Shown: one piece after another, positions 1 through 64,000 of the stretch
Layout of the letters: each line of letters begins with the position of its first letter
Position numbering within the stretch: position 1 is the first letter of the stretch
Origin: an uncultured Alphaproteobacteria bacterium
GTDB taxonomy: Bacteria; Pseudomonadota; Alphaproteobacteria; RF32; CAG-239
Direction: 5' to 3'
Length of the DNA stretch: 64,000 nucleotides
NCBI GenBank assembly: GCA_944391475.1
Contig: CALXTR010000001.1
Location: 124,001-188,000 of the forward strand
Translations under genes and position numbers: made by a program
The notes under the pieces: model-generated
The model's database searches: none
The model's input: only the letters and a program-made list of their open reading frames with translations
Told to the model about the DNA's origin: nothing

Positions 1-194
1 TATTCCCTATTCCGGTTTTGGATGGTGGACAAGTCTTGATTTGCTTAATCGAAATTATCACCCGTCGCGAAATGAACGAAAACGTCAAAGAATATATGTT
101 CAAAATCGGGTTGGCTCTGATTTTGGCCTTGCTGGTGTTTGCAACGTGGAATGATTTGACTCATTTATTTGACAGATGGTTCGGAAAAGATTAA
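1..194 (+). CDS. rseP: RseP-type site-2 protease, C-terminal end (cut by window edge)
   Basis: Reading frame 3 is open from the first bases to the TAA at 192-194. It begins with the motif PIPVLDGGQ, the third conserved motif of site-2 metalloproteases, whose aspartate is a zinc ligand. A hydrophobic helix (FKIGLALILALLVFATW) follows, then a short charged tail. RseP cleaves membrane-bound anti-sigma factors and remnant signal peptides within the inner membrane. In many Proteobacteria it lies directly before bamA, as here (37-base gap), which supports the call. Only about 63 residues are visible, so the HExxH active site and the PDZ domains lie outside the window. Confidence 0.88.
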   Translation, partial: FPIPVLDGGQVLICLIEIITRREMNENVKEYMFKIGLALILALLVFATWNDLTHLFDRWFGKD

Positions 195-231
195 AACTAA
201 AAAAAGTTTTTATTATGAAGGAAAGTGACCG

Positions 232-2493
232 ATGAAAAAAATTGGTATGTTGGGACTAACTGTTTCTTTGTTGATGTCTACTGCAGTTAATGCTGCCGAT
301 GTCTATGTGAAAGGGATTAATATCTCGGGTTTGCAAAGAGTAGAACAAGAAACTGTACTTTCGTATGTAGATATCCAAAATGACCAGAATGTGTCGCAGG
401 AAAAATTGGACGAGGCCTTAAAACAACTTTATGCTACCGGTTTGTTTACTGATGTTTCGTTCAATGTTGACGGGGGAAATGTCCTTAATATCAAGGTGGT
501 CGAAAATCCGATTGTAAACAAACGTGCTTTTGATGGTAATGATGCCATCAGTGATGAAATGTTGGAAACAGAAGTCCAACTCGGGCCTCGCTCAATCTAT
601 TCTCGTGCAAAGGTGCAAGAAGACGTTCAACGTATTTTGGAAGTCTATAAGCGGGCAGGGCGTTATGCTGCGGTGGTGGAACCCAAAATTATTAAACGGG
701 ATCAAAATCGTGTTGATTTGATTTATGAAATCGATGAAGGACCAGAAGCTAAAATCAGCAAAGTTAACTTTGTTGGCAATAAACACTATTCTGATGACGA
801 CTTGCAAGAAGAAATTATGAGCAAGGAAAGCCGTTGGTATCGTATCTTTTCGGCTAAAGAGAATTATGATGCCGAAAAAACTAATTATGATAAAGAATTG
901 TTGCGTCGTTTCTACCTTAGACGCGGTTATGCCGATTTTCGGGTGGTTTCGGCGATGGGGGAATTGAGCCCTGATAAGACATCTTTTGTACTTAACTATG
1001 TCTTAGATGAAGGTACTAGATACAAAGTTAATAAAATTGATGTGGTTTCAGCTCTTTCTGATGTTAAAGTTGAGCCCTTGTTTGAAGAAGTGACTTTTGA
1101 AACCGGAGATTGGTATAATGCTGAAGCCGTCGATAAGTCTGTAGAGGCTTTAACCGAGGAACTGGGTAAAAAAGGTTTTGCCTTTATTGAGGTTACACCC
1201 GAACTTGTCAAAAATACACAAACCGGCGAGATTGATGTTATCTTCCACATTATGGAAGGTGAGCGCGTATTCATTGATAAAATCAATATTACGGGCAATA
1301 CCAGAACCGAAGATCAGGTTATTCGCCGCGAATTTAGAATTGATGAAGGCGATGCATTTAACACTGCCAAACTTAAGGCATCTCGCCGTAATGTGGAAAA
1401 TCTGGATTACTTTAGCAAAGTTGATATCCAGACTGTACCCAAAGATGATAATAAAGCAGATATCAATGTTAAAGTTGATGAAAAATCAACCGGATACTTT
1501 AATGTCGGTGTTGGATACTCAACCGTTAACGGAGCTTTGGTTCGAACCGGTGTGGTTGAAAACAACTTCCAAGGTAAAGGTCAACAACTTGGTTTGGACT
1601 TGGCTGTTTCTCAGCGTACACAAGAATATGATGTCAGCTTTACCGAACCATACTTCTTGGGTCGCCGCTTAAGTGCCGGTGTGGATTTGTTCCGAACCGA
1701 GGAAGACTATCAAGATGAAGGGTCTTATGATAGCGAAACTACCGGTGGTCGTTTGCGCTTGGGTTGGAACTATACTGATGATTTGTCGCAGCAGTTCCGC
1801 TACACTTTGCGCCAGGACAAAATTGCAAATGTTGATAACGATTCTTCTAAATATATCAAAGCAGAAGAAGGAACTAGCACCGGTTCAGTAGTTGGTCAAA
1901 CGTTAGTTTATGATAAACGCGATAGTGCTATTAACCCCAAAGAAGGCTATTATCTCTCCTTTGGTAATGATGTGGCTGGTCTTGGTGGCGATGAAAAATA
2001 TCTGCGTTTTGACACCAAAGCTTATCAGTATTATACCATGGCGGATTACTACACCTTAAAACTGTTCTTAAATGCCGGATATATCGTTGGTTATGGTGGC
2101 GAAGATGTTCGCTTATCTCAGCGTTATTATCTCGGTGGTTCTAATATGCGTGGTTTTGAGTTTGCCGGTATCGGTGCTCGTGATAAATACACGAACGATG
2201 CTTTAGGTGGTAACTGGATGCTTTATACCGGTTCGGAACTGATGTTCCCAATCGGACTAGACGAGGTGGGGGTTCGCGGACGTACCTTTGTTGATGTTGG
2301 TATGCTTGGCAAACCAGACGGTATTAACAGCCGAGATGTTGAATATTCTTCATCTCCGCGAGTTGCAGCCGGTTTTGGTTTCCAATGGCTGTCGCCGATG
2401 GGGCAAATCGATATTGACTTTGCCTTCCCGATTGTCAAAGAAAAATATGACGAGACAGAGGTGTTCCGGTTGAATTTCGGCACACGCCTATAA
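232..2493 (+). CDS. bamA: BamA, outer membrane protein assembly factor
   Basis: The 753-residue product has an N-terminal signal peptide (residues 1-21, ending NAA), five POTRA repeats (about 24-425) and a C-terminal 16-strand Omp85 barrel (about 440-753). The barrel carries the conserved RGF motif of the Omp85 lid loop at residues 640-642. BamA is the central subunit of the BAM complex, which folds beta-barrel proteins into the outer membrane. Length and domain order are normal. The ATG follows an AAGGAAAG Shine-Dalgarno sequence. The last residue is leucine rather than the usual aromatic of an outer-membrane beta-signal. The stop codon runs straight into the palindromic repeat array. The upstream neighbour is rseP; skp/ompH, often next in this cluster, is absent. 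Confidence 0.97.
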   Translation: MKKIGMLGLTVSLLMSTAVNAADVYVKGINISGLQRVEQETVLSYVDIQNDQNVSQEKLDEALKQLYATGLFTDVSFNVDGGNVLNIKVVENPIVNKRAFDGNDAISDEMLETEVQLGPRSIYSRAKVQEDVQRILEVYKRAGRYAAVVEPKIIKRDQNRVDLIYEIDEGPEAKISKVNFVGNKHYSDDDLQEEIMSKESRWYRIFSAKENYDAEKTNYDKELLRRFYLRRGYADFRVVSAMGELSPDKTSFVLNYVLDEGTRYKVNKIDVVSALSDVKVEPLFEEVTFETGDWYNAEAVDKSVEALTEELGKKGFAFIEVTPELVKNTQTGEIDVIFHIMEGERVFIDKINITGNTRTEDQVIRREFRIDEGDAFNTAKLKASRRNVENLDYFSKVDIQTVPKDDNKADINVKVDEKSTGYFNVGVGYSTVNGALVRTGVVENNFQGKGQQLGLDLAVSQRTQEYDVSFTEPYFLGRRLSAGVDLFRTEEDYQDEGSYDSETTGGRLRLGWNYTDDLSQQFRYTLRQDKIANVDNDSSKYIKAEEGTSTGSVVGQTLVYDKRDSAINPKEGYYLSFGNDVAGLGGDEKYLRFDTKAYQYYTMADYYTLKLFLNAGYIVGYGGEDVRLSQRYYLGGSNMRGFEFAGIGARDKYTNDALGGNWMLYTGSELMFPIGLDEVGVRGRTFVDVGMLGKPDGINSRDVEYSSSPRVAAGFGFQWLSPMGQIDIDFAFPIVKEKYDETEVFRLNFGTRL

Positions 2494-3031
2494 AAGGTCA
2501 TATTTTGGGTTATTAGAGCGATTTTACGGAGAACTCAACAAACCCACGTAGGTCTATCTACGCTAGGGTTTGTTTCGCTCCTAGAAATCACTCTACTAAC
2601 CTCAAACTCTGACCTTTTAATAAAAGTTCGTATTTTGGGTTATTAGTTTAGTGGGTCTCGAAAAATTCATGTAGCTCTATCTACACTAAAATTTTTCTCG
2701 CCCTAAAAACTACTCTACTAAATCCACTATCCGAACTTTGAAGGTCGTATTTTGGGTTATTAGAGCGATTTTACGGAGAACTCAACAAACCCACGTAGGT
2801 CTATCTACGCTAGGGTTTGTTTCGCTCCTAGAAACTACTCTACTAACATCAAACTCCGAACTTTAAAGTTCGTATAATGGTCGTCTAATACAGAAATGTC
2901 GGATATTTTGCTCCAATCGTGTAGGTTTATCTACACTCAGTCGCAAAATTCCTAATTTCTTATTATACGACTCATTCTCCGAACTTTAATTTAAAGCTCG
3001 TGTTATGGGTTATTAGGGCGATTTTATGCGT
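2493..3031. repeat. Tandem array of ~120-bp imperfect palindromes (4 full units plus a truncated fifth)
   Basis: Units run approximately 2493-2618, 2622-2739, 2740-2864 and 2865-2987, with a left-arm remnant from 2992 to 3031. Most units open with AAAGTTCG or AAGGTC followed by TTTTGGGTTATTAG, and close with a complementary CGAACTTT or GACCTTT. Each therefore folds end to end into one long imperfect hairpin. At the tip all four full units keep GTAG-6 nt-CTAC with a loop of the form (G/C)T(C/T)TAT. Below an internal loop the stem differs between units while staying paired: AACAAACCC/GGGTTTGTT in units 1 and 3, GAAAAATT/AATTTTTC in unit 2, TTTTGC/GCAAAA in unit 4. This looks like selection for structure. 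The size and shape resemble ERIC or rickettsial palindromic elements, but I recognise no known family. It fills the gap between bamA and lpxD and would be transcribed with them. Confidence 0.85.
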
Positions 3032-3104
3032 GGGGGGCAGGGTAATAGTATTCCGTCTGGAGCGGCCTAATTGTTATTCCATTTATAAGAGAGGGACAAT
3101 ACAT

Positions 3105-4118
3105 ATGGTTGATATACGATTTTACAAAAATAAAGGGCCTTTAACTTTGGCACAAGTGGCAGAGATTTGTGAGGCAGAGCTGATTGATGCCTCTAAATCC
3201 GCAGAAACGATTGCCGATTTGGCCTCAATGGAAAAAGCAACCAGCCAAGATATTTGTTTTTTCTTTGATAAAAAAGCTAAAGCAAAAGCTTCTGAAATGA
3301 AGGCAAAGGCTTGTATTTCAACCAATGAGTTGAAAGAGTTTGTCCCTTCTCATGTGATTGTGTTGGTGTGCAATGATCCCAAACTTGCCTCCTTAAAACT
3401 CAATGAAGCCTTATATGAACTCAATGTTCCTAAACCGCAAATTGCCGCTTCAGCTCATATCAATCCGCAAGCAACTCTTGGCGAAAATTGCTATGTTGGT
3501 GAAAATGTGGTAATAGCCGCCGGAGTTAAAATAGGTAATAACTGCCGGATTGAGGCAAATGCGGTGATTGATGAAAACTGCGTTATTGGTGATAACTGTC
3601 GCATTGGGGTAGGGGCGCATATATCCTACTGTCTGATGGGAAATAACTGCTATATTTTCAGCGGGGCACGGATTGGGCAAGATGGTTTCGGATTTATGAT
3701 GATTAACGGCCAACATAAACGTATTCCGCAACTTGGACGAGTAATCATCGGTAATGATGTGGAAATCGGGGTCAATGCTTGTGTTGACCGTGGTGCTCTT
3801 GATGACACAATTATTGGCGATGGTTGTCGGATTGATAATTTGACCCAAGTGGCGCACAATGTTGTACTAGGCCGCGGTTGCATTTTGGTTTCCCAAGTCG
3901 GTATTGCCGGTAGCACACATCTTGGTGATTATGTGGTTCTTGGTGGCCAGGTGGGTTTAGCTGACCATATTAACATTGGCAGCGGTACCCAAATTGCAGC
4001 TCAATCTGGCGTTATGAGTGATATTGGCCCCGGCGAGGTAATGATGGGGTATCCGGCTGTGCCAATTAAACAATTTATGCGTCAAACTGCTTTCATACAA
4101 AAATCTGTAAAAAAATAA
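3105..4118 (+). CDS. lpxD: LpxD, UDP-3-O-acylglucosamine N-acyltransferase
   Basis: LpxD adds the N-linked hydroxyacyl chain from acyl-ACP to UDP-3-O-acylglucosamine, the third step of lipid A synthesis, in the cytoplasm. The 337-residue protein has an N-terminal uridine-binding domain (about 1-100) and a left-handed beta-helix of hexapeptide repeats (about 105-300). The conserved catalytic histidine is H251 in the context TQVAHNV. I chose ATG 3105 because AGAGAGGGA lies just upstream at good spacing and the length matches the family. The frame stays open upstream to 3000, but that stretch is the truncated palindrome and gives non-LpxD sequence. fabZ follows 32 bases downstream, as in many lipid A clusters. 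Confidence 0.95.
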
Positions 4119-4150
4119 ATTTTAATTTAAACTTAAAGTGAGGAACTTAA

Positions 4151-4600
4151 ATGTCTGAAAATAAAGTATATACTACAGAAGAAATTATGGAATTGTTACC
4201 GCATCGGTATCCGTTTTTTCTGGTGGATCGTTTAACTGTCGAAGAACCGGGAGTTAAAGGTGTGGGGCTTAAAAATGTAACCATGAATGAAGAATTTTTC
4301 CAGGGGCATTTTCCAGGTAATCCGGTAATGCCGGGGGTGCTGCAAATTGAAGCTATGGCCCAAACTGCCGGTGCTTTGGTTTTGGCTGGAATGCAAGATT
4401 TGGCGGATAAAAAGCCTGGTGTTTTCTTTATGTCAATTGACGGTGTTAAATTCCGTAAACCGGTAAAACCCGGCGATCAACTGATGATGCACGTGGAAAA
4501 AATTAAAGAACGTGGCAAAGTATTTGTCTTCAAAGGGGAAAGCCGTGTTGATGGCAAAGTCGTTTCTGAAGCCGAATTTACAGCGATGATTGTGATGTAA
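4151..4600 (+). CDS. fabZ: FabZ, (3R)-hydroxyacyl-ACP dehydratase
   Basis: This 149-residue hot-dog-fold enzyme dehydrates (3R)-hydroxyacyl-ACP to trans-2-enoyl-ACP in fatty acid synthesis. It shows the family motifs HRYPFFLVDR near residue 18 and GHFPGNPVMPGV. The catalytic pair is H53 and E67. Length is normal. It sits directly after lpxD, which competes for the same hydroxyacyl-ACP pool. An intrinsic terminator follows, so the usual downstream genes lpxA and lpxB are not part of this operon. A Shine-Dalgarno (GTGAGGAAC) precedes the ATG. Confidence 0.96.
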   Translation: MSENKVYTTEEIMELLPHRYPFFLVDRLTVEEPGVKGVGLKNVTMNEEFFQGHFPGNPVMPGVLQIEAMAQTAGALVLAGMQDLADKKPGVFFMSIDGVKFRKPVKPGDQLMMHVEKIKERGKVFVFKGESRVDGKVVSEAEFTAMIVM

Positions 4601-4623
4601 TTTACCATGCTACTTAATATAAT

Positions 4624-4655
4624 AACAGCCCCGGAATGTGGGGCTGTTTTTTTAT
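4624..4655 (+). terminator. Intrinsic terminator after fabZ
   Basis: AACAGCCCC and GGGGCTGTT form a perfect 9-bp stem with a 7-base loop, followed by a run of T. It ends the bamA-lpxD-fabZ transcript and could also limit read-through from the converging minus-strand gene. Confidence 0.9.
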
Positions 4656-4660
4656 TTTAA

Positions 4661-5614
4661 CTATTTTTTATAAGCGGCGCGACGAATGCGGTCATTAATG
4701 GCCAAGCCTAATCCGCTGTTGGGAATTGGTGACATGGCAATCCCACTATATCCCGTTTGCGAATCGGCATATCTCATAAAAGAAAATAAGTTGGCAGCAG
4801 CCTCACGAGTGTCTCCCGTCGGGCTCAAATTTATGTTTGCGCCCTTAACATCTCCAAAACCGATAAAAAATTCACCCTCCAAAGGTGTTTCGACATTAAT
4901 TCTCATCTGATGCGAGGGAGCATAGTGTTTGAGCATTTGTCCAGGTGAGCTGGGCAGGTCAGGATTGCCATGAGAAATCAGAACTTTTTCATTTAAAAAA
5001 TCTTCCAATTCTTCCAAGCTTAATCCGCCGGCTCTTAGCAAAACTACATGTGGACCGGTAACATCAATGATAGTAGATTCAACCCCCACTTTGCATGCTC
5101 CACCGTCTAAAATCATATCTACCTTATTGCCTAAGCTCTCATACACGTGCTGAGCTGTAGTTGGGCTAATGGTTTGTGATTTGTTGGCCGAAGGAGCCAC
5201 AATCGGAATACCGCTCTTTTTTATCAGCTCTAATGCTACCGGATGGTTGGGCATTCTAACCGTGATAGTACGCAATCCGGCACAAGCTAAATCAATGGCA
5301 TCATTAGTATCATTCTCAAAACGGGGGAGGACAAAAGTAAGCGGGCCGGGCCAATACCTTTTAGCCAAAGCCATAACTCGACTATCGGTCTTGGCGTAGG
5401 TGGGTAAAAAGTCTAACTCGGCAATGTGTGAAATCAGCGGGTTGAACGATGGTCTACCTTTAGCCGCAAAAATGTTAGCCACGGCCTTAGGGTTATAGAC
5501 ATTTGCGCCGAGACCATACACTGTTTCGGTGGGCATAGCAACTAAGCCTCCGTTTTGGATAACCTCGGCTGCTTGAGAAATATTAGATGATGTTGCTTCA
5601 TAGATATTGTTCAT
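4661..5614 (-). CDS. tsaC: Threonylcarbamoyl-AMP synthase, Sua5 (long TsaC) type
   Basis: The enzyme makes threonylcarbamoyl-AMP from threonine, bicarbonate and ATP, the first step of the universal t6A37 tRNA modification. The 317-residue protein has the YrdC/TsaC domain (about 12-200), including the KGRPSFNPL motif and the segment MPTETVYGLGAN. It also has the C-terminal Sua5 domain, joined by a linker containing SSPGQMLKHYAPSH. That makes it the long Sua5 form rather than the short TsaC form. It converges on fabZ. The adjacent gene at 5677 is divergent, with only 62 bases between them. Confidence 0.94.
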   Translation of the reverse strand: MNNIYEATSSNISQAAEVIQNGGLVAMPTETVYGLGANVYNPKAVANIFAAKGRPSFNPLISHIAELDFLPTYAKTDSRVMALAKRYWPGPLTFVLPRFENDTNDAIDLACAGLRTITVRMPNHPVALELIKKSGIPIVAPSANKSQTISPTTAQHVYESLGNKVDMILDGGACKVGVESTIIDVTGPHVVLLRAGGLSLEELEDFLNEKVLISHGNPDLPSSPGQMLKHYAPSHQMRINVETPLEGEFFIGFGDVKGANINLSPTGDTREAAANLFSFMRYADSQTGYSGIAMSPIPNSGLGLAINDRIRRAAYKK

Positions 5615-5676
5615 AATTTACTCTTTGTATACTTATCTTACGCTATTGTAAAGAGTGAAAATGAGGAGAATCGTCA

Positions 5677-6396
5677 ATGGTGATGATTATATTCAAATCT
5701 GCCGGGCAGAAACCGGATGGTCTTGAGCTTACCTTAAGTGCAATTGGAGAAGAGACCGGAAGGATTTTGTTGCGCGATTATACCAACCAGCAAGAAGACT
5801 TGTGTCTGGAAGCTGCGGACTTTGATGATGATGTAATCTGTCGTATTGCCTTGGGGGCGGAGCTAGAGGACTATCGTTTTGATAAATATGCTAAACTTGC
5901 ACCGCAAGATTATCCTAAACTTGAAACTATTACCTTTAAGGTGAAAAATCCACTCGAGATGCGTTTAAAATATGAGCCTTATGCCGCGCTGGCTAATGCA
6001 ATACGCTTTGCTCGTGATTTGTTTAATGAACCGGAAAGTTTGTACCAGACTGAGCAATATTTTTTTGAAATCAAACGTCTGGAATATCTGAATCTCTATT
6101 TTAAGGATTTGGGTGATGGTTTGGTGATGCTTGAGTGGAAAGCGGAAAGTTCTTCTTGTGAGCCGTTGGTGTTGGTGGCTAAAAACCGTAAGGCTACTGC
6201 GATTGGAGCCGGACTAATGAAAGCAGTGGCTTTGCAGAGGCTGCCTCTTTCGATACGGGCATATTTGAAAATTGAAGGTGAGCTTGATGATTTTTTAATT
6301 CCTCATCCTATATTCATAAAACCAGATTTATTAACCGATGAGGAAGCTGCAAAAGAATTGCGAAAATTATATGAGCATATTAAAGGAGAGTTATGA
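5677..6396 (+). CDS. Shortened M17 leucyl-aminopeptidase-like protein, probably non-catalytic
   Basis: The 239-residue protein reads like the first part of an M17 aminopeptidase. The segment ANAIRFARDLFNEPESLY near residue 105 matches the family's AR-x-LVNEP element. The later stretch GAGLMKAVALQRLPLSIRAY resembles the helix that follows the metal site. The lysine/aspartate/glutamate metal-binding motifs normally between and after these (the FDTGG and NTDAEGR regions) are missing. Metal-dependent peptidase activity is therefore unlikely. The M29 peptidase gene overlaps its stop codon by 4 bases (ATGA type), so the two are probably translated together. It may be a regulatory or structural partner, or a remnant. 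The family link is inferred from motifs only. Confidence 0.6.
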   Translation: MVMIIFKSAGQKPDGLELTLSAIGEETGRILLRDYTNQQEDLCLEAADFDDDVICRIALGAELEDYRFDKYAKLAPQDYPKLETITFKVKNPLEMRLKYEPYAALANAIRFARDLFNEPESLYQTEQYFFEIKRLEYLNLYFKDLGDGLVMLEWKAESSSCEPLVLVAKNRKATAIGAGLMKAVALQRLPLSIRAYLKIEGELDDFLIPHPIFIKPDLLTDEEAAKELRKLYEHIKGEL

Positions 6397-7523
6397 TGCG
6401 TAAAGATGAGAGAATTGCACGTTTGGCGGAGAATTTGATTAAAAATTCGGTCAAACTCAAAAAAGGTGAGCAAATTTATATTGAGGCAATCGGGCTTTCG
6501 ACCATGCCGTTGGTGCAAGAGTTGGTCAAAGCAGCAACCAAAGCCGGTGGAGTGCCTTTTTATTATTTTAATGAACAATCTTTGCAAAAAGAGTTTATTG
6601 AAAACGCCTCAGTGCCTCAGATGAAAGCCCAAGCGGAGATACACAAACAACTAATGTCAAATTCTCAAGCTTATATTGGGGTGAGAGGTAATGATGATTT
6701 GTTTAAAATGTCTGCTGTCGATCCTGAAAAAATGAATAATTATCAGAAATATTATTGGAACCCGGTGCATTCGGAAATTAGAGTGCCGAAAACCAAATGG
6801 TGTGTATTACGTTATCCAAACTCGGCTTTTGCGGCAATGTCTAAAATGGCGTTGGAAGAGTTTGAAGATTTTTATTTTGATGCTTGTTTGGTGGATTATG
6901 TAAAAATGGGACAGGCGATGAAACCGCTCAAAAAGCTGATGGATAAAACCAAAAAAGTGCGGATTGTGGCGCCGGGAACCGAAGTGGAATTCTCTATTGC
7001 GGGGTTAAAATCAATTATATGTGATGGCAAAATGAATATTCCTGACGGAGAAGTCTATACGGCACCGGTGAAAGATTCTATTAACGGGGTTATTCAGTTT
7101 AATACCGACACCACATATTTGGGTACAGTATTCTCTAATATTCGTTTGGAATTTAAGGATGGCAAAATCGTTGAGGGACACTCAATGATAAATGATGATA
7201 AATTCCAGAAAATTTTGAATATTGATGAGGGGAGCCGCTATATGGGCGAGTTTGCGCTTGGGGTTAACCCATATGTTACTCAGCCGATGCTGGATATTTT
7301 GTTTGATGAAAAAATCAGCGGCTCATTCCATATGGCTATCGGTAACTCCTATGAAGACGAAACTAACAATGGTAATAAATCTGCAATCCACTGGGATTTG
7401 GTGCAAATGCAAGATGCTGAACATGGCGGCGGCGAAATCTTTTTTGATGATGTCTTAGTGCGCAAAAACGGTCGGTTTGTTTTGCCGGATTTAATCGGGC
7501 TGAACCCTGAAAAGCTTAAATAA
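6393..7523 (+). CDS. M29-family metallo-aminopeptidase
   Basis: This 376-residue protein matches the thermophilic aminopeptidase T/AmpS family, cytoplasmic enzymes that remove N-terminal residues using two metal ions. The expected C-terminal ligand cluster is visible in order: glutamate in IPDGEVYTAP, glutamate in MGEFALG, His and Tyr in SFHMAIGNSY, and the His-x-Asp pair in SAIHWDLV. Length is slightly below the common ~400. The start overlaps the upstream M17-like gene, suggesting an intracellular peptide-degrading unit. A terminator follows directly. Confidence 0.88.
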   Translation: MMRKDERIARLAENLIKNSVKLKKGEQIYIEAIGLSTMPLVQELVKAATKAGGVPFYYFNEQSLQKEFIENASVPQMKAQAEIHKQLMSNSQAYIGVRGNDDLFKMSAVDPEKMNNYQKYYWNPVHSEIRVPKTKWCVLRYPNSAFAAMSKMALEEFEDFYFDACLVDYVKMGQAMKPLKKLMDKTKKVRIVAPGTEVEFSIAGLKSIICDGKMNIPDGEVYTAPVKDSINGVIQFNTDTTYLGTVFSNIRLEFKDGKIVEGHSMINDDKFQKILNIDEGSRYMGEFALGVNPYVTQPMLDILFDEKISGSFHMAIGNSYEDETNNGNKSAIHWDLVQMQDAEHGGGEIFFDDVLVRKNGRFVLPDLIGLNPEKLK

Positions 7524-7530
7524 GCTATGA

Positions 7531-7556
7531 AAAAGCCCCTCAAATGAGGGGCTTTA
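7531..7556. terminator. Intrinsic terminator between converging genes
   Basis: AAAGCCCCTC and GAGGGGCTTT form a 10-bp stem with an AAAT loop. The A-tract and T-tract on both sides allow it to work for the M29 gene (+) and the hypothetical gene at 7563 (-). Confidence 0.85.
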
Positions 7557-7562
7557 ATCTTT

Positions 7563-7967
7563 TTAGCGCTGATGTTCCATGAGTTGTTTGATATGAGCTT
7601 TGTAGTGTGCATTGCGGTCTTTGCTGTTAATAATAGCGGTATTAATGCTATCTTCATTACGCAAATGCTCTAAATCTTTTTCCGGTAACAACGATAAGCG
7701 TTCACATTCTTTGATAAACTCTAAACGAATATGGGTATCAATTTTAGAACTTGCATTTGGGGTTTTGAGCCAAGCTTGAAACTCAGGATTATCGGCTCCA
7801 TATCTACTTCCGACTTTGGCGGCGGCAACTAAAGAAGCTCTTGTCTCAATAGCACGGCGAGTGGCACCATCGTGTTGTGTGAAAGCAGAATTATCTCCTT
7901 CGGATTTATAATAACGTACATATTTGTTACCGTTTTCTGTGGGGTAACGTTTAAATTCTCTAGGCAT
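7563..7967 (-). CDS. Hypothetical protein, small and charged
   Basis: I do not recognise this 134-residue protein. It starts MPREFKRYPTENGNKYVRYY, has no signal peptide or membrane segment, and is polar throughout. The second half is probably helical (KIDTHIRLEFIKECERLSLL onward). The ATG is preceded by a clear GGAGAG sequence, and the frame has normal codon use, so I take it as a real gene. It converges on the M29 gene and shares its terminator. About 240 bases of AT-rich sequence without a gene separate it from the next feature. Confidence 0.6.
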   Translation of the reverse strand: MPREFKRYPTENGNKYVRYYKSEGDNSAFTQHDGATRRAIETRASLVAAAKVGSRYGADNPEFQAWLKTPNASSKIDTHIRLEFIKECERLSLLPEKDLEHLRNEDSINTAIINSKDRNAHYKAHIKQLMEHQR

Positions 7968-8157
7968 TTAACTCTCCATAAAAATTAAAATTATGAGCTT
8001 ATTGTAATAATTTTATGAGGAGAGTCAAAAGGCGGCTGATTTAATCAACAAAAAACTGCAAAAATTACGCTGTTTGCGCTTGATTTAGTCCCAAATATGG
8101 AGAGGAAAAAGAAAAAATCGGTTAAAAAGAAAAACGAATCGGCAACATATATAATAA

Positions 8158-8179
8158 AAACTCCGCCGAAGCGGAGTTT
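8158..8179 (-). terminator. Intrinsic terminator for the minus-strand gene at 8206
   Basis: AAACTCCGC and GCGGAGTTT form a 9-bp stem with a CGAA (TTCG on the minus strand) tetraloop. On the minus strand it is followed by TTTTTATT. It lies 27 bases after the stop codon of the 8206 gene. Confidence 0.85.
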
Positions 8180-8205
8180 GGAAATGTAAAAACGAATCGA
8201 TAATT

Positions 8206-8883
8206 TTAGTATTCGGGGATGATTCTCGAATATGAAACATTGTGGATTCGTTCCATCTTTCTTCGCAGCTGAATATCCAACTCACACAAGCAAGGCGAAC
8301 CTTGATGAGTATTGACCATCCAGTAACGATTTTGAAATTTAAACTCTTCTCCAACTTTAAATTTGCGGAGAGAGCGTTTTTTCAAGTTAAGACTAAAGTC
8401 TTGTTCGAATACCGGATAGAAGTGCTCCGGATGTTCAATGTTTCCGGCTGCCCAGACAAAGGTCAACAGTTGGTTTGTTTCTTTGTCAATTACCCCACAG
8501 AGGTTGTAGGGCTTTTCGGTGAGCTTTAGTTCTTCAACTTCACTTGCGTTGAGGACTTCCGTGTATCCACGGATGATTAGCGAAGATGAAGGACGACCGT
8601 GGGTTGAAATCTTTATCGGGCTATAGCGATAAAGGTGCCCTTGATGCAAAAAGACCTGGCCGCCAACTAATGTGCGGTAGCCGCTGAGCGGTTGGTCGAG
8701 CATCTGATGAGAATTTGCCTTGGTGCTGAGGGCGTAAACTCCCATATAGGAGTAATACCATCCTAAAGTTTTGCCGTCTTTGGAAAGTACCAGAGAAACG
8801 GCATTTCCTGTGAATGTAAAACCTTGTTCCTTGAAATAACGAACCGCCTTTTCGCGGGTCAAAAACAATGATAACGCTGCCAT
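8206..8883 (-). CDS. Hypothetical protein, cytoplasmic
   Basis: This is an unrecognised 225-residue protein with no signal peptide or membrane segment. The N-terminus (MAALSLFLTREKAVRYFKEQ) looks helical and is followed by beta-rich segments. Aromatic-rich elements such as EHFYPVFEQDF and a basic C-terminus (LRRKMERIHN) stand out. I preferred ATG 8883. An in-frame GTG at 8922 would add 13 residues, and neither has a strong Shine-Dalgarno. It has its own terminator and is divergent from the DUF218-like gene, so it is probably transcribed alone. Confidence 0.6.
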   Translation of the reverse strand: MAALSLFLTREKAVRYFKEQGFTFTGNAVSLVLSKDGKTLGWYYSYMGVYALSTKANSHQMLDQPLSGYRTLVGGQVFLHQGHLYRYSPIKISTHGRPSSSLIIRGYTEVLNASEVEELKLTEKPYNLCGVIDKETNQLLTFVWAAGNIEHPEHFYPVFEQDFSLNLKKRSLRKFKVGEEFKFQNRYWMVNTHQGSPCLCELDIQLRRKMERIHNVSYSRIIPEY

Positions 8884-8992
8884 AATATTTAATTTAAATG
8901 TTATAAAAATTTTTATTTGCACCTAATGTACAAAAAAATAGACTTAAAAGCAAGTAAAAAATGAATTATGGCCAAAATTCTGCAAAAAATGC

Positions 8993-9021
8993 TTGCCTTC
9001 TGAGAAGAATTGTGCTACTAC
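8993..9021 (+). promoter_or_regulatory. Putative sigma-70-type promoter for the gene at 9069
   Basis: TTGCCT (8993-8998) and TACTAC (9016-9021) are separated by 17 bases. Transcription would begin about 40 bases before the ATG at 9069. The 5' leader is AT-rich and lacks an obvious Shine-Dalgarno sequence. The -10 box is a moderate match only. Confidence 0.4.
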
Positions 9022-9068
9022 ACCCAGCAAACAGTATTTATTTTATTAATTTTTAATTTTTTTTTATT

Positions 9069-10013
9069 ATGGCTAAAAAGTTAAATTCAGAAGAACGTGC
9101 AGAGATTATACAAATTGCAAGTTGGGGAGTATATCACAGCGGTGATGTTATGGCTTATAATGCCAGCGTTGGTTGTTTCCAGCCGGTCGAGAGCTTTATA
9201 CTCCAGAATATTCCCGAAGTTGATGCATTAATGGTTATCGGCGGTTATCCTCGTCCGATTGTCCATGCGGCAAAGATACTCAATGCTTATCAAGATAAAT
9301 ATGGCAAATTGCCAGAGTTTATGACGGTAGGCGCCGGTCCTAACAAAGGACAAATGCTGGTAGATAGTGTTAATGTCTTGACCGAAGACGCATTGATTAT
9401 GATGGGGTTCAATCCTGATTGGGTGAAAAAAAATCATATTCACTCAGAGGGAAATAACACACTTGCTACTATTGCCGAGATTAAGCAGATTGTAGTGCAT
9501 TCGGTAGCAATGCGTTTCCAAAATCGACCTCGTATCGCAGTGGTTACTGAACCTGGATACTTGTTACGCTTGGCGCAGGAATTGTCTTTTTATATTCCTG
9601 AATATGAATTTATATACTACGAAACTCCCGTGACCAAAGACAAAAAACGTACTTTTGATTGCGAAAGTTTTGATGGTTATGGCGCCGATATCATTTTGGC
9701 TTGTGCTTGGCAATCTATGCATGAGTGGAATGAGAAGCGCTTACCTCTTACTACAGAAAAAATGAAATCAGCGCCAACTGTTGAACAAATACGCAAATTT
9801 GTCGGGTTAGGCTATTGTTTTTATATGACCCCTGAAATGCTTGAGGAGCTGGGGTATAGTGATGAGGAAATTTATCTGATGCATGAAACCAGATATAAAG
9901 AAGTGTTGGGTGTTGATGCCAGTGGTTTGAAAGTTTCTCAACCAATGCCTGATGCAGATACCAAAGTCTTTATGGAAAAGGTATCGAGGTTGATTGCAGA
10001 GGTAAAAAAATAA
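9069..10013 (+). CDS. DUF218 (YdcF/SanA/ElyC-like) family protein, cytoplasmic
   Basis: The 314-residue protein has a Rossmann-like core with VDALMVIGGYPRP, MTVGAGPNKGQ and the family-type HSEGNNTLATIAEIK (E-x-x-NT) motif, in the order expected for DUF218 proteins. Members such as E. coli YdcF bind S-adenosylmethionine, while SanA and ElyC affect the envelope. This copy lacks a membrane anchor, and its longer C-terminal half is not part of the usual domain. The biochemical role is unknown. It stands alone between its own promoter and two terminators. Confidence 0.6.
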   Translation: MAKKLNSEERAEIIQIASWGVYHSGDVMAYNASVGCFQPVESFILQNIPEVDALMVIGGYPRPIVHAAKILNAYQDKYGKLPEFMTVGAGPNKGQMLVDSVNVLTEDALIMMGFNPDWVKKNHIHSEGNNTLATIAEIKQIVVHSVAMRFQNRPRIAVVTEPGYLLRLAQELSFYIPEYEFIYYETPVTKDKKRTFDCESFDGYGADIILACAWQSMHEWNEKRLPLTTEKMKSAPTVEQIRKFVGLGYCFYMTPEMLEELGYSDEEIYLMHETRYKEVLGVDASGLKVSQPMPDADTKVFMEKVSRLIAEVKK

Positions 10014-10040
10014 ACTTTCTAAATTTGCTTTTTTTGTGGG

Positions 10041-10074
10041 GGCAGTCTGTTGAGAAACAGGCTGTCTTTTTTTG
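10041..10074 (+). terminator. Intrinsic terminator after the DUF218-like gene
   Basis: GGCAGTCTGTT pairs with AACAGGCTGTC through 9 Watson-Crick and 2 G-T pairs, followed by seven T residues. Confidence 0.75.
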
Positions 10075-10078
10075 CAAT

Positions 10079-10114
10079 AAAAAAACTCCTCGGAATTTTC
10101 CGAGGAGTTTTTTG
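10079..10114. terminator. Bidirectional terminator next to nifJ
   Basis: AAAAAACTCCTCGG and CCGAGGAGTTTTTT form a 14-bp perfect inverted repeat around AATTTT. It is 16 bases after the nifJ stop codon on the minus strand and is its most likely terminator. Confidence 0.9.
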
Positions 10115-10129
10115 TTTGTCAGAGGTTAC

Positions 10130-13100
10130 TTATTCACCAATTTTGAACTCAGACATATGTTCTAACAGAGAGCGTTTTTCATTTACATTCTCTTGAGCCT
10201 TGTTGAGCAAGGTTTCATAGCGTTCCGGATTTTGTTTGTTGACAATCTGGAAACGAGTTTCGTTAGACATATAGTCGGACAGCGGTTTGCTCGGCGCTTT
10301 TGAATCCAACATCAGAGGAGCTTTGCCTTCTTTGATGTTTTCCGGATTGTAACGATAAAGCGGCCAGCTGCCGGTCTCAACAGCGTTCTTCTGGTGAGCT
10401 AAACCATCGGCTAAGTTAAAGCCCTGAGCAATGCAGTGCGAGTAAGCAATGATGATGGAAGGTCCATCATAAGCCTCAGCTTCGTTCATGGCTTTGATAA
10501 CTTGTGCATCGTTGGCACCAAAAGCAACTTGAGCAACATAGACATTGCCATAAGACATAGCAATCATACCCAAGTCTTTCTTCGGCAAGGCCTTACCGGC
10601 AGTGGCAAATTTAGCAGATGCACCCATCGGGGTAGCTTTAGACTGCTGTCCGCCAGTATTAGAATATACACCGGTATCCATTACCAAGATGTTGATGTTG
10701 CGGCCAGATGCAATAGCGTGGTCCAAACCGCCGAAGCCAATATCATATGCCCAGCCGTCACCACCTAAGATCCATACAGATTTCTTAATCAGGTAGTCGG
10801 CCAGTTTATCCAAGTGTTTAGCCTCAGGAGTGTTGATACCGGCGAGTTTTTCGCGCAGTGCTTTAACATTGTCGCGTTGTTCGTCAATTTCAACATCGGT
10901 TGACTGCGGGTTGTTCAAGATTTTTTCTACCAACTCAGCACCAATCTTGTCTTTCAAACCATTCAACAGGTCTTTGGCAAAATGGGTTTGTTGGTCGATG
11001 GAAAATCTCATACCCAAGCCAAACTCGGCGTTGTCTTCAAACAAAGAGTTTGCCCAAGCCGGACCATGACCTTTTTCGTCTTTGGCATAAGGGGTGGTCG
11101 GCAAGTTACCAGAGTAAATTGAAGAACAACCGGTAGCGTTGGCAACAACCATGCGGTCACCAAACAACTGAGTCAACAATTTGACATACGGAGTTTCACC
11201 GCAGCCGGCGCAGGCACCAGAGAACTCAAACAGCGGCTGAATAAGCTGTGTGGTCTTGGGCAGGTTCTTAACTACTTCGGTACGTTTTACATAAGGAAGT
11301 GTGCTAAAGAAGTTCCAACAAGCTTTTTGCACATCAAGGTGGTTTTCAATGTGATCCATATTGATGGCTTTTCTTTCCGGATTTTCTTTGTTTTTAGACG
11401 GGCAGGCGCTCACACAGATACCACAACCGGTGCAGTCTTCGGGTGACATTTGCCAGATGAACTGTTTACCGGCAAATTCTTTGCCTTTATAAGCGGCAGA
11501 TTTGAAACCGGCAGGAGCATTTTTGAGCTCAGCCTCATCAGCAACTTTCATACGGATTACACCGTGCGGGCAAACCAGTGAGCATTTTCCGCATTGGATA
11601 CAAGTATTGGGATCCCACACCGGAATTTCGGTTGCGATGCAGCGTTTTTCATATTGTGTGGTTCCGGTCGGCCAGGTACCGTCAACAACTTGCTCAAAGG
11701 CAGATACCGGAAGTTCATTACCGCGGTCGGCAATAATTTCGCCGGTGAGCTTCTTAACAAATTCCGGAGCATCAGCCGGAACCGGCAGATTGCGGTGGAA
11801 TTTGGAAGTAACGTTAGACGGATATTTAACCTCGTGCAAGTGTTCCAAAGAGGCATCAACCGCAACAAAGTTCTTTTGAACAATGGCGTCGCCTTTCTTG
11901 CTGTAGGTTTTCTTAATTGCATTCTTGATTTGGGCAATAGCCTCATCTTTGGGCAAGATGTTGGAAATTGCAAAGAAGCAGGTCTGCATTACGGTATTAA
12001 TGCGCATGCCCATACCGGTTTGGCGGGCAACTTCTACCGCATTAATGGTATAAAACTTGAGCTTTTTGTTGATGATTTCCTCTTGAACCTCAATTGGGAG
12101 GTGATCCCATACTTCTTCAGCGCTGTATGGAGCGTTGAGCAAGAAGGTGGCTCCGGGTTTGGCAATCTTTAAGATGTCTACCTTAGCCATGAACGGGAAT
12201 TGGTGACATGCCACAAAATCGGCTTTGCTGATGAGGTATGCAGCTTTAATCGGATTGTCAGAAAAACGCAAGTGCGAAGTGGTCATAGAACCAGACTTGC
12301 GAGAATCGTAAACAAAATAGCCTTGGCCGTATTTACCGGCATCTTCTGCAATAATCTTAATGGAGTTTTTGTTAGCACCAACGGTACCATCTGCACCCAA
12401 GCCGAAGAATACGGCACGAACAACATCTTTGGGTTCGGTATCAATAGAATCGTCATACGGCAAAGAAGTCTTGTTGACATCATCATTGATACCAACGGTG
12501 AAACCGTTAATCGGTTTGGCAGAAGCGCCATTGTCATAAACAGCTTTGACCATGCCAGGGGTGAATTCTTTAGAAGACAAACCATAGCGGCCGCCGAAAA
12601 TGCGTGGCATATTGGCGATTTCACCATTGGCAAAAGCTTGGGTCAAGGTGGCAACTACGTCAAGGTAGAGAGGTTCACCGGTAGAGCCGGATTCTTTGGT
12701 TCTATCTAAAACATTAACAACCTTAACACTCTTGGGCAGAGCTTTTAAGAAAGATTTTTCAGGGAACGGACGATACAGACGAACTTTTACCAAGCCGACT
12801 TTGTAGCCGTTGTTGTTGAGGTAGTTGATGGTTTCTTCAACGGTTTCGGCACCCGAACCCATGATAACGATTACTTGTTCGGCATCTTGCGGGCCAACAT
12901 AGTCAACAACATTATACTGACGACCGGAAATCTTAGCGAATTTGTTCATTTCTTCTTGAACAATGCCTTCAACCTTTTTGTAGTAGGGGTTGGAAGCCTC
13001 GCGTCCTTGGAAGAATACATCCGGGTTCTGTGCGGTACCGCGGATAACCGGTTTTTCAGGACGGAGAGCGTGTTCGGCATTGAACTGCATGTCAACGTCT

Positions 13101-13690
13101 TTGACCATTGCTCTTAAGTCGTCGTCAGAGAGAAGGGAGATTTTCTTGATTTCGTGAGAGGTACGGAAACCATCAAAAAAATGCATGAACGGTACACGGC
13201 TGCGCATGGTTGATGTTTGGGCAATGGCAGCAAAGTCGTGAGCTTCTTGTACGGAGTTGGAGCAGAGCATGGCAAAACCGGTCTGGCGGCAACCCATAAC
13301 GTCGGTGTGATCTCCAAAAATCGACAAGGCATGATATGCCAATGAACGAGCGGCAACATGCATTACAAATGGTGATAATTCACCAGCGATTTTGTACATG
13401 TTGGGGATCATTAACAACAAGCCTTGAGAGGCGGTAAAGGTGGTGGTCAAAGCACCGGCCTGGATAGAACCATGGCAAGCTCCGGCTGCACCAGCTTCTG
13501 ACTGCATTTCTTGAACTTCGGGAACAACACCCCAAATGTTCTTTTGTTGGGCGGCAGACCACGCATCTGCCCATTCGCCCATCGGTGATGATGGGGTAAT
13601 CGGGTAAATTACGCAGACTTCATTCAAACGGTGGGCAACCGAAGCGGCCGCTTCGTTACCATCCATCATTTTCATTTTCACATCTGACAT
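10130..13690 (-). CDS. nifJ: Pyruvate:ferredoxin (flavodoxin) oxidoreductase
   Basis: This single-chain 1186-residue enzyme oxidises pyruvate with CoA to acetyl-CoA, CO2 and two electrons for ferredoxin or flavodoxin. All parts are visible: the pyrimidine-binding domain (IYPITPSSPMGEWAD near the start), the CoA/transketolase-C domain, and an EKR segment. Two 4Fe-4S clusters follow (CIQCGKCSLVCP and CTGCGICVSACP, about 700-770). The C-terminal TPP domain carries ACAGCGET and GDGWAYDIGFGG. Length is normal. Oxygen sensitivity of the family and its use in fermentation point to anaerobic life. No pyruvate dehydrogenase gene is seen in the window. A GGAAGC Shine-Dalgarno precedes the ATG. Confidence 0.97.
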   Translation of the reverse strand: MSDVKMKMMDGNEAAASVAHRLNEVCVIYPITPSSPMGEWADAWSAAQQKNIWGVVPEVQEMQSEAGAAGACHGSIQAGALTTTFTASQGLLLMIPNMYKIAGELSPFVMHVAARSLAYHALSIFGDHTDVMGCRQTGFAMLCSNSVQEAHDFAAIAQTSTMRSRVPFMHFFDGFRTSHEIKKISLLSDDDLRAMVKDVDMQFNAEHALRPEKPVIRGTAQNPDVFFQGREASNPYYKKVEGIVQEEMNKFAKISGRQYNVVDYVGPQDAEQVIVIMGSGAETVEETINYLNNNGYKVGLVKVRLYRPFPEKSFLKALPKSVKVVNVLDRTKESGSTGEPLYLDVVATLTQAFANGEIANMPRIFGGRYGLSSKEFTPGMVKAVYDNGASAKPINGFTVGINDDVNKTSLPYDDSIDTEPKDVVRAVFFGLGADGTVGANKNSIKIIAEDAGKYGQGYFVYDSRKSGSMTTSHLRFSDNPIKAAYLISKADFVACHQFPFMAKVDILKIAKPGATFLLNAPYSAEEVWDHLPIEVQEEIINKKLKFYTINAVEVARQTGMGMRINTVMQTCFFAISNILPKDEAIAQIKNAIKKTYSKKGDAIVQKNFVAVDASLEHLHEVKYPSNVTSKFHRNLPVPADAPEFVKKLTGEIIADRGNELPVSAFEQVVDGTWPTGTTQYEKRCIATEIPVWDPNTCIQCGKCSLVCPHGVIRMKVADEAELKNAPAGFKSAAYKGKEFAGKQFIWQMSPEDCTGCGICVSACPSKNKENPERKAINMDHIENHLDVQKACWNFFSTLPYVKRTEVVKNLPKTTQLIQPLFEFSGACAGCGETPYVKLLTQLFGDRMVVANATGCSSIYSGNLPTTPYAKDEKGHGPAWANSLFEDNAEFGLGMRFSIDQQTHFAKDLLNGLKDKIGAELVEKILNNPQSTDVEIDEQRDNVKALREKLAGINTPEAKHLDKLADYLIKKSVWILGGDGWAYDIGFGGLDHAIASGRNINILVMDTGVYSNTGGQQSKATPMGASAKFATAGKALPKKDLGMIAMSYGNVYVAQVAFGANDAQVIKAMNEAEAYDGPSIIIAYSHCIAQGFNLADGLAHQKNAVETGSWPLYRYNPENIKEGKAPLMLDSKAPSKPLSDYMSNETRFQIVNKQNPERYETLLNKAQENVNEKRSLLEHMSEFKIGE

Positions 13691-13920
13691 AAGTTTTGCT
13701 TCCTTGTAGTGTTGGTGTTATGAAAAAAAACACAAAAAAAGCCACGGATTGAGACGATTTTTAGGCCTAATCTTCTGGCTTGGTTAACTCTGATATAGAA
13801 TCTTCCATATGGCTATTATATAGCATGATTGTTTTCAAAAAGCTATAAAATTTTGGTTCTGATTTAATAAGTTGATGTTATATTTTGGGCTTAACTAATT
13901 AAAAAAAGAACTAAAATTTT
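13691..13920. other. Intergenic region between nifJ and the lipoprotein gene
   Basis: About 230 AT-rich bases hold the nifJ leader and promoter. On the minus strand a perfect TATAAT (13815-13820 as ATTATA) could be the nifJ -10 box, but I see no convincing -35 box at the right distance. TATAGC/GCTATA form a loose inverted repeat around it. No gene is evident. Confidence 0.4.
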
Positions 13921-13949
13921 TTGACAACAAATAAATTTGGAAGTATTGA
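13921..13949 (+). promoter_or_regulatory. Putative promoter of the small lipoprotein gene
   Basis: A perfect -35 box TTGACA (13921-13926) is followed after 17 bases by TATTGA (13944-13949), a weak -10. A second TATAGT starts right after it. The ATG is about 30 bases downstream. Confidence 0.45.
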
Positions 13950-13979
13950 TATAGTATCTGTGTTTTGAGGAGATTTAAT

Positions 13980-14297
13980 ATGAAAAAAATTGTTTTAGCA
14001 ATGTTTATGGTGTCGTTAACTGCGGCTTGTGCCAATTTGAGCCAATATACCAGTGTGTCAGCTAATGCTACTCCAAAAGAAAAAATGCGGGCTTGTTTGA
14101 TGAGTGAGGCAAACAGCAAACTCCAAGCCGGAACATTATTTAATAATACCATGAGTGCCACGGCTGATGAAATGGTGAATACTTGTTTGAAAAAGTTAGC
14201 TTTGCAAGCGGCTGGAATTAGTGAGGAATCGCAATCAACCGCAGAATCGATTATTGCTAATTTGAAAAATTTGAACTCAGCAATAAATGCTCAATAG
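13980..14297 (+). CDS. Small putative lipoprotein
   Basis: The 105-residue protein begins with a lipoprotein signal peptide. The lipobox LTAAC puts the lipid-modified cysteine at residue 17. The mature part is polar, predicted helical, and has two further cysteines (ACLMSE, NTCLKK) that could form a disulfide in the periplasm. ATG 13980 is preceded by GAGGAG at ideal spacing; the in-frame upstream codon has no such site. No family was recognised. It is monocistronic. Confidence 0.75.
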   Translation: MKKIVLAMFMVSLTAACANLSQYTSVSANATPKEKMRACLMSEANSKLQAGTLFNNTMSATADEMVNTCLKKLALQAAGISEESQSTAESIIANLKNLNSAINAQ

Positions 14298-14408
14298 TCA
14301 AAATCAGTTCTTAAAAGCAGCGCATCTTATTGGTGCGCTGTTTTGTTTGGATAAAAGTAAAAATTTGTATTGATTCTTTTGCTTTTGGGTGTATATTTTC
14401 TTTGCTTT

Positions 14409-14482
14409 GCGGATATAGTTCAATGGTAGAACGAGAGCTTCCCAAGCTTTTAATGCGGGTTCGATTCCCGTTATCCGCTCCA
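14409..14482 (+). tRNA. tRNA-Gly (anticodon CCC)
   Basis: The cloverleaf is complete. Acceptor arms are GCGGATA/TATCCGC and the D arm is GTTC/GAAC. The anticodon stem is AGAGC/GCTTT with loop TTCCCAA, giving anticodon CCC. The T arm is GCGGG/CCCGT with TTCGATT, followed by discriminator T and an encoded CCA. Total length is 74 nt. A terminator follows directly, so it is transcribed alone. Confidence 0.93.
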
Positions 14483-14483
14483 T

Positions 14484-14513
14484 AAAAAACTCCCCGTGAA
14501 GGGGAGTTTTTTA
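14484..14513 (+). terminator. Terminator of tRNA-Gly
   Basis: AAAAAACTCCCC and GGGGAGTTTTTT form a 12-bp inverted repeat around GTGAA immediately after the encoded CCA. Confidence 0.9.
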
Positions 14514-14529
14514 TGGGAAATAATGACTT

Positions 14530-14582
14530 GAATCGAACCCGAGAGGGCGCGAGGCGATAGAAAACTAACCGATGTTAGTTTT
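14530..14582. other. GC-rich tRNA-trailing segment with strong hairpin
   Basis: GAATCGAACCC (14530-14540) is the reverse complement of the tRNA-Gly T-arm bases 14457-14467. It is followed by GGGCGCGAGGCG (14545-14556) and a hairpin with a perfect 10-bp stem, GAAAACTAAC/GTTAGTTTTC. A near-identical GGGCGCGCGGCG follows the terminator of the other tRNA in this window (61450-61461). The function is unknown. Confidence 0.5.
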
Positions 14583-14667
14583 CGTTCCGAGCGGTGTAGT
14601 TTTGATACTTGCTAACTCTTTTTTAATTTGCTCGTGGTATTGCTGAGTTGATTTTAAGGAGACTAAA

Positions 14668-15987
14668 ATGATTGCCAGAAAAAATAATCCGCATATTTAT
14701 CCCGACGAGTATATTCCGTTTGCACAAAAGTCGTCATCAGATTTACCCGTTTCAGAAAATTCGTTTATGATTAATTTAACTGCCGGAATTATTTCGATTG
14801 CTCTGGTGTGCGGGGTGAAATTTGCCGGTTGGAATTGGTCGTCTTTAGCGGTGTTGGTGTTGTTTGTGGTGAGCTTGTCCATCGGTATCTGGGGGATGGA
14901 ATTTATCTTCCGCGGAAAACGTAGCTGGTGCGATGATATTAAAATTCGTCGTTCCGTTGCTTTAGAGCGGGTGGCTTATAAACTGCTGGCAATGTTCTTT
15001 ATTTGGGCGTTAATTGTGTTCTTGTATTGGCTATTTCCAATATATCGAGATAGTTTGTTTAATGACTATTTTACGTTCTTTCTGAATGGTTGGTGGTTCT
15101 TTGTTTTGTTTGGAGTAGCATATTTTATACTGGAAGATAAAATTTCGGTACGCGAGCATGATGCATATTGGCAGTTGGGGCGCTGGCTTTGCGGACATCG
15201 AAATGACGCCAATCGTTCGGAGATGATTGAACTTTTCCGCGGTTGGGGCGTCAAATTCTTTTTCTTGGCGCTGATGTTTCCTTATTTTATGCAGCGGATT
15301 GACTGGTTTATGAAGGCTGATTTTACTAAACTCTTCGGGTTCCCTTATGATGTGTTTGTTTGCCTGAATGAGTTTGTGTTTTTGATTGATTTATTGTTTG
15401 CAACCAGCGGATATTTTATGACATTTCGTTTGTTTAATACGCAAATACGTTCCAGCGAACCAACGCTGTGGGGATGGTTTGTGGCGGTGTTGTGCTATTG
15501 GCCATTTAATAATTTATGGAGCTATTATTTGAATTATGGTGACCAGATGCGCTGGGTTAAGGTATTTGAAAATACCGGAATTTGGTTTGTGTTATGGATG
15601 TCGGCGATATTGCTTCTGGAATTGATTTATAGTTTGGCGACCGTGGCTTTGGGATTGCGTTTTTCTAACCTGACTTATCGCGGTCTAATTACCGACGGGC
15701 CGTATCGCTTTACCAAGCATCCGGCTTATGTGTTCAAAAATATTTCGTGGTGGATGATTTCTATGCCCTTTATGTTGTTTGCAACAGATTGGCAAGTAGC
15801 ATTGCGGAGTTGTCTGTTGCTTTTGGCTGTAAACGCGCTTTATTATTTCCGTGCCAAAACAGAAGAAAACCATCTTTCTCATTATCCCGAATATGTGGAA
15901 TATGCTCTCAAAATGAATGAGAAAAGTATTTTTGCACCGGTGGCCAAAATATTGCCTTTTCTTAAATATAAGGCTCCGCAAAAATAA
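14668..15987 (+). CDS. Multi-spanning membrane protein with ICMT/PEMT-like methyltransferase end
   Basis: The 439-residue inner-membrane protein has about ten hydrophobic segments. Its C-terminal ~100 residues carry the isoprenylcysteine methyltransferase/phospholipid methyltransferase signature: GPYRFTKHPAYVFKNISWW, then RAKTEENHLSHYPEYVEY. In the family, these histidine and paired glutamate/tyrosine residues bind S-adenosylmethionine. The substrate cannot be told from sequence; a lipid or membrane-linked sugar is a reasonable guess. The N-terminal two thirds are unusually long for the family. TAAGGAGA precedes the ATG at good spacing. The gene lies alone after tRNA-Gly. Confidence 0.65.
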   Translation: MIARKNNPHIYPDEYIPFAQKSSSDLPVSENSFMINLTAGIISIALVCGVKFAGWNWSSLAVLVLFVVSLSIGIWGMEFIFRGKRSWCDDIKIRRSVALERVAYKLLAMFFIWALIVFLYWLFPIYRDSLFNDYFTFFLNGWWFFVLFGVAYFILEDKISVREHDAYWQLGRWLCGHRNDANRSEMIELFRGWGVKFFFLALMFPYFMQRIDWFMKADFTKLFGFPYDVFVCLNEFVFLIDLLFATSGYFMTFRLFNTQIRSSEPTLWGWFVAVLCYWPFNNLWSYYLNYGDQMRWVKVFENTGIWFVLWMSAILLLELIYSLATVALGLRFSNLTYRGLITDGPYRFTKHPAYVFKNISWWMISMPFMLFATDWQVALRSCLLLLAVNALYYFRAKTEENHLSHYPEYVEYALKMNEKSIFAPVAKILPFLKYKAPQK

Positions 15988-15990
15988 AAA

Positions 15991-16055
15991 AAATCCCCTT
16001 TGAAAATGATCTGTACCCCAGAAAGTGGAGGAAAAAAGGAAATCCCCTTTGAAAA
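15991..16055. repeat. 16-bp direct repeat flanking a 33-bp IS3-like end scar
   Basis: AAATCCCCTTTGAAAA occurs at 15991-16006 and again at 16040-16055. Between the copies are 33 bases beginning TGATCTGTACCCCAGAAAG, which resemble terminal inverted repeats of IS3-family elements. The second copy is the left arm of the functional terminator. The arrangement looks like an insertion or excision scar inside a terminator. The IS comparison is from memory. Confidence 0.5.
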
Positions 16056-16079
16056 AAAATATTCAAAGGGGATTTTTTT
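16040..16079. terminator. Bidirectional terminator between 14668 and 16094 genes
   Basis: AAATCCCCTTTGAA pairs perfectly with TTCAAAGGGGATTT over 14 bp, with T-rich flanks on both strands. Confidence 0.85.
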
Positions 16080-16093
16080 GTCTGCGCTGTTTT

Positions 16094-17734
16094 TTAACGC
16101 TTAAAGTATGTTTTCAGCTGAGAATATAGCGGCATATTTAAGTTCACAGCATTGTTGCCGGAATATAAGCTTTCAATGTTGTGATAGTTTTGCAGCTCTT
16201 CTTGGCTGAATTCATTCTTAAACAAATTAAACAAATTTTGCGCAGTTTGATAAATGGTTTCTTTAAGCTTGGCATCATTGATATTATGCATCATACGGTG
16301 CAAAAATGCGATGGCAGCTTCGTGGTTAACTTCTTGATCGTGGAATGAGATCTTTTCCAATTCTTTGCAAATGAATTTTTCTTGCGAAAAATAAAGCTGA
16401 CCAGAAACCAAATTTTCAAGCGTAAGATTAAGCTGTCCCGGAAGATTTAGGTATATCCTAAAAAGAGTTGAACCTATCTCTTTGATGTCGGGATTGTTGG
16501 CTTCACTTAAGGCACTACACATTTCTATGAAACTCGTATCATCAATTTCTTGTTGACAATAAAGCAGCATTGCTCCTAACAACAATCCGTAGGAAGATAA
16601 AAAGTCCGGACAATCTGAACGGATAAAGAAAAACTCGCGCCACCTACAAGCGGTGCGTGGAGTGTTACGCGTTTCTGATGCAGGATCCCATAGCCGGGCG
16701 TAGAGTATTTTCTCGACCAGACGATAAAGCTTAATCCCTTGTCTTGGATGTATTTGACAAGCCATGTGCTGCAAAAGCGGCAAAACATATGCGGCATATT
16801 CATCGCTGGTCAGAATGTTGTTTTCTAACCATGTTGTGATGATGCTATAAGTTTCACCACTCCAAAACAAATCCGGAAATTTTTGTTGGTGAACCGGTTC
16901 ATCTTTAATTTCAGCTAAAATATCTATCAGGTGATAAGTATTAAAGCAGCCATTGTTAAACGGACTTTGCGGTTCTCTAACCATTACTCTGAGGCTATGC
17001 ACTTCAGAATTTTGGTATGCTCTCATTACCAAATTGCGGAATAGTTGCAGATATTCATTATAATAATCCGTATTATAACGGATACCATAAGTGAAACTTT
17101 GCCATAATAAAGCTCGGTGCTCTAAAAACGGATGAACCTGATTGGTCACCAAGGTTTTTAGAATGCTAAAACCATATTCGCGAAAGGCAACTTTACGCAA
17201 AAATCGTTGCTGTAAAAGCATATGAATTTGCGAGATACTGTCAAAATCCATACTGATATGACTTAATTCCTCAATGACTATCGGCAAAACTAACTGATAA
17301 TTGTTTTCATCAGTGTTTTCAAGTAATTTGAGCAAGTACCTCATGTTGCTATTGGCACGAATTCGGCGGTGCAGAATTGGTATGCATTCTTCAGCAAGTT
17401 TGGGGTTCTCAACTCGAGAAATAATGTCAATCAGGTAAGGAATACTCAATTCATAGTCGCGTTCACGCTGAAGTAGCGAAACAAATTCGTTTCCTTGGTA
17501 AGCACTTGAATTGTTTAACAATAGAACCAGAAAAGCATCGTACATTTCAGATTTTGAATATACGGGTTTTCCTAGATTATCCAGAAGATTGAAATCAATT
17601 GATTTTACATCACAGATTGAGTCTTTAGCTTCACGATAATGGGTGCAGAAATATTCCCAACATATGCGACGCAATAAATCGTCAGGACAACGCAAACCAT
17701 AAAGAAGTTCATCTTTGCTTAATTTTGTTTCCAT
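16094..17734 (-). CDS. Large helical protein of unknown function (alpha-solenoid-like)
   Basis: I do not recognise this 546-residue protein. It has no signal peptide or membrane segment. It is predicted almost entirely helical, with repeated leucine-rich pairs of amphipathic helices of about 35-40 residues (for example AEECIPILHRRIRANSNMRY), which suggests a HEAT- or TPR-like solenoid. Cysteine and tryptophan are more frequent than usual. Solenoids of this kind usually serve as binding scaffolds. There is no clear Shine-Dalgarno. The gene stands alone, converging on 14668 and lying upstream of nothing obvious, so context gives no function. Confidence 0.6.
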   Translation of the reverse strand: METKLSKDELLYGLRCPDDLLRRICWEYFCTHYREAKDSICDVKSIDFNLLDNLGKPVYSKSEMYDAFLVLLLNNSSAYQGNEFVSLLQRERDYELSIPYLIDIISRVENPKLAEECIPILHRRIRANSNMRYLLKLLENTDENNYQLVLPIVIEELSHISMDFDSISQIHMLLQQRFLRKVAFREYGFSILKTLVTNQVHPFLEHRALLWQSFTYGIRYNTDYYNEYLQLFRNLVMRAYQNSEVHSLRVMVREPQSPFNNGCFNTYHLIDILAEIKDEPVHQQKFPDLFWSGETYSIITTWLENNILTSDEYAAYVLPLLQHMACQIHPRQGIKLYRLVEKILYARLWDPASETRNTPRTACRWREFFFIRSDCPDFLSSYGLLLGAMLLYCQQEIDDTSFIEMCSALSEANNPDIKEIGSTLFRIYLNLPGQLNLTLENLVSGQLYFSQEKFICKELEKISFHDQEVNHEAAIAFLHRMMHNINDAKLKETIYQTAQNLFNLFKNEFSQEELQNYHNIESLYSGNNAVNLNMPLYSQLKTYFKR

Positions 17735-17819
17735 AATGATAATGATTTTAATTAGACGATATAATTATTTATTTTGCTATACGTCTAACATATTTTATTA
17801 TTATAATCAAGCAAAAAGA

Positions 17820-18740
17820 CTAAGCGTTAAAGTTGAGTTGCAGGTCCTTATATCGTGCGGGATCATCTCCCCAGTTTTCTCTGACCTTGACAAATAAGAA
17901 TAAGTGGATTTTGCATTCTAATAGTTCTTCAAGTTCTTTGCGAGCGACTTGTCCAATCTTTTTTATCATTTGTCCGCCTTTACCTAGAACAATCACTTTT
18001 TGATTGTCTCTCTCAACATAGATGGTTTGTTCGCAGCGAACCGAATTGTCTTCTCGTCTTTCCCATAGCTCAGTTTCAACCGTTAGGGCATAGGGTAGTT
18101 CTTGGTGCAAAAATAAAAACAACTTCTCGCGGGTGATTTCGGCTGCTAAAATGCGTAACGGCATATCCGAAATTTGGTCTTCGGGATAATACCACGGGCT
18201 AAGAGGCAAATGCTCGGACAAATAGCGATAGAAATCATCAAGATAGTCTCTGGTGATGGCAGAAACAAAAAAAGTTTCCGTAAAATGACCGTAGTCGTTG
18301 AGCTCTTGACTGAGCTTGAGCAATTTTTCTTTGGCTACCAAATCAACTTTGTTGATGAGTAAAACTGCCGAAAGTTTGTTTTGGTTGAGCTTATCGATGA
18401 TGGCTTGGGTCTCATTATCAAACCCACGTTTGGCATCAACTACCAAAACGGTGATGTCAGCATCGGTAACACCGCTCCAAGAAGAGGCAACCATGGCTCG
18501 ATCTAATCGGCGTTTGGGCTTGAATATTCCCGGAGTATCCAGAAAAATTATCTGTGTGTTTTCATATATGCCTATGCCTTTGACTAGTGAACGGGTGGTT
18601 TGAACTTTAGGTGATACAATTGATACTTTAGAGCCGACAAAGTCATTGGTTATGGTTGATTTGCCGGCATTGGGTGCGCCAATCAAGGCGACAAAACCGC
18701 AACGTGTTGGGGAGGTATTGTCTGGTTGTTCTTTAGTCAT
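17820..18740 (-). CDS. era: Era, ribosome-assembly GTPase
   Basis: Era binds the 3' end of 16S rRNA and helps mature the small subunit. The 306-residue protein shows the GTPase motifs GAPNAGKST (residues 21-29), DTPG and NKVD, and a C-terminal KH domain with VLGKGGQMIKKIGQVARKEL. The start overlaps the end of rnc by 8 bases, so translation is coupled. An rnc-era pairing is typical of Proteobacteria. Length is normal. Confidence 0.96.
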   Translation of the reverse strand: MTKEQPDNTSPTRCGFVALIGAPNAGKSTITNDFVGSKVSIVSPKVQTTRSLVKGIGIYENTQIIFLDTPGIFKPKRRLDRAMVASSWSGVTDADITVLVVDAKRGFDNETQAIIDKLNQNKLSAVLLINKVDLVAKEKLLKLSQELNDYGHFTETFFVSAITRDYLDDFYRYLSEHLPLSPWYYPEDQISDMPLRILAAEITREKLFLFLHQELPYALTVETELWERREDNSVRCEQTIYVERDNQKVIVLGKGGQMIKKIGQVARKELEELLECKIHLFLFVKVRENWGDDPARYKDLQLNFNA

Positions 18741-19389
18741 GTTCGATCCGTTCTAGCATGAGAGATGCGGCTTCTTGTTCGGCTAATTTTTTGTTGCGGC
18801 CATGACCAAAGGTTGGTTCTCCTCGATTGAGCCGAACAGATACATGAAATATCGGCTCGTGTTCGCTTCCTTCTCGGCTTTCGACTTTGTATTGCGGAAG
18901 ACCTAAGTTTTTGGCACTGGCGACTTCTTGGAGTTTGGTCTTAGCATCTTTGGGTGGGGCAATGTTTTTATCGATAATCTCTTTCCAGTGTTTGTTGACA
19001 AACTCAACTGCGGTTTCACAATCGCTGTCAATGAAGATGGCACCAATTAAGGCTTCGCACACGTCGCAAAGAATGTGCTCATTGTGGCGGATTTCTTCTG
19101 CCCCGACAATCATATATTTATCGAGCTGTAATCGTCGCGCCATATCTGCAACTGTTTCTCGGCAGACTAATCTTACAAAACGAGGAGAAAGGCTGCCTTC
19201 TGGTTCGTCAGGAAAAGCCCGATACAGCAAAGCGGCAATGCTGAGACCAAGTACGCGATCGCCTAAAAATTCCAGCCGCTCATAGTTTTCGCCAATCTTA
19301 ATGGAGTGACTGCTATGGGTCAGAGCTTGGCGAAGCAAACTCTGGTTTTTGAAATGATATTTGATGATGTTCTCTAAGTTTTCAAACAT
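18733..19389 (-). CDS. rnc: Ribonuclease III
   Basis: RNase III cuts double-stranded RNA, including rRNA precursors. The 218-residue protein has the signature ERLEFLGDRVLGL in the N-terminal catalytic domain, the downstream DVCEALIGAIFID acidic cluster, and a C-terminal double-stranded RNA-binding domain (about 150-215). It overlaps era and lies 4 bases after lepB, in the conserved lepB-rnc-era order. Confidence 0.96.
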   Translation of the reverse strand: MFENLENIIKYHFKNQSLLRQALTHSSHSIKIGENYERLEFLGDRVLGLSIAALLYRAFPDEPEGSLSPRFVRLVCRETVADMARRLQLDKYMIVGAEEIRHNEHILCDVCEALIGAIFIDSDCETAVEFVNKHWKEIIDKNIAPPKDAKTKLQEVASAKNLGLPQYKVESREGSEHEPIFHVSVRLNRGEPTFGHGRNKKLAEQEAASLMLERIEHD

Positions 19390-19393
19390 AGCT

Positions 19394-20122
19394 TTACTTT
19401 ATGGAATTAAACATACGAGAAAAACGAATTTTTTTCGGCCAAGCCCAAGGTTTGTACCAAGCATCGTCAGTATTGTGCGAGAAAAAGATGATGCGGGCTT
19501 TGCCAACCAAATTTTCAAAGGGGACAAACCCGACATTAACGCGGCTGTCGTCCGAGCGGTCGCGGTTGTCGCCCATAACAAAGTAGTTGCCCTGCGGAAC
19601 AGTGACTTCGACCATATTGTCAGCCGGTTCTTTGTCCGAAATTTCTAGGATGTTGTGTTTAACTCCGCCCGGCAAGGTTTCAATATATTGGCGATAGCGT
19701 TCGGCATTGCCCTTATTGTCGCGATTGACAAAGTCTTCAATTTTTTCGCGTTTAACCATTTCGCCATTGATATATAAGCGGCCGTTTTCCATTTTGATTT
19801 TATCACCGGGAAGGCCAACAATGCGCTTGATAAAGTCAGTCTTATTGTCTTGCGGAAATTTGAAAACCACCACATCGCCGCGAGCAGGTTCATCTGCCCA
19901 GATGCGGCCTTTTATCAAGGGCATACTGAAGGGAAGAGAGTGTTTGGAATAGCCATAGGTATATTTGGAGACAAACAAAAAGTCGCCGACATATAAGGTG
20001 GGGTACATTGAACCGGAGGGTATCTTGAAGGGTTCAAACATAAATGTGCGGATTAATATCGCAATTACAATGGCATAAATTATTGTTTTGATAGTATCTA
20101 ATATGCTTTCGTCTTTTTCCAT
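19394..20122 (-). CDS. lepB: Signal peptidase I
   Basis: LepB removes signal peptides from exported proteins at the outer face of the inner membrane. A single N-terminal membrane segment (about residues 10-28) precedes the catalytic serine S38 in PSGSMYP and the catalytic lysine K99 in DFIKRIVG. The late motif GDNRDRSDDSR is present. I placed the start at ATG 20122; the TTG one codon upstream is a weaker start. It is part of the minus-strand block ending in rnc-era. Confidence 0.95.
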   Translation of the reverse strand: MEKDESILDTIKTIIYAIVIAILIRTFMFEPFKIPSGSMYPTLYVGDFLFVSKYTYGYSKHSLPFSMPLIKGRIWADEPARGDVVVFKFPQDNKTDFIKRIVGLPGDKIKMENGRLYINGEMVKREKIEDFVNRDNKGNAERYRQYIETLPGGVKHNILEISDKEPADNMVEVTVPQGNYFVMGDNRDRSDDSRVNVGFVPFENLVGKARIIFFSHNTDDAWYKPWAWPKKIRFSRMFNSIK

Positions 20123-20220
20123 CAAACTTCTTCTTTCGGTCTTAATTTTAGTATTTTTTTGTTATGGCTTTCATCATAAACAATATTTTTTTTATATCAA
20201 CCCCAAAGGCAGATTTGCAC

Positions 20221-20625
20221 TCAAATTGTTTCGATAATTACAAAAGCTTGAGCCCATGGATAATCGTCAGTCATGCTGACATGGCATACAAACTTTTGGT
20301 GGGGGGCGAGTTTTTGTAAGTTTTCCATTGCTCTGCCACTTAAATGTAGTTCGGGCTTGCCGCTTGGAAGATGAGTGACTTGCATGTCTTTCCAAAATGT
20401 TCCTTTCCTAAGCCCAGTACCAAGCGCCTTAGAACAGGCTTCTTTGGCGGCAAAGCGTTTAGCTATTCTACAAGCGTATTCTTGTTCGGTAATCTTGTCG
20501 CGATTTGCGAGTTCTTGCTGTTCGGTAGAGGAAAAAAGTCTACGCAAGTAACTGTGCGGGTGATTTTTTATCATCTCCTCAATGCGTTTAATGTTACACA
20601 AATCGCTGCCAATTCCAACTATCAT
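20221..20625 (-). CDS. acpS: Holo-[acyl-carrier-protein] synthase
   Basis: AcpS transfers 4'-phosphopantetheine from CoA to apo-ACP. The 134-residue protein starts with the signature IVGIGSDLCNIKRIE, whose aspartate is a magnesium ligand, and contains the second motif RFAAKEACSKALGTG. Length is normal. In many Alphaproteobacteria acpS lies upstream of lepB next to pdxJ; pdxJ is missing here. Confidence 0.95.
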   Translation of the reverse strand: MIVGIGSDLCNIKRIEEMIKNHPHSYLRRLFSSTEQQELANRDKITEQEYACRIAKRFAAKEACSKALGTGLRKGTFWKDMQVTHLPSGKPELHLSGRAMENLQKLAPHQKFVCHVSMTDDYPWAQAFVIIETI

Positions 20626-20646
20626 TTTGCTGGTCCTTATTTTGGG

Positions 20647-21132
20647 TTACTTTGTTAGACTATGTTTTACCAGAAAATAACTTAAAATCCAGAAAATAAT
20701 GTAAAAAGGAATGCTTCCTACTATCATTGGCCATAAAATGGGCCAGATATCATGTCCGAAAGTGTCAATATCAAGTTCTTTTAAGGCTTGCCAGGCAGAA
20801 GTGAAAAATTCTTCAAAGTTGCTCGGGGTTTTATTGTGTTCAAGTCTTAGTAATTTGCGGCCAGTATATAGTATTGCAACCCAGATAATAGGAAATGTCC
20901 AAGGATTGCCAATAAGAGTGCCAATAGCACTGGAAATTATACTGCCGCCGAATAGCCATGCGCTACCGGCTGCAATGGCCATGTGAAATCCTAAAAAAGG
21001 GGTGAAGGAAACGGCGACACCGCAAGCAACTCCTATGGCAATGCTTCGTGGCGTGCCTGGTAATTTTTTTAGGCGTGCTAATAATTTGGTTCCAATTTTT
21101 TTTACTGATGAAAAAGAGATATTTTTTAGCAA
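20647..21132 (-). CDS. DUF2062 family membrane protein
   Basis: The 161-residue protein carries the DUF2062 core: GVACGVAVSFTPFLGFH, then an alanine/glycine-rich helix, and GTLIGNPWTFPIIWV. It has about three membrane segments. Function is unknown for the family. I favour the TTG start at 21132 because GGAG lies eight bases upstream of it; the in-frame GTG at 21139-21141 overlaps that sequence. It sits between rel and acpS on the same strand. Confidence 0.8.
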   Translation of the reverse strand: MLKNISFSSVKKIGTKLLARLKKLPGTPRSIAIGVACGVAVSFTPFLGFHMAIAAGSAWLFGGSIISSAIGTLIGNPWTFPIIWVAILYTGRKLLRLEHNKTPSNFEEFFTSAWQALKELDIDTFGHDIWPILWPMIVGSIPFYIIFWILSYFLVKHSLTK

Positions 21133-21180
21133 TACGAACACTCCAAACAGTTTGTTATTAACTGTTGCGGCAGTGCTAAA

Positions 21181-23325
21181 TTACTGAGCTGAGCGTGAAA
21201 CGTAGCTGACAACTTTGCTGGCCTTTAAGGCTGCAATAATATCTGTCAAATGCTTGAGGTCTTTTACTTCAACATCTACCAGCAACTCAAAATAACTAAT
21301 CGTTCGGTAAACAATATTCAAGTTGGCAATGTTGCCGTTATTACGAGCAATTAAATTGGAGAGTTCACCAAGTGAGCCAGGTTCATTGTTGAGCATTACT
21401 TTTAATCGTCCGATGTGGGGACCATCATCGACATCATCTCCCCAAGCGATATCCAGCCAGCGCTCGGGTTCGTTGGCAAATTTTTCCAAAAGTTTGCAGT
21501 CAATGGTGTGAACTGCTACGCCTTTACCCGTGGTCACAATACCGACAATGCGATCGCCGGGTAGGGGGTGACAACAACCGGCAAAATGTACTGCCATGCC
21601 GGGGATAAGTCCTTTGATTTTTAGAGGTTCACCTTTCTTTTCTTTTTTGGATTTAAAGGTCGGAACTTTGAGTGATTTTACTACGCGGCCGAGTTTGGAT
21701 TGTTTATAACCGGGGTAAACTGCTTTCATTACATCCCAGCCGGTAACTAATCCTTCGCCAACTTTGGCATAGATATCATCAACAGATTCTGCTTCAAAGT
21801 TAGGCATAACATTGACCAAACCTTTTTCAGAAAATTCGAGGTTTTCGCCTTTGAAAGTTCTCTCCAGAATTTGCTGGCCAAGAGCAATGAACTGTTCGCG
21901 CTTATGAGCTCTTACGTATCTTCTAATGGCGGCTTTGGCTTTGCCGGTGACCACAAATCTTTCCCATTCGGTAGAAGGGTGTTGGGCTTTGGAGGTCAAA
22001 ATGTCTACTTGGTCGCCGTTTTGTAGAATGGTTCTTAATGGTCTAATCTCACCATTAATTTTGGCGCCGACGCAAGTATCTCCAACCGTGGAGTGAACGG
22101 CATAGGCAAAATCTACCGGTGTGGAATTAAGCGGTAGGCCAATTAAATCTCCTTTGGGGGTAAAACAGAAAACTTGGTCATTATACATCTCAAGTTTGGT
22201 GTTTTCCAAAAACTCTTCAGGATTGGAGGCTTGTTCCAAAATTTCCAACAACTCGCGAATCCAACGGAAGTTTTTGCCGACGGCTTTTTCACCTTGTTTA
22301 TATGCCCAATGGGCTGCCACGCCTTTTTCGGCGATTTCATGCATTTCAAAGGTGCGAATTTGAATTTCAATACGGGTATTTTCAGGACCAATGACGCCGG
22401 TATGGATTGATTGGTAGCCGTTGGGTTTGGGGGTAGATATGTAATCCTTAAACCGACGTGGCACCATATGGTATTTGCTATGGACGACACCTAAAGCCTG
22501 ATAACAAGTGGCAATATCTTCAACACAAATGCGAAATGCCATAATATCGGAGAGCTGCTCAAATGAGGCATTCTTTTGCTGCATCTTACGCCAGATGGAG
22601 TATGGCGTTTTTTCACGACCGCTAATGGTGGCTTTAATACCATTATCTTTCATGTCTTGTTCAAGCTGGGCAATGATTTTTGGTACCAAGTTATTGCCTT
22701 GTTCGCGTAAGAAGTTTAGACGAGCCACAATTGAATCGTGAGCTTCTTTATGCAATTCGGCAAAAGCAATTTCTTCTAATTCACTTTTTACCTCTTGCAT
22801 ACCGATACGTTCTGCCAAAGGTGCATAAATATCCAGCGTTTCTTTGGCAATGCGCATACGCTTTTCGGGCTTTTTTAAAAAATGAAGGGTTCTCATATTA
22901 TGCAGGCGGTCAGCCAGCTTAATTAAGAGAACCCTGATATCTTCAGACATGGCAAGCAAGAGCTTGCGGAAATTTTCGGCTTGTTTTTTGTCGGCAGATT
23001 TCTGCTCAATCATGGCTAACTTGGTTAAGCCATCAACCAACTGAGCAACCTGTTCACCAAATAAACCTTTGATTTCTTCAACTGTTGTGTCGGTATCTTC
23101 AACCGTGTCATGTAAAAGGCCTGCAATAATGGAAGCCGAATCGAGTTTGAACTTGGTTAAAATACCGGCAACTTCGACTGGGTGCGAATAATAGGGGTCG
23201 CCAGAAGCTCGTAATTGAGCTCCGTGTTTTTTCATTGCAAAAACGTAGGCACGGTTTAATGCGTCTTCATCAGCATCTTTATCGTATGATTTGACTAAAT
23301 CTACCAGTTCGTATTGTCTTAACAT
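21181..23325 (-). CDS. rel: Bifunctional (p)ppGpp synthetase/hydrolase (Rel/SpoT)
   Basis: The 714-residue enzyme makes and degrades the alarmone (p)ppGpp. The hydrolase half has the intact HD motif (HDTVEDT near residue 79). The synthetase half has GREKTPYSIWRKM and RFKDYISTPKPNGYQSIHT. The regulatory half shows TGS (FTPKGDLIGLP), a zinc-finger-type segment with CCHPLPGD, and a C-terminal ACT domain. Both active sites look complete, so it is probably the only long Rel protein, as usual in Alphaproteobacteria. It follows rpoZ in the same direction. Confidence 0.96.
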   Translation of the reverse strand: MLRQYELVDLVKSYDKDADEDALNRAYVFAMKKHGAQLRASGDPYYSHPVEVAGILTKFKLDSASIIAGLLHDTVEDTDTTVEEIKGLFGEQVAQLVDGLTKLAMIEQKSADKKQAENFRKLLLAMSEDIRVLLIKLADRLHNMRTLHFLKKPEKRMRIAKETLDIYAPLAERIGMQEVKSELEEIAFAELHKEAHDSIVARLNFLREQGNNLVPKIIAQLEQDMKDNGIKATISGREKTPYSIWRKMQQKNASFEQLSDIMAFRICVEDIATCYQALGVVHSKYHMVPRRFKDYISTPKPNGYQSIHTGVIGPENTRIEIQIRTFEMHEIAEKGVAAHWAYKQGEKAVGKNFRWIRELLEILEQASNPEEFLENTKLEMYNDQVFCFTPKGDLIGLPLNSTPVDFAYAVHSTVGDTCVGAKINGEIRPLRTILQNGDQVDILTSKAQHPSTEWERFVVTGKAKAAIRRYVRAHKREQFIALGQQILERTFKGENLEFSEKGLVNVMPNFEAESVDDIYAKVGEGLVTGWDVMKAVYPGYKQSKLGRVVKSLKVPTFKSKKEKKGEPLKIKGLIPGMAVHFAGCCHPLPGDRIVGIVTTGKGVAVHTIDCKLLEKFANEPERWLDIAWGDDVDDGPHIGRLKVMLNNEPGSLGELSNLIARNNGNIANLNIVYRTISYFELLVDVEVKDLKHLTDIIAALKASKVVSYVSRSAQ

Positions 23326-23372
23326 CTGATTCCGACCTTGTTTCGCAATGAAACGTTAATTTGAAAAACTAC

Positions 23373-23852
23373 CTATTCTTCAATATCGTCGAAATCTTTG
23401 TCAATGTCAACACCCATATCTAACGAATCGTCTAATGCGAGGTCGTCATCATCAGCTACAGCATCGCCATCAGCTTCAAGGTCGAGGCTGTCGTCATCGT
23501 CAACAACTTGCATGTTATCATTGATATCGGCGTCAAGCAGCAAACCGCTGAACTGTTCATCAAGGTCAACCAATTCTTTTTCTGCGGCCATAATCTCGAG
23601 TTCTTCTTCTTCGGGTTCTTCAACTTCAACATATTTTTGAAGACCCATTACCAAAGATTTTTGCAGTTCTTCAATGCTGACGGTTTCATCGGCAATTTCG
23701 CGCAAAGCAATAACCGGGTTTTTGTCATTGTCTCTTGGAAGGGTAATTGGGGCGCCGGCGCTGATATCTTTTGCGCGCTGAGCTGCAACCATCAAGAGTT
23801 CGTAGCGGTTAGGAATTTTATCAATGCAATCTTCAACAGTAACACGTGCCAT
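23373..23852 (-). CDS. rpoZ: RNA polymerase omega subunit with long acidic tail
   Basis: Residues 1-70 match omega: MARVTVEDCIDKIPNRYELL, then RAKDISAGAP and NPVIALREIADE. Omega helps fold the beta' subunit. The protein is 159 residues, longer than the ~90 of E. coli. The extra ~80 residues are dominated by Asp and Glu (for example VEEPEEEELE, then DDDDLALDD), so the tail is strongly negative and probably disordered. Moderately extended acidic omegas occur in Alphaproteobacteria; this one is at the long end. The conserved rpoZ-rel order supports the call. Confidence 0.93.
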   Translation of the reverse strand: MARVTVEDCIDKIPNRYELLMVAAQRAKDISAGAPITLPRDNDKNPVIALREIADETVSIEELQKSLVMGLQKYVEVEEPEEEELEIMAAEKELVDLDEQFSGLLLDADINDNMQVVDDDDSLDLEADGDAVADDDDLALDDSLDMGVDIDKDFDDIEE

Positions 23853-23905
23853 TTCTTTTTCACCTTATATATTTTAATTTAAGTACTTAAAAGCTATTGC
23901 ATCAT

Positions 23906-23934
23906 TGTATAAACATATTCAATCGAAATTGCAA
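23906..23934 (-). promoter_or_regulatory. rpoZ: Putative promoter of the rpoZ-rel operon
   Basis: On the minus strand TTGCAA (23934-23929) and TATACA (23911-23906) are separated by 17 bases. Transcription would start about 45 bases before the rpoZ ATG, which has an AAGGTG ribosome binding site. Confidence 0.55.
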
Positions 23935-23978
23935 TAAAAAAGTGAATTTTTTATAAAAAATTTAGAAAATTTAATGGA

Positions 23979-25214
23979 TTATTCCATGATGTTGAAAGGA
24001 ATGCCCATTAGGTTATTGCCACTTTGGCGAAAAGTCTTTTCTAATTCGCGGTGGACTTTCTTGGCCTCTAGCGTATCGCTAAGCGGAGCATTATACATTT
24101 CGATGAAACTTTGCATAATGATTTGCTGCTGTTTAGCTAGTTTGGGAGGCAGTGTTTCTAAAAATGGGGCTTGTAAGTTGCGTCGATAAGAAGACAAAGC
24201 AACCGAAGTGGAGCGTGACATTTGACTGCTGCGGTAAGCCCTAATTGCTTTGTCGCAACTGTATCCCCATTCGTTAAGAGAAAAACCCTGCTCAGCTACA
24301 ATGGCAGCTAATTCTTTTTCGCGACCCAGAATGCGAAATTTTTGCACCAGACGAGAACAGGGGTTGACCAGGTCTTTAAGTATGGCCAAAGGAATGCCCT
24401 TGCCTTGGTCGTTTTCCCACTTGTCAAGCAGTCGTCCGGCTAAAAATAAGTCTGATTGCAAGTAGGGATCGCTGCCAAGTTTGGCAATGTCGGGAATGGT
24501 TTTACCAACGGCTTTGATGTCTGCTGCGGTTACCAAAGAGTTTGCTGTGGGGCGGATAGTGCGTAGCTGGCTACGACTAATTTTAGCTGGGCGCTCTTGT
24601 TGAATGTTGTAATTTTCAAAGGGAACAATTTTTTGAATTCCGTCAAAAAATTTTTGATTATACGGGGCTTTAGGCGGGCGAGTGATTGATACTGGGTTCT
24701 CAATAATCTTACGATTTTCCGGCCAAGCTTCGGGCATGAGCATAAAATATAGTGATGGAGATAAAAACTCTAGTCCGGCAATGTTGCGAAAACGTTCGTC
24801 AATTCGGTCAGGAAAACGGTTTTTGGTTTCTTTGATGCCAGGCAGGTTTAGTATCTTTTCAGACATGCCGGGGACGGTGTGTAAATATGGTCCGATATAT
24901 TGGTATGTCTCTTTGGGCATCATGGCGAGCATATCTAAAAGGCGCTCTTCATATTCGGGTTTTAGCCGCTTTTCTGAGGTGCCATAAGATTTGATTATTT
25001 CACGAAAGGCTTGGTCAAAACGATTGCCGATGTTCCATGAATAGTCATAATTTTTGTCGTAGATATCCTCTATGGGGTATTTTTGCTTAAGCTCACTTAT
25101 GCTTGGCAGCGGTTCTGATAAATCGACCCGAAAAAATTGGCGATAGTCAGATGTGGCTGCCAAGCATAAGCTTGGAAAAATTAATCCTATGGTGATGAAC
25201 TTAAGCAATTTCAT
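23979..25214 (-). CDS. Exported protein of unknown function, partner of DUF4139 protein
   Basis: The 411-residue protein has a Sec signal peptide (residues 1-19, ending CLA-A), so it is periplasmic or outer-membrane associated. It has two cysteines in NPCSRLV and GYSCDKA, about 40 residues apart, that could form a disulfide. The rest is rich in charged helices and proline. I do not recognise a family. Its ATG overlaps the stop codon of the DUF4139 gene (TAATG), so the two are translationally coupled and probably act together. Confidence 0.65.
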   Translation of the reverse strand: MKLLKFITIGLIFPSLCLAATSDYRQFFRVDLSEPLPSISELKQKYPIEDIYDKNYDYSWNIGNRFDQAFREIIKSYGTSEKRLKPEYEERLLDMLAMMPKETYQYIGPYLHTVPGMSEKILNLPGIKETKNRFPDRIDERFRNIAGLEFLSPSLYFMLMPEAWPENRKIIENPVSITRPPKAPYNQKFFDGIQKIVPFENYNIQQERPAKISRSQLRTIRPTANSLVTAADIKAVGKTIPDIAKLGSDPYLQSDLFLAGRLLDKWENDQGKGIPLAILKDLVNPCSRLVQKFRILGREKELAAIVAEQGFSLNEWGYSCDKAIRAYRSSQMSRSTSVALSSYRRNLQAPFLETLPPKLAKQQQIIMQSFIEMYNAPLSDTLEAKKVHRELEKTFRQSGNNLMGIPFNIME

Positions 25215-26653
25215 TAGTTCTGATTTCCGGTGATGCGTACACTAAAGGTGAGATCTTGTTTGCTGTTGGGGTCAACGTTAAATCTCCAAACCTTAGTATT
25301 GGCACTTTTTTTCTCACTTCTAATGTTTTCAGAAAGCAGAGAAACGGTATTGCCGAAATTTTGTTCAAAAACAACTTCAACAGTTTCATCTTTGTTATTG
25401 GTAAAGTTAATTTCTACACCATATTCTCTGATATCTTTGCCCAAAGTTTCATTTTTGGTGATTTTTCCTTCTGCACTAACATCAAAGGCGGTGCCTGTAT
25501 TTAGCTCAATATCCTTATTAACGGCAGTATGTTTGAGATTGCTTTCACCGATAAACTGCAGATTGCCGCCTTTGTCTTTTTGATATAAGCGAATGATACC
25601 GCCAGGCAGTGGCTCACCAAGGTTAGAATCGGTATTGTTTGCCAATCTGAAAATAACATTGGGGTTTAGGTTCTCAAAGTTACTGGCATTGCCATATAAG
25701 TTTAGATACAATGGAGAAAAGAATTTATATTCTTTACGGAATTTGACACCGGTTTTGCTCATGAGGTTAATTTGTTTGGTTTGCTGGTCCTTTATGGTGG
25801 TGGCGTTGGGCAAATTATAAAGGTAATAATCTGAAATAGCCTCTCGAGTAGGAGCTACGGCGCCTTCAGCTGCAACCGAATCGAAAGCTGCACTCTTAGC
25901 CAGCATCATATTGCGCGGAGCTATGGGTTGGGAACTTATCTGATTGATACTACCGGCAATGAGCTGAACTTTGGCATCTTTGTAGTCAGTTCCGGAATTG
26001 TTTTGCAGGGTAACCATTCCGTTTAAGGTCAGCTCGTTTGGACTTGTAATTTCGGCAATGTAATCTGTTTTCCAGCTAATGCCATTGGTTAGGTAGGCTA
26101 ATTCTAAGTCTTGAAAGCCAGCTTGTTTAGTATCAACATGAATGAGTAAGGTGGGTTGAGTACGTAAATTTGATGGTAACTCATTATAAATGATGCGGCC
26201 AGGGAAATTTGTTTCGTAACCATAGCTAAATTTTAATACAGGAGAGCCGTGATTGAAAGTGATGATTTCAGCCGTGTCGAAAACATCTTTGCCGGTTTCA
26301 GGGTCGGTCATGGCGGTTTTAACGCTTTTTCCGACAGATGCTTCTAAAATGTTGTGAGCGGTTAAAAGATTGTAGTCATAATTTTGCTCGATTACGGTAA
26401 TGTCTTGTCCTTGAAGCATAGCGGTTTCCGGCTTGATGCGGCTGGCAACACCTTCAAACGCAATAATAGATTTACCACTTGGAAGTTCAATTTTGCGAGT
26501 GTCTTTGACAAACCCCAAATTGTTGTTATAAATGCTGAGCTCGGTGCTGACACTCTTATCTTTATCTAATTTAATTTCTGCACCAAAAGATATTTGGGGT
26601 AACAATAAAAAAGAGCAAAGTGAAGTGTAAAAGGTAAATTTAGTTGCGTTCAT
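25214..26653 (-). CDS. Exported DUF4139 domain protein
   Basis: The 479-residue protein has a signal peptide (residues 1-24) and then the DUF4139 layout. An N-terminal beta domain (STELSIYNNNLGFVKDTRKI) is followed by the core GISWKTDYIAEI with NGMVTLQNNSGTDYKDAKV. The C-terminal beta-sandwich is rich in Asn. The family is widespread in Proteobacteria and has no firm function. It is the first gene of a two-gene unit with 23979. No promoter was convincing in the 150 bases shared with the divergent gcrA. Confidence 0.82.
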   Translation of the reverse strand: MNATKFTFYTSLCSFLLLPQISFGAEIKLDKDKSVSTELSIYNNNLGFVKDTRKIELPSGKSIIAFEGVASRIKPETAMLQGQDITVIEQNYDYNLLTAHNILEASVGKSVKTAMTDPETGKDVFDTAEIITFNHGSPVLKFSYGYETNFPGRIIYNELPSNLRTQPTLLIHVDTKQAGFQDLELAYLTNGISWKTDYIAEITSPNELTLNGMVTLQNNSGTDYKDAKVQLIAGSINQISSQPIAPRNMMLAKSAAFDSVAAEGAVAPTREAISDYYLYNLPNATTIKDQQTKQINLMSKTGVKFRKEYKFFSPLYLNLYGNASNFENLNPNVIFRLANNTDSNLGEPLPGGIIRLYQKDKGGNLQFIGESNLKHTAVNKDIELNTGTAFDVSAEGKITKNETLGKDIREYGVEINFTNNKDETVEVVFEQNFGNTVSLLSENIRSEKKSANTKVWRFNVDPNSKQDLTFSVRITGNQN

Positions 26654-26804
26654 GGTTTCTTCTCCTTATAAGCTACATATGCTAAACTAAAATATAGACT
26701 ATAAATTTGTAAAAAAAAAGTGATAATTTGTTAATAGTGCTAGACTCGGGAAAATTAATAAAATATTATTGCAATAACTGAACTATTTATTGAGGAGTAA
26801 AAAA

Positions 26805-27377
26805 ATGGCGTGGACAGATCAAATGGTTGAAGATTTGAGAGTGATGTGGAAACAGGGCATGACTACCGCTGAAATCGGTAAAAAGCTCGGTGTTTCTAAA
26901 AACTCGATTGTCGGTAAGGTGCATCGTTTGGGTTTGTCGGGACGTCCGTCTCCTATCAAAAAGAAAGAAAATCCTGAAGCGGCTGAGGTGACTGCGGCTC
27001 CTAAAGAAAAAAATAATCGTGGCGAAAAAGAAACAGCAAAAAAGACGACAGAACGCGAAAATGATAAGCCTCAAGTAAGCAAAACTGCTGCACCGGCTGC
27101 TGATAAAAAAGCTGAAAAACTTGAAACAGAAAAACAAGAGCCCGTAAAAAATGCACCCAAAGAAGAGCCGGAAGTTAAGGAGTGTTTTAAGTCTGATTTG
27201 GAAAAAAGTGCGAAGGCGGTTTCTCTAATGGAATTGGATAACCACACTTGCCGTTGGCCGCTTGGTGATCCTAAAGATGAGAATTTTAGATTTTGCGGTA
27301 AAAAAGTCAGAATTGGTCAGACCTATTGTGAGGAACATGCGGCTGTTGCATATGTTAAACCAGGAAAGACAAAATAA
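26805..27377 (+). CDS. gcrA: GcrA-family cell cycle regulator
   Basis: GcrA binds sigma-70 and methylated GANTC sites and controls cell-cycle genes together with CtrA and CcrM in Alphaproteobacteria. The N-terminal HTH domain is clear: MAWTDQMVEDLRVMWKQG, then STAEIG-like TTAEIGKKLGVSKNSIVGKV. A long Lys/Glu/Ala-rich linker (about 55-130) follows. The C-terminal sigma-binding end has TCRWPLGD and FCGKKVRIGQTYCEEH. Length (190) is typical. ATG 26805 follows TGAGGAGT; a TTG five codons earlier is unlikely. This gene is the strongest taxonomic marker in the window. Confidence 0.95.
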   Translation: MAWTDQMVEDLRVMWKQGMTTAEIGKKLGVSKNSIVGKVHRLGLSGRPSPIKKKENPEAAEVTAAPKEKNNRGEKETAKKTTERENDKPQVSKTAAPAADKKAEKLETEKQEPVKNAPKEEPEVKECFKSDLEKSAKAVSLMELDNHTCRWPLGDPKDENFRFCGKKVRIGQTYCEEHAAVAYVKPGKTK

Positions 27378-27460
27378 TAACTTTTTGATAATTTGTTAAC
27401 TTCTTTGCTCCATAATAATAGTAAAAGAAGAATCTGAACTTTGCAAAAAGGAATTTTCAT

Positions 27461-28276
27461 ATGTCTATTGGTGCAATTGCGTCTTTTATCATGGGGTTCG
27501 CTCTGGTCGTGGGGTCTATTTTTGCGGCAACCGATCGGCCACAGAGTTTTATTGATTTTCCTAGTGTGTTGGTGGTCTTGGGTGGTACTTTGGCGGCTCT
27601 GTTCATTTCTTTTGAGCCCAAAATTGCTCTAGCAACCCTAAAAAATATGCTGAATGCTTTTAAGCGCCATAAAGATTCCGAAACTTCACTCAAAGATGAA
27701 GTCGGGCGTATCGTACGCTGGGCTTATATCGTGCAGAAAAATGGTTTGCAAGGACTGGAAAATGAAATCAGCGAACAGCTGCGTGAAGATGATGCTTTTT
27801 TGGCAACAGGGGCTGATTTGGTGGTGACCGGATATACCGGTGCTGAAATTAAGCAGATTTTGGAACATATGCTTGAATCTCAAGCTATTCGTGATGCTAA
27901 AACTACCGATGCCCTAAAGAAAATGGGCGGTGACTCTCCGGCTTTTGGTATGCTCGGTACTCTTATCGGTTTGGTGATTATGCTGGGTAATATGGGTGGT
28001 GATCCGGCTGCAATCGGGCCGAGTATGGCGGTGGCTTTGATTACGACTTTTTACGGAATTATCTTGGCCCGCTTGGTGTTTATTCCTCTTTCTACTAAGC
28101 TTGCAGCCCGCAATGATGTAACCTTATTTAAGAACAATCTGCAGATGGAAGGGCTTATCTTGCTGGCAGAGCGCAAAAGTCCTCGTTATATTCAGGATAA
28201 AATCAACTCGTTTGTCGATGTGAAAGAACAGTTCTCAATTGACCGCGATTTGAATAATCCGGCTGCTAATGCATAA
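27461..28276 (+). CDS. motA: MotA/PomA-type stator proton channel subunit (pair 1)
   Basis: The 271-residue inner-membrane protein has four membrane segments and the MotA_ExbB core (GDSPAFGMLGTLIGLVIML near 165-185). Five MotA subunits surround two MotB subunits and turn the flagellar rotor by ion flow. The N-terminal LGGTLAALFISFEP and cytoplasmic loop match the PomA/MotA branch. Its motB partner is 11 bases downstream. No flagellar structural genes are nearby, as is common for stator genes. Confidence 0.92.
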   Translation: MSIGAIASFIMGFALVVGSIFAATDRPQSFIDFPSVLVVLGGTLAALFISFEPKIALATLKNMLNAFKRHKDSETSLKDEVGRIVRWAYIVQKNGLQGLENEISEQLREDDAFLATGADLVVTGYTGAEIKQILEHMLESQAIRDAKTTDALKKMGGDSPAFGMLGTLIGLVIMLGNMGGDPAAIGPSMAVALITTFYGIILARLVFIPLSTKLAARNDVTLFKNNLQMEGLILLAERKSPRYIQDKINSFVDVKEQFSIDRDLNNPAANA

Positions 28277-28287
28277 GGAGCATTGCG

Positions 28288-28944
28288 ATGAAGAGAAAAC
28301 CACCTGCCGCAATTGATGAAGACTGGATGACTACCTATGGTGATATGGTTACTTTGCTATTGTGCTTTTTTGTGATGATGGCAGGTGTTTCCAAAATTGA
28401 TGCGGCTTTGTTTGAGCAGATTCAGGCTGGTATGAACGAAGGGGTAGGTAAACGCGATGTTCAGCGGCCGATTGAGATGATGCTCGTGGAGCTAACTGAT
28501 GATATCCAGTCTTTAAGTGTGGGTAATGAGGTGGCTTTGGGAACAGATTCTCAAGGAGTGCAATTATCATTTGATGGAGATTTCCTGTTTGATTATGGTT
28601 CAGCTACTTTGCGGGAGCAGGTAATTCCGGTGTTGAAAAAGGTGGCGGCAACTTTGAGTGCGGAACGTTATAATTCTTTTAATTTTGAAATTTCCGGGCA
28701 TACCAGTGACCAAGATTTTAGCAGTCCCCAATTCCCGTCAAACTGGGAGTTATCGGCGGCGCGCGCAGCGGCAGTAGTTCGCTTTTTTGAGAGCCGAGGA
28801 ATTCCTCGAATTAGACTTAAGGCGGTGGGGTTGTATGACGTTGCGCCCAAATATCCGAACCGGGATCGCGATAATGTGCCGATACCGCAAAATAGGGCAA
28901 AAAATCGTCGTGTAGAAATTATGATTATTCCTTCATTTAAGTAA
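28288..28944 (+). CDS. motB: MotB-type stator protein with OmpA peptidoglycan-binding domain (pair 1)
   Basis: One N-terminal membrane helix carries the ion-binding aspartate in TTYGDMVTLLLCFF. The C-terminal OmpA/MotB domain (about 90-215) shows FEISGHTSDQD, NWELSAARAAAVVRFF and QNRAKNRRVEIMI, which anchor the stator to peptidoglycan. The 218 residues make it somewhat short. A good ribosome binding site (AAGGAG) overlaps the motA stop region. Confidence 0.92.
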   Translation: MKRKPPAAIDEDWMTTYGDMVTLLLCFFVMMAGVSKIDAALFEQIQAGMNEGVGKRDVQRPIEMMLVELTDDIQSLSVGNEVALGTDSQGVQLSFDGDFLFDYGSATLREQVIPVLKKVAATLSAERYNSFNFEISGHTSDQDFSSPQFPSNWELSAARAAAVVRFFESRGIPRIRLKAVGLYDVAPKYPNRDRDNVPIPQNRAKNRRVEIMIIPSFK

Positions 28945-28945
28945 T

Positions 28946-28975
28946 AAAAAAAGTGCCGATTTCGGCACTTTTTTT
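28946..28975. terminator. Bidirectional terminator between motB and the HTH gene
   Basis: AAAAAAAGTGCCGA and TCGGCACTTTTTTT form a near-perfect hairpin with a two-base tip. It serves motB on the plus strand. The minus-strand gene at 28977 ends at its edge. Confidence 0.88.
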
Positions 28976-28976
28976 A

Positions 28977-29240
28977 TTAATCAATTTTATGAATGGGATA
29001 TGAGTTCGGATTGCGGCGGACTAACTCAATGTTGATATCAACATCATAAAGTTTGAGCAAACGGCGCAAGTGCTCCCAGCCGGCAAAACGTCCAATTTCG
29101 GCAGCATCTACACGCTTGCTATCAACTCCGCTGAGATGTGCAACTTGTCGGAGGCGAATGCCATATTCCCAACGCAATTTCATTAGTTCAAAACCAACGG
29201 CGCGGCCGATGTCTTTGGGGGTGATTTTTTTGATAATCAT
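28977..29240 (-). CDS. Small XRE-like helix-turn-helix protein
   Basis: The 87-residue protein looks like a lone HTH domain. LRWEYGIRLRQVAHLSGVD has the spacing of XRE-type helices 1-3, and KLYDVDINIELVRR ends the domain as in Cro/CI-like proteins. It is very basic, as expected for DNA binding. There is no ligand domain. The start ATG 29240 is preceded by GGAGC, which can be hidden by pairing with the leader (see 29246-29401). Targets are unknown. It lies downstream of slt on the same strand. Confidence 0.65.
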   Translation of the reverse strand: MIIKKITPKDIGRAVGFELMKLRWEYGIRLRQVAHLSGVDSKRVDAAEIGRFAGWEHLRRLLKLYDVDINIELVRRNPNSYPIHKID

Positions 29241-29245
29241 AATTT

Positions 29246-29401
29246 TAGCTCCTGTTTTGGGTTAAAACAAAACCTCCTTTGTGAAAAGGAGGTGGAGCTA
29301 ACAAACTGTACACAAAAACAGTCCTGCTTCTTCGTTACAAAAGTGTACTTATTCCGCAGACTCCACCGACAGGTGGATTATTTGTGTAAGATGTTTGTTA
29401 G
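29246..29401 (-). ncRNA. Structured leader RNA (switch-like) before the small HTH gene
   Basis: Read on the minus strand, several helices are visible. GTTTGTTAG/CTAACAAAC (plus coordinates 393-401 with 298-306 of the 29-kb block) stacks on TTTGTGTA/TACACAAA (381-388 with 309-316), 17 bp in all. TCCACC/GGTGGA forms an internal hairpin (362-377). GTACAC (308-313) can instead pair with GTGTAC (343-348). ACCTCCTTT/AAAGGAGGT (272-293) followed by T-rich sequence makes a terminator. TAGCTCC/GGAGCTA (246-252 with 294-300) would hide the Shine-Dalgarno of the HTH gene. Several pairings exclude one another, as in attenuators and riboswitches. No known RNA class was recognised. Confidence 0.6.
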
Positions 29402-29488
29402 ACACCACAGCCTATCTCTAAACTGCGATTGTCAGCTTAAAGCAATTGCACAAAAATGCAAGCGGAATTTTGAGAGAATAATGCTAAT

Positions 29489-31225
29489 TTATTCAGCAGT
29501 TATGGTGGGCCATTGGTTTTGGCCTAGCTGCTCCAAAGTTGGGGTCGGCTTTTTGAGGCGGATTTGGTATATCCAATAGTTGGCCATGACCCTTTCTATG
29601 TAAATTCGAGTTTCTTTGGAAGGAATAACTTCCATATATAACAATGGGTCGTTGCCATATTTAATATTTTTTTGCCATTTTGATAAGTTGCCGGGGCCGG
29701 CATTGTAGGCACTCAATAAATACAGCAAGTTGCCCCCAATAAAGGGTTTTTCCATTAAATAGGTTACATAGCTTTGTCCTAGCTCAATGTTATATTCTGC
29801 CTTAAATAGACGTGATTTGTTGCGTTTGAGCGATTTATTTCCGCTGATGTAGGCTGCCGTACTTGGTAACAATTGCATTAGTCCGCAGGCACCAGCCGGA
29901 CTTGAGACATAAGGACGGAAAGATGATTCTTGGCGGCTTAAGGCCCATATGAGTGCAGGTTCAACTTTCCAACCATGGTTGGGTTTCCAGCGAGGTAGAG
30001 GATAGCGTGAATGGTCGTAATTGCGGTTTTGTTGGTCACTAGACAACTCTTTGCTCAGCAACATAGCAATGGAATGCATTTGTAGATGTCCGGCTAAAAA
30101 TAACAGCATTTCTTTTTGGGCATCAGACAGTTGGTCGTGGTATAACTTGATTTCTTGTTGGGCAAGATCATCTTGTTTGGCATACATTAGTGCAATGCTA
30201 CGTCTAATGCCTGGTATTTGTATTAGCGAATCCCAATTGGGAGTTTGGGCCTGAAAGTCGTTAAAATAAGAAATTTTATCCCAATTATATTCTGGAGTTT
30301 TACCTAGTTTGTGAGCGGCTAGAATGCCGTAAAAAGTGCGAGGAAAACGTGATGCTTGTTGGAGCCAGTATTTGCTCTTGGTGCTTTGTTTTTGCTGTTG
30401 ATAAGCGCGTGCTGCCCAGAAATCTCCGGCGGAGCTAATCCATTCGTCATTTTGGCTTGATTTAGAAACTTTGGAAAATTCGGAGGCTGCGGTTTTGTAT
30501 TCTTTTAATCTCCAAGCGGCTAATCCGGCGGTCCAGTGTGCGCTGGCGTTGTTATGTTTTTGAGCCGAAATTCGTCCCCATTCTAAAGCCAAGCGATTGT
30601 AGTTATCGGTGAGATATTTGGTGGCTAACAAATTGGCTAATTGGCTATAGTATAATTTGGGCAATAGCTGTTTGACGTTTTTATCTTCGAGCACTAAACG
30701 GGCGCGCTTGGTTTTACCTTGGCTAATGGCTTGGCGGAAATCTTTAAGCTTGCTTTTTAAGAAACGCTGATTGGAGTTTGATAAATGGTCAAAATCTTTG
30801 ATGCTCCAGCGGTAAATGGAAAATGTGGTGGGCATCTTGGGGCTGGTGATGACGGGTTTGTTGGGATTTTTGCGCTCGGCTAAACGACGTATCCTTGTTG
30901 CTTGCGGTAAATCTGCATATTGTTCTAACCAGTCAGATAGTTCGTTATAGGTGCTTTTGTAGCTCTTAGACAAGTAGGTTTGTGCTAAAATATGTCCTTC
31001 CAAAATTTGGTTATCGAGCTTTTTGTTTAGTCTTGATACTTCTTTGAAGTTTTGTTGGCGTATGGCGGTAAAGATTTTTTGATATATGCGGATATCTGAT
31101 TGGCTTAAATCCAGTGTTTTTAGTAATTGAGTGGAGTTGCTGGCAGCAAAAACATTAGGGGCGGCAAAAAAGATGCTGCTGAAGATAATCAGTCCGAAAA
31201 CAATTTTACCGAGCTGTTTTTTCAT
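29489..31225 (-). CDS. slt: Soluble lytic murein transglycosylase
   Basis: The enzyme cuts peptidoglycan glycan strands to 1,6-anhydro products in the periplasm. The 578-residue protein has a signal peptide (1-27), a long helical superhelix (about 30-400) of Slt70 type, and a C-terminal lysozyme-like domain. That domain carries the catalytic glutamate E433 in SRQESSFRP, followed by AGACGLMQLLPSTA and LLSAYNAGPGNLSKW. It is the third gene of a tight unit with two exported proteins (2-base gaps), suggesting a shared envelope role. Confidence 0.95.
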   Translation of the reverse strand: MKKQLGKIVFGLIIFSSIFFAAPNVFAASNSTQLLKTLDLSQSDIRIYQKIFTAIRQQNFKEVSRLNKKLDNQILEGHILAQTYLSKSYKSTYNELSDWLEQYADLPQATRIRRLAERKNPNKPVITSPKMPTTFSIYRWSIKDFDHLSNSNQRFLKSKLKDFRQAISQGKTKRARLVLEDKNVKQLLPKLYYSQLANLLATKYLTDNYNRLALEWGRISAQKHNNASAHWTAGLAAWRLKEYKTAASEFSKVSKSSQNDEWISSAGDFWAARAYQQQKQSTKSKYWLQQASRFPRTFYGILAAHKLGKTPEYNWDKISYFNDFQAQTPNWDSLIQIPGIRRSIALMYAKQDDLAQQEIKLYHDQLSDAQKEMLLFLAGHLQMHSIAMLLSKELSSDQQNRNYDHSRYPLPRWKPNHGWKVEPALIWALSRQESSFRPYVSSPAGACGLMQLLPSTAAYISGNKSLKRNKSRLFKAEYNIELGQSYVTYLMEKPFIGGNLLYLLSAYNAGPGNLSKWQKNIKYGNDPLLYMEVIPSKETRIYIERVMANYWIYQIRLKKPTPTLEQLGQNQWPTITAE

Positions 31226-31227
31226 GT

Positions 31228-31743
31228 CTATCTGACTTTAACCCACATGAGTGAGTTGGCGCATTCTTCTCCACTCATACCTTTAATGCGGCAGAGGTTG
31301 ACTACAATGTTGGGGGCTTTATCCATGGAATAGCAGCCATTACCAAGCAGAGTCATGGGAAGATAGTTTTCTTGGCGCGGTTGTACATCATAAAAACTAG
31401 CCGATGTTTTTATTTTGGGCCATATGAGTTGCATATTAAGTGTGTTGATTTTATTTGGGGTGGAATTATGAATGACAATATCAAAGTCGCACATTATTCG
31501 TCCCGATGGGGTGGTATCAACCTTAAAATTGCGGTAGTAGAGCATGATTTTGGGTGTTTTCTTTTGCTCCTCTTGGGCCTTTTGTGTCTGATTAATGATA
31601 GGATTGCGCAAAATCTTTTTGTTAGTGTTGTTATTGTTTGTTGCACCGGAGTATTCTGCCTCATTACCAAAACTTTGAGCGTTAGTGTTGGGGGCAGCCA
31701 TTATAATACATAGTATAAGTCCTAAATACAAACTTTTATGCAA
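31228..31743 (-). CDS. Exported protein of unknown function (paralogue of 31746)
   Basis: The 171-residue protein has a signal peptide (1-22) and a linker rich in Asn/Gln. Its beta-type domain includes RIMCDFDIVIHNSTPNKI and MQLIWPKI, and ends with further cysteines (NGCYSMD, NLCRIKG, EECANS). The core resembles that of the upstream gene (CEFLSTIYNRTNMDLSEI), so the two are probably ancient paralogues. Gaps to slt and to the upstream gene are 2 bases. Function unknown; possibly an accessory factor for the transglycosylase. Confidence 0.65.
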   Translation of the reverse strand: MHKSLYLGLILCIIMAAPNTNAQSFGNEAEYSGATNNNNTNKKILRNPIINQTQKAQEEQKKTPKIMLYYRNFKVDTTPSGRIMCDFDIVIHNSTPNKINTLNMQLIWPKIKTSASFYDVQPRQENYLPMTLLGNGCYSMDKAPNIVVNLCRIKGMSGEECANSLMWVKVR

Positions 31744-31745
31744 GG

Positions 31746-32690
31746 TTATTCTCCTTGGGGTTTATCTGCGCTTGGATTGGGAGCAGAAATTTGGGTGGGA
31801 GATATGGTTTTTTCTACCTCAGATTTTAGAGTTGTTTTAGAGGAAGCTTCGCCAGAGGCTGTATCTGTTTTGGGAGCGTCAGCAGTTTTTGCTGGGGTGT
31901 CAGATTTTGCCATATTGTCAGTGTTTGCTGCAGAATCACTTGCTGGGGAGGTTTTGTCTTCAGGAAGAGTAATTGCTGCAGGAAGGGGATTTACCGGAGC
32001 AACCGTTGTATTGAGTAAGCGAGCGGTTGTGTTCATGTTTGCTTCCGCATTTTTAAACAAGGTATCCAATTCTTCGGATTGGCGCTGCTTTTCTTTAATG
32101 TCCATTTCTTTTTGAGTTTCCATGGAAACTGCTAAGAAGTCAGTGTAATATTCCGGAGATTTGGAAGAAATGTACTTAAACAGTGATTGACAAGACTGAA
32201 TATCTTGCATTTTGTCTGCTTTACCTTTGGTGTTTTGTTTGCAGGATGAAACCATAATTTTGGCATCTTCCAAAAGAATAAAGCAACGATCAGTGTTGAT
32301 AGTTCCTCTCATGCTTTTTTGGGAGTTGCGTTTAAGAACAGGAATGCTGATTTGACTAATGACATCAGGTGAAATGTAATCGGCGGTACCAGATAAGTTG
32401 TTGCGGCCATTAGGGTTGATATTTTGTTCAATGGCAATGGTGTTTTTGACCGCGGTATCAACCCAAGCAAGATCAAAGGATATTTCGCTAAGATCCATAT
32501 TGGTGCGGTTATATATGGTGCTTAAAAACTCACAACTAGTAGTGATGCCGTTCTTATCTTTTATGGGTTTGATATCTTGAATCTTGACGAGGATGGCGTC
32601 GTTTTCATCAAGTGCGACGGCCGGGAAAGTATTCAGAAAGGTATAGGCAGCTGTTGCTAAACTCAGAAAAAATGTTTTGTTTTTCATCAT
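31746..32690 (-). CDS. Exported protein of unknown function with disordered tail
   Basis: A signal peptide (about 1-26, ending AVA) is followed by a domain with CEFLSTIYNRTNMDLSEI and four cysteines (residues about 50-165) like the downstream paralogue. A coiled-coil-like segment comes next (KEKQRQSEELDTLFKN), then about 90 Ser/Thr/Ala/Asp-rich, probably disordered residues. I chose ATG 32690, seven bases after AAGGAA; the GTG two codons upstream is too close to that site. It is the first gene of the three-gene unit ending in slt. Confidence 0.65.
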   Translation of the reverse strand: MMKNKTFFLSLATAAYTFLNTFPAVALDENDAILVKIQDIKPIKDKNGITTSCEFLSTIYNRTNMDLSEISFDLAWVDTAVKNTIAIEQNINPNGRNNLSGTADYISPDVISQISIPVLKRNSQKSMRGTINTDRCFILLEDAKIMVSSCKQNTKGKADKMQDIQSCQSLFKYISSKSPEYYTDFLAVSMETQKEMDIKEKQRQSEELDTLFKNAEANMNTTARLLNTTVAPVNPLPAAITLPEDKTSPASDSAANTDNMAKSDTPAKTADAPKTDTASGEASSKTTLKSEVEKTISPTQISAPNPSADKPQGE

Positions 32691-32763
32691 TATCACATTC
32701 CTTAAAAAATTAACTTGGTAGTATAATAATCAATTTTATTTTATCTTAACAGCAAAAAGTAAT

Positions 32764-33564
32764 TTATCCCACGCCTTCTTTATGCAATTTAAGCAAATCG
32801 GCCCAGGCTTTGGATTTTTGCCCACTGTTTCGCAGCAGATATGCCGGATGAAACGTAGCTAAGGCTTGGGCTGTTTTGCCGCTGGGAAGTGGATATTCCA
32901 ACCAATGGCCACGGAGTTTTGATATCGGGTCTTGGTTGTCAAATAAGGCATTAGCCGAGCTCCCGCCTAACAACAATATGTAATCGGGGTTGATTAATTC
33001 TAACTGGCGTTTCAAAAAGGGAAGGCAGACGGCAATCTCACCTCCGGTGGGGGTGCGGTTCCCAGGGGGGCGCCAAGGGAGAATGTTGGTGATGTAATAT
33101 TTGCTGCGGTCTAAGCTGATGTATGAGAGCATCTTGTCTAGCAGCTGCCCGCTGCGGCCTACAAAAGGAACACCGACTCGGTCTTCATCGGCTCCCGGAG
33201 CTTCTCCAATCAATACAATTTTGGCCTCGGGGTTGCCATCGCCAAAAACAGTATGGGTTGCGGTGAGTTTTAGAGCGCAACCATCAAAGTTTTCCACAGC
33301 TTGACGCAGTTCGTTTAAGTTTTGAGCTTGCGCACATAATTGGTGTGCGTTCTGGCAAGCGCTGACAGTGGCTTGAGCCAATTCAGTCGTGGCTTGCCTG
33401 ATAGGATTGGAGGCGGAAGTGCTCGTTGGTGCCTTTATACTTATGGGTAATACAACTTTTTCCGGCGGCGTGTTGAGGCTCATAGAGCTCTCGCCGACGG
33501 TTTCATCAACACCTGCCAAAAGATAAAATTCTAAGGCTGATTTTATGTCTATGCTGTTTTCCAT
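32764..33564 (-). CDS. Uracil-DNA glycosylase superfamily protein, family-4-like
   Basis: This enzyme type removes uracil from DNA. The family 4 motifs are present: [38 protein letters not shown] and HPAYLLR. The four cysteines that bind the 4Fe-4S cluster are not all conserved. The first is replaced within ENFDGCAL, and the one usually before RPPGNR is tryptophan (PWRPPGNR). Two cysteines remain (GCAL and AVCLPF). From memory this form is usual in Alphaproteobacteria. I set the start at ATG 33564 because alphaproteobacterial relatives begin near this point; a longer frame starts at a TTG at 33621. There is no Shine-Dalgarno. Confidence 0.85.
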
Positions 33565-33769
33565 ATTCATATATTTAGAATAAAATGGATTTTTTGCAAG
33601 AGTAATCATTTCTTTACACAAAAATTGTATATTTATAGAAATAGGGTAATAAAGTATATTTATTGTTGTAAGATATAAAAGTTTTTTATAAACTGCTTTG
33701 ATGAATTAGTCACTAGTGATGATTGCTTGGAGTTACAAGCTGCTTAATTGTTTGATTGGTGGTATAAAA

Positions 33770-35578
33770 ATGACAAAACTGGCTTATGTGGTGTTTTTTT
33801 TGTGCGGAGTGATGTTGTTTAACTCTTGCGCTAACCGTATGGATATCTCTCCTGCGGATAAGCCGGTGTCTAATTGGCGTGATCCTCAGCTTAAAAAGTC
33901 TTACGGGGCTTATGTGGCTGGAAGAGTGGCTCATTTGCGCAAAAATTTTAATGCTGCTGCCAACTTCTATATGGAAGCTCTAAAAGATGATCCAACTAAC
34001 CAAGAACTTATTAATAGTGTATATCTTTTGTTGGTCTCCAAGGGGCGGGTTAGTGAGGCTGCTAAATATGCCAGAATCTCGCTTGCTAATGGTGATAAAA
34101 ACAATTTTATCTATATCATCTTAATGACTGATGATATGAAAGAAAAGAAATTTGCAGAGGCTGAAAAAGACTTAAATGAGCTAAGCGGGCCGGTCTATGA
34201 TCAATTTATTGTGCCGCTGCTTTCTGCTTGGACTTATGTCGGGAGAGAAGGCGATGCAGAGCAAAACCGAAAAAAGGCTTTGGCTAAGTTGCAAGTGTTA
34301 AAAAAAGAGCCAAGTTTTCGCGCTATGTATAACTTTCATGCCGGTATGATTAACGACTTCTATGGCAAAAATGATGAAGCTCAGAAAAATTATGAGGTGA
34401 TTGTCAATGAGGAAAGCTTGGAAATGTCTTTCCGTTCTTTGCAGATTATTACCAATTTTTATTTGCGTACCAATCAGAAAGACAAAGCTGTGGAGTTGGT
34501 GAAACGTTATCATGACGATAAAATTTTGGCTGATATGTTGAGCCGTTTGGTGAAAAATGTGGAAACGGCTAATCCCAAAAAAGTTAAACCGATTGTGGTT
34601 GATGCCAACGTTGGACTTTCGGAAGCTTTGTTTAGTATTGCTTCAACTTTGCGGCAAGGTGCTGCTGGAGTGGATTTGGCTCATATGTTTATTAGCTTGT
34701 CGGTATATGCAAATCCAAAATATGATTTGGCTAAGCTTTTGTTAGCAGATATTTTGGAAAGTAGAGAAATGTATGCGGAAGCTAATGATATTTATGATGA
34801 AATTGATAAATCTTCTGAAGCTTATTATACGGTGCAACTTAAAAAAGCCAGCAATTTGGTGTTGATGGATGATTATAAATCTGCTGAGTTGCTATTAAAA
34901 ACGATGACGCTTGAAGGTTATAATAATTATCAATTGTTTTTGGATTTGGGTGATGTATTGCGTGTTAATGGTAAGCACTCAGAGGCAATTGAGTATTATG
35001 AAAAGGCCTTAAAAAGAGCGGGTAAAGTTACTAGTGAGCATTGGGTATTATTTTATGCTATGGGGATTTCTTATGAGCAGGATAACCAGTGGGACAAAGC
35101 GGAGAAGAGTTTCTTAAAAGCGCTGGAGTTGAGCCAAAATCATTATCTGGTGCTCAATTATCTCGGGTATAGTTGGCTAAAACAAGGCAAAAACGTGGAA
35201 GAAGCCTTTGGTATGATTGTGGAAGCTTATAACCAATCGCCGAGCGATGGACATATTTTGGATAGTTTAGGTTGGGCCTTCTATCGACTGGGCAAATATG
35301 ACCAAGCAGTGGAGTATATGGAAAAAGCTGCGGAGATTGAGCCGGCAAATGCTGTTATTTGTGAGCATTTGGGTGATGCTTATTGGTTGGCAGGACGCAA
35401 AAATGAGGCTGGTTTTCAGTGGAACCATGTGCTTGTGATGACTGATGACACCGGTGAGGTTGATTATGATTTGGTGCGTCGCAAAATTGATGGGGAGGCT
35501 CCTCAAAATATGGTTCCTAAATATGATGCCAAAATAATTGAAGAAAAAATTAAGGAAATTTCTAAAGAATCTATATAG
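33770..35578 (+). CDS. TPR-repeat lipoprotein
   Basis: The 602-residue protein has a lipoprotein signal peptide with lipobox FNSC (about residue 22). Many tetratricopeptide repeats follow, clearest between 390 and 560 (for example YYEKALKRAGK, KSFLKALELSQNHY, YMEKAAEIEPANA). TPR lipoproteins act as scaffolds in the periplasm or outer membrane. I start at ATG 33770; an in-frame ATG at 33716 adds 18 residues that would spoil the signal peptide. The next gene is a small membrane protein in the same direction. Confidence 0.82.
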   Translation: MTKLAYVVFFLCGVMLFNSCANRMDISPADKPVSNWRDPQLKKSYGAYVAGRVAHLRKNFNAAANFYMEALKDDPTNQELINSVYLLLVSKGRVSEAAKYARISLANGDKNNFIYIILMTDDMKEKKFAEAEKDLNELSGPVYDQFIVPLLSAWTYVGREGDAEQNRKKALAKLQVLKKEPSFRAMYNFHAGMINDFYGKNDEAQKNYEVIVNEESLEMSFRSLQIITNFYLRTNQKDKAVELVKRYHDDKILADMLSRLVKNVETANPKKVKPIVVDANVGLSEALFSIASTLRQGAAGVDLAHMFISLSVYANPKYDLAKLLLADILESREMYAEANDIYDEIDKSSEAYYTVQLKKASNLVLMDDYKSAELLLKTMTLEGYNNYQLFLDLGDVLRVNGKHSEAIEYYEKALKRAGKVTSEHWVLFYAMGISYEQDNQWDKAEKSFLKALELSQNHYLVLNYLGYSWLKQGKNVEEAFGMIVEAYNQSPSDGHILDSLGWAFYRLGKYDQAVEYMEKAAEIEPANAVICEHLGDAYWLAGRKNEAGFQWNHVLVMTDDTGEVDYDLVRRKIDGEAPQNMVPKYDAKIIEEKIKEISKESI

Positions 35579-35635
35579 CTGATTGAAATATCTTATTTGT
35601 CAATTATATCTTCTCTTAAAATAGGGAGGTATGAT

Positions 35636-35959
35636 ATGGAAGTTTATTTGCTTTTGGCGTTTTTGTTACTCTACATTTTGATGGCGTTGTTTGTTTCTAA
35701 AAACGTAATGCACAAAATTTGGACCTTGGCTTTTATGGCAGCCTTTGTAATTACGGCAATCTCAATTGCTTTTTTGCGAGTGAATAATCAAGATGTGATG
35801 ATGAGTGCCAGTGAGTTAAACTGGTATTATGTTTTGTATTTGTTTGGTTCGTTATCCGTGGTGTTGGGGCTGATAAATGTGTGGATGTATCGAAAGCCTT
35901 TGGTAGAAATGTTTTTAAGTAATGATACGAACGATGAAGAAAAAGAAGACGGCGATTAG
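35636..35959 (+). CDS. Small membrane protein, three segments
   Basis: The 107-residue protein has three hydrophobic helices (about 3-20, 27-46 and 62-80) and an acidic tail (DTNDEEKEDGD). ATG 35636 follows AGGGAGGT at ideal spacing, so the in-frame ATG 39 bases upstream is not the start. Function unknown. The last 4 bases overlap the converging gene at 35956. Confidence 0.65.
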   Translation: MEVYLLLAFLLLYILMALFVSKNVMHKIWTLAFMAAFVITAISIAFLRVNNQDVMMSASELNWYYVLYLFGSLSVVLGLINVWMYRKPLVEMFLSNDTNDEEKEDGD

Positions 35960-36657
35960 GCCGTCTTCATTAGTATTGGACGATTGTGCCCGCCAATAAG
36001 TACTTTATATTCATTTTTCTTAAACAGCGTGAAACGCTTTTTAAGATTGAGTAGGCGAGATGTTTGAGCAAAATCGGTTGTATTGATAATTATTTCGCTG
36101 TTATTATCTTTAATATAGGTTTGTGGAAGCTTTTTTACAAAATTTTGAAGTTCTTCCAAATCTTCCCAGCCTTGACTACCAATCATGCTCTGGGTTATGG
36201 AGATTATTTTTCCATCCCATGGCAGGCGATATTTTTCTTCAATTTCTTTGATGCTAAGTCCTAGCATAAACAGTAAATTTTCTGCAGCTTCGTATTGATT
36301 GTCGCTCGCGTGTACCAAATAACCTCCACCGGTCCATTGGCGATATGCATATTTATCGCGCATGGCATTGGCATTACTTTTAATGCCGGGGTGTTTGGGG
36401 TCATCAACTAATTGCGGATTGGGGTCGTATCCTACAATCAGAGTAAAAGCTCCGGTACCGCATTCTTTTTCTTTTTTGCAACCTTTGGGGATTTTCTTTC
36501 CGTAAAGGCGGGAAAGGTTGGCGGCAAATTCATCGCTGGGCCATTTGATTGAAAAAACTTGCAAAATTTCATATTTAGATTGAATATCTTGCGTGATTTT
36601 ATTTTCAAGGCTCCGTCCGTTCTCCCAGATTACAAAAATTTGCAATAAGTGTTTCAC
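35956..36657 (-). CDS. Hypothetical protein, WTGGG-motif family, near polysaccharide genes
   Basis: The 233-residue protein has no signal peptide. Notable motifs are CGTGAFTLIVGYDPNPQL near the middle and YRQWTGGGYLVHASD. I recall proteins with a similar YRxWTGGGxxIHA element from capsule and LPS gene clusters, but I cannot name the family or activity. Its position just before ugd and the polysaccharide region fits that. It converges on the small membrane protein gene with a 4-base overlap. Confidence 0.5.
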   Translation of the reverse strand: MKHLLQIFVIWENGRSLENKITQDIQSKYEILQVFSIKWPSDEFAANLSRLYGKKIPKGCKKEKECGTGAFTLIVGYDPNPQLVDDPKHPGIKSNANAMRDKYAYRQWTGGGYLVHASDNQYEAAENLLFMLGLSIKEIEEKYRLPWDGKIISITQSMIGSQGWEDLEELQNFVKKLPQTYIKDNNSEIIINTTDFAQTSRLLNLKKRFTLFKKNEYKVLIGGHNRPILMKTA

Positions 36658-36818
36658 TTTAGTCCTTTGTTCATATTAGTCCGTGTTCAAGGTAGATAAT
36701 TTTTGCCATAAAATCAAGTGTTAATTTAGGTGGTGGAAATTTGGGATTAAATGGTTGCTTTAATCGAGGGCTTAAGTATGATTATGCTTATTGATAATAT
36801 TTATGATTAGAGGAACTA

Positions 36819-38123
36819 ATGAAAATTGCGATTGTAGGAACCGGTTATGTGGGCTTGCCCACCGGAGTTGGTTTGGCTGAGTTTGGTAACGATGTGGTTT
36901 GCGTAGATAAAATTGCTGCTAAAATTGAGGCGCTCAAAAATGGGCAGCTGACAATTTATGAAGATGGGCTCGAAGAATTGTTTCAGAAGGTAGTTAAAGC
37001 CGGCAAACTTCATTTTACTACCAGTATGAAAGAAGCAGTAAGCGGAGCTGATGTGGTGATGCTTGCTGTGGGTACGCCGCCGCATCCGGTGACTAAAGAA
37101 GCAGATTTGCAATATATTTATGCGGCAGCTCAAGAAGTGGCTCAGTATCTGGACGGGTATACCGTGATTGCCACCAAGTCAACGGTTCCGGTTGGTACGG
37201 GTGATGAGGTAGAAGCTATTATCAAACGAACCAATCCTTCTGCTGATTATGATGTTATTTCTTTGCCGGAATTTTTGCGCGAAGGTTTTGCCGTACATGA
37301 TTTTTTTGCTCCGGATCGAATTGTTATCGGTGCAAATAGCGAGAGGGCAAGAAAGGTTATGTTGGAGTTATACAAACCATTTGAAGGTAAAACCAAATTT
37401 TTGTTGGTGGGACGCAAGTCTTCTGAAACCATTAAATACGCCTCAAATGCCTTTTTAGCTATGAAAATTCATTATATTAATGAAATGGCCGATTTTTGCG
37501 AAGCAGCGGGGGCTAATATCAGTGAGGTGGCGTGTGGTATGGGTTTAGATAGCCGTATTGGTAATAAGTTTTTGAATCCTGGACCGGGATATGGTGGAAG
37601 CTGCTTTCCTAAAGATACTAACGCAATGGCACAGATGGCCAAAAAATTTGGAGTGCATTTGCATCTAATTGAGACTACCATTGCTTATAATGATGAGCGA
37701 AAAGTAGGGATGGCAAAGCGAGTTTTGTCGGCGGTGAATGATAATCCGGACGCTAAAATTGCCGTGCTTGGATTGGCTTTTAAGGGGGGGACCGATGATT
37801 GTCGTGAATCTCCGGCTATGGATATTCTTCGTGAACTGATCAAATGTTCTCATAATGTGTGTGTATATGACCCCAAAGCCATGAATAACGCACATCAACT
37901 GGTGGGTGATAGTGTTAGCTATGCTGCAGATGCTTATGAAGCGGCAAAAGGAGCGGATATTTTGGTTATTCTTACAGAATGGGAAGAGTTTAGACATCTG
38001 GATTTGCCTAAGCTGAAAGAAATTATGAAAAAACCGCAGGTGGTTGATTTGCGCAATATGCTTTGTGCGGATGAAATGTGCAAAAATGGTTTTGATTATT
38101 GTTGTATCGGACTAAAACACTAA
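36819..38123 (+). CDS. ugd: UDP-glucose 6-dehydrogenase family protein
   Basis: The family oxidises UDP-sugars at C6 with two NAD+ through a covalent thioester. The 434-residue protein has the N-terminal NAD-binding motif VGTGYVGLPTGVGLAE, STVPVGTG, and the catalytic cysteine in GGSCFPKDTNAM (about residue 264). The C-terminal NAD-like domain has LGLAFKGGTDDCRESPA. The substrate is most likely UDP-glucose, giving UDP-glucuronate for surface polysaccharide, though UDP-GlcNAc or UDP-ManNAc dehydrogenases look similar. The neighbouring glycan cluster supports this role. Confidence 0.9.
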   Translation: MKIAIVGTGYVGLPTGVGLAEFGNDVVCVDKIAAKIEALKNGQLTIYEDGLEELFQKVVKAGKLHFTTSMKEAVSGADVVMLAVGTPPHPVTKEADLQYIYAAAQEVAQYLDGYTVIATKSTVPVGTGDEVEAIIKRTNPSADYDVISLPEFLREGFAVHDFFAPDRIVIGANSERARKVMLELYKPFEGKTKFLLVGRKSSETIKYASNAFLAMKIHYINEMADFCEAAGANISEVACGMGLDSRIGNKFLNPGPGYGGSCFPKDTNAMAQMAKKFGVHLHLIETTIAYNDERKVGMAKRVLSAVNDNPDAKIAVLGLAFKGGTDDCRESPAMDILRELIKCSHNVCVYDPKAMNNAHQLVGDSVSYAADAYEAAKGADILVILTEWEEFRHLDLPKLKEIMKKPQVVDLRNMLCADEMCKNGFDYCCIGLKH

Positions 38124-38143
38124 ACAGTCATAAGGAGATAAAT

Positions 38144-38884
38144 ATGGAAAATAATGTATGCCAATGTAAGGGTAAAAAAGTTTCAGCATTTGTTTTGGCT
38201 TTAGGGATTTGTTTGGGTGGTTTTTTTCCCGGATATTTCTATTATCGAGCTAAAATGGACAGCAATTTTGTGACCGTAAAAGGTTTGTCAGAAATGAACG
38301 TGCGAGCCGATTTGGCGGTGTGGGATTTGAAGTTTGTGGTGACCGGACAGGATTTGAAAGCAGCACAAGCTCAAATGTCGAGCCAACTAGGTATTATTAT
38401 CGGTTTTTTGAAAAATATGGGCTTTCGTGCGGAAGAAATTTCAACTGGACGAATCGAGACCAATGATTTGATGGCTAATCCCTATCGTAATAATGATGCA
38501 AATGGTGTGCGCTACATTTTAACCCAAGGAGTGAGAGTGCGCTCTACAAATGTTGACAATGTAGAAAAGGCTCTTAACTCAACCGCAAGCCTTATTAGCC
38601 AAGGTATTGTGTTTGATAGTCAGAGTTATGGTTCTCCTGTTTCATATATTTTTACCAAGCTAAATGATATCAAGCCTCAGATGCTGGAAGAAGCAACCAA
38701 AAACGCTCAAGCTGCTGCAGCAGAATTTGCTAAAAGTTCAAATTCTACCGTTGGTAAGATTAAATATGCTAATCAGGGGGTGTTTTCGATTTTGCCTTCG
38801 GAGCAAACTGCCGGTGCATCTGAGTCATCTCAAATTGAAAAGAAAGTCAGAGTGGTGGCTACAGTCGAATATTGGCTGAAATAG
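38144..38884 (+). CDS. SIMPL domain (DUF541) protein, membrane-anchored
   Basis: The 246-residue protein has one N-terminal membrane helix (about residues 13-35) and then a SIMPL/DUF541 domain: VTVKGLSEMNVRADLAVWDL, then repeated helices and a final VRVVATVEYWL strand. Such proteins are periplasmic and of unclear function; some oligomerise at the cell surface or are linked to oxidative stress. ATG 38144 follows AAGGAG. It follows ugd after 20 bases and may be co-transcribed. Confidence 0.8.
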   Translation: MENNVCQCKGKKVSAFVLALGICLGGFFPGYFYYRAKMDSNFVTVKGLSEMNVRADLAVWDLKFVVTGQDLKAAQAQMSSQLGIIIGFLKNMGFRAEEISTGRIETNDLMANPYRNNDANGVRYILTQGVRVRSTNVDNVEKALNSTASLISQGIVFDSQSYGSPVSYIFTKLNDIKPQMLEEATKNAQAAAAEFAKSSNSTVGKIKYANQGVFSILPSEQTAGASESSQIEKKVRVVATVEYWLK

Positions 38885-38929
38885 AAAACTACTAAAACAC
38901 CGATTAAAGTCGATGCTTTTACATACAAA

Positions 38930-38957
38930 AAACAGCTCCCAATTTCGGGAGCTGTTT
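38930..38957. terminator. Bidirectional terminator between SIMPL gene and nagB
   Basis: AAACAGCTCCC pairs with GGGAGCTGTTT over 11 bp around AATTTC; it lies between converging genes and has A/T tracts on both sides. Confidence 0.85.
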
Positions 38958-38971
38958 GCTGTTTAATTAGT

Positions 38972-39769
38972 TTATCCGATAATTCGAGCTCGTTCGATGT
39001 CCTTAAAGTAATTTACAGTGTCGGCTTTGAGCTCTTTGGTGGCATCTTCATCGCAGACTATAATACCATGTTGGTGCATTTGTAAAATGCTGACAGTCCA
39101 CATGTGATTAATGCTTCCTTCAACCGCATGGTGCAAGGCGCGAGCTTTGTTGGCGCCGGTAACCAAAATCATGACCTCTTGCGCATCCATAATGGTGCCA
39201 ACGCCGACTGTTAACGCTGTCGAGGGGACTTTGCTAATATCATTGTCAAAAAAGCGCGAATTGGCCTGAATGGTTTCGGAGGTTAAAGTCTTGACCCTTG
39301 TGCGTGAGCTTAATGAGGAGCCGGGTTCATTAAAAGCGATATGTCCATCAGAGCCAACGCCGCCCAAAAACAGATGAATGCCTCCGACTTTTTTGATGGC
39401 GTCTTCATATTTTTGGCATTCTTGAGCATAGTTTTTGGTCATGCCGTTTAAGATATGTACGTTCTCTCGTTTGATATCTATGTGTTTGAAGAAATTTTCC
39501 CACATGAAATAGTGATAACTTTGGGGGTGGCGTGCATCTAAACCGATATATTCATCCATATTAAAGGTTACAACATTTTCAAAAGAGAGTTTTCCGGATT
39601 GATGGAGTTTGATGAGTTCGGCATAAGTTCCAAGCGGGGTTGATCCAGTGGGAAGACCCAAAACAAATGGTTTTTGTGCAGTGGGGCGGAAACCATTAAT
39701 CTTGTATGCGATGTAGTTGGCAGCCCATTTGGAGCAATCGTCATAATTGGGTTTAATGATAAGTCTCAT
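38972..39769 (-). CDS. nagB: Glucosamine-6-phosphate deaminase
   Basis: NagB converts glucosamine-6-phosphate to fructose-6-phosphate and ammonia. The 265-residue protein shows [13 protein letters not shown] near the start, the catalytic segment FNMDEYIGL, and the family signature [20 protein letters not shown]. Length is normal. nagA lies directly upstream (1-base gap), giving a two-gene amino-sugar catabolic operon that may use mucin or recycled peptidoglycan sugars. Confidence 0.97.
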
Positions 39770-39770
39770 A

Positions 39771-40937
39771 TTATTTCTCCTGATAGATTTGTCCGTTTAA
39801 AATTGTATGCATAATATGGAAGTCTTGATTGAAGACCACTAAGTCGGCATCATAACCGGGGGCGATGATACCTTTGTTTGGTATCCTTAAAATTTGAGCC
39901 GGGTTGGCGGAGGACATTTGTACTGCTTGTTCTACCGATAACCCCCATGAAACCAAATTTTTGATGCTGTCAATCATGGTCATGGCAGAACCTGCAATTA
40001 CATTGTCGGATTTGCGATAGAAACATTTGTCAAGGTATACCTCTTCATTATTTGCGTATAATTTATCTGCCTTTTGCTTGGTAGGTTTAAGCGAATCGGT
40101 GACAACAACCAATTTGTCAGATGGTTTGTATTGTACTAAAAGTTTTATCAGATTGGGGTCAATGTGTATGCCATCAGCAATAAATTCGCAAGAAAGTTCG
40201 GGATGTATCAAAACCGCGCCAACAGCTCCGGGGTCGCGGTGATGCATGCGGCTCATGGCATTAAACAAATGCGTGGTATGCATTATCCTAACTTGCATGC
40301 CTTCGAGCATATTTTGATAGGTGGCATTAGTATGTCCGGCCTGCATGATTATTCCTTGCTCAATGCAAAAAAGTGCTAATTCGCGAGTGTGTTTGAGCTC
40401 AGGAGCTAGGGTCATGTTGATGATTTTGCCTTTGGAGGCTTTCCACAAGCGTTTCATTAGGTTTAAGTCGACCGGACTGATACTTGAGGGGGACTGAACG
40501 CCTAATCGTTCTGGCGAGATAAACGGGCCCTCTAAGTGCATGCCTAAAATGTGGGCGCCTTTTCCTCGTCCCATGGCTTTGACAATGGCTCTTATCCCCT
40601 GTGTAAGTTCTTTTTCCGGAGCAGAGTACAAAGTTGGAATAAATGAAGTTACCCCATAGTGTGCCAAAATTTTAGACATTTGTAAAATCGAATCGGCATC
40701 ATAATCGTCTGTGCCATAACCTCCGATACCGTGAATGTGGCTGTCAATGAAACCCGGAGCAATATAGGCTCCGTCAACATTGATGATTTTGACTTTGGGG
40801 TTGAATTGTTTTTGTAAAAAACGACGTTCACTAAAAACATCGGCAATGCGATTGTTTTTAATATACACGGCGCAATTCTCCATTACCGAAAATCCGGTGA
40901 TAACAGTTGCATTATGCAAACATATAGCTGTGTTCAT
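39771..40937 (-). CDS. nagA: N-acetylglucosamine-6-phosphate deacetylase
   Basis: NagA removes the acetyl group from GlcNAc-6-phosphate, the step before NagB. The 388-residue amidohydrolase has the metal-binding DSHIHGIGG, the glutamate in [17 protein letters not shown], and the catalytic aspartate in VVTDSL. I start at ATG 40937, which gives the usual length and has AAAGG upstream. The frame continues to 41048, but those 37 residues are unlike NagA. A ROK kinase gene at 63057 could supply phosphorylated sugar. Confidence 0.95.
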
Positions 40938-41096
40938 TTCAAACCTTTTCATAATAAGAATCGATGATAATATGCTAACCATGGAAAGTAAATTTTTTGC
41001 AAAGATTGGGGGATTTTTGGGATATCTGTGCAAATATGTTTGAAACATGAGAGCTTTTGTAATAGCTTGTCAAGACTACTAGGTGTGAGGGATGAG

Positions 41097-42338
41097 ATGA
41101 AAAAATTTTTAGTGAAATTAATTTGCTTCTTTATTCCAATTAAAAAATATCGAAAACGTTGCAAAGTTTTTTTGAAAAATTGGTTGGGGGGCGGTGTTTC
41201 TTCTTTATATAATCCAAAAGCTAGAGGAAATGTATTAATTTCTTATATGAAAGACAGTGTGCTCTTAAAAGATGATGATGTGCGTTTGAAATATCATACG
41301 AATCGTTGGGAAAATCGCGAAATTGCTCGTATATTTTATGAATTGGGTTATAACGTAGATTGTATTGATTTTAATTGTAGTTTTTATCCTAGCAAGCAAT
41401 ATGATGTTATGTTTGGAATTTGTGGGAGGTTTTCCGAATTTAAGGATTTTCTTACCCCAGATGCTCTTAAAATTTTATATTTGACCGGAAGTTATGGAAA
41501 GTATAATTATGAGAAAGAAAAAGACAGACTGGTCTATTTGGAGCAACGACGTGGTGTTAGGTTAGCTTTGGAACGGGCAACTAAGGGAGGAAGTGATACC
41601 AGTTTTGAAAATGCGGATGTTTGTTTGTTAGTGGGAAATGAACATACACTTAAAACTTATCCTAAGCGCTTCCATAATAAAATTAATCTGATTAATTTAA
41701 CCGGATCTTTATTAAGTACGGTTAAGACCCCAAGTGATTATTATCCTAAAGAAAAAGAATTTTTATGGATGGGAGGAGCTGGTCCGGTACACAAGGGTTT
41801 AGATTTGCTGCTCGAGATTTTTGCTAAGCATCCTGAATGGACGCTTAATGTGATGAGTAAAATTAATCCTAAAAGCCAATTCTTTAAGCTGTATAAAAAA
41901 GAATTAACCCAGCTACCAAATATCCATTTTCATGGTTTGGTAATGCCTAGTTCCGAAAAATTTGAGAAGATTGTTTCTCGTTGTTTTGCATATATCAATC
42001 CTTCTTGTGCGGAAGCTACCTCAACGGCTACGGTGACTGCGATGTCTGTCGGCTTATATCCAATTATTAGTTATGATAACGGATTTACTCTGCCTAAAGG
42101 GTGCGGAATTTATCTTGATAAATGCAGTTTGGATGAGATTGAAAATGCAATTGCTTCCTTGTGGCAGAAAGATAAGTCTGAGGTGTGCGAGCAAATTGAG
42201 CAAGTCCAAAAAATGACACTCAAAAATTTTTCTCGGGAAAATTTTCATAATCAGATGCTGCAGTTTCTATCCGAGCAGATAAAACAGCATTTTGAAGAAA
42301 CAACTTCTCAAAACAAAATAAAGGCTAAAAATGCGTAG
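41097..42338 (+). CDS. Glycosyltransferase, GT-B fold (group 1-like)
   Basis: The 413-residue protein begins with the basic/hydrophobic motif KLICFFIPIKKYRKR. The C-terminal half looks like a GT-B nucleotide-sugar domain: FLWMGGAGPVHKGLDLLLEI, then CAEATSTATVTAMSVGLYPI, which corresponds to the glutamate-containing loop of GT4 enzymes. Donor and acceptor are unknown. ATG 41097 follows GAGGGA. The gene overlaps the phosphoethanolamine transferase gene by 8 bases, so the products may modify the same glycolipid. Confidence 0.75.
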   Translation: MKKFLVKLICFFIPIKKYRKRCKVFLKNWLGGGVSSLYNPKARGNVLISYMKDSVLLKDDDVRLKYHTNRWENREIARIFYELGYNVDCIDFNCSFYPSKQYDVMFGICGRFSEFKDFLTPDALKILYLTGSYGKYNYEKEKDRLVYLEQRRGVRLALERATKGGSDTSFENADVCLLVGNEHTLKTYPKRFHNKINLINLTGSLLSTVKTPSDYYPKEKEFLWMGGAGPVHKGLDLLLEIFAKHPEWTLNVMSKINPKSQFFKLYKKELTQLPNIHFHGLVMPSSEKFEKIVSRCFAYINPSCAEATSTATVTAMSVGLYPIISYDNGFTLPKGCGIYLDKCSLDEIENAIASLWQKDKSEVCEQIEQVQKMTLKNFSRENFHNQMLQFLSEQIKQHFEETTSQNKIKAKNA

Positions 42339-43953
42339 TGATAATATCTTAAAACAAAAATATTGGTTTTCTGTTTCTCCTTTTAGATTTAATCTTATCT
42401 ATGCGGCAGCGATGTTGCTGATTTATAATCCGCTATTTTTTAGAAAATTTTATGAAGTATCGCCGAGTGCAATGTTTTTTGTCGGTGGTTTGTTTTGTAT
42501 GTTGTTGCTCTTAAATGTGGCAGCAAATATTTTACTGTTTCGGCCAATAGCAAAATGTGTGGCAATATTGCTGCTCCTGATTAATGCGGCGGTGTATTAC
42601 TTTATGATTACTTATAATATATCTATTGATAAGGTAATGCTCTTAAATCTTTTGGAAACAGATTGGAATGAGGCTAAAGAAACTTTTAGTTATTCTATTT
42701 TAGCATATGTTGCCTTCTTGGGCATATTACCTTCAATACTGGTATATAAAACCGAAATTTTATCGCGGAATTGGGTAAGCGAATTGTGCAGAAGATCGCT
42801 TACGATTGTACTTTCGTTAATGTTGGTGGCAGGATTGGTGTTTGCCAATTTCAAAACAACGGCTCAGTTTATGCGCAATAATAAGCCGCTGAAATATTTG
42901 CTTATTCCGGTTAATTATTTTGGAGCGGTGATTTCGCTTACCAAAATAAAGTTAACGGAAGTGAAAGGACCTTTGGAGGTGGTTGCCGATGATGCTTTCA
43001 TGATACGCTATTGGGATAATCCGAGTAAGAAAAACTTATTGGTAATTGTAGTGGGGGAAACTGCACGGGCACAAAACTGGGGGCTGAATGGTTATGAAGT
43101 AGATACAACAGCTCCGCTAAACCAATATAAAAATGAAATATTTAATTTTACAGATGTGAAGGCTTGCGGAACTTCAACGGAGATTTCTTTGCCGTGTATG
43201 TTTGCTCTTGAAGGACAGCATGATTTTAATCGCTGGAAAGCCAAACGCAGAGAAAACTTATTAGATGTGGCTAAAGCTGTGGGCTACGAGGTGTTGTGGC
43301 GTAATAATAATTCCGGTTGTAAAGGGGTGTGTGACAGAGTGGAAACGGAAACCCCGTGTAAAACATCTAATTGCCATGATGAAATTTTAAATGAAAATCT
43401 AATTAGTCGTTTGATGAATACACATGAGGATAGTCTGGTGGTGCTGCATCAGAAAGGTAGTCATGGGCCGACCTATTATCTGCGTTATCCCCAAAGTGCG
43501 GAAATTTATAAGCCGGCTTGCAAAACAGAGCGTTTGGATAAGTGCAGTGACGAAGAAATTGTGAATGTGTATAACAATACCATTTATTATACGGCACAAA
43601 ATCTGGCTAATCTGATTGAGCAATTGCGTACACTTTCTGATATCTATAACGTAACGATGATTTATATGTCTGATCATGGCGAATCTTTAGGCGAAAACGG
43701 AATTTATCTTCATGCAGCTCCGTATCGGTTTGCGCCGGAGGGGCAAGTGAAAGTTCCTTTTATGATTTGGATGGACAATCAAACGGCCGAAAATTTGAAA
43801 ATTAATCGTGCTTGTATGGCGAAATATTTGAATAAACCTCATTCTCATGATAACTTATTCCACACCGCGCTTGGAATTTTGGGAGTGAGTACGGCAGTAT
43901 ATCAGCCAGATTTAGATGTGTTGGCTTTGTGTCGGGAAAGCGAAAAATTTTAG
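42331..43953 (+). CDS. eptA: Phosphoethanolamine transferase, EptA/EptB family
   Basis: The protein has five N-terminal membrane helices (about residues 20-185) and a periplasmic sulfatase-like domain. Key residues are visible: glutamate in VVGETARAQNW, the nucleophile threonine in CGTSTEISLPCMF, and metal ligands in SDHGESLGENG and QKGSHGPTY. Paired cysteines (CKGVC, CKTSNC) fit the family's disulfides. The enzyme moves phosphoethanolamine from phosphatidylethanolamine to lipid A or LPS core, which lowers the surface negative charge. Whether lipid A or core is the target is not clear. It is coupled to the glycosyltransferase upstream. Confidence 0.92.
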   Translation: MRSDNILKQKYWFSVSPFRFNLIYAAAMLLIYNPLFFRKFYEVSPSAMFFVGGLFCMLLLLNVAANILLFRPIAKCVAILLLLINAAVYYFMITYNISIDKVMLLNLLETDWNEAKETFSYSILAYVAFLGILPSILVYKTEILSRNWVSELCRRSLTIVLSLMLVAGLVFANFKTTAQFMRNNKPLKYLLIPVNYFGAVISLTKIKLTEVKGPLEVVADDAFMIRYWDNPSKKNLLVIVVGETARAQNWGLNGYEVDTTAPLNQYKNEIFNFTDVKACGTSTEISLPCMFALEGQHDFNRWKAKRRENLLDVAKAVGYEVLWRNNNSGCKGVCDRVETETPCKTSNCHDEILNENLISRLMNTHEDSLVVLHQKGSHGPTYYLRYPQSAEIYKPACKTERLDKCSDEEIVNVYNNTIYYTAQNLANLIEQLRTLSDIYNVTMIYMSDHGESLGENGIYLHAAPYRFAPEGQVKVPFMIWMDNQTAENLKINRACMAKYLNKPHSHDNLFHTALGILGVSTAVYQPDLDVLALCRESEKF

Positions 43954-44017
43954 GGGCTTGTGTTATGCAGTCGCTTGTGTTAATTTAGGCATGTTTTATA
44001 AATAAATAGAGGTAAAA

Positions 44018-45103
44018 ATGAAAAAAGCACTTATTACGGGTATTACCGGTCAGGACGGATCTTATTTGGCAGAATTGTTGCTCTCAAAAGGTTATGAGGT
44101 GCATGGTATGAAAAGACGTGCCTCGTCTTTCAATACTTCGCGAATCGACCATCTGTATCAAGATAGCCACGACAAAGATGCTCGCTTGCTGCTCCATTAT
44201 GGCGATTTGACTGATTCTTCAAATATTTTGAGCCTGATTAAAAAAATTGAACCCGATGAAGTGTATAATTTGGCGGCTCAGTCCCATGTGAAAGTTTCTT
44301 GGGATTGTCCGGAATATACTGCTGATGCCGATGCGCTCGGAACTTTACGCATTTTGGAGGCTATTCGATCTTGCGGTCTCGAAAAGAAGACCCGCTTTTA
44401 TCAAGCTTCTACTTCAGAGCTTTTTGGTTTGGTGCAAGAAACTCCTCAACGCGAAACAACTCCGTTTTATCCGCGTTCTCCTTATGCAGTGGCTAAGCTC
44501 TATGGTTATTGGATTACGGTTAATTACCGCGAAAGCTTTAATATGTTTGCTTGTAACGGTATTTTGTTTAACCATGAAAGTCCGCGTCGCGGCGAAACTT
44601 TTGTGACCCGTAAAATTACTCGGGCAGCAGTGCGAATTGTGCTTGGTATGGAAGATAGACTATATCTCGGAAATATTGATGCCAAACGCGATTGGGGGCA
44701 TGCAAAAGACTATGTTGAAGGAATGTGGCGTATCTTGCAACAAGACAAGCCGGAGGATTTTGTTTTGGCAACCGGTGTAACTACAACTATTCGTGAGTTC
44801 TGCGAGATGACTTTTAGAGAACTTGGAATTGAGCTTGTATGGCAAGGGCATGGTGTTGATGAAAAAGGTATTGATAAGAAAACCGGTAAAGTACTGATTG
44901 AAATCGATCCCCGCTACTTCCGTCCGGCCGAAGTGGATTTGCTGTTGGGTGATGCATCTAAGGCGAGAGCAAAACTTGGTTGGGAACCAAAATATGATTT
45001 GCAGAGTTTGTGTCATGAAATGGTAACTGAAGATATGAAGGAAGCCAAGCGTGAAAAATTCTTGCGCGAAAATGGCTATGAAGTTTTAATTCCTCAGGAG
45101 TAA
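44018..45103 (+). CDS. gmd: GDP-mannose 4,6-dehydratase
   Basis: Gmd converts GDP-mannose to GDP-4-keto-6-deoxymannose, the first step to GDP-L-fucose. The 361-residue SDR enzyme has [18 protein letters not shown], the family-typical [14 protein letters not shown], and the catalytic set in [14 protein letters not shown] (Thr/Ser and Glu) with [10 protein letters not shown] (Tyr-x-x-x-Lys). fcl follows after 7 bases. Confidence 0.97.
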
Positions 45104-45110
45104 GAGATTT

Positions 45111-46178
45111 ATGGAAAAACATGCAAAGATTTATGTTGCGGGACATCGCGGCTTGGTAGGCTCTGCCATTGTGCGTCGTCTTAAGGCTGAAGGTTTTGAT
45201 AATATTATTACGCGTAGTCATGCGGAGCTTGATTTGACTGATCAAGCTCAGGTTAATAACTTTTTTGCTCGTGAAAAGCCCGATTATGTCTTTTTAGCAG
45301 CAGCTAAAGTCGGCGGAATTATGGCCAACAAAACTTATCCGGCAGAATTTATTTATAAAAATTTGATGATTGGCTGTAATGTGGTGGAAGCCTGCTATAA
45401 AAACGGAGTGAAAAAGCTGCTTAACCTTGGGTCTTCGTGTATTTATCCGCGTTTGGCACCGCAACCGATGAAGGAAGATGCCTTGCTGACCTCAGAGCTT
45501 GAGCCAACCAACGAAGCCTATGCAATTGCTAAAATTGCGGCTATTAAACTGTGCCGTTATTATAATCAACAATATGGTACTAACTTTATTTCAGTTATGC
45601 CGACTAACCAATATGGGGCAGGCGATAACTTTAATATGGAAACAGCTCATTTACTGCCAATGCTGATGCGACGTTTCCATTTGGCTAAGTTGCTGCAAAA
45701 TAATGATTTTGAGGCGATTGTTAAAGATATTAAAAAATATAAACTGGGCTGGGGATTAGATGAAAAAATAGATTTTCGAGATGAAGCTTCAATTATCTCA
45801 GCTTTGGCTCAAATCGGTGCTTATAAAAACAAAGTAGTGGTTTGGGGTGATGGCTCAGTATTTCGCGAGATGATGGATGCTGATGACTTGGCTGATGCTT
45901 GTTTCTATTTGATGCAAAACAAAGATGCCAAAGATATCGGCGAGTTAGTAAATATTACTGATGGCACAGATATCCAACTTAAAAATCTTATCGAGCTGAC
46001 GGCTAAAATTGTGGGATATGATGGTATAATTGAATATGATACCACTAAACCCAACGGTACACCTCGCAAGATGATGGATGCAACTAAAATTAAAGCTTTG
46101 GGATGGACACCAAAAATTAAACTAGAGGAGGGAATTGCCAAAGCGTATGACTGGTATAAGGCCAGTGTGGAGAACTAA
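45111..46178 (+). CDS. fcl: GDP-L-fucose synthase
   Basis: Fcl epimerises and reduces GDP-4-keto-6-deoxymannose to GDP-L-fucose. The 355-residue SDR protein has GHRGLVGSAIVRRL, GSSCIYPRLAPQPM and the catalytic YAIAKIA. It is longer than the usual ~315 because of an insertion of about 35 residues near 200-240 (KDIKKYKLGWGLDEKIDF). From memory, some Campylobacter homologues have a similar insertion and can act on related GDP-sugars, so the exact product could be a fucose-like or heptose-derived sugar. Confidence 0.92.
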   Translation: MEKHAKIYVAGHRGLVGSAIVRRLKAEGFDNIITRSHAELDLTDQAQVNNFFAREKPDYVFLAAAKVGGIMANKTYPAEFIYKNLMIGCNVVEACYKNGVKKLLNLGSSCIYPRLAPQPMKEDALLTSELEPTNEAYAIAKIAAIKLCRYYNQQYGTNFISVMPTNQYGAGDNFNMETAHLLPMLMRRFHLAKLLQNNDFEAIVKDIKKYKLGWGLDEKIDFRDEASIISALAQIGAYKNKVVVWGDGSVFREMMDADDLADACFYLMQNKDAKDIGELVNITDGTDIQLKNLIELTAKIVGYDGIIEYDTTKPNGTPRKMMDATKIKALGWTPKIKLEEGIAKAYDWYKASVEN

Positions 46179-46179
46179 T

Positions 46180-46623
46180 ATGAGTAAATATTATATTGTT
46201 AGCGGTGGTTTTGATCCTATTCACGAGGGTCATATTGCCATGATTAAAGCTAGTGCGGCCGAAAGTGACGGAGTGATTTTGCTGCTTAATTCTGATGATT
46301 GGCTGGTGCGTAAAAAAGGTACTAACTTTATGAGTTTTAAGACCAGAAAAATTATTTGTGAAAATCTGAAAGGTGTAATTGAAGTTATTGCCTTTAACGA
46401 TGCAGATAATTCTGCTTCTGATGGAATTAGAATTGCGCGTGAAAAATATCCGAATGCTGAACTGGTGTTTGCAAACGGTGGTGATCGTACAAAAGAGAAT
46501 ATTCCAGAAACTGCGATGTGTGAACGATGCCATGTAGAGATGAAATTTGGTGTCGGTGGGGAAAATAAAGCCAATGCATCTTCCAAAATTTTGAAGGAAT
46601 ATGTCGAAAAAATAGGAGCTTAG
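46180..46623 (+). CDS. HxGH nucleotidyltransferase (cytidylyltransferase-like), first copy
   Basis: The 147-residue protein shows the nucleotidyltransferase motif SGGFDPIHEGHI and the later basic SFKTRKIICENL. It belongs to the TagD/RfaE-C/PCT superfamily that joins CTP or ATP to a phosphorylated alcohol or sugar. The substrate is unknown. It starts at ATG 46180, two bases after the fcl stop codon, and is followed by a GT2 gene, so the operon reads gmd-fcl-NT-GT2-NT. Confidence 0.8.
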   Translation: MSKYYIVSGGFDPIHEGHIAMIKASAAESDGVILLLNSDDWLVRKKGTNFMSFKTRKIICENLKGVIEVIAFNDADNSASDGIRIAREKYPNAELVFANGGDRTKENIPETAMCERCHVEMKFGVGGENKANASSKILKEYVEKIGA

Positions 46624-46625
46624 GC

Positions 46626-47480
46626 TTGAAAAAAATTACAATATCGGTAATAACTGCCAGCTTTAATCTAATTGCAAACGGAAGAGAAAAGTTTTTCCGT
46701 CAGATGGTTGAATCAGTACAGCAACAAACTTATCAGCAGGTGGAACACTGGGTGATAGATGGTGGGTCAAATGATGGCACCGTGGCATTGTTGGAAGATT
46801 TAGCCGCACAAGGTAAAATCAAGTATATCTCTGAGCCTGATAAGGGCATTTACGATGCTATGAACAAAGGAGCAAAACTGGCGAATGGTGAGCTGATTAC
46901 ATTTCTTAACTCCGATGACTTCTTTAACAATCCCAAAGGATTAGAGGAGGCCATAAAAGTCTTTGATAAAGGTTTTGATTATTCATATGCCCCGATTGTG
47001 GTGTTAGATGAGGAAAGTGGTAAACAGTCTGTGGGGCGGGTGAAATGGTTGCGCTTGCTGCGCAATATGCCTTTTCCACATCCGGGAATGTTGGTACGCA
47101 AAAGTGTGTTTGAAACTTTGGGTGGTTTTGACAGTAGTTTTAAGCTGGTAGGGGATTATGATTTTATATTGCGCTTGATCTTAAGCGGATATAAAGGCGC
47201 AGAATCTAAGTCGTTTGTTACATTTCGTGCAGGCGGCGCAACAGATGTTTATGCCAATAAGCACAAAGCTGAAATTGCAAGGGTTTATGTTAAAAATTAT
47301 GCTGGTTTGGGCGGAATGAGTGAAGCTGAGTGCTCCCAAATTGCCGAAGATTATATTTTTCCGAACCGATTATTGAAAGTTTTGCTGGGGGCAAAATATC
47401 AGCTGCGAGTGCGGATGTCGGCGATGTGGTTGTGGTTTAACAGCTGGAAAAGAAGACTAAAAAACAAGGCAGGTAAATGA
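46626..47480 (+). CDS. Glycosyltransferase family 2
   Basis: The 284-residue enzyme has the GT-A fold of WcaA type: SVITASFNLIANGREKF, VIDGGSNDGTVALLEDL, and the DXD-like SEPDKGIYDAMNKGA with FLNSDDFF. It lacks membrane segments and probably acts at the inner membrane face. The start is TTG 46626 with AGGAG upstream at good spacing. It overlaps the following nucleotidyltransferase by 4 bases. Confidence 0.88.
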   Translation: MKKITISVITASFNLIANGREKFFRQMVESVQQQTYQQVEHWVIDGGSNDGTVALLEDLAAQGKIKYISEPDKGIYDAMNKGAKLANGELITFLNSDDFFNNPKGLEEAIKVFDKGFDYSYAPIVVLDEESGKQSVGRVKWLRLLRNMPFPHPGMLVRKSVFETLGGFDSSFKLVGDYDFILRLILSGYKGAESKSFVTFRAGGATDVYANKHKAEIARVYVKNYAGLGGMSEAECSQIAEDYIFPNRLLKVLLGAKYQLRVRMSAMWLWFNSWKRRLKNKAGK

Positions 47481-47914
47481 TGACTAAGGTATTTGTATCG
47501 GGATGTTTTGATGTATTGCACAGTGGGCATATTGCTTTTTTGCAAGAGGCAGCGCAGTATGGCGATTTGTATGTGGCTCTTGGGTCTGATAAAACAGTTT
47601 TGGAGCTCAAACATCGTCCAACGCTTTATACCGAAAATGAGCGTAAATACATGTTGGAGGCACTGTCTTGTGTGCACAAGGTTTATATCAGTCCGGGGTC
47701 AGGGTATTTGGACTTTGTGGAGGTGTTAGATTTAGTTAAACCGGATATCTTCTTTGTGAATGAAGATGGTGATAAGCCGGAGAAGAGAGAGTTGTGTGCG
47801 CAGAAAGGAATCGAATATAAGGTGGGAAAACGAGTCCCGTTTAAGGATTTACCCATTCGATCTACAACTGCAATCAGAGAGGAAATGAAACAAACTTTAC
47901 TCAACGAAAAATAA
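47477..47914 (+). CDS. HxGH nucleotidyltransferase (cytidylyltransferase-like), second copy
   Basis: The 145-residue protein has FVSGCFDVLHSGHIAFL (the HxGH motif) and the C-terminal RSTTAIREEM, which matches the SSTxIR motif of RfaE-C and TagD-type enzymes. It may make a CDP- or ADP-activated heptose, glycerol or similar compound. It overlaps the GT2 gene by ATGA-type coupling and ends the gmd operon before a strong terminator. Confidence 0.82.
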   Translation: MMTKVFVSGCFDVLHSGHIAFLQEAAQYGDLYVALGSDKTVLELKHRPTLYTENERKYMLEALSCVHKVYISPGSGYLDFVEVLDLVKPDIFFVNEDGDKPEKRELCAQKGIEYKVGKRVPFKDLPIRSTTAIREEMKQTLLNEK

Positions 47915-47934
47915 TTATTCTTATTGTATTTTTT

Positions 47935-47966
47935 GGCAGTCAGGTTTATGACTGCCGTTTTTTTTA
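47935..47966 (+). terminator. Terminator of the gmd-fcl operon
   Basis: GGCAGTCA pairs with TGACTGCC around a 6-base loop, followed by GTTTTTTTT. Confidence 0.88.
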
Positions 47967-48006
47967 TTGAAAACTCAGGCAGGTTTTGATAACGTGAAGA
48001 CAGCAA

Positions 48007-48186
48007 ATGAGTTTTTGTTTGTTAGTGCTTCGGCACGGGGTTGTAAGAGGCCCTGCAGGTACCAGTATTGGATATAGTACTGTGAAGAAGTATATCCCCA
48101 ACTATGGTTGGGGAGGCTTCAGCGTATGTTCAGGAACGAAAGTTCTAAAGGCTGTGGCAATCATTTGTACTTGTATGATCTCTTAA
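48007..48186 (+). CDS. Possible 59-residue small protein
   Basis: An ATG frame of 59 codons with four cysteines ends exactly where the three-way-junction element begins. The N-terminus (MSFCLLVLRHG) and the C-terminus (LKAVAIICTCMIS) are hydrophobic; the middle is glycine- and tyrosine-rich. There is only a weak Shine-Dalgarno (GAAG). The DNA also contains hairpins (GTGC-TTCG-GCAC, CCCCAAC-TATG-GTTGGGG, GGAAC-GAAA-GTT), so it may instead be a structured RNA. I recognise no family. Confidence 0.25.
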   Translation: MSFCLLVLRHGVVRGPAGTSIGYSTVKKYIPNYGWGGFSVCSGTKVLKAVAIICTCMIS

Positions 48187-48244
48187 CTCCCTGACCGCCT
48201 AGTTTAGGTGGTCTTTTGTTTATGGGAAACATAAACTAGGGAGT
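48186..48244 (+). promoter_or_regulatory. Three-way RNA junction or terminator (attenuator-like)
   Basis: ACTCCCT (48186-48192) and AGGGAGT (48238-48244) enclose two hairpins: GACCGCCTA/TAGGTGGTC (48193-48213) followed by TTTTGTTT, and GTTTATG/CATAAAC (48218-48236) around GGAAA. The first hairpin alone is a good intrinsic terminator. The closing helix covers AGGGAG, the Shine-Dalgarno of the small frame at 48248. It lies before the glycosyltransferase genes from 48371 onward. Confidence 0.6.
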
Positions 48245-48247
48245 GAG

Positions 48248-48328
48248 ATGTATACATGTCAAAAAGCCTTGCGCGTTGCGTTAAAGGTTGGTTTGGCTGT
48301 GGAACAACCCTCTGATAGATGCATTTGA
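48248..48328 (+). CDS. Possible leader peptide frame (26 codons)
   Basis: ATG 48248 lies at good distance after AGGGAG and encodes MYTCQKALRVALKVGLAVEQ plus six residues. An overlapping ATG at 48256 in another frame gives a 19-residue peptide. Either could be a leader peptide for the gene at 48371, or there may be no product. Evidence is limited to the ribosome binding site and position. Confidence 0.25.
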   Translation: MYTCQKALRVALKVGLAVEQPSDRCI

Positions 48329-48370
48329 GCTTATTTGTTGAGTGTGTAACAAGATGAGGAGGGACAGCTA

Positions 48371-49336
48371 ATGAAAAAATTAGTAGGCAAGGTGATTTGT
48401 TGGTTTATTCCATTTAAGTCAATTCGTCGTAAGGTCAAAGAATGGGCTGGGTTAAGAGTTCCGAGAGTTGAGAAGGAGTTCTATGGAAAACGCAAAATTT
48501 ATGCCGATGAGGAGGCTCAAGATAAGGTTTTGGAAGTATTAAAACGCGGTAAGCCTTGTTTGATTGCTCGTTTTGGTGGAACAGAATATTCGGTGTTTGA
48601 ACAATGGTTGGAAATTCAGTCTGGTAAAAGAAAGGATTATAGTGATAAAATTCGTCGTAATATTGCTGAGCTGTCAGGATTTTTCCCTGCAACAACGGAA
48701 AATATGAATCGTTTTTCACAAGAGCTGGCACAAGTGGTGGGGCGTGCTGATGTGATGGCCGTGTGGTTTATTCGTAATGAAGAACAGATAATGGATCGTT
48801 TTTGTCCCCACGCAGAATTTATACGTTTGTTGTCTTTTGAGCCGATATTGTACCAAAATCCTTGGAGCCAGTATCTTAAAGGTAAAAAGGTGTTGGTGGT
48901 GCATCCGTTTGCAAAAAGTATTGAGCAACAATATGCCAAGCGATGCTTATTATTTGAAAATGAAAAAGTTTTGCCTGATTTTGAACTAAAAACAATTAAG
49001 GCGGTGCAATCTATTGCCGATGCGAGTTATAAGATGCCTTTTGCAGATTGGTTTGCAGCTCTTAGGTATATGAAAAAGCAAATTGCTGAAACTGATTTTG
49101 ATATTGCTATCATTGGGGCTGGGGCATATGGTATCTTTTTGGCTGATTATTGCAAGCAACTGGGAAAACAAGCAATTCATTTGGCCGGTTCTACGCAAAT
49201 GCTATTTGGAATTATGGGGAAACGTTGGTTAGAAAATCCTAAGCTACAACACATATTTAACCAATATTGGGTACGTCCGTTAGAAGAAGAAAAACCACAA
49301 GGTGCAGAAAAAGTGGAAAAAGGGTGCTATTGGTAG
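48371..49336 (+). CDS. GT-D-fold (DUF1792-like) glycosyltransferase, probable
   Basis: The 321-residue protein begins with the same basic/hydrophobic motif as 41097 (KVICWFIPFKSIRRKVKEW). The central domain has CLIARFGGTEYSVFEQW, like the R-F-G-D-G-E motif of GT-D/DUF1792 enzymes, then KVLVVHPFAKS, FDIAIIGAGAYG, and LAGSTQMLFGIMGKRW near the end. The usual D-G-E is G-T-E here. The sugar is unknown. A GAGGAGGGA site precedes the ATG. It begins a new transcription unit after the attenuator-like element. Confidence 0.65.
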   Translation: MKKLVGKVICWFIPFKSIRRKVKEWAGLRVPRVEKEFYGKRKIYADEEAQDKVLEVLKRGKPCLIARFGGTEYSVFEQWLEIQSGKRKDYSDKIRRNIAELSGFFPATTENMNRFSQELAQVVGRADVMAVWFIRNEEQIMDRFCPHAEFIRLLSFEPILYQNPWSQYLKGKKVLVVHPFAKSIEQQYAKRCLLFENEKVLPDFELKTIKAVQSIADASYKMPFADWFAALRYMKKQIAETDFDIAIIGAGAYGIFLADYCKQLGKQAIHLAGSTQMLFGIMGKRWLENPKLQHIFNQYWVRPLEEEKPQGAEKVEKGCYW

Positions 49337-49381
49337 ACATAAAATTACTTGCATAACTAATAATTATAATTGCAACTTGTT

Positions 49382-49415
49382 TAGTCCTTTGTATAATTTT
49401 TTGTATAGAGGACTA
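49382..49415 (+). promoter_or_regulatory. Hairpin that can hide the ribosome binding site of the 49421 gene
   Basis: TAGTCCT (49382-49388) and AGGACTA (49409-49415) can pair over 7 bp. The AGGA is the only Shine-Dalgarno candidate for ATG 49421, six bases further on. The loop is AT-rich and contains TATA repeats that could extend the stem. Confidence 0.45.
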
Positions 49416-49420
49416 AAGTT

Positions 49421-50284
49421 ATGACTGTGCACTTTGTATATTCTAAAAATACTATCAATTCAGGCGATTTGGCTTGTGGTTATTATCGTTATTTTGCGGA
49501 TAAATTTCAGCCTTATAATGTGGCGATTTGGGATATTGGAAATATAGATTTTTCAAAAATTTCAAAAAATGATGTGGTGATTATTGGCGGTGGTGGTTTA
49601 CTGAATAATTCTGATTTGTGGAATTATAATATTAATCGTTTGTCTCAAAAATCTCGTTATTGTTTTTTGTTTGGAGTGGGGTTTAATGCTCATAAAAGTG
49701 GAAAAATTATTATTCCATTGAAATTGAAGAATCTTCGCGGTTTGGCAATTAGAGATTATCAGCATCCATCGCAAGGAAAATATGTGCCATGCGCCAGTTG
49801 TTTGTTACCAGAGTTGGAAAAAAAATATGAGATTAAGCGTAAATATGGTGTGGTTAAACATTTTCAGCATGAGTTAAGCCAAGAATTGAATCTGCCGATG
49901 ATTATGAACGATGCTCCTTTAGATGATATTTTGGAGTTTATAGGAAGTTCGGAAATTATTATTACAAATACGTACCATGCGGTTTATTGGGCGACCTTAA
50001 TGCGCAAAAAAGTCATTCTTGATGCGCCATTCTCGGAAAAGTTTGATTATTTGAGATATCCGGTAGTACGTTTCTCCGGTGATTTGGAGAAAGATGAAAA
50101 GTCTGCCTTGGTTTATGATAATGCTTTGGCGGAAACCAGAGCACTAGTATATGATTATATTGAAGAGATTTTAGCTACTTGCCCTCCGCCTTCAAGTAGT
50201 AGAAAGAAAAGATGGACTTCTTTGATTTGCAATCTTGTACCGGTAAAAAAATGGCGAAAAATATTGCGTTGCAGATGGAGATAA
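49421..50284 (+). CDS. Polysaccharide pyruvyl transferase-like protein
   Basis: The 287-residue protein follows the pyruvyltransferase layout (PF04230-like): an N-terminal NSGDLACGYYRYF, the strand-loop VVIIGGGGLLNNSD, and the late TNTYHAVYWATLMRKKVIL. Such enzymes add pyruvate ketals from PEP to sugars, though the fold is also used by some sugar transferases. The C-terminus carries a motif like its neighbours (LICNLVPVKKWRK). It belongs to the surface glycan cluster. Confidence 0.75.
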   Translation: MTVHFVYSKNTINSGDLACGYYRYFADKFQPYNVAIWDIGNIDFSKISKNDVVIIGGGGLLNNSDLWNYNINRLSQKSRYCFLFGVGFNAHKSGKIIIPLKLKNLRGLAIRDYQHPSQGKYVPCASCLLPELEKKYEIKRKYGVVKHFQHELSQELNLPMIMNDAPLDDILEFIGSSEIIITNTYHAVYWATLMRKKVILDAPFSEKFDYLRYPVVRFSGDLEKDEKSALVYDNALAETRALVYDYIEEILATCPPPSSSRKKRWTSLICNLVPVKKWRKILRCRWR

Positions 50285-50427
50285 TTCAAGTATAGCTGAA
50301 TCTATTGGTCATTTGTCTATCAATGCCTAATTTTGAGGGGAAGAAATAGGTGTTATTAAGATATTTCGGGGCTTGAGATATTTTATCCTTATTTTATAAT
50401 GTGACTATGAGTTGGGGAGCTAGAGAT

Positions 50428-51435
50428 ATGAAGCAACTGTTATTTATCGGTCACAAATTTCACACTAAAACTAAATCTTGTGATTTCTTATTTGAAATCT
50501 TGGAACAAGAATATCAAGTTGAAAAGTGTTTTGTTAATCCGTATTTTAAAGATTTAGATATAACAATGCGCGAATTTGCCGGGCGCAAATTTGATGTATT
50601 GCTCTGTTGGCAAGTTATGCCTGATTTAGTGGAAATCAAAAATTATATTTCGTATAATCAAGGTGTGTTTTTCCCGATGTATGATGGTTGTCCGAGTTTG
50701 AGAAAAATGGAGAAATGGTATCAGTTTCGCGATTTTCAAATTATTTCTTTTTCTCAGACATTATATGATGCTTTAAGAAAAGCAGGGTTTAGTGCCGAAT
50801 ATATTCAATTTTTTCCCAAACCTTCTGAAGATACACATGAGGGAGATGATCATTCCGTGTTTTTCTGGAATCGGCGGGAGGCGATTAATGTTAATTTGGT
50901 CGGAAAATTGTTTGCTAAATATCCTTTGAAATTGTTGCATATTCATAAGGCTCTCGATCCTAATCAGGTTTATGAAGAACCTAAAAAACAGTATGCAGAG
51001 CATATTGAATATTCAACCTGGTATGAACAAAAAGCTGAAATGATTAAAGATATTGAAAAATGTGCTTTTTATATCTCTCCCAGAGAAAAAGAAGGTATTG
51101 GAATGAGCTTTCTGGAAGCTATGGCAATGGGAAGAGTTGTGGTGGCTCCCAATCAGGCAACTATGAACGAGTATATTCGTCATGGAGAAAACGGATATTT
51201 GTATAATCTGAATAATCCTTGTGAATTAAAAATTGGTGATATACGCAAAATTCAAAAAAATTGCATGGAATTTATGAAAACTGGTTATGATAACTGGCTG
51301 CAAAATAAAGATAAAATTTTGGTATGGATTGAACAAGAAGGTAATGCTAATCGCCTAAAAATACAACTTGGTATGTTGCGGCGTTTCTTTTTCCACCCCA
51401 TTAAGGTGGTTAGGACTTGGTTGAAATACAGATAA
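50428..51435 (+). CDS. Glycosyltransferase, GT-B fold (group 1-like)
   Basis: The 335-residue protein has IGHKFHTKTKSCDFLFEIL at the start and the GT-B donor-site segment ISPREKEGIGMSFLEAMAMG with VVAPNQATMNEYI, typical of GT4-type enzymes (E-x7-E element). There is no membrane segment. I start at ATG 50428, which has GGGGAG upstream; the frame extends to a GTG at 50401. It is 10 bases before the GT8 gene. Confidence 0.8.
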   Translation: MKQLLFIGHKFHTKTKSCDFLFEILEQEYQVEKCFVNPYFKDLDITMREFAGRKFDVLLCWQVMPDLVEIKNYISYNQGVFFPMYDGCPSLRKMEKWYQFRDFQIISFSQTLYDALRKAGFSAEYIQFFPKPSEDTHEGDDHSVFFWNRREAINVNLVGKLFAKYPLKLLHIHKALDPNQVYEEPKKQYAEHIEYSTWYEQKAEMIKDIEKCAFYISPREKEGIGMSFLEAMAMGRVVVAPNQATMNEYIRHGENGYLYNLNNPCELKIGDIRKIQKNCMEFMKTGYDNWLQNKDKILVWIEQEGNANRLKIQLGMLRRFFFHPIKVVRTWLKYR

Positions 51436-51445
51436 TGAGGATCAA

Positions 51446-52399
51446 ATGAAGCAAATTGATATTTGTATGGCTACCGATGATAATTATGCGCCTTATGCCG
51501 GCGTGGTGATATCATCTATATTGGAGCATTTATCCGAGGATTATAATTTGGTGGTGCATGTTTTAGATGGTGGTGTGTCAGCCATTAATAAGGCTTATTT
51601 GGAAGAATTAAAGCAAAATAGGCATTTTGAAATTCATTATTATTCAATGGATAATAATGAATTTAACCATTGTCCTCTTACCTATCTTTCAATTGCAACC
51701 TATTATCGTCTCAAAATCGGTGAAATTTTATCTGATGTTCGACGTGTCATATATCTTGATTGCGATATGGTTGCAAAAGGCGATTTGTCGGAGATTTGGA
51801 ATTTTGATTTGCAGGGAAATATCTTGGGAGCGGTGGAGGATCCGCTTTCTGCTAAGAATATGCAAAGACTTAAAATTGAAAAACAATATTTTTATTTTAA
51901 TGCCGGATTGTTGCTGATAGATTTGGAAAAATGGCGGAGCGAAAAGATTCAAAACAGACTGTTTGATACTTTGAAAATGCGTAAAGATGAACTTAAGCAC
52001 CAAGATCAAGATTTGCTCAATTTGGTATTATACAAGCAAACTTGCTCAATGCCGCTGAGATTTAATTCGCAATATTTCCCTTATGGATATGGAAATGCGA
52101 AAAAACAAGAATATTTGAGTTCGCTAACTAATCCGCTGGTGATACATTATATTATGGCAGATAAACCCTGGAAGTGCGGTTCGGTGGTGTTTAGACGGCG
52201 GGATTATGTGCGGGCTTTTAAGAAAACTCCATGGTTTCTTAAGCACAAAAGTAAGTGTTTTTTGCAGTGTTTTATGAGAGGGCCGGCATTGCTCGTAGAG
52301 TTTCTTAAATATTGGTATAAGCACCCGATTTGTTGGTTTAAGCCAAAGTTTTGGCGTAAGGTAAAACAAATAATTTTTCCGTTGGCGTTTTTGCGATGA
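51446..52399 (+). CDS. Glycosyltransferase family 8
   Basis: The 317-residue protein has CMATDDNYAPYAGVVISSIL at the start and the DXD metal-binding motif in YLDCDMVAKGDLSEIW. FNAGLLLIDLEKWR and HQDQDLLN follow, as in LPS galactosyl- and glucosyltransferases (RfaJ/GspA type). The C-terminal ~60 residues are basic and aromatic, probably for membrane attachment. It ends the glycan cluster before gltX. Confidence 0.9.
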   Translation: MKQIDICMATDDNYAPYAGVVISSILEHLSEDYNLVVHVLDGGVSAINKAYLEELKQNRHFEIHYYSMDNNEFNHCPLTYLSIATYYRLKIGEILSDVRRVIYLDCDMVAKGDLSEIWNFDLQGNILGAVEDPLSAKNMQRLKIEKQYFYFNAGLLLIDLEKWRSEKIQNRLFDTLKMRKDELKHQDQDLLNLVLYKQTCSMPLRFNSQYFPYGYGNAKKQEYLSSLTNPLVIHYIMADKPWKCGSVVFRRRDYVRAFKKTPWFLKHKSKCFLQCFMRGPALLVEFLKYWYKHPICWFKPKFWRKVKQIIFPLAFLR

Positions 52400-52415
52400 T
52401 GATGGTGATTGGGGC

Positions 52416-52443
52416 TTGAAAATTTCTTTTTTTGTGGTATTTT
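52416..52443 (+). promoter_or_regulatory. gltX: Putative promoter of gltX
   Basis: TTGAAA (52416-52421) and TATTTT (52438-52443) are separated by 16 bases, about 40 bases before the chosen gltX start. Confidence 0.4.
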
Positions 52444-52482
52444 CCTGCTAAATTCAATTTTGTAACTATGAGAGAAAATATT

Positions 52483-54144
52483 ATGGCTTTGAGTGATGAA
52501 ATTATTGACCGTTTGATGGGAACAGATATTCCTACTGTTGAAGAGATTGAGGCAAAATATCCGCCGCGTAACTTAAATGAAGGTCAATGCGTTACACGTA
52601 TTGCACCGAGCCCGACCGGGTTTATGCATTTGGGTAGTGTATATGCGGCGCTGATTTCTGAGCGTGTGGCTCATCAGTCCGGTGGGGTGTTTATGCTCCG
52701 AATTGAAGATACTGACACTAAACGCGAAGTGGAAGGTGCTGCCGAATTCATCATTACCGCTTTGGCAGATTTTGGTCTCAAGTTTGATGAAGGTCCGTTA
52801 AATGATCATGAAGAAGTTGGAAATTATGGGCCTTATGTACAGAGTAAACGTAAAGAAATTTATCAGGCTTATATCAAAGACTGGCTCAAAAAAGGCTTAG
52901 CTTATCCTTGCTTTTGCTCCGAAGATGAGATTAATGCCATGCGCGAACGTCAAACCAAAGCCGGTGGACGTCCGGGGTATTACGGAATGTGGGCTAAGTG
53001 TCGTAATTTGACTGAAGAACAAGTCAAAGCTAATCTTGATGCCGGTAAGCCATTTGTTATTCGGTTTAAGTCGCCGGGTAAATATATCAACAAGATTGCA
53101 ATTGAAGATGTTTGCCGCGGAAAGAGATTTTTCCCTGAAAATGACTTGGACATTGTAATAATGAAGTCTGACAAGTTGCCGACTTATCATTTTGCGCATT
53201 TGATTGATGACCATTTGATGGGAACAACTCATGTCCTTCGTGGTGATGAATGGTTGTCTTCTTTGCCGCTGCATATCCAACTCTTCCAAGTGATGGGCTG
53301 GAATCCGCCAAAGTATGGACACATTGCGCCAATCCAGAAGTTGGAAGATGAGGCCAGACGCAAACTCAGCAAGCGCAAAGACCCGGAGGCTAACATTGCT
53401 TTTTATGGTGAGAAAGGCTATCCCAAGGAAGTGGTGATTGATTATTTGATGAACTTGGCAAATTCGGATTTTGAGGATTTTAAGCGCGATAATCCGAGCA
53501 AAACTTATTTGGATTTTGAACTCAAAATCGAACGTCTTAATAACAGTGGGCCGTTGCTTGATTTTGTGAAGCTCGAAAATATCAGCAAAGAATTTATGGC
53601 TACGCTTTCGGCTGATGAACTTTATGCTCGTTTGTATGAGTGGGCTGAAAAATATGATGCATCTCTTAAGCAAAAAATGGATGCCAACAGTGCTTACTTT
53701 AAGCAAATTCTCAACATTGAACGTGGAAACTGCGAGCGGGTACGCAAAGACTTTTATATGTTCTCGGCTATCTATCCTGAAATCAAGTATTTCTTTGATG
53801 ATGAATTTAGTTTATCTGCAGAGGAAGTTTTATCTCAGCTCGCAAATTTGCCGAAAGAAGATATTAAGTTTATTGCCGACACTTATCTTAATCTCTACAA
53901 TCCTAATGATACAAAAGATGAGTGGTTTGCTAAAATCAAAGAATTTGCTTTGGCAAACGGCTATGCCAAAAATGCCAAAGAAATTACTAAAAATTCGGAT
54001 GTCAAATATAAGGGGACGGTGTCTGACGTGGCTACCGTGCTCAGGGTTTTGATGACCGGACGCCGTGAAAGTCCGGATTTGTATTCGATTATGCAAGTCT
54101 TGGGGCCAGAACGGGTGGTTCAACGCTTGAAGCTTTTGGCTTAA
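52483..54144 (+). CDS. gltX: Glutamyl-tRNA synthetase, long divergent form
   Basis: Class I enzyme that charges tRNA-Glu. The signature motifs are present as SPTGFMHLGSVYAAL (HIGH region) and RRKLSKRKD (KMSKS region), with RIEDTDTKR and LRGDEWLSSLP between them. The 553 residues exceed the usual ~470. There are about 35 extra residues before the HIGH region and a longer C-terminal anticodon-binding part with an insertion. It may be specific for Glu or also act on Gln. I use ATG 52483; another ATG lies at 52468 and neither has a strong Shine-Dalgarno. Confidence 0.9.
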   Translation: MALSDEIIDRLMGTDIPTVEEIEAKYPPRNLNEGQCVTRIAPSPTGFMHLGSVYAALISERVAHQSGGVFMLRIEDTDTKREVEGAAEFIITALADFGLKFDEGPLNDHEEVGNYGPYVQSKRKEIYQAYIKDWLKKGLAYPCFCSEDEINAMRERQTKAGGRPGYYGMWAKCRNLTEEQVKANLDAGKPFVIRFKSPGKYINKIAIEDVCRGKRFFPENDLDIVIMKSDKLPTYHFAHLIDDHLMGTTHVLRGDEWLSSLPLHIQLFQVMGWNPPKYGHIAPIQKLEDEARRKLSKRKDPEANIAFYGEKGYPKEVVIDYLMNLANSDFEDFKRDNPSKTYLDFELKIERLNNSGPLLDFVKLENISKEFMATLSADELYARLYEWAEKYDASLKQKMDANSAYFKQILNIERGNCERVRKDFYMFSAIYPEIKYFFDDEFSLSAEEVLSQLANLPKEDIKFIADTYLNLYNPNDTKDEWFAKIKEFALANGYAKNAKEITKNSDVKYKGTVSDVATVLRVLMTGRRESPDLYSIMQVLGPERVVQRLKLLA

Positions 54145-54208
54145 AGTTTTGGTTTGAGGTGCAGTCGTGGTTCGGCTGCGCCTTTTTTGTTGGTTAGAAG
54201 GAGGCTTA

Positions 54209-55519
54209 ATGGAAGAAAATTTGATTTGGGGGATGTCGCCGCAGCTGGCTGCAATTTTGATTGTGGTGATTAGCTATGCGATAATCTTTTCGGAAAAAGT
54301 TAACCGTGCCGTGGTGGCTTTAATCGGCGCGGCGGTGATGATTATCTCGGGTATTTTAAATCAAAAAACCGCTATTGCCGGAGTGGATTTTAATACCTTG
54401 GCACTCTTAATCGGTATGATGATGATTGTGGCGGTTTCGGAAAAATCCGGAATCTTCCAATTTGTGGCGATTTGGTCGGCCAAAAAGGTTAAAGCCAGTC
54501 CGCGAGGATTGTTAGCGGCTTTGGCGGTGGTGACAGCGGTATTTTCAGGGTTTTTGGATAATGTGACTACGGTTTTGTTGATTGCGCCTGTGACTTTCCA
54601 AGTTACTCGCAAGCTTAAAGTTAGTCCGTATCCTTATCTCTTGGTGGAGATTTTTGCTTCTAACATCGGTGGAACGGCTACCTTAATTGGGGACCCTCCA
54701 AACATTCTTATTGGTTCGACTCTCAATCTGACATTTATGGATTTTGTGTATAATCTGGCTCCGGTAGTGGCCGTGACCATGGTAGTGTTGATGTTGGCAT
54801 TTGACTTCTTTTGGAAGAGAAGCTTGGTCACAACTGATAAAAATCGGAAAATTGTGATGAAAATGAACGAGTTTGACGCCATTACCGATAAGGTGTTACT
54901 CTTTAAGTGTCTGGGCGTTTTGTTCTTGGTTATTCTCGGGTTTATTATGGCCAAAGATATTGGTCTGGAGAATGGTACCATCGCCTTGCTCGGCGCGGCA
55001 GTACTCTTGTTTCTCTATACTTTGGGGGTAGGTGAGAATCGTGACGACAAAGTACAAGATATTTTCTCAAGCGTAGACTGGATTACGATTTTCTTCTTTA
55101 CCGGTTTGTTTGTGATTGTGTCTGGTTTGGAGCACACTGGAGTGTTGGCGGCTCTTGGTCACAAGTTTGTAGAGATGACCGGTGGAAGTATTGAAAAATT
55201 GGCCTTGCTGATTTTGTGGAGTTCGGCCATTGTCTCGAGTGCCATTGATAACATTCCTTTTGTGGCAACCATGATTCCAATGCTCAAATCAATGGAAGAG
55301 TCAATGGGCGGTCGTGAGGCTATGATGCCAGTTTGGTGGGCCTTGTCTTTAGGCGCTTGCTTTGGCGGTAACGGTACTTTGGTCGGAGCATCGGCTAATG
55401 TGGTGGTGGCTGGTATGGCCATGCGGGAAGGACACCCGATTGGTTTTATCAAGTTCCTACTGTGGTCAATTCCGGTGATGTTGGTTTCTGTTGGAATTGC
55501 TACCTTGTTCATTATTTAG
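54209..55519 (+). CDS. ArsB/NhaD-type (ion transporter superfamily) membrane protein
   Basis: The 436-residue protein has about eleven hydrophobic helices and the IT-superfamily motifs FLDNVTTVLLIAPVTF and GGTATLIGDPPNILIGS, repeated later as SAIDNIPFVATMIPML and GGNGTLVGASANVV. These inverted repeats are typical of ArsB, NhaD and P-protein-like anion or Na+/H+ exchangers. The substrate cannot be told. ATG 54209 follows AAGGAGG. A terminator follows. Confidence 0.85.
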   Translation: MEENLIWGMSPQLAAILIVVISYAIIFSEKVNRAVVALIGAAVMIISGILNQKTAIAGVDFNTLALLIGMMMIVAVSEKSGIFQFVAIWSAKKVKASPRGLLAALAVVTAVFSGFLDNVTTVLLIAPVTFQVTRKLKVSPYPYLLVEIFASNIGGTATLIGDPPNILIGSTLNLTFMDFVYNLAPVVAVTMVVLMLAFDFFWKRSLVTTDKNRKIVMKMNEFDAITDKVLLFKCLGVLFLVILGFIMAKDIGLENGTIALLGAAVLLFLYTLGVGENRDDKVQDIFSSVDWITIFFFTGLFVIVSGLEHTGVLAALGHKFVEMTGGSIEKLALLILWSSAIVSSAIDNIPFVATMIPMLKSMEESMGGREAMMPVWWALSLGACFGGNGTLVGASANVVVAGMAMREGHPIGFIKFLLWSIPVMLVSVGIATLFII

Positions 55520-55535
55520 GTCATTGTGGTAAGAA

Positions 55536-55569
55536 AAAAATACCCTCGGATTTTCCGAGGGTATTTTTT
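55536..55569. terminator. Bidirectional terminator before terC
   Basis: AAAAAATACCCTCGG pairs with CCGAGGGTATTTTTT over 15 bp around ATTTT; it separates converging genes. Confidence 0.9.
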
Positions 55570-55573
55570 CATC

Positions 55574-56542
55574 TTATTTATTTTTTTCAACTGCCGGCGG
55601 CTTGATGAGAGAGAGGATAATTGCTCCTGTAATCAGGGAGAAGGTTACGGTTAAAGATTGCCAAGCCTCAATTTCTAAGCCGACATAGGGCAAGAAAATT
55701 TTGGAGCCGATGAAGATTAAAATAATCGACAAGGCCGGTTTTAAGTATACAAACTTATAAACCGCGGCTGCCAACAAGAAATACAGTGCTCTTAAGCCTA
55801 AAATGGCAAAGATGTTGCTGGTGTAGACCACATAAATATCTTGTGTAATTAGGAAAATAGCCGGAATGCTGTCAAAGGCAAAAATCACATCCATCAGTTC
55901 AATGATAACGAGGGCAAAAAACAGCGGAGTAATGTAGTGGCGGCCGTTTTCTTTTACAAAAAAGTGTTCGCCTCTAATTTCTGGTGTGACATGGAAGTAT
56001 TTGCCTACAAACTTAAACAAGCGGCTGTCTTCTAGTTTTTCTTGGTCATTTTCCTTATGCAGAGCCATTTTGATACCGGTATAAATTAAGAAAGCGGCAA
56101 AGACGTATAATATCCAATGGAATTTTGAAATGAGGGCTTCGCCAACGCCAATGAGGATACCGCGCATAACAATAGCGCCCAAAATACCCCAGAACAAAAC
56201 GCGGTGTTGGTATTTGCGTTCGATTTTGAGGCTGCTGAAGATAATCGACATGATGAAGATATTATCCAGAGACAAGCTTTTTTCTACCAAAAATCCGGTA
56301 TAATAGAGCATTCCGGTTTCAAGGCCGCGCTCATAAATGACAAACAGACCAAAGATTAGGGCAATGCCAATATAAAACACACAAGCCCAAAAGGTTTCTT
56401 TGATATTGGGTTCTGAAGCGTGGCGGTGAAAGACAAATAAATCCAAAAACAAAAGTACAAATACGATTACGGCAAAACTACCCCATAAGGCGTAATTGGA
56501 CATGATGTAATGGTTTTCGGAAAGATGAGCAAGTGTTTCCAT
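55574..56542 (-). CDS. terC: TerC/Alx family integral membrane protein
   Basis: The 322-residue protein has about nine membrane helices and the TerC signature FDSIPAIFLITQDIYVVYTSN with SLDNIFIMSIIF, containing the conserved acidic residues thought to bind metal. Alx-like members export manganese; other members support metallation of secreted enzymes. The leader is only 37 bases, so no yybP-ykoY-type manganese riboswitch fits here. The ATG has a weak AAGGT site. Confidence 0.92.
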   Translation of the reverse strand: METLAHLSENHYIMSNYALWGSFAVIVFVLLFLDLFVFHRHASEPNIKETFWACVFYIGIALIFGLFVIYERGLETGMLYYTGFLVEKSLSLDNIFIMSIIFSSLKIERKYQHRVLFWGILGAIVMRGILIGVGEALISKFHWILYVFAAFLIYTGIKMALHKENDQEKLEDSRLFKFVGKYFHVTPEIRGEHFFVKENGRHYITPLFFALVIIELMDVIFAFDSIPAIFLITQDIYVVYTSNIFAILGLRALYFLLAAAVYKFVYLKPALSIILIFIGSKIFLPYVGLEIEAWQSLTVTFSLITGAIILSLIKPPAVEKNK

Positions 56543-56579
56543 TTTTTAGTACCTTATATATTATTGATTAGTGTTTAAT

Positions 56580-57242
56580 TTAGGGTTCAATGTGAATCAT
56601 TACCCGACGATTTTTCTGCTGATTGGCAGGAATGGCTTCGCCGTGAACATTGTAGTTTGGGTATTTGGGAGCAATGTCGCCCATGCCCACAACTTGTAGA
56701 CGTTCAGCAACAATACCAACCGAGATAAATTCGCGGACAATAGCCGCGGCCCGATTGGAAGATAGTTCCCATTTAGATGGAAAACCAGAATCGGCGGCTT
56801 CAACATCATCGGTATGACCTTCAACTACAATGCGAAAGCGTTTGTAGCGATTTTGTTTTAATAAATCGGCAATTTTCCAAAGCGTTGGGGCGAGCTCGGG
56901 TTTAATCAGTGAGCTTCCGGCATCAAACATGCTTAAGCTGGAAATCTCAATCACTACGCCTTGCGAATCGGAACCAAGAGATACTCCTTCGCCGAGGTCT
57001 AAACCTCCGGCTTCGTCCAAAAACTCGCCAATTGTACCATTTAATTGGTCGGCCGGAAGATAGTTAAACGCGGCTGCAAAGGCATTTTCCATGGCGGACA
57101 TCTTCTTTTTATCCAGGGTAGAAGATGCAAAGAGCACAATAAACAAAGCCAACAACAGGGTCAGCAAGTCTGAGTAGGGAATCAGCCAGGTTTCGTCGGC
57201 GTGTTCTTCATGAGGTTCGGAATCGTGTTTCTTTTTGGCCAT
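56580..57242 (-). CDS. motB: MotB-type stator protein (pair 2)
   Basis: The 220-residue protein has an N-terminal helix with the ion-binding aspartate in IPYSDLLTLLLALFIVLFAS and a C-terminal OmpA-type domain with RIVVEGHTDDVE, KWELSSNRAAAIVREF and QQKNRRVMIHI. It is related to, but clearly different from, pair 1. It overlaps the motA stop by one base. Confidence 0.9.
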   Translation of the reverse strand: MAKKKHDSEPHEEHADETWLIPYSDLLTLLLALFIVLFASSTLDKKKMSAMENAFAAAFNYLPADQLNGTIGEFLDEAGGLDLGEGVSLGSDSQGVVIEISSLSMFDAGSSLIKPELAPTLWKIADLLKQNRYKRFRIVVEGHTDDVEAADSGFPSKWELSSNRAAAIVREFISVGIVAERLQVVGMGDIAPKYPNYNVHGEAIPANQQKNRRVMIHIEP

Positions 57243-58018
57243 TAGTTTTCATCTCTTAGGGATTTGCGTTCAGAAACCGGAATAAAGGATTGGAGTTTGG
57301 CTTCCATGGCGATGGAGGAAGCGCCGGACTGCAATGCCAAAGCTCCTTCCAAAATCATTTTCTTTATTTCGCTTTCTTCTTGGGAAATTTGTTTGAGTTT
57401 GTTGGAAAAAGGGTGCCACAAAACGTATCCGGTGAAAATACCAAGCAGAGTTGCCACGAAAGCGGCGGCAATGGAGTGGCCTAATTTATCAATGTCGGAA
57501 AGGTTACCAAGAGCAGCAATCAAACCAATAACCGCTCCTAACACACCTAAGGTCGGAGCATACATACCAGCTTGCGAGAAAATCAGTGCGCCGGAGCGAT
57601 GCCGTTCTTCCATTTGTTTGATTTCCATATTCAGAACTTCATCAATAAAATCAGCCGGAAAACCATCGGCAACCAAAGTCAGACTGGTCTTGATAAACGG
57701 GTCGGGAGCTTCGTTAGCTTTGCGTTCAATCCCAACTACACCTTCTTGCTTGGCGATTTTGGCCATGTCAACGAAAAATTCCAAGACTTCTTGCTTTGAC
57801 ATGAGTTTATTCCCGGAAAACAGCAATTTAAGTAGTTTGGGAAATTTTTTAAGCCCTTTCATGGTAAAGGCATTGAAAAGAGCGGCAGCGGTTCCGGCAA
57901 TAATAATCAAAAAGGCGGCCGGATTGATTAGTGAATGAGGGTCGGCACCTTTTAAGGCCATGCCTACGCCAACAGCAGCAATACCGCCAACTACGCCGAT
58001 GAGTGTACTTTTTTCCAT
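57242..58018 (-). CDS. motA: MotA-type stator channel subunit (pair 2)
   Basis: The 258-residue protein has four membrane helices. It starts with an N-terminal GVVGGIAAVGVGMALKG, and its core carries GMYAPTLGVLGAVIGLIAAL and SIAAAFVATLLGIFTGYV. The layout is closer to Bacillus/LafT-type MotA than to pair 1, suggesting a separate origin and possibly another ion or load range. motB overlaps by one base. Confidence 0.9.
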   Translation of the reverse strand: MEKSTLIGVVGGIAAVGVGMALKGADPHSLINPAAFLIIIAGTAAALFNAFTMKGLKKFPKLLKLLFSGNKLMSKQEVLEFFVDMAKIAKQEGVVGIERKANEAPDPFIKTSLTLVADGFPADFIDEVLNMEIKQMEERHRSGALIFSQAGMYAPTLGVLGAVIGLIAALGNLSDIDKLGHSIAAAFVATLLGIFTGYVLWHPFSNKLKQISQEESEIKKMILEGALALQSGASSIAMEAKLQSFIPVSERKSLRDEN

Positions 58019-58109
58019 TTTTTTATTCCGTGTTAATTTGTAAGTCTACCTTATTCTTATTTCTATTATTGTGTTTTGTAAACACATTTTAATTTGGGAT
58101 TGGATAACC

Positions 58110-58706
58110 TTAGCTGAAAGTCTTAATTAGGTGGGTGAGGCTACCGGTGAAAATTTTGACCGAGATTGCCAATAAGATAATGCCAAAAAACTTCTGAAAA
58201 ATGATAATGACACCCGGTTTTAAGATTTTTTCGAGACGTTTGGCGGCTTTGAGCACAAAGTATACTACAATTATGTTGCACAGAATGGCTAAAAGGACGT
58301 TGATGTCGGCAAACTGTGAGCGAATGGAAAGTAAGGTGGTGAGTGCGCCTGCGCCGGCTAACAGCGGAAACACAACCGGAATGAAAGTGGCATCTTTGGG
58401 GGATTCTGGTTGGTCTTTGAAAATTTCAATATCTAATATCAGCTCCATGGCGATAATGAAAATAATCAACGAACCGGCAATTGCGAATGAGGATAAATCA
58501 ACTCCAAACAACAGCAAAAAGGCTTCTCCACCGTAGAAAAAGATAATGAAAATGGTGAGAGCGAGTAGGGCGGCACGTTTGGCATTGATGGTCTTGCCGC
58601 GTTTTCTTAGGTTGATAAATACAGGTATGGAACCGATGACATCAATGATGGCGAACAATACAAAAAATGCACTGACAAATTCTTGAAGATTGAAAGCTTT
58701 AAACAT
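58110..58706 (-). CDS. marC: MarC family membrane protein
   Basis: The 198-residue protein has six hydrophobic helices with FVLFAIIDVIGSIPVFINL at the start and VFPLLAGAGALTTLLSI in the middle, the two MarC half-motifs. The function is unsettled; older links to multiple antibiotic resistance were not upheld for the E. coli protein. It is transcribed away from the operon at 58892. Confidence 0.88.
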   Translation of the reverse strand: MFKAFNLQEFVSAFFVLFAIIDVIGSIPVFINLRKRGKTINAKRAALLALTIFIIFFYGGEAFLLLFGVDLSSFAIAGSLIIFIIAMELILDIEIFKDQPESPKDATFIPVVFPLLAGAGALTTLLSIRSQFADINVLLAILCNIIVVYFVLKAAKRLEKILKPGVIIIFQKFFGIILLAISVKIFTGSLTHLIKTFS

Positions 58707-58828
58707 GATTTTTCTCGTTAAAAAATAAAAGGTTATTGTTTATGAAGCTGTCTTAACAAGATGGTGAGCCGGTGTCAAGAGATTTCGGTTTTTTGAGCAC
58801 TGTTTGGGATTAAAAAATAACTTTATAC

Positions 58829-58864
58829 TTGACATATTAAATATATAGTGATATTACTATATAT
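58829..58864 (+). promoter_or_regulatory. Promoter overlapped by palindromic operator
   Basis: TTGACA (58829-58834) and TATTAC (58852-58857) are spaced by 17 bases. A perfect inverted repeat, ATATATAGT-gatatt-ACTATATAT (58841-58864), covers the spacer and the -10 box. ArsR-family operators often have this form. The likely regulator is the tandem-HTH protein encoded third in the operon, giving autoregulation. Confidence 0.65.
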
Positions 58865-58891
58865 AGTTATTGTAATATATTGGAGGTTGTC

Positions 58892-59479
58892 ATGAAAAAA
58901 GCTAAAAATGTAAAAGAGTTTGTGGAGCAAATGGATAATGCCAAAAAACTCAACCCTAAAGACCTGTCTTCTGATCAGGATTTGACTATTGCAATTATGA
59001 ACCTTATCAGCATTGAGGAGCATTTGGTTTTCTCCGGCGCTAAGACTGGCAAGACCTCTTTTTATGATTTGATTAAGGACATTCGTGAACTCAGAAAGAA
59101 TCTTATGCTCAAAGTTATTCCGCAGTATGAGGGTGAGGTGTGGTGCATTTCTAAGCACTTGCTGGCCTCGGCCATGCGTTTGATGGAGGTGGGGACCAAA
59201 CAACAGAGCCTCAAAAATGATGAGCAGGCATATCAGCTTTTCAATCAGGCCTATGATTTGTATTGCCTGTTTTGGGGGCTGAATATGAATATGCTCAATG
59301 TTGATGATGTCAAATGGGTGGAAGATAATATGGACAGCATCAAAAAAATATCTGATCAGGCTTCCAAAATCGTAGCTGAAAATGCAGCTGAAGATACTGT
59401 TGTTTCTTCTGAAAAAAGCGGAGCTTGGGGCAAAATGAAAGCTTTTGTGCGCAAAGCTGTAGATTGTTGCATTGAATAG
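58892..59479 (+). CDS. Hypothetical helical protein, first gene of the ArsR-type operon
   Basis: The 195-residue cytoplasmic protein is predicted all helical, with no signal peptide. It has a run of amphipathic helices (KEFVEQMDNAKKLNPKDL, KDIRELRKNLMLKVIPQYEG) and a basic C-terminus with WGKMKAFVRKAVDCC. No family was recognised. ATG 58892 follows TGGAGG. The gene is followed after 12 bases by the thioredoxin-like lipoprotein. Confidence 0.65.
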   Translation: MKKAKNVKEFVEQMDNAKKLNPKDLSSDQDLTIAIMNLISIEEHLVFSGAKTGKTSFYDLIKDIRELRKNLMLKVIPQYEGEVWCISKHLLASAMRLMEVGTKQQSLKNDEQAYQLFNQAYDLYCLFWGLNMNMLNVDDVKWVEDNMDSIKKISDQASKIVAENAAEDTVVSSEKSGAWGKMKAFVRKAVDCCIE

Positions 59480-59491
59480 GAGAACTAAAAT

Positions 59492-59881
59492 ATGAAAAAA
59501 CTGGTTTGCTTGCTTACGGCAATGGTAATTGGGTTATGTGCTTGTGGTGATAATCCTGCTTCTACAAACGGAGACACCAAAGTAGTTGCTCAAAATGAAA
59601 TTCGGGCAGATGAAATATATTTCTTCTTCTCAAACGGGTGCCCGCATTGCCATGATGCTTTGGCTTATATTAATGCAAAGTATCCCAACCTCCAAATGGC
59701 AATGGTAAATGTGGCTAATCCGGAAGGGTATGATTTGTTTGTTAAGTGTGCAAAAAAGTTTAAGCTTGGAAACCGTATCGGGACACCGCTGTTTTGTATG
59801 GGAGATAACCATTTGATGGGGTGGTCTGATGCTTATGCTCCAAAATTTGATGAGTATGTGAAACCGTTTTTAGGAGATTAG
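59492..59881 (+). CDS. Thioredoxin-like lipoprotein with CPHC motif
   Basis: The 129-residue protein has a lipoprotein signal (lipobox LCAC, cysteine near residue 18) and then a short thioredoxin-type domain: EIYFFFSNGCPHCHDALAYI and the cis-proline segment GTPLFCMGD. CPHC is the DsbA-type active site, so it may carry out or sense thiol chemistry in the periplasm. It is smaller than DsbA and lacks the helical insertion. It is in the same operon as the redox- or metal-type ArsR regulator. Confidence 0.78.
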   Translation: MKKLVCLLTAMVIGLCACGDNPASTNGDTKVVAQNEIRADEIYFFFSNGCPHCHDALAYINAKYPNLQMAMVNVANPEGYDLFVKCAKKFKLGNRIGTPLFCMGDNHLMGWSDAYAPKFDEYVKPFLGD

Positions 59882-59889
59882 ACATAAAT

Positions 59890-60534
59890 ATGGTTGAACA
59901 ACTGCCTGAAAATGTTATGAAAAAAGCTGTGCGGGGGATTAGCTATATTGCTCATCCCCTCAGGTTGCGTATTTTGGAATATATTGATGTGAACGGCGCT
60001 TCTTCGGTTTCGGCAATTACCAAAGCAGTTGATGAGGATCAGGCGATTGTATCACAGAGTTTGCGTAAACTCCGTGAGGCAGGACTGGTAAAAACCCAAC
60101 GAAAAGGTATTTTTATCTATTATAATATCTATGAAGAATACCCGGCCAGCATTTTTGTTTGTATTCGTAAGCTCTTTGGGTATATGACCGATAATTTTCG
60201 TTTCTTGGCAGATGGGTTTAAGGCGATTTTGCCACGCGATTATACGAACATGGTTGCAAACCAGATTAAGCTGTTTGCAAATTATGATAAAATGCGGATA
60301 CTTGAATATTTGACCTTAAACGGAGAAAGTAATGTGTCTGATATTGTGAAGGGGATTGATAGTGATACACTAAAGGTTTCGCAATATCTTAAGCGTTTGC
60401 GTGATGATGCTTTTGTGGTGGCCAGAAAAGAAGGGCGGTTTGTGTTCTACAATATTACTAAAGGAGTGCACAAAACCGCCATTGAGTGTATTCATAAGCG
60501 TTATGGAAGTCTTAAAAATAAGGACGACTTCTAG
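59890..60534 (+). CDS. Tandem winged-helix ArsR-type regulator
   Basis: The 214-residue protein contains two similar winged-helix domains. The first, about 12-85, has PLRLRILEYIDVNGASSVSA. The second, about 130-205, has KMRILEYLTLNGESNVSDI. Both end with the same (F/V)xYNI wing. A single chain could thus mimic an ArsR dimer. Neither shows an obvious ELCVCDL-type metal site. The likely operator is the inverted repeat at 58841-58864. A divergent or converging flavodoxin-like gene lies 5 bases further on. Confidence 0.8.
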   Translation: MVEQLPENVMKKAVRGISYIAHPLRLRILEYIDVNGASSVSAITKAVDEDQAIVSQSLRKLREAGLVKTQRKGIFIYYNIYEEYPASIFVCIRKLFGYMTDNFRFLADGFKAILPRDYTNMVANQIKLFANYDKMRILEYLTLNGESNVSDIVKGIDSDTLKVSQYLKRLRDDAFVVARKEGRFVFYNITKGVHKTAIECIHKRYGSLKNKDDF

Positions 60535-60539
60535 AGGGC

Positions 60540-61172
60540 TTATTTTTTATAAGCAGGGAAACTATTGAGCCATACGGTGATTTTGTTGGCAACTGCTGCG
60601 TCATATTCGCTACCCAAATTGTTGAATGAAGCAGAAGGTAACAGTTGTGCATTTTTCGCCATGTGGTTAAAATCGGTGAAATAGCTTCCATAGTTGCTGC
60701 CCTGAGTAGAGAAGGGGGCAACTCGTTTGTTTTGAAAATCGAATTTAGTTAAAAACGTTTTAGCTGGGGTGGCTAGTGTATACCACCAAACCGGCGCACC
60801 AAAAAAGATAGTGTCATATTGACTTAAATCTGGCATTGTATCGATAATGGCAGGGTATTGGCCCGATTTGTTTTGGCTGCGGACGGTCAGGGCAAACCAA
60901 GGGGTAGTATCTATTTTATCAACCGTCTTAATTTCATAAATATCAGCATTGGTCTTGTCTTGAATAATTTCAGCAATTTGTTTGGTATGACCGCTTAAAG
61001 AGTAGTAGATGACAAGAGTTTTGCCAAAAGTGTTTTTGAGTGTAATGGGATCTCCTGCATAGGGAGCCATTTCTTTTTTGTTTCTTTGATTAACACGCCA
61101 GAGATGGGTTCCTCCGGCAATTAAAGCCAAGATAGTGCCAATGAGCACAATATAGATAATGGTCTTAATCAT
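60540..61172 (-). CDS. Membrane-anchored flavodoxin-like protein
   Basis: The 210-residue protein has one N-terminal membrane helix (about residues 3-22) and a flavodoxin domain with the FMN-phosphate loop VIYYSLSGHTKQIAE, FGAPVWWYTLATPAK and the late FSTQGSNYGSYF. It probably binds FMN and faces the periplasm or cytoplasm depending on topology. I start at ATG 61172, preceded by AAGGAA; the frame continues to 61229 without support. It may exchange electrons with the thiol protein of the converging operon, which is speculation. Confidence 0.85.
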   Translation of the reverse strand: MIKTIIYIVLIGTILALIAGGTHLWRVNQRNKKEMAPYAGDPITLKNTFGKTLVIYYSLSGHTKQIAEIIQDKTNADIYEIKTVDKIDTTPWFALTVRSQNKSGQYPAIIDTMPDLSQYDTIFFGAPVWWYTLATPAKTFLTKFDFQNKRVAPFSTQGSNYGSYFTDFNHMAKNAQLLPSASFNNLGSEYDAAVANKITVWLNSFPAYKK

Positions 61173-61328
61173 GATTGTTCCTTTCTTCTTTGTATATACC
61201 CAATATAAGAGTTTTATAGATTTGTACAAGATATATTTGTGTATAAGAATTGTGGAAAGTTTTCTTAAGAGTAAAAATAACTATTGACAAGTGGCAAAAG
61301 AAAGATTATTAACAATGTGAATTTTGAT

Positions 61329-61404
61329 GGCGGGTTAGCTCAGTCGGTAGAGCGGAGGAATCATAATCCTTGTGTCGTGGGTTCGAATCCCTCACCCGCT
61401 ACCA
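61329..61404 (+). tRNA. tRNA-Met (anticodon CAT, elongator type)
   Basis: Acceptor arms are GGCGGGT/ACCCGCT and the D arm is GCTC/GAGC. The anticodon stem is GAGGA/TCCTT with loop ATCATAA (anticodon CAT), the T arm is GTGGG/CCCTC with TTCGAAT, and the CCA is encoded. The G1-T72 pairing and overall sequence fit elongator tRNA-Met. The initiator would carry a C1-A72 mismatch. A tRNA-Ile2 with modified CAT cannot be fully excluded. Confidence 0.92.
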
Positions 61405-61405
61405 T

Positions 61406-61437
61406 AAAAAAACTCCCCTTTATGGGGAGTTTTTTTA
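61406..61437 (+). terminator. Terminator of tRNA-Met
   Basis: AAAAAAACTCCCC and GGGGAGTTTTTTT pair over 13 bp directly after the CCA. It nearly matches the terminator of tRNA-Gly. Confidence 0.9.
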
Positions 61438-61449
61438 TGCCCGTGCGAC

Positions 61450-61468
61450 GGGCGCGCGGCGGGTTAGC
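61450..61468. other. GC-rich tRNA-trailing segment with partial tRNA copy
   Basis: GGGCGCGCGGCG (61450-61461) resembles the segment after tRNA-Gly. GGCGGGTTAGC (61458-61468) repeats the first 11 bases of tRNA-Met. Just upstream, GCCCGT-GCG-ACGGGC forms a hairpin. It is much richer in GC than its surroundings. Confidence 0.45.
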
Positions 61469-61522
61469 GGCTGAAAGAATGTGCTATGAATCCGCGATGC
61501 TATCAATAGAGCTAGTCTCTTT

Positions 61523-61555
61523 GACCTCCGGAAGTTTTTTCGGAGGTTCTTTATT
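61523..61555 (+). terminator. Terminator-like hairpin
   Basis: ACCTCCG pairs with CGGAGGT around a 10-base loop, followed by TCTTTATTT. No gene is evident between the tRNA-Met terminator and this hairpin, so a short untranslated RNA is possible. Confidence 0.5.
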
Positions 61556-61675
61556 TATAGTGGATAATTTTATCGCTTGGAGTTGAAAAATTATACTTCA
61601 CTCTTGCTAAAAGTATTGAATTTGTTTCAATTATATGGTATTTTGTTATCCTGTTATATAAAATTATTAAGATTT

Positions 61676-61864
61676 ATGAAAAATCAAAAAATTGAAAACA
61701 TTGCTATTCTAGGAATGGTGATGTTGTTGTTGGCATGGGCTTGCCCCTCAAGTTGGACTGTTTTGGCTCCAATTGCCGGAGTGTTATTAATCACTTGGGT
61801 GGTGTTACGTTTGTCAATTGATTTAAAATCCATTATCTCTTCGTTGCGACAAGGTCATGAATGA
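61676..61864 (+). CDS. Small two-helix membrane protein
   Basis: The 62-residue protein has two hydrophobic segments (about 8-24 and 27-46) and a charged tail. The start at ATG 61676 has no clear Shine-Dalgarno; a TTG-started longer frame at 61577 looks less likely. It overlaps the next gene by 8 bases, so both are probably one unit. Function unknown. Confidence 0.5.
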   Translation: MKNQKIENIAILGMVMLLLAWACPSSWTVLAPIAGVLLITWVVLRLSIDLKSIISSLRQGHE

Positions 61865-62126
61865 GGCGATAATTGGTGCATTAGCGTTATCGGCGATAGC
61901 GGTAATTGCTATGTTTGTAGTGGCATTTAGCAAAAAAAGTAATTCTTTCTGGATTCCGGTGCTGTTAGCCTTTTTGGGGGCAGTAGTGCTAGCCAGAGAA
62001 GTGGTGCATGCTGTGGTGCCAATGGGAATTATGGCCGAGTTGTTGTGTGTGTTGTCAGCTTTTGCTTTAATTCTAATGTTTATTATTTTTTCAGTCAAAG
62101 TTTGTAGTTGGCTGAAAAACTATTGA
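61857..62126 (+). CDS. Small three-helix membrane protein
   Basis: The 89-residue protein has three hydrophobic helices (about 3-22, 29-50 and 57-80) with short charged ends. It overlaps the previous small membrane protein gene, suggesting co-translation and perhaps a two-subunit complex. An intrinsic terminator follows. Confidence 0.6.
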   Translation: MNEAIIGALALSAIAVIAMFVVAFSKKSNSFWIPVLLAFLGAVVLAREVVHAVVPMGIMAELLCVLSAFALILMFIIFSVKVCSWLKNY

Positions 62127-62130
62127 AATT

Positions 62131-62160
62131 AAGACTCCGTATTTATACGGGGTCTTTTTG
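62131..62160 (+). terminator. Terminator after the small membrane protein pair
   Basis: AGACTCCGTA pairs with TACGGGGTCT (one G-T pair) around TTTA, followed by TTTTTG. The remaining ~180 bases to 62341 are AT-rich with no other gene seen. Confidence 0.82.
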
Positions 62161-62341
62161 CTATTTGTTGCCTTATTAATATTATTATTCCTAATAATAT
62201 ATGTTTTGTGATACTTGTGTTACAATTTTGCTCCTTTTTGCTTAACTTTGTAAAAGTTATGTTAAACTTATGGTCTATAAGCTGTCTTTTGATTTTTTGT
62301 CTTCTTGCTGGTGGTATAATGAAAGTATAAGGAGAAGACTG

Positions 62342-63070
62342 ATGACTGATACTTTATTGCAATATAATGCAATTTCTCAACATCAGGATTTTGAGAAACA
62401 GCAGTCAATATGGAACTCGGCCGATGATATGTTATCAAAGAGCGGAGAAGAATATATGTTGCAATTAAGTAAGCAAATTGCTCGCAAACAAGCGTCCATC
62501 AGAAAAGTAGAAACAGATGTTTTATTGTTGAGTGAACTCCAAAGAAGATTGGGACGTGTCTTAAATTTGCTCCCCAATACAAATGATAAAAAATTACGTG
62601 AAAATCAAATTTATAATGCGCTGACTTATTATCTTTATGGTAATACTGTGGAGGCTGTTCGTTATGCTAAAGCTGCCGGTAAAAAACCTGATAGTTTTGT
62701 AGCTCGTTTGATGTATGGGGCTAAAATCAGAAAATCGATGATACAACTGCGTTGGCTTTTTGCTTTTCTTGATGAGAAAAATTGTCGTCAAAGGTTTCAA
62801 GAGCGTACTAATAATCAAGATTTTTGTGCCGCAGTTGATATGTTCTTGAATGTGCGCCAACCTAAAAATAGTGCCGTAGAGTTCTTAAACCGTAAAATGT
62901 TTAATGATTATAAATTATTACGAGAATTAAATAAGCTCAAAAATTCGGCAACTCACTCTTTGAATGTTCAAAATGCGGAGATTTCTCACAAAAATATGGC
63001 TTTTGTGGGTAAACTTTCGGCTCAAGAGGTTGCGGCTTTGGTGCGTATGGCTCCAGCTAGTTATGCATAG
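62342..63070 (+). CDS. Hypothetical helical protein
   Basis: The 242-residue cytoplasmic protein is predicted all helical with many basic residues (for example LQLSKQIARKQASIRK and AKIRKSMIQLRWLFAFL). I recognise no family. ATG 62342 follows AAGGAGA at good spacing; an in-frame ATG at 62270 has none. The 3' end overlaps the converging ROK kinase gene by 14 bases. Confidence 0.62.
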   Translation: MTDTLLQYNAISQHQDFEKQQSIWNSADDMLSKSGEEYMLQLSKQIARKQASIRKVETDVLLLSELQRRLGRVLNLLPNTNDKKLRENQIYNALTYYLYGNTVEAVRYAKAAGKKPDSFVARLMYGAKIRKSMIQLRWLFAFLDEKNCRQRFQERTNNQDFCAAVDMFLNVRQPKNSAVEFLNRKMFNDYKLLRELNKLKNSATHSLNVQNAEISHKNMAFVGKLSAQEVAALVRMAPASYA

Positions 63071-63962
63071 ATGAGGTTTGCTCTAGTGCTTCGTTGGCAA
63101 TAAGGCTAACCCCAATCATGGCGGCATTGTTGCCAAGTTTGGCACGATATACTTTGATTGGAGGCGTAATCACAGTTTTGTTGGTTTCGCGTTCTAGCTT
63201 TTCTATATTCATAAATTCGACTAATGAACCAAAAAGCACTACTGCTTCTGGGTCAAAGAGGTTGACTAGTCCATATAGACCGGCCAATACATTATTTTGC
63301 CAATTGTCAAAAATTTCGATGGCGATGTGATCGTGTTCTTTAATACCTTTGATAACATCAAAACTATTTTTGCTGTCATCTCCATAGGCTGATTTGGCAT
63401 CTAAGCTCAATGCCGTTCCGGAAGCATAAATTTCATAGCAGTCATATGCTCCGCAGGTGCAGCGGCGAATGTGGCCTCGATTTATTGGGAAATGCGCTTC
63501 GGCGGCAGCACCACTTTTTCCTTTGAGGAGTTTGCCATCAATGATAACGCCTAGACCAACACCAGTGCCGATGGCAATTACCAACAAATTGGAATGATTT
63601 TTACCGGATCCTAGCTTATATTCCGCCCAAGCAGCGGCATTGGCATCGTTTTCCAAAATTACCGGCTTGTTAGATAATGACTGAAAATTTATATCTTTAT
63701 AACCAACAGCCATATTTCCAACTGAAGATACTATGCGTTTATGGTCGGTTGATACTACACCGGCTGTGGCAATTGCGATGGCGTCCACTCTTTCTTCATG
63801 TTGGGAGATGAGACTTTTGAGCAATTTTAGTATGCCATCAAGAGTTTTGGGAGTGTCAAATTTGTGGACCGGACTTAATAAATCTCCTTGATTGTCGATG
63901 ATGCTACAAGCGATTTTGGTGCCGCCAATGTCAAAAGCCAGAAATTTTTTGTTTTTTTGCAT
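63057..63962 (-). CDS. ROK family sugar kinase
   Basis: ROK proteins phosphorylate glucose, N-acetylglucosamine, N-acetylmannosamine or similar sugars. The 301-residue protein has the phosphate loop AFDIGGTKIACSIID, ENDANAAAWAEYKLG, AIGTGVGLGVIIDG, and the zinc motif CTCGAYDCYEIYASGTAL (the final Cys-x-Glu is replaced by Cys-Tyr-Glu). Substrate is unclear; with nagA/nagB present, GlcNAc kinase is a candidate. I start at ATG 63962, nine bases after GGAG; two ATGs further upstream (63968, 63977) overlap or crowd that site. Confidence 0.88.
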   Translation of the reverse strand: MQKNKKFLAFDIGGTKIACSIIDNQGDLLSPVHKFDTPKTLDGILKLLKSLISQHEERVDAIAIATAGVVSTDHKRIVSSVGNMAVGYKDINFQSLSNKPVILENDANAAAWAEYKLGSGKNHSNLLVIAIGTGVGLGVIIDGKLLKGKSGAAAEAHFPINRGHIRRCTCGAYDCYEIYASGTALSLDAKSAYGDDSKNSFDVIKGIKEHDHIAIEIFDNWQNNVLAGLYGLVNLFDPEAVVLFGSLVEFMNIEKLERETNKTVITPPIKVYRAKLGNNAAMIGVSLIANEALEQTSSMHN

Positions 63963-64000
63963 TGTCATTTTCTCCATCGGTTTTATTATATGTAATCTGA

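Follow-up and report, generated by a model that had tools for sequence, protein, structure and literature searches.

A Conserved Two-State Leader RNA of Gut Alphaproteobacteria with Likeness to sRNA-Xcc1

The Locus

The window analysed here, a stretch of 64,000 nucleotides from an uncultured alphaproteobacterium, carries on its minus strand a leader RNA (about 29426-29241) flanked by a lytic transglycosylase gene and by an ORF for an 87-aa HTH protein of the XRE type (28977..29240, minus strand), whose match to HTH_31 is weak. The AlphaFold model of this protein (pLDDT 86) gave C.BclI, HipB and C.AhdI as top PDB matches, with E-values of about 0.002 to 0.007, and its predicted XRE fold would resemble C-proteins and HipB. 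A predicted promoter of the sigma-70 type, TTGCAT (29461-29456) / TAAGCT (29439-29434), stands upstream on the same strand (29434..29461) and is kept between paralogues; among all leaders collected, a promoter-like motif was found 5' of 224 out of 309, versus 54 of 309 shuffled upstream sequences. At the other end of the HTH gene, positions 28942-28979 hold a strong bidirectional terminator hairpin common to this gene and to an OmpA/MotB-like one, and weak Rfam scores for STnc40 and STnc370 are explained by this hairpin.

Helices of the Leader

The leader RNA of the window has a predicted fold of -56 kcal/mol (z = -3.8), and equally stable folds occurred in 2 of 200 shuffles. All its parts lie on the minus strand. 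As read from the sequence, it opens with a 5'-terminal hairpin, P0 (CAGTTTA-GAGA-TAGGCTG, 29408..29425), the stem of which differs between copies while the hairpin itself is retained in most of them. A second hairpin, P1a (GGTGT[CTAACAA]ACATC, 29390..29406), presents arm a, which is also the 5' arm of helix P1, as its loop; it covaries with GGAGT/ACTCC, and its third pair is T-A in 44 sequences and A-T in 28. Arm a (CTAACAAAC, 29401-29393) and arm b (TTACACAAA, 29389-29381) make up a putative decoy or target-mimic arm, U (29381..29401), which pairs through extensive compensatory change with the arms b' (TTTGTGTA, 29316-29309) and a' (GTTTGTTAG, 29306-29298) of a putative antisense arm, C (29298..29316), which covaries in the same way. 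The resulting helices P1 (9 bp, CTAACAAAC with GTTTGTTAG) and P2 (8 bp, TACACAAA with TTTGTGTA) are the 17-bp interrupted helix that had been proposed in an earlier note on this DNA.

Between both arms we find the P3 hairpin (TCCACC-TGTC-GGTGGA, 29362..29377) and the P4-P5 arm (29321..29361), in which P4 and P5 covary around a conserved internal loop, GGAATAAG / CGAAGAAG. The GGTGGAG strand has two partners, an upstream TCCACC in P3 and a downstream CTCCACC in an alternative helix, P6 (29291..29367), where GGTGGAG (29367-29361) pairs with CTCCACC (29297-29291). The CTCC of P6 doubles as anti-Shine-Dalgarno (anti-SD) and adjoins the stem of the intrinsic terminator (ACCTCCTTTTCACAAAGGAGGT plus TTTTGTTTT, 29264..29293), whose base overlaps P6. 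The Shine-Dalgarno (SD) of the HTH gene (CAGGAGCTAA, 29245..29254) is the partner of this anti-SD, in a helix of TTAGCTCC against GGAGCTAA around 29254-29245. P6 competes in this way with P3, with the terminator base and with the SD. The terminator hairpin and the helix hiding the SD had also been read correctly before, whereas P0, P1a with the 5' arm of P1 as its loop, and P6 are additions of the present analysis. A further GTACAC/GTGTAC helix, regarded then as one of the alternatives, can indeed form in the window but is kept in just 3 of 244 leaders, and we consider it incidental.

Covariation and Conservation

Copies of the leader have in common P0, P1a, P1, P2, P3, P4, P5 and the terminator. 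A covariance model, R1, was built from a seed of 26 hand-aligned copies, with gaps in the seed sequences replaced by N. Across this seed the pairs are retained through two-sided changes, with 94.8% of them paired and a covariation of 0.529, compared with 0.157 after shuffling. In 88 copies aligned with the model, most of them outside the seed, 92.7% of the pair cells are paired and covariation reaches 0.717, versus 0.202 when shuffled and at most 0.10 with slid partners, in an alignment that was fitted to the model and hence leans towards structure. Two-sided changes affect all the pairs of P2 and the middle of P1. Out of 30 copies, 22 to 30 retain any given P3 pair, and across the 88 the helix is kept in 90% of cells. 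The alternative helix is also preserved, with a mean of 6.77 contiguous P6 pairs in a leader, compared with 5.18 (sd 0.10) after exchanging partners among leaders. Within the P4-P5 internal loop both sides change together, from GA..TAA in most copies to GG..GAA in 19 of the 19 copies that have GG. The terminator stem is paired at 99.8% in the 88 copies, with a T-rich tail in 97%. A GGAG occurs at most 60 nt from the leader in 199 of 246 cases, and its helix with the anti-SD spans 5.82 bp compared with 5.52 (sd 0.06) for swapped sequences.

A syntenic orthologue in a sister species (L009; 82% identity over 3.1 kb) offers a closer comparison. Its promoter, SD and gene start are nearly unchanged, with similar flanks and coding sequence, whereas a/a', b/b', P4 and P5 are all altered; through matched changes, pairing persists in P1, P2 and P4, and P5 has become shorter. 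Covariation of this kind does not separate pairing inside one molecule from pairing between copies of the leader. Judged from all these comparisons, the leader is a real and conserved two-state RNA, and the suggestion of a switch-like leader with mutually exclusive pairings is borne out by alternatives that covary and that are kept in relatives.

Regarding its class, searches with Rfam gave no family at threshold, and in the window just chance-level matches. That the leader belonged to no known class therefore stands as far as the Rfam cut-offs go, but its 3' half resembles sRNA-Xcc1 (RF02221) weakly and repeatedly, as described below. A T-box, suggested by GGTGGAG, a type III toxin-antitoxin system and an attC-like element were also weighed on reading the sequence and dropped, there being no Rfam hit, repeat array, endonuclease gene or cassette context. 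Literature searches for a leader of the window type gave no relevant description, and one paper (PMC11109978) mentions neither Alphaproteobacteria nor HTH.

Copies and Host Range

The leader had been taken for an isolated element tied to a lone DNA-binding protein, and neither part of this picture holds. A DNA search of the same genome revealed five further full leaders with 71-77% identity, each between unrelated genes and preceding a small HTH gene (truncated in one of them, L003), and two additional partial matches that turned out to be full copies. With R1, the E-values of which are rough, there are 15 leader copies in this genome, and matches in at least 110 of 152 genomes of the family and, in a sample of the class, in at least three genomes of two other families. 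Four high-copy genomes contain 63, 32, 24 and 24 leaders. The named records with leaders are metagenome-assembled genomes of uncultured gut and rumen Alphaproteobacteria. An exact-pattern scan of 2.9 million viral contigs found no leader of the window type. As for the genes behind the leaders, at least 60 of 106 downstream proteins match an HTH model (E up to 0.1) and eight match BspA-type LRR, so that genes other than HTH are also found there.

Such a dispersion could suggest a selfish or mobile repeat unit made of a promoter, a structured RNA and a small DNA-binding gene, with a fold that serves spreading and with regulation as a secondary effect. A genome has indeed 15 to 63 autonomous copies, scattered among housekeeping genes that are unrelated, and both lone and tandem leaders occur. 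However, no transposase was seen beside the copies of the window's own genome, the pattern is missing from the viral contigs scanned, one orthologue is syntenic across species, and leaders stand in correct SD register 5' of different gene families. We consider this explanation quite unlikely.

Tandem leaders were observed at eight loci (L021, L063, L081, L099, L138, L278, L324 and L358), some of which lack an ORF and have a promoter of their own; both leaders of L358 have the same arm b and different arms a.

Likeness to sRNA-Xcc1

The covariance model of RF02221 can be aligned over its full length to the 3' half of one leader (L092), with 32.6 bits and an E-value of 0.0003 in 241 nt. The consensus fold of the family corresponds to P6 around P4-P5 plus a second hairpin, and its single strand to a' of the leader; arm C of the leader corresponds to the second hairpin loop plus the single strand of RF02221. 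Matches to leaders were found in 20 of 29 relatives and in none of 14 control genomes, all of them under the cut-off. In the window's own genome, RF02221 matches three paralogues (on contigs C10, C25 and C7) at the coordinates given by R1. Scores range from 22.9 to 29.5 bits for own-genome paralogues and up to 46.7 in relatives; the gathering cut-off of 53 bits was reached by no copy found in the family, and the window copy itself gives no match.

Both RNAs share a closing P6 helix around two hairpins, as indicated by the alignment to the model and by the covariation of P6, P4 and P5, and a similar P4-P5 internal loop, AUACAA..GGAAUA in sRNA-Xcc1 and AUAUAAG..CGAAUAAG in the window leader. They are also alike in a second hairpin bearing b', which is short and mostly invariant in the leader, in a single-stranded a', and in a decoy arm on the 5' side that matches a' and b'. 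In contrast, the terminator of the leader follows C, where that of sRNA-Xcc1 loci separates U from C, there is no target T at the SD, and the element is chromosomal, amplified and placed 5' of XRE or surface genes. For leaders of the window type, complementarity of the SD region to b' (3.96 versus 3.94 swapped) and to a' (4.26 versus 4.27) gave no signal of a T. A locus in the genus of the window organism (L183) shows a U-C-T layout 5' of an XRE gene, which links the sRNA-Xcc1 form with the fused leader form.

In a sample of Proteobacteria, RF02221 scores above its cut-off in 39 of 399 genomes. The order at these loci is U, with a in a hairpin loop and then b, followed by an intrinsic terminator, by C, which is the sRNA-Xcc1 domain, and by a target T that surrounds the SD. 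The terminator after U was found in 20 of 30 loci, compared with 2 of 30 when shuffled. The arms show a complementarity of 8.67 and 6.83 nt to their own upstream U, versus 5.74 and 5.33 nt when swapped, and of 5.97 and 6.60 to their own downstream T, versus 4.98 and 4.69. A set of 90 RF02221 loci from viral contigs displays the same trend for U and T. The genes behind them encode Bro-N, P22_AR_N, KilA-N, pRha and SymE proteins, and in phages Aaphi23 and Rac-SA53 the element precedes the annotated antirepressor (ant). It has also been located 5' of symE in integron cassettes (PMC12444791). In our collection, the sRNA-Xcc1 elements of Proteobacteria and prophages (L196-L225, L394-L513, L514 and L515) lie 5' of antirepressor or SymE genes, with arms matched upstream and at the SD.

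These comparisons indicate that sRNA-Xcc1 is a C4-like antisense domain located before SymE genes and the antirepressor genes of phages, and that its sequence complements both a decoy arm on its 5' side and the ribosome site of the gene. We met no earlier description of this U-terminator-C-T layout in the literature consulted, which treats sRNA-Xcc1 mainly as a virulence-related sRNA acting in trans; here it appears as the antisense domain of antirepressor and SymE loci.

A Possible Relative of Phage RNA Immunity Modules

Three phage systems help to interpret the leader. C4 is an antisense repressor of ant (PMC5320573; PMC12197685), and the C4 RNA of phages P1 and P7 (RF01695) has, like the leader, two specificity arms in an antisense RNA just upstream of the controlled gene. 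Among six RF01695 loci inspected, 3 to 4 have matching arms on both sides. Unlike C4, the leader does not pair to the SD region through its arms, and a search with the C4 covariance model gave no matches in four genomes of the family (G000, G002, G005 and G161). IsrK of the Salmonella prophage Gifsy-1 is a leader with two folds, the short form of which flips in trans its own inactive read-through mRNA, as proven experimentally (PMC4825925). The leader shares with IsrK two exclusive folds, a terminator, pairing of upstream and downstream strands and, as predicted for the leader, a dominant inactive form; one of the folds hides the SD, in a competition of P3, P6 and SD from which we infer the direction of control. 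The two differ in that IsrK works by translational coupling to anrP, and in that the action in trans proven for IsrK is one that we infer for the leader. The P4 CI RNA, with seqA and seqC, is a parallel to IsrK (PMC4825925); as in the leader, an antisense RNA is complementary to both its flanks and termination is premature. This likeness is drawn from the published description of P4 CI, from which the leader differs in having no T.

The sequences show that U and C covary in their pairing and that C can fold differently through P6; they also show where terminator and anti-SD lie, that C resembles sRNA-Xcc1, that the copies are dispersed and that their arm pairs are nearly private. The repeated distant matches of RF02221 and the RNA-RNA architecture of sRNA-Xcc1 loci speak for control through base pairing, as in C4, IsrK and P4. 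The leader is probably related to RNA immunity modules of the phage type, in a streamlined form carried on the chromosome; it would be OFF by default, with U paired to C, and ON when U or C is captured. In the ancestral form, that of sRNA-Xcc1 and with the layout of C4 loci, U and a terminator would have been followed by C and by T, where the SD of an antirepressor gene lies; in the derived leader, U (a,b) and C (a',b') would have been fused in about 110 nt, with the terminator after C and with T lost. In the OFF state, pairing of U with C (P1+P2+P3) would leave CTCCACC free, allowing formation of the terminator and masking of the SD in any read-through transcript. Capture of U or C would let C adopt its sRNA-Xcc1-like fold, with P6 hiding CTCCACC, weakening the terminator base and freeing the SD. 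By analogy with IsrK and P4 CI, the likeliest captor would be a second RNA whose arms match, for instance one from a phage or a leader that has been terminated.

Calculations with ViennaRNA, which leave pseudoknots aside, place the U:C rod about 8.5 kcal/mol below the P6 fold (128 leaders, intermediate ending before the terminator). Because of this difference the default state is predicted to be OFF, and leaving it would take either a strong trigger or kinetic effects during transcription. Besides this stability of the rod, other points count against a relationship with immunity modules: RF02221 does not match the window copy and stays under its cut-off for every copy found in the family, C4 gave no matches in the four genomes searched, T is missing, and the P4-P5 internal loop is more conserved than antisense pairing alone requires. 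If the relationship is correct, an apparently orphan leader would be tied to the RNA-based immunity of temperate phages, and a module of phage type would have been domesticated in gut Alphaproteobacteria and amplified there, up to dozens of copies in their small genomes.

Regulated Genes and Arm Codes

A rumen genome of 1.5 Mb (G161, loci L314-L373) has 63 leaders, most of which stand 5' of genes for BspA-like or secreted proteins, with pilin-like proteins and PhrR-like regulators behind some of the others, possibly as a large regulon of surface proteins. These data bear on autogenous control, in which the HTH protein would bind its own leader and shift the P3/P6 balance. It would fit the single-domain XRE proteins that make up most of the downstream genes (at least 60 of 106 matching an HTH model), but most of the about 60 leaders of the rumen genome precede BspA-like, secreted or pilin-like proteins, and near-identical HTH proteins are found behind leaders with different arms. 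We regard such feedback as very unlikely.

The arms themselves vary within a genome. Among 73 pairs of leaders with the same b in one genome (at most one mismatch), 72 differ in a, with 66.7 expected and a permutation p of 0.005, uncorrected for relatedness. In a second genome (G005), 51 pairs of copies with HTH proteins at least 95% identical have coding sequences that are 94% identical and b arms that are 38% identical, and in none of the pairs are both arms shared. On these figures, arm pairs seem nearly private inside one genome and arms appear to diverge faster than the genes controlled, which suggests, indirectly, a pressure for private codes, hence some action in trans.

A different origin for the fold would be a metabolite riboswitch of a new class, with a P1-P5 domain that uses the P4-P5 loop as a pocket for a small molecule and sets the choice between P3 and P6. 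The conserved loop with both sides changing together, control by terminator plus SD, a multi-gene regulon with surface proteins and tandem leaders are all in keeping with it. Nevertheless, a similar loop is present in sRNA-Xcc1, an RNA of phage antirepressor and integron symE loci (PMC12444791), a shared ligand leaves unexplained the P1/P2 divergence between near-identical gene copies and the near-private arm pairs, and no single pathway emerges from genes for XRE, BspA-like LRR, pilin-like and secreted proteins. A riboswitch is in our opinion unlikely, and the earlier idea that the leader senses a small molecule is probably not supported.

Returning to base-pairing control, a bolder and rather doubtful extension is that leaders form an RNA self-recognition system in one cell, each with a near-private two-part code (a,b), so that any effect of its terminated RNA in trans would be confined to the locus that made it, or to a phage entering the cell with an identical code. 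If so, dozens of surface proteins and regulators could be under independent or mutually exclusive control, in what would be a domesticated phage superimmunity serving gene switching. If the arms act in trans, they would represent a set of orthogonal RNA switches that evolved in nature.

Two minor observations complete the picture. Divergent leaders (L178, in the window's own genome at C8:26397-26544, and L057, L081, L333 and L334) precede in several genera a longer XRE regulator, which we take to be PhrR-like, and this site is possibly an old location of the element. Moreover, seven contigs of G005 (C15, C23, C26, C27, C28, C35 and C51) begin just 3' of a leader, in or near the HTH gene, and these starts are assembly breaks at near-identical gene copies.
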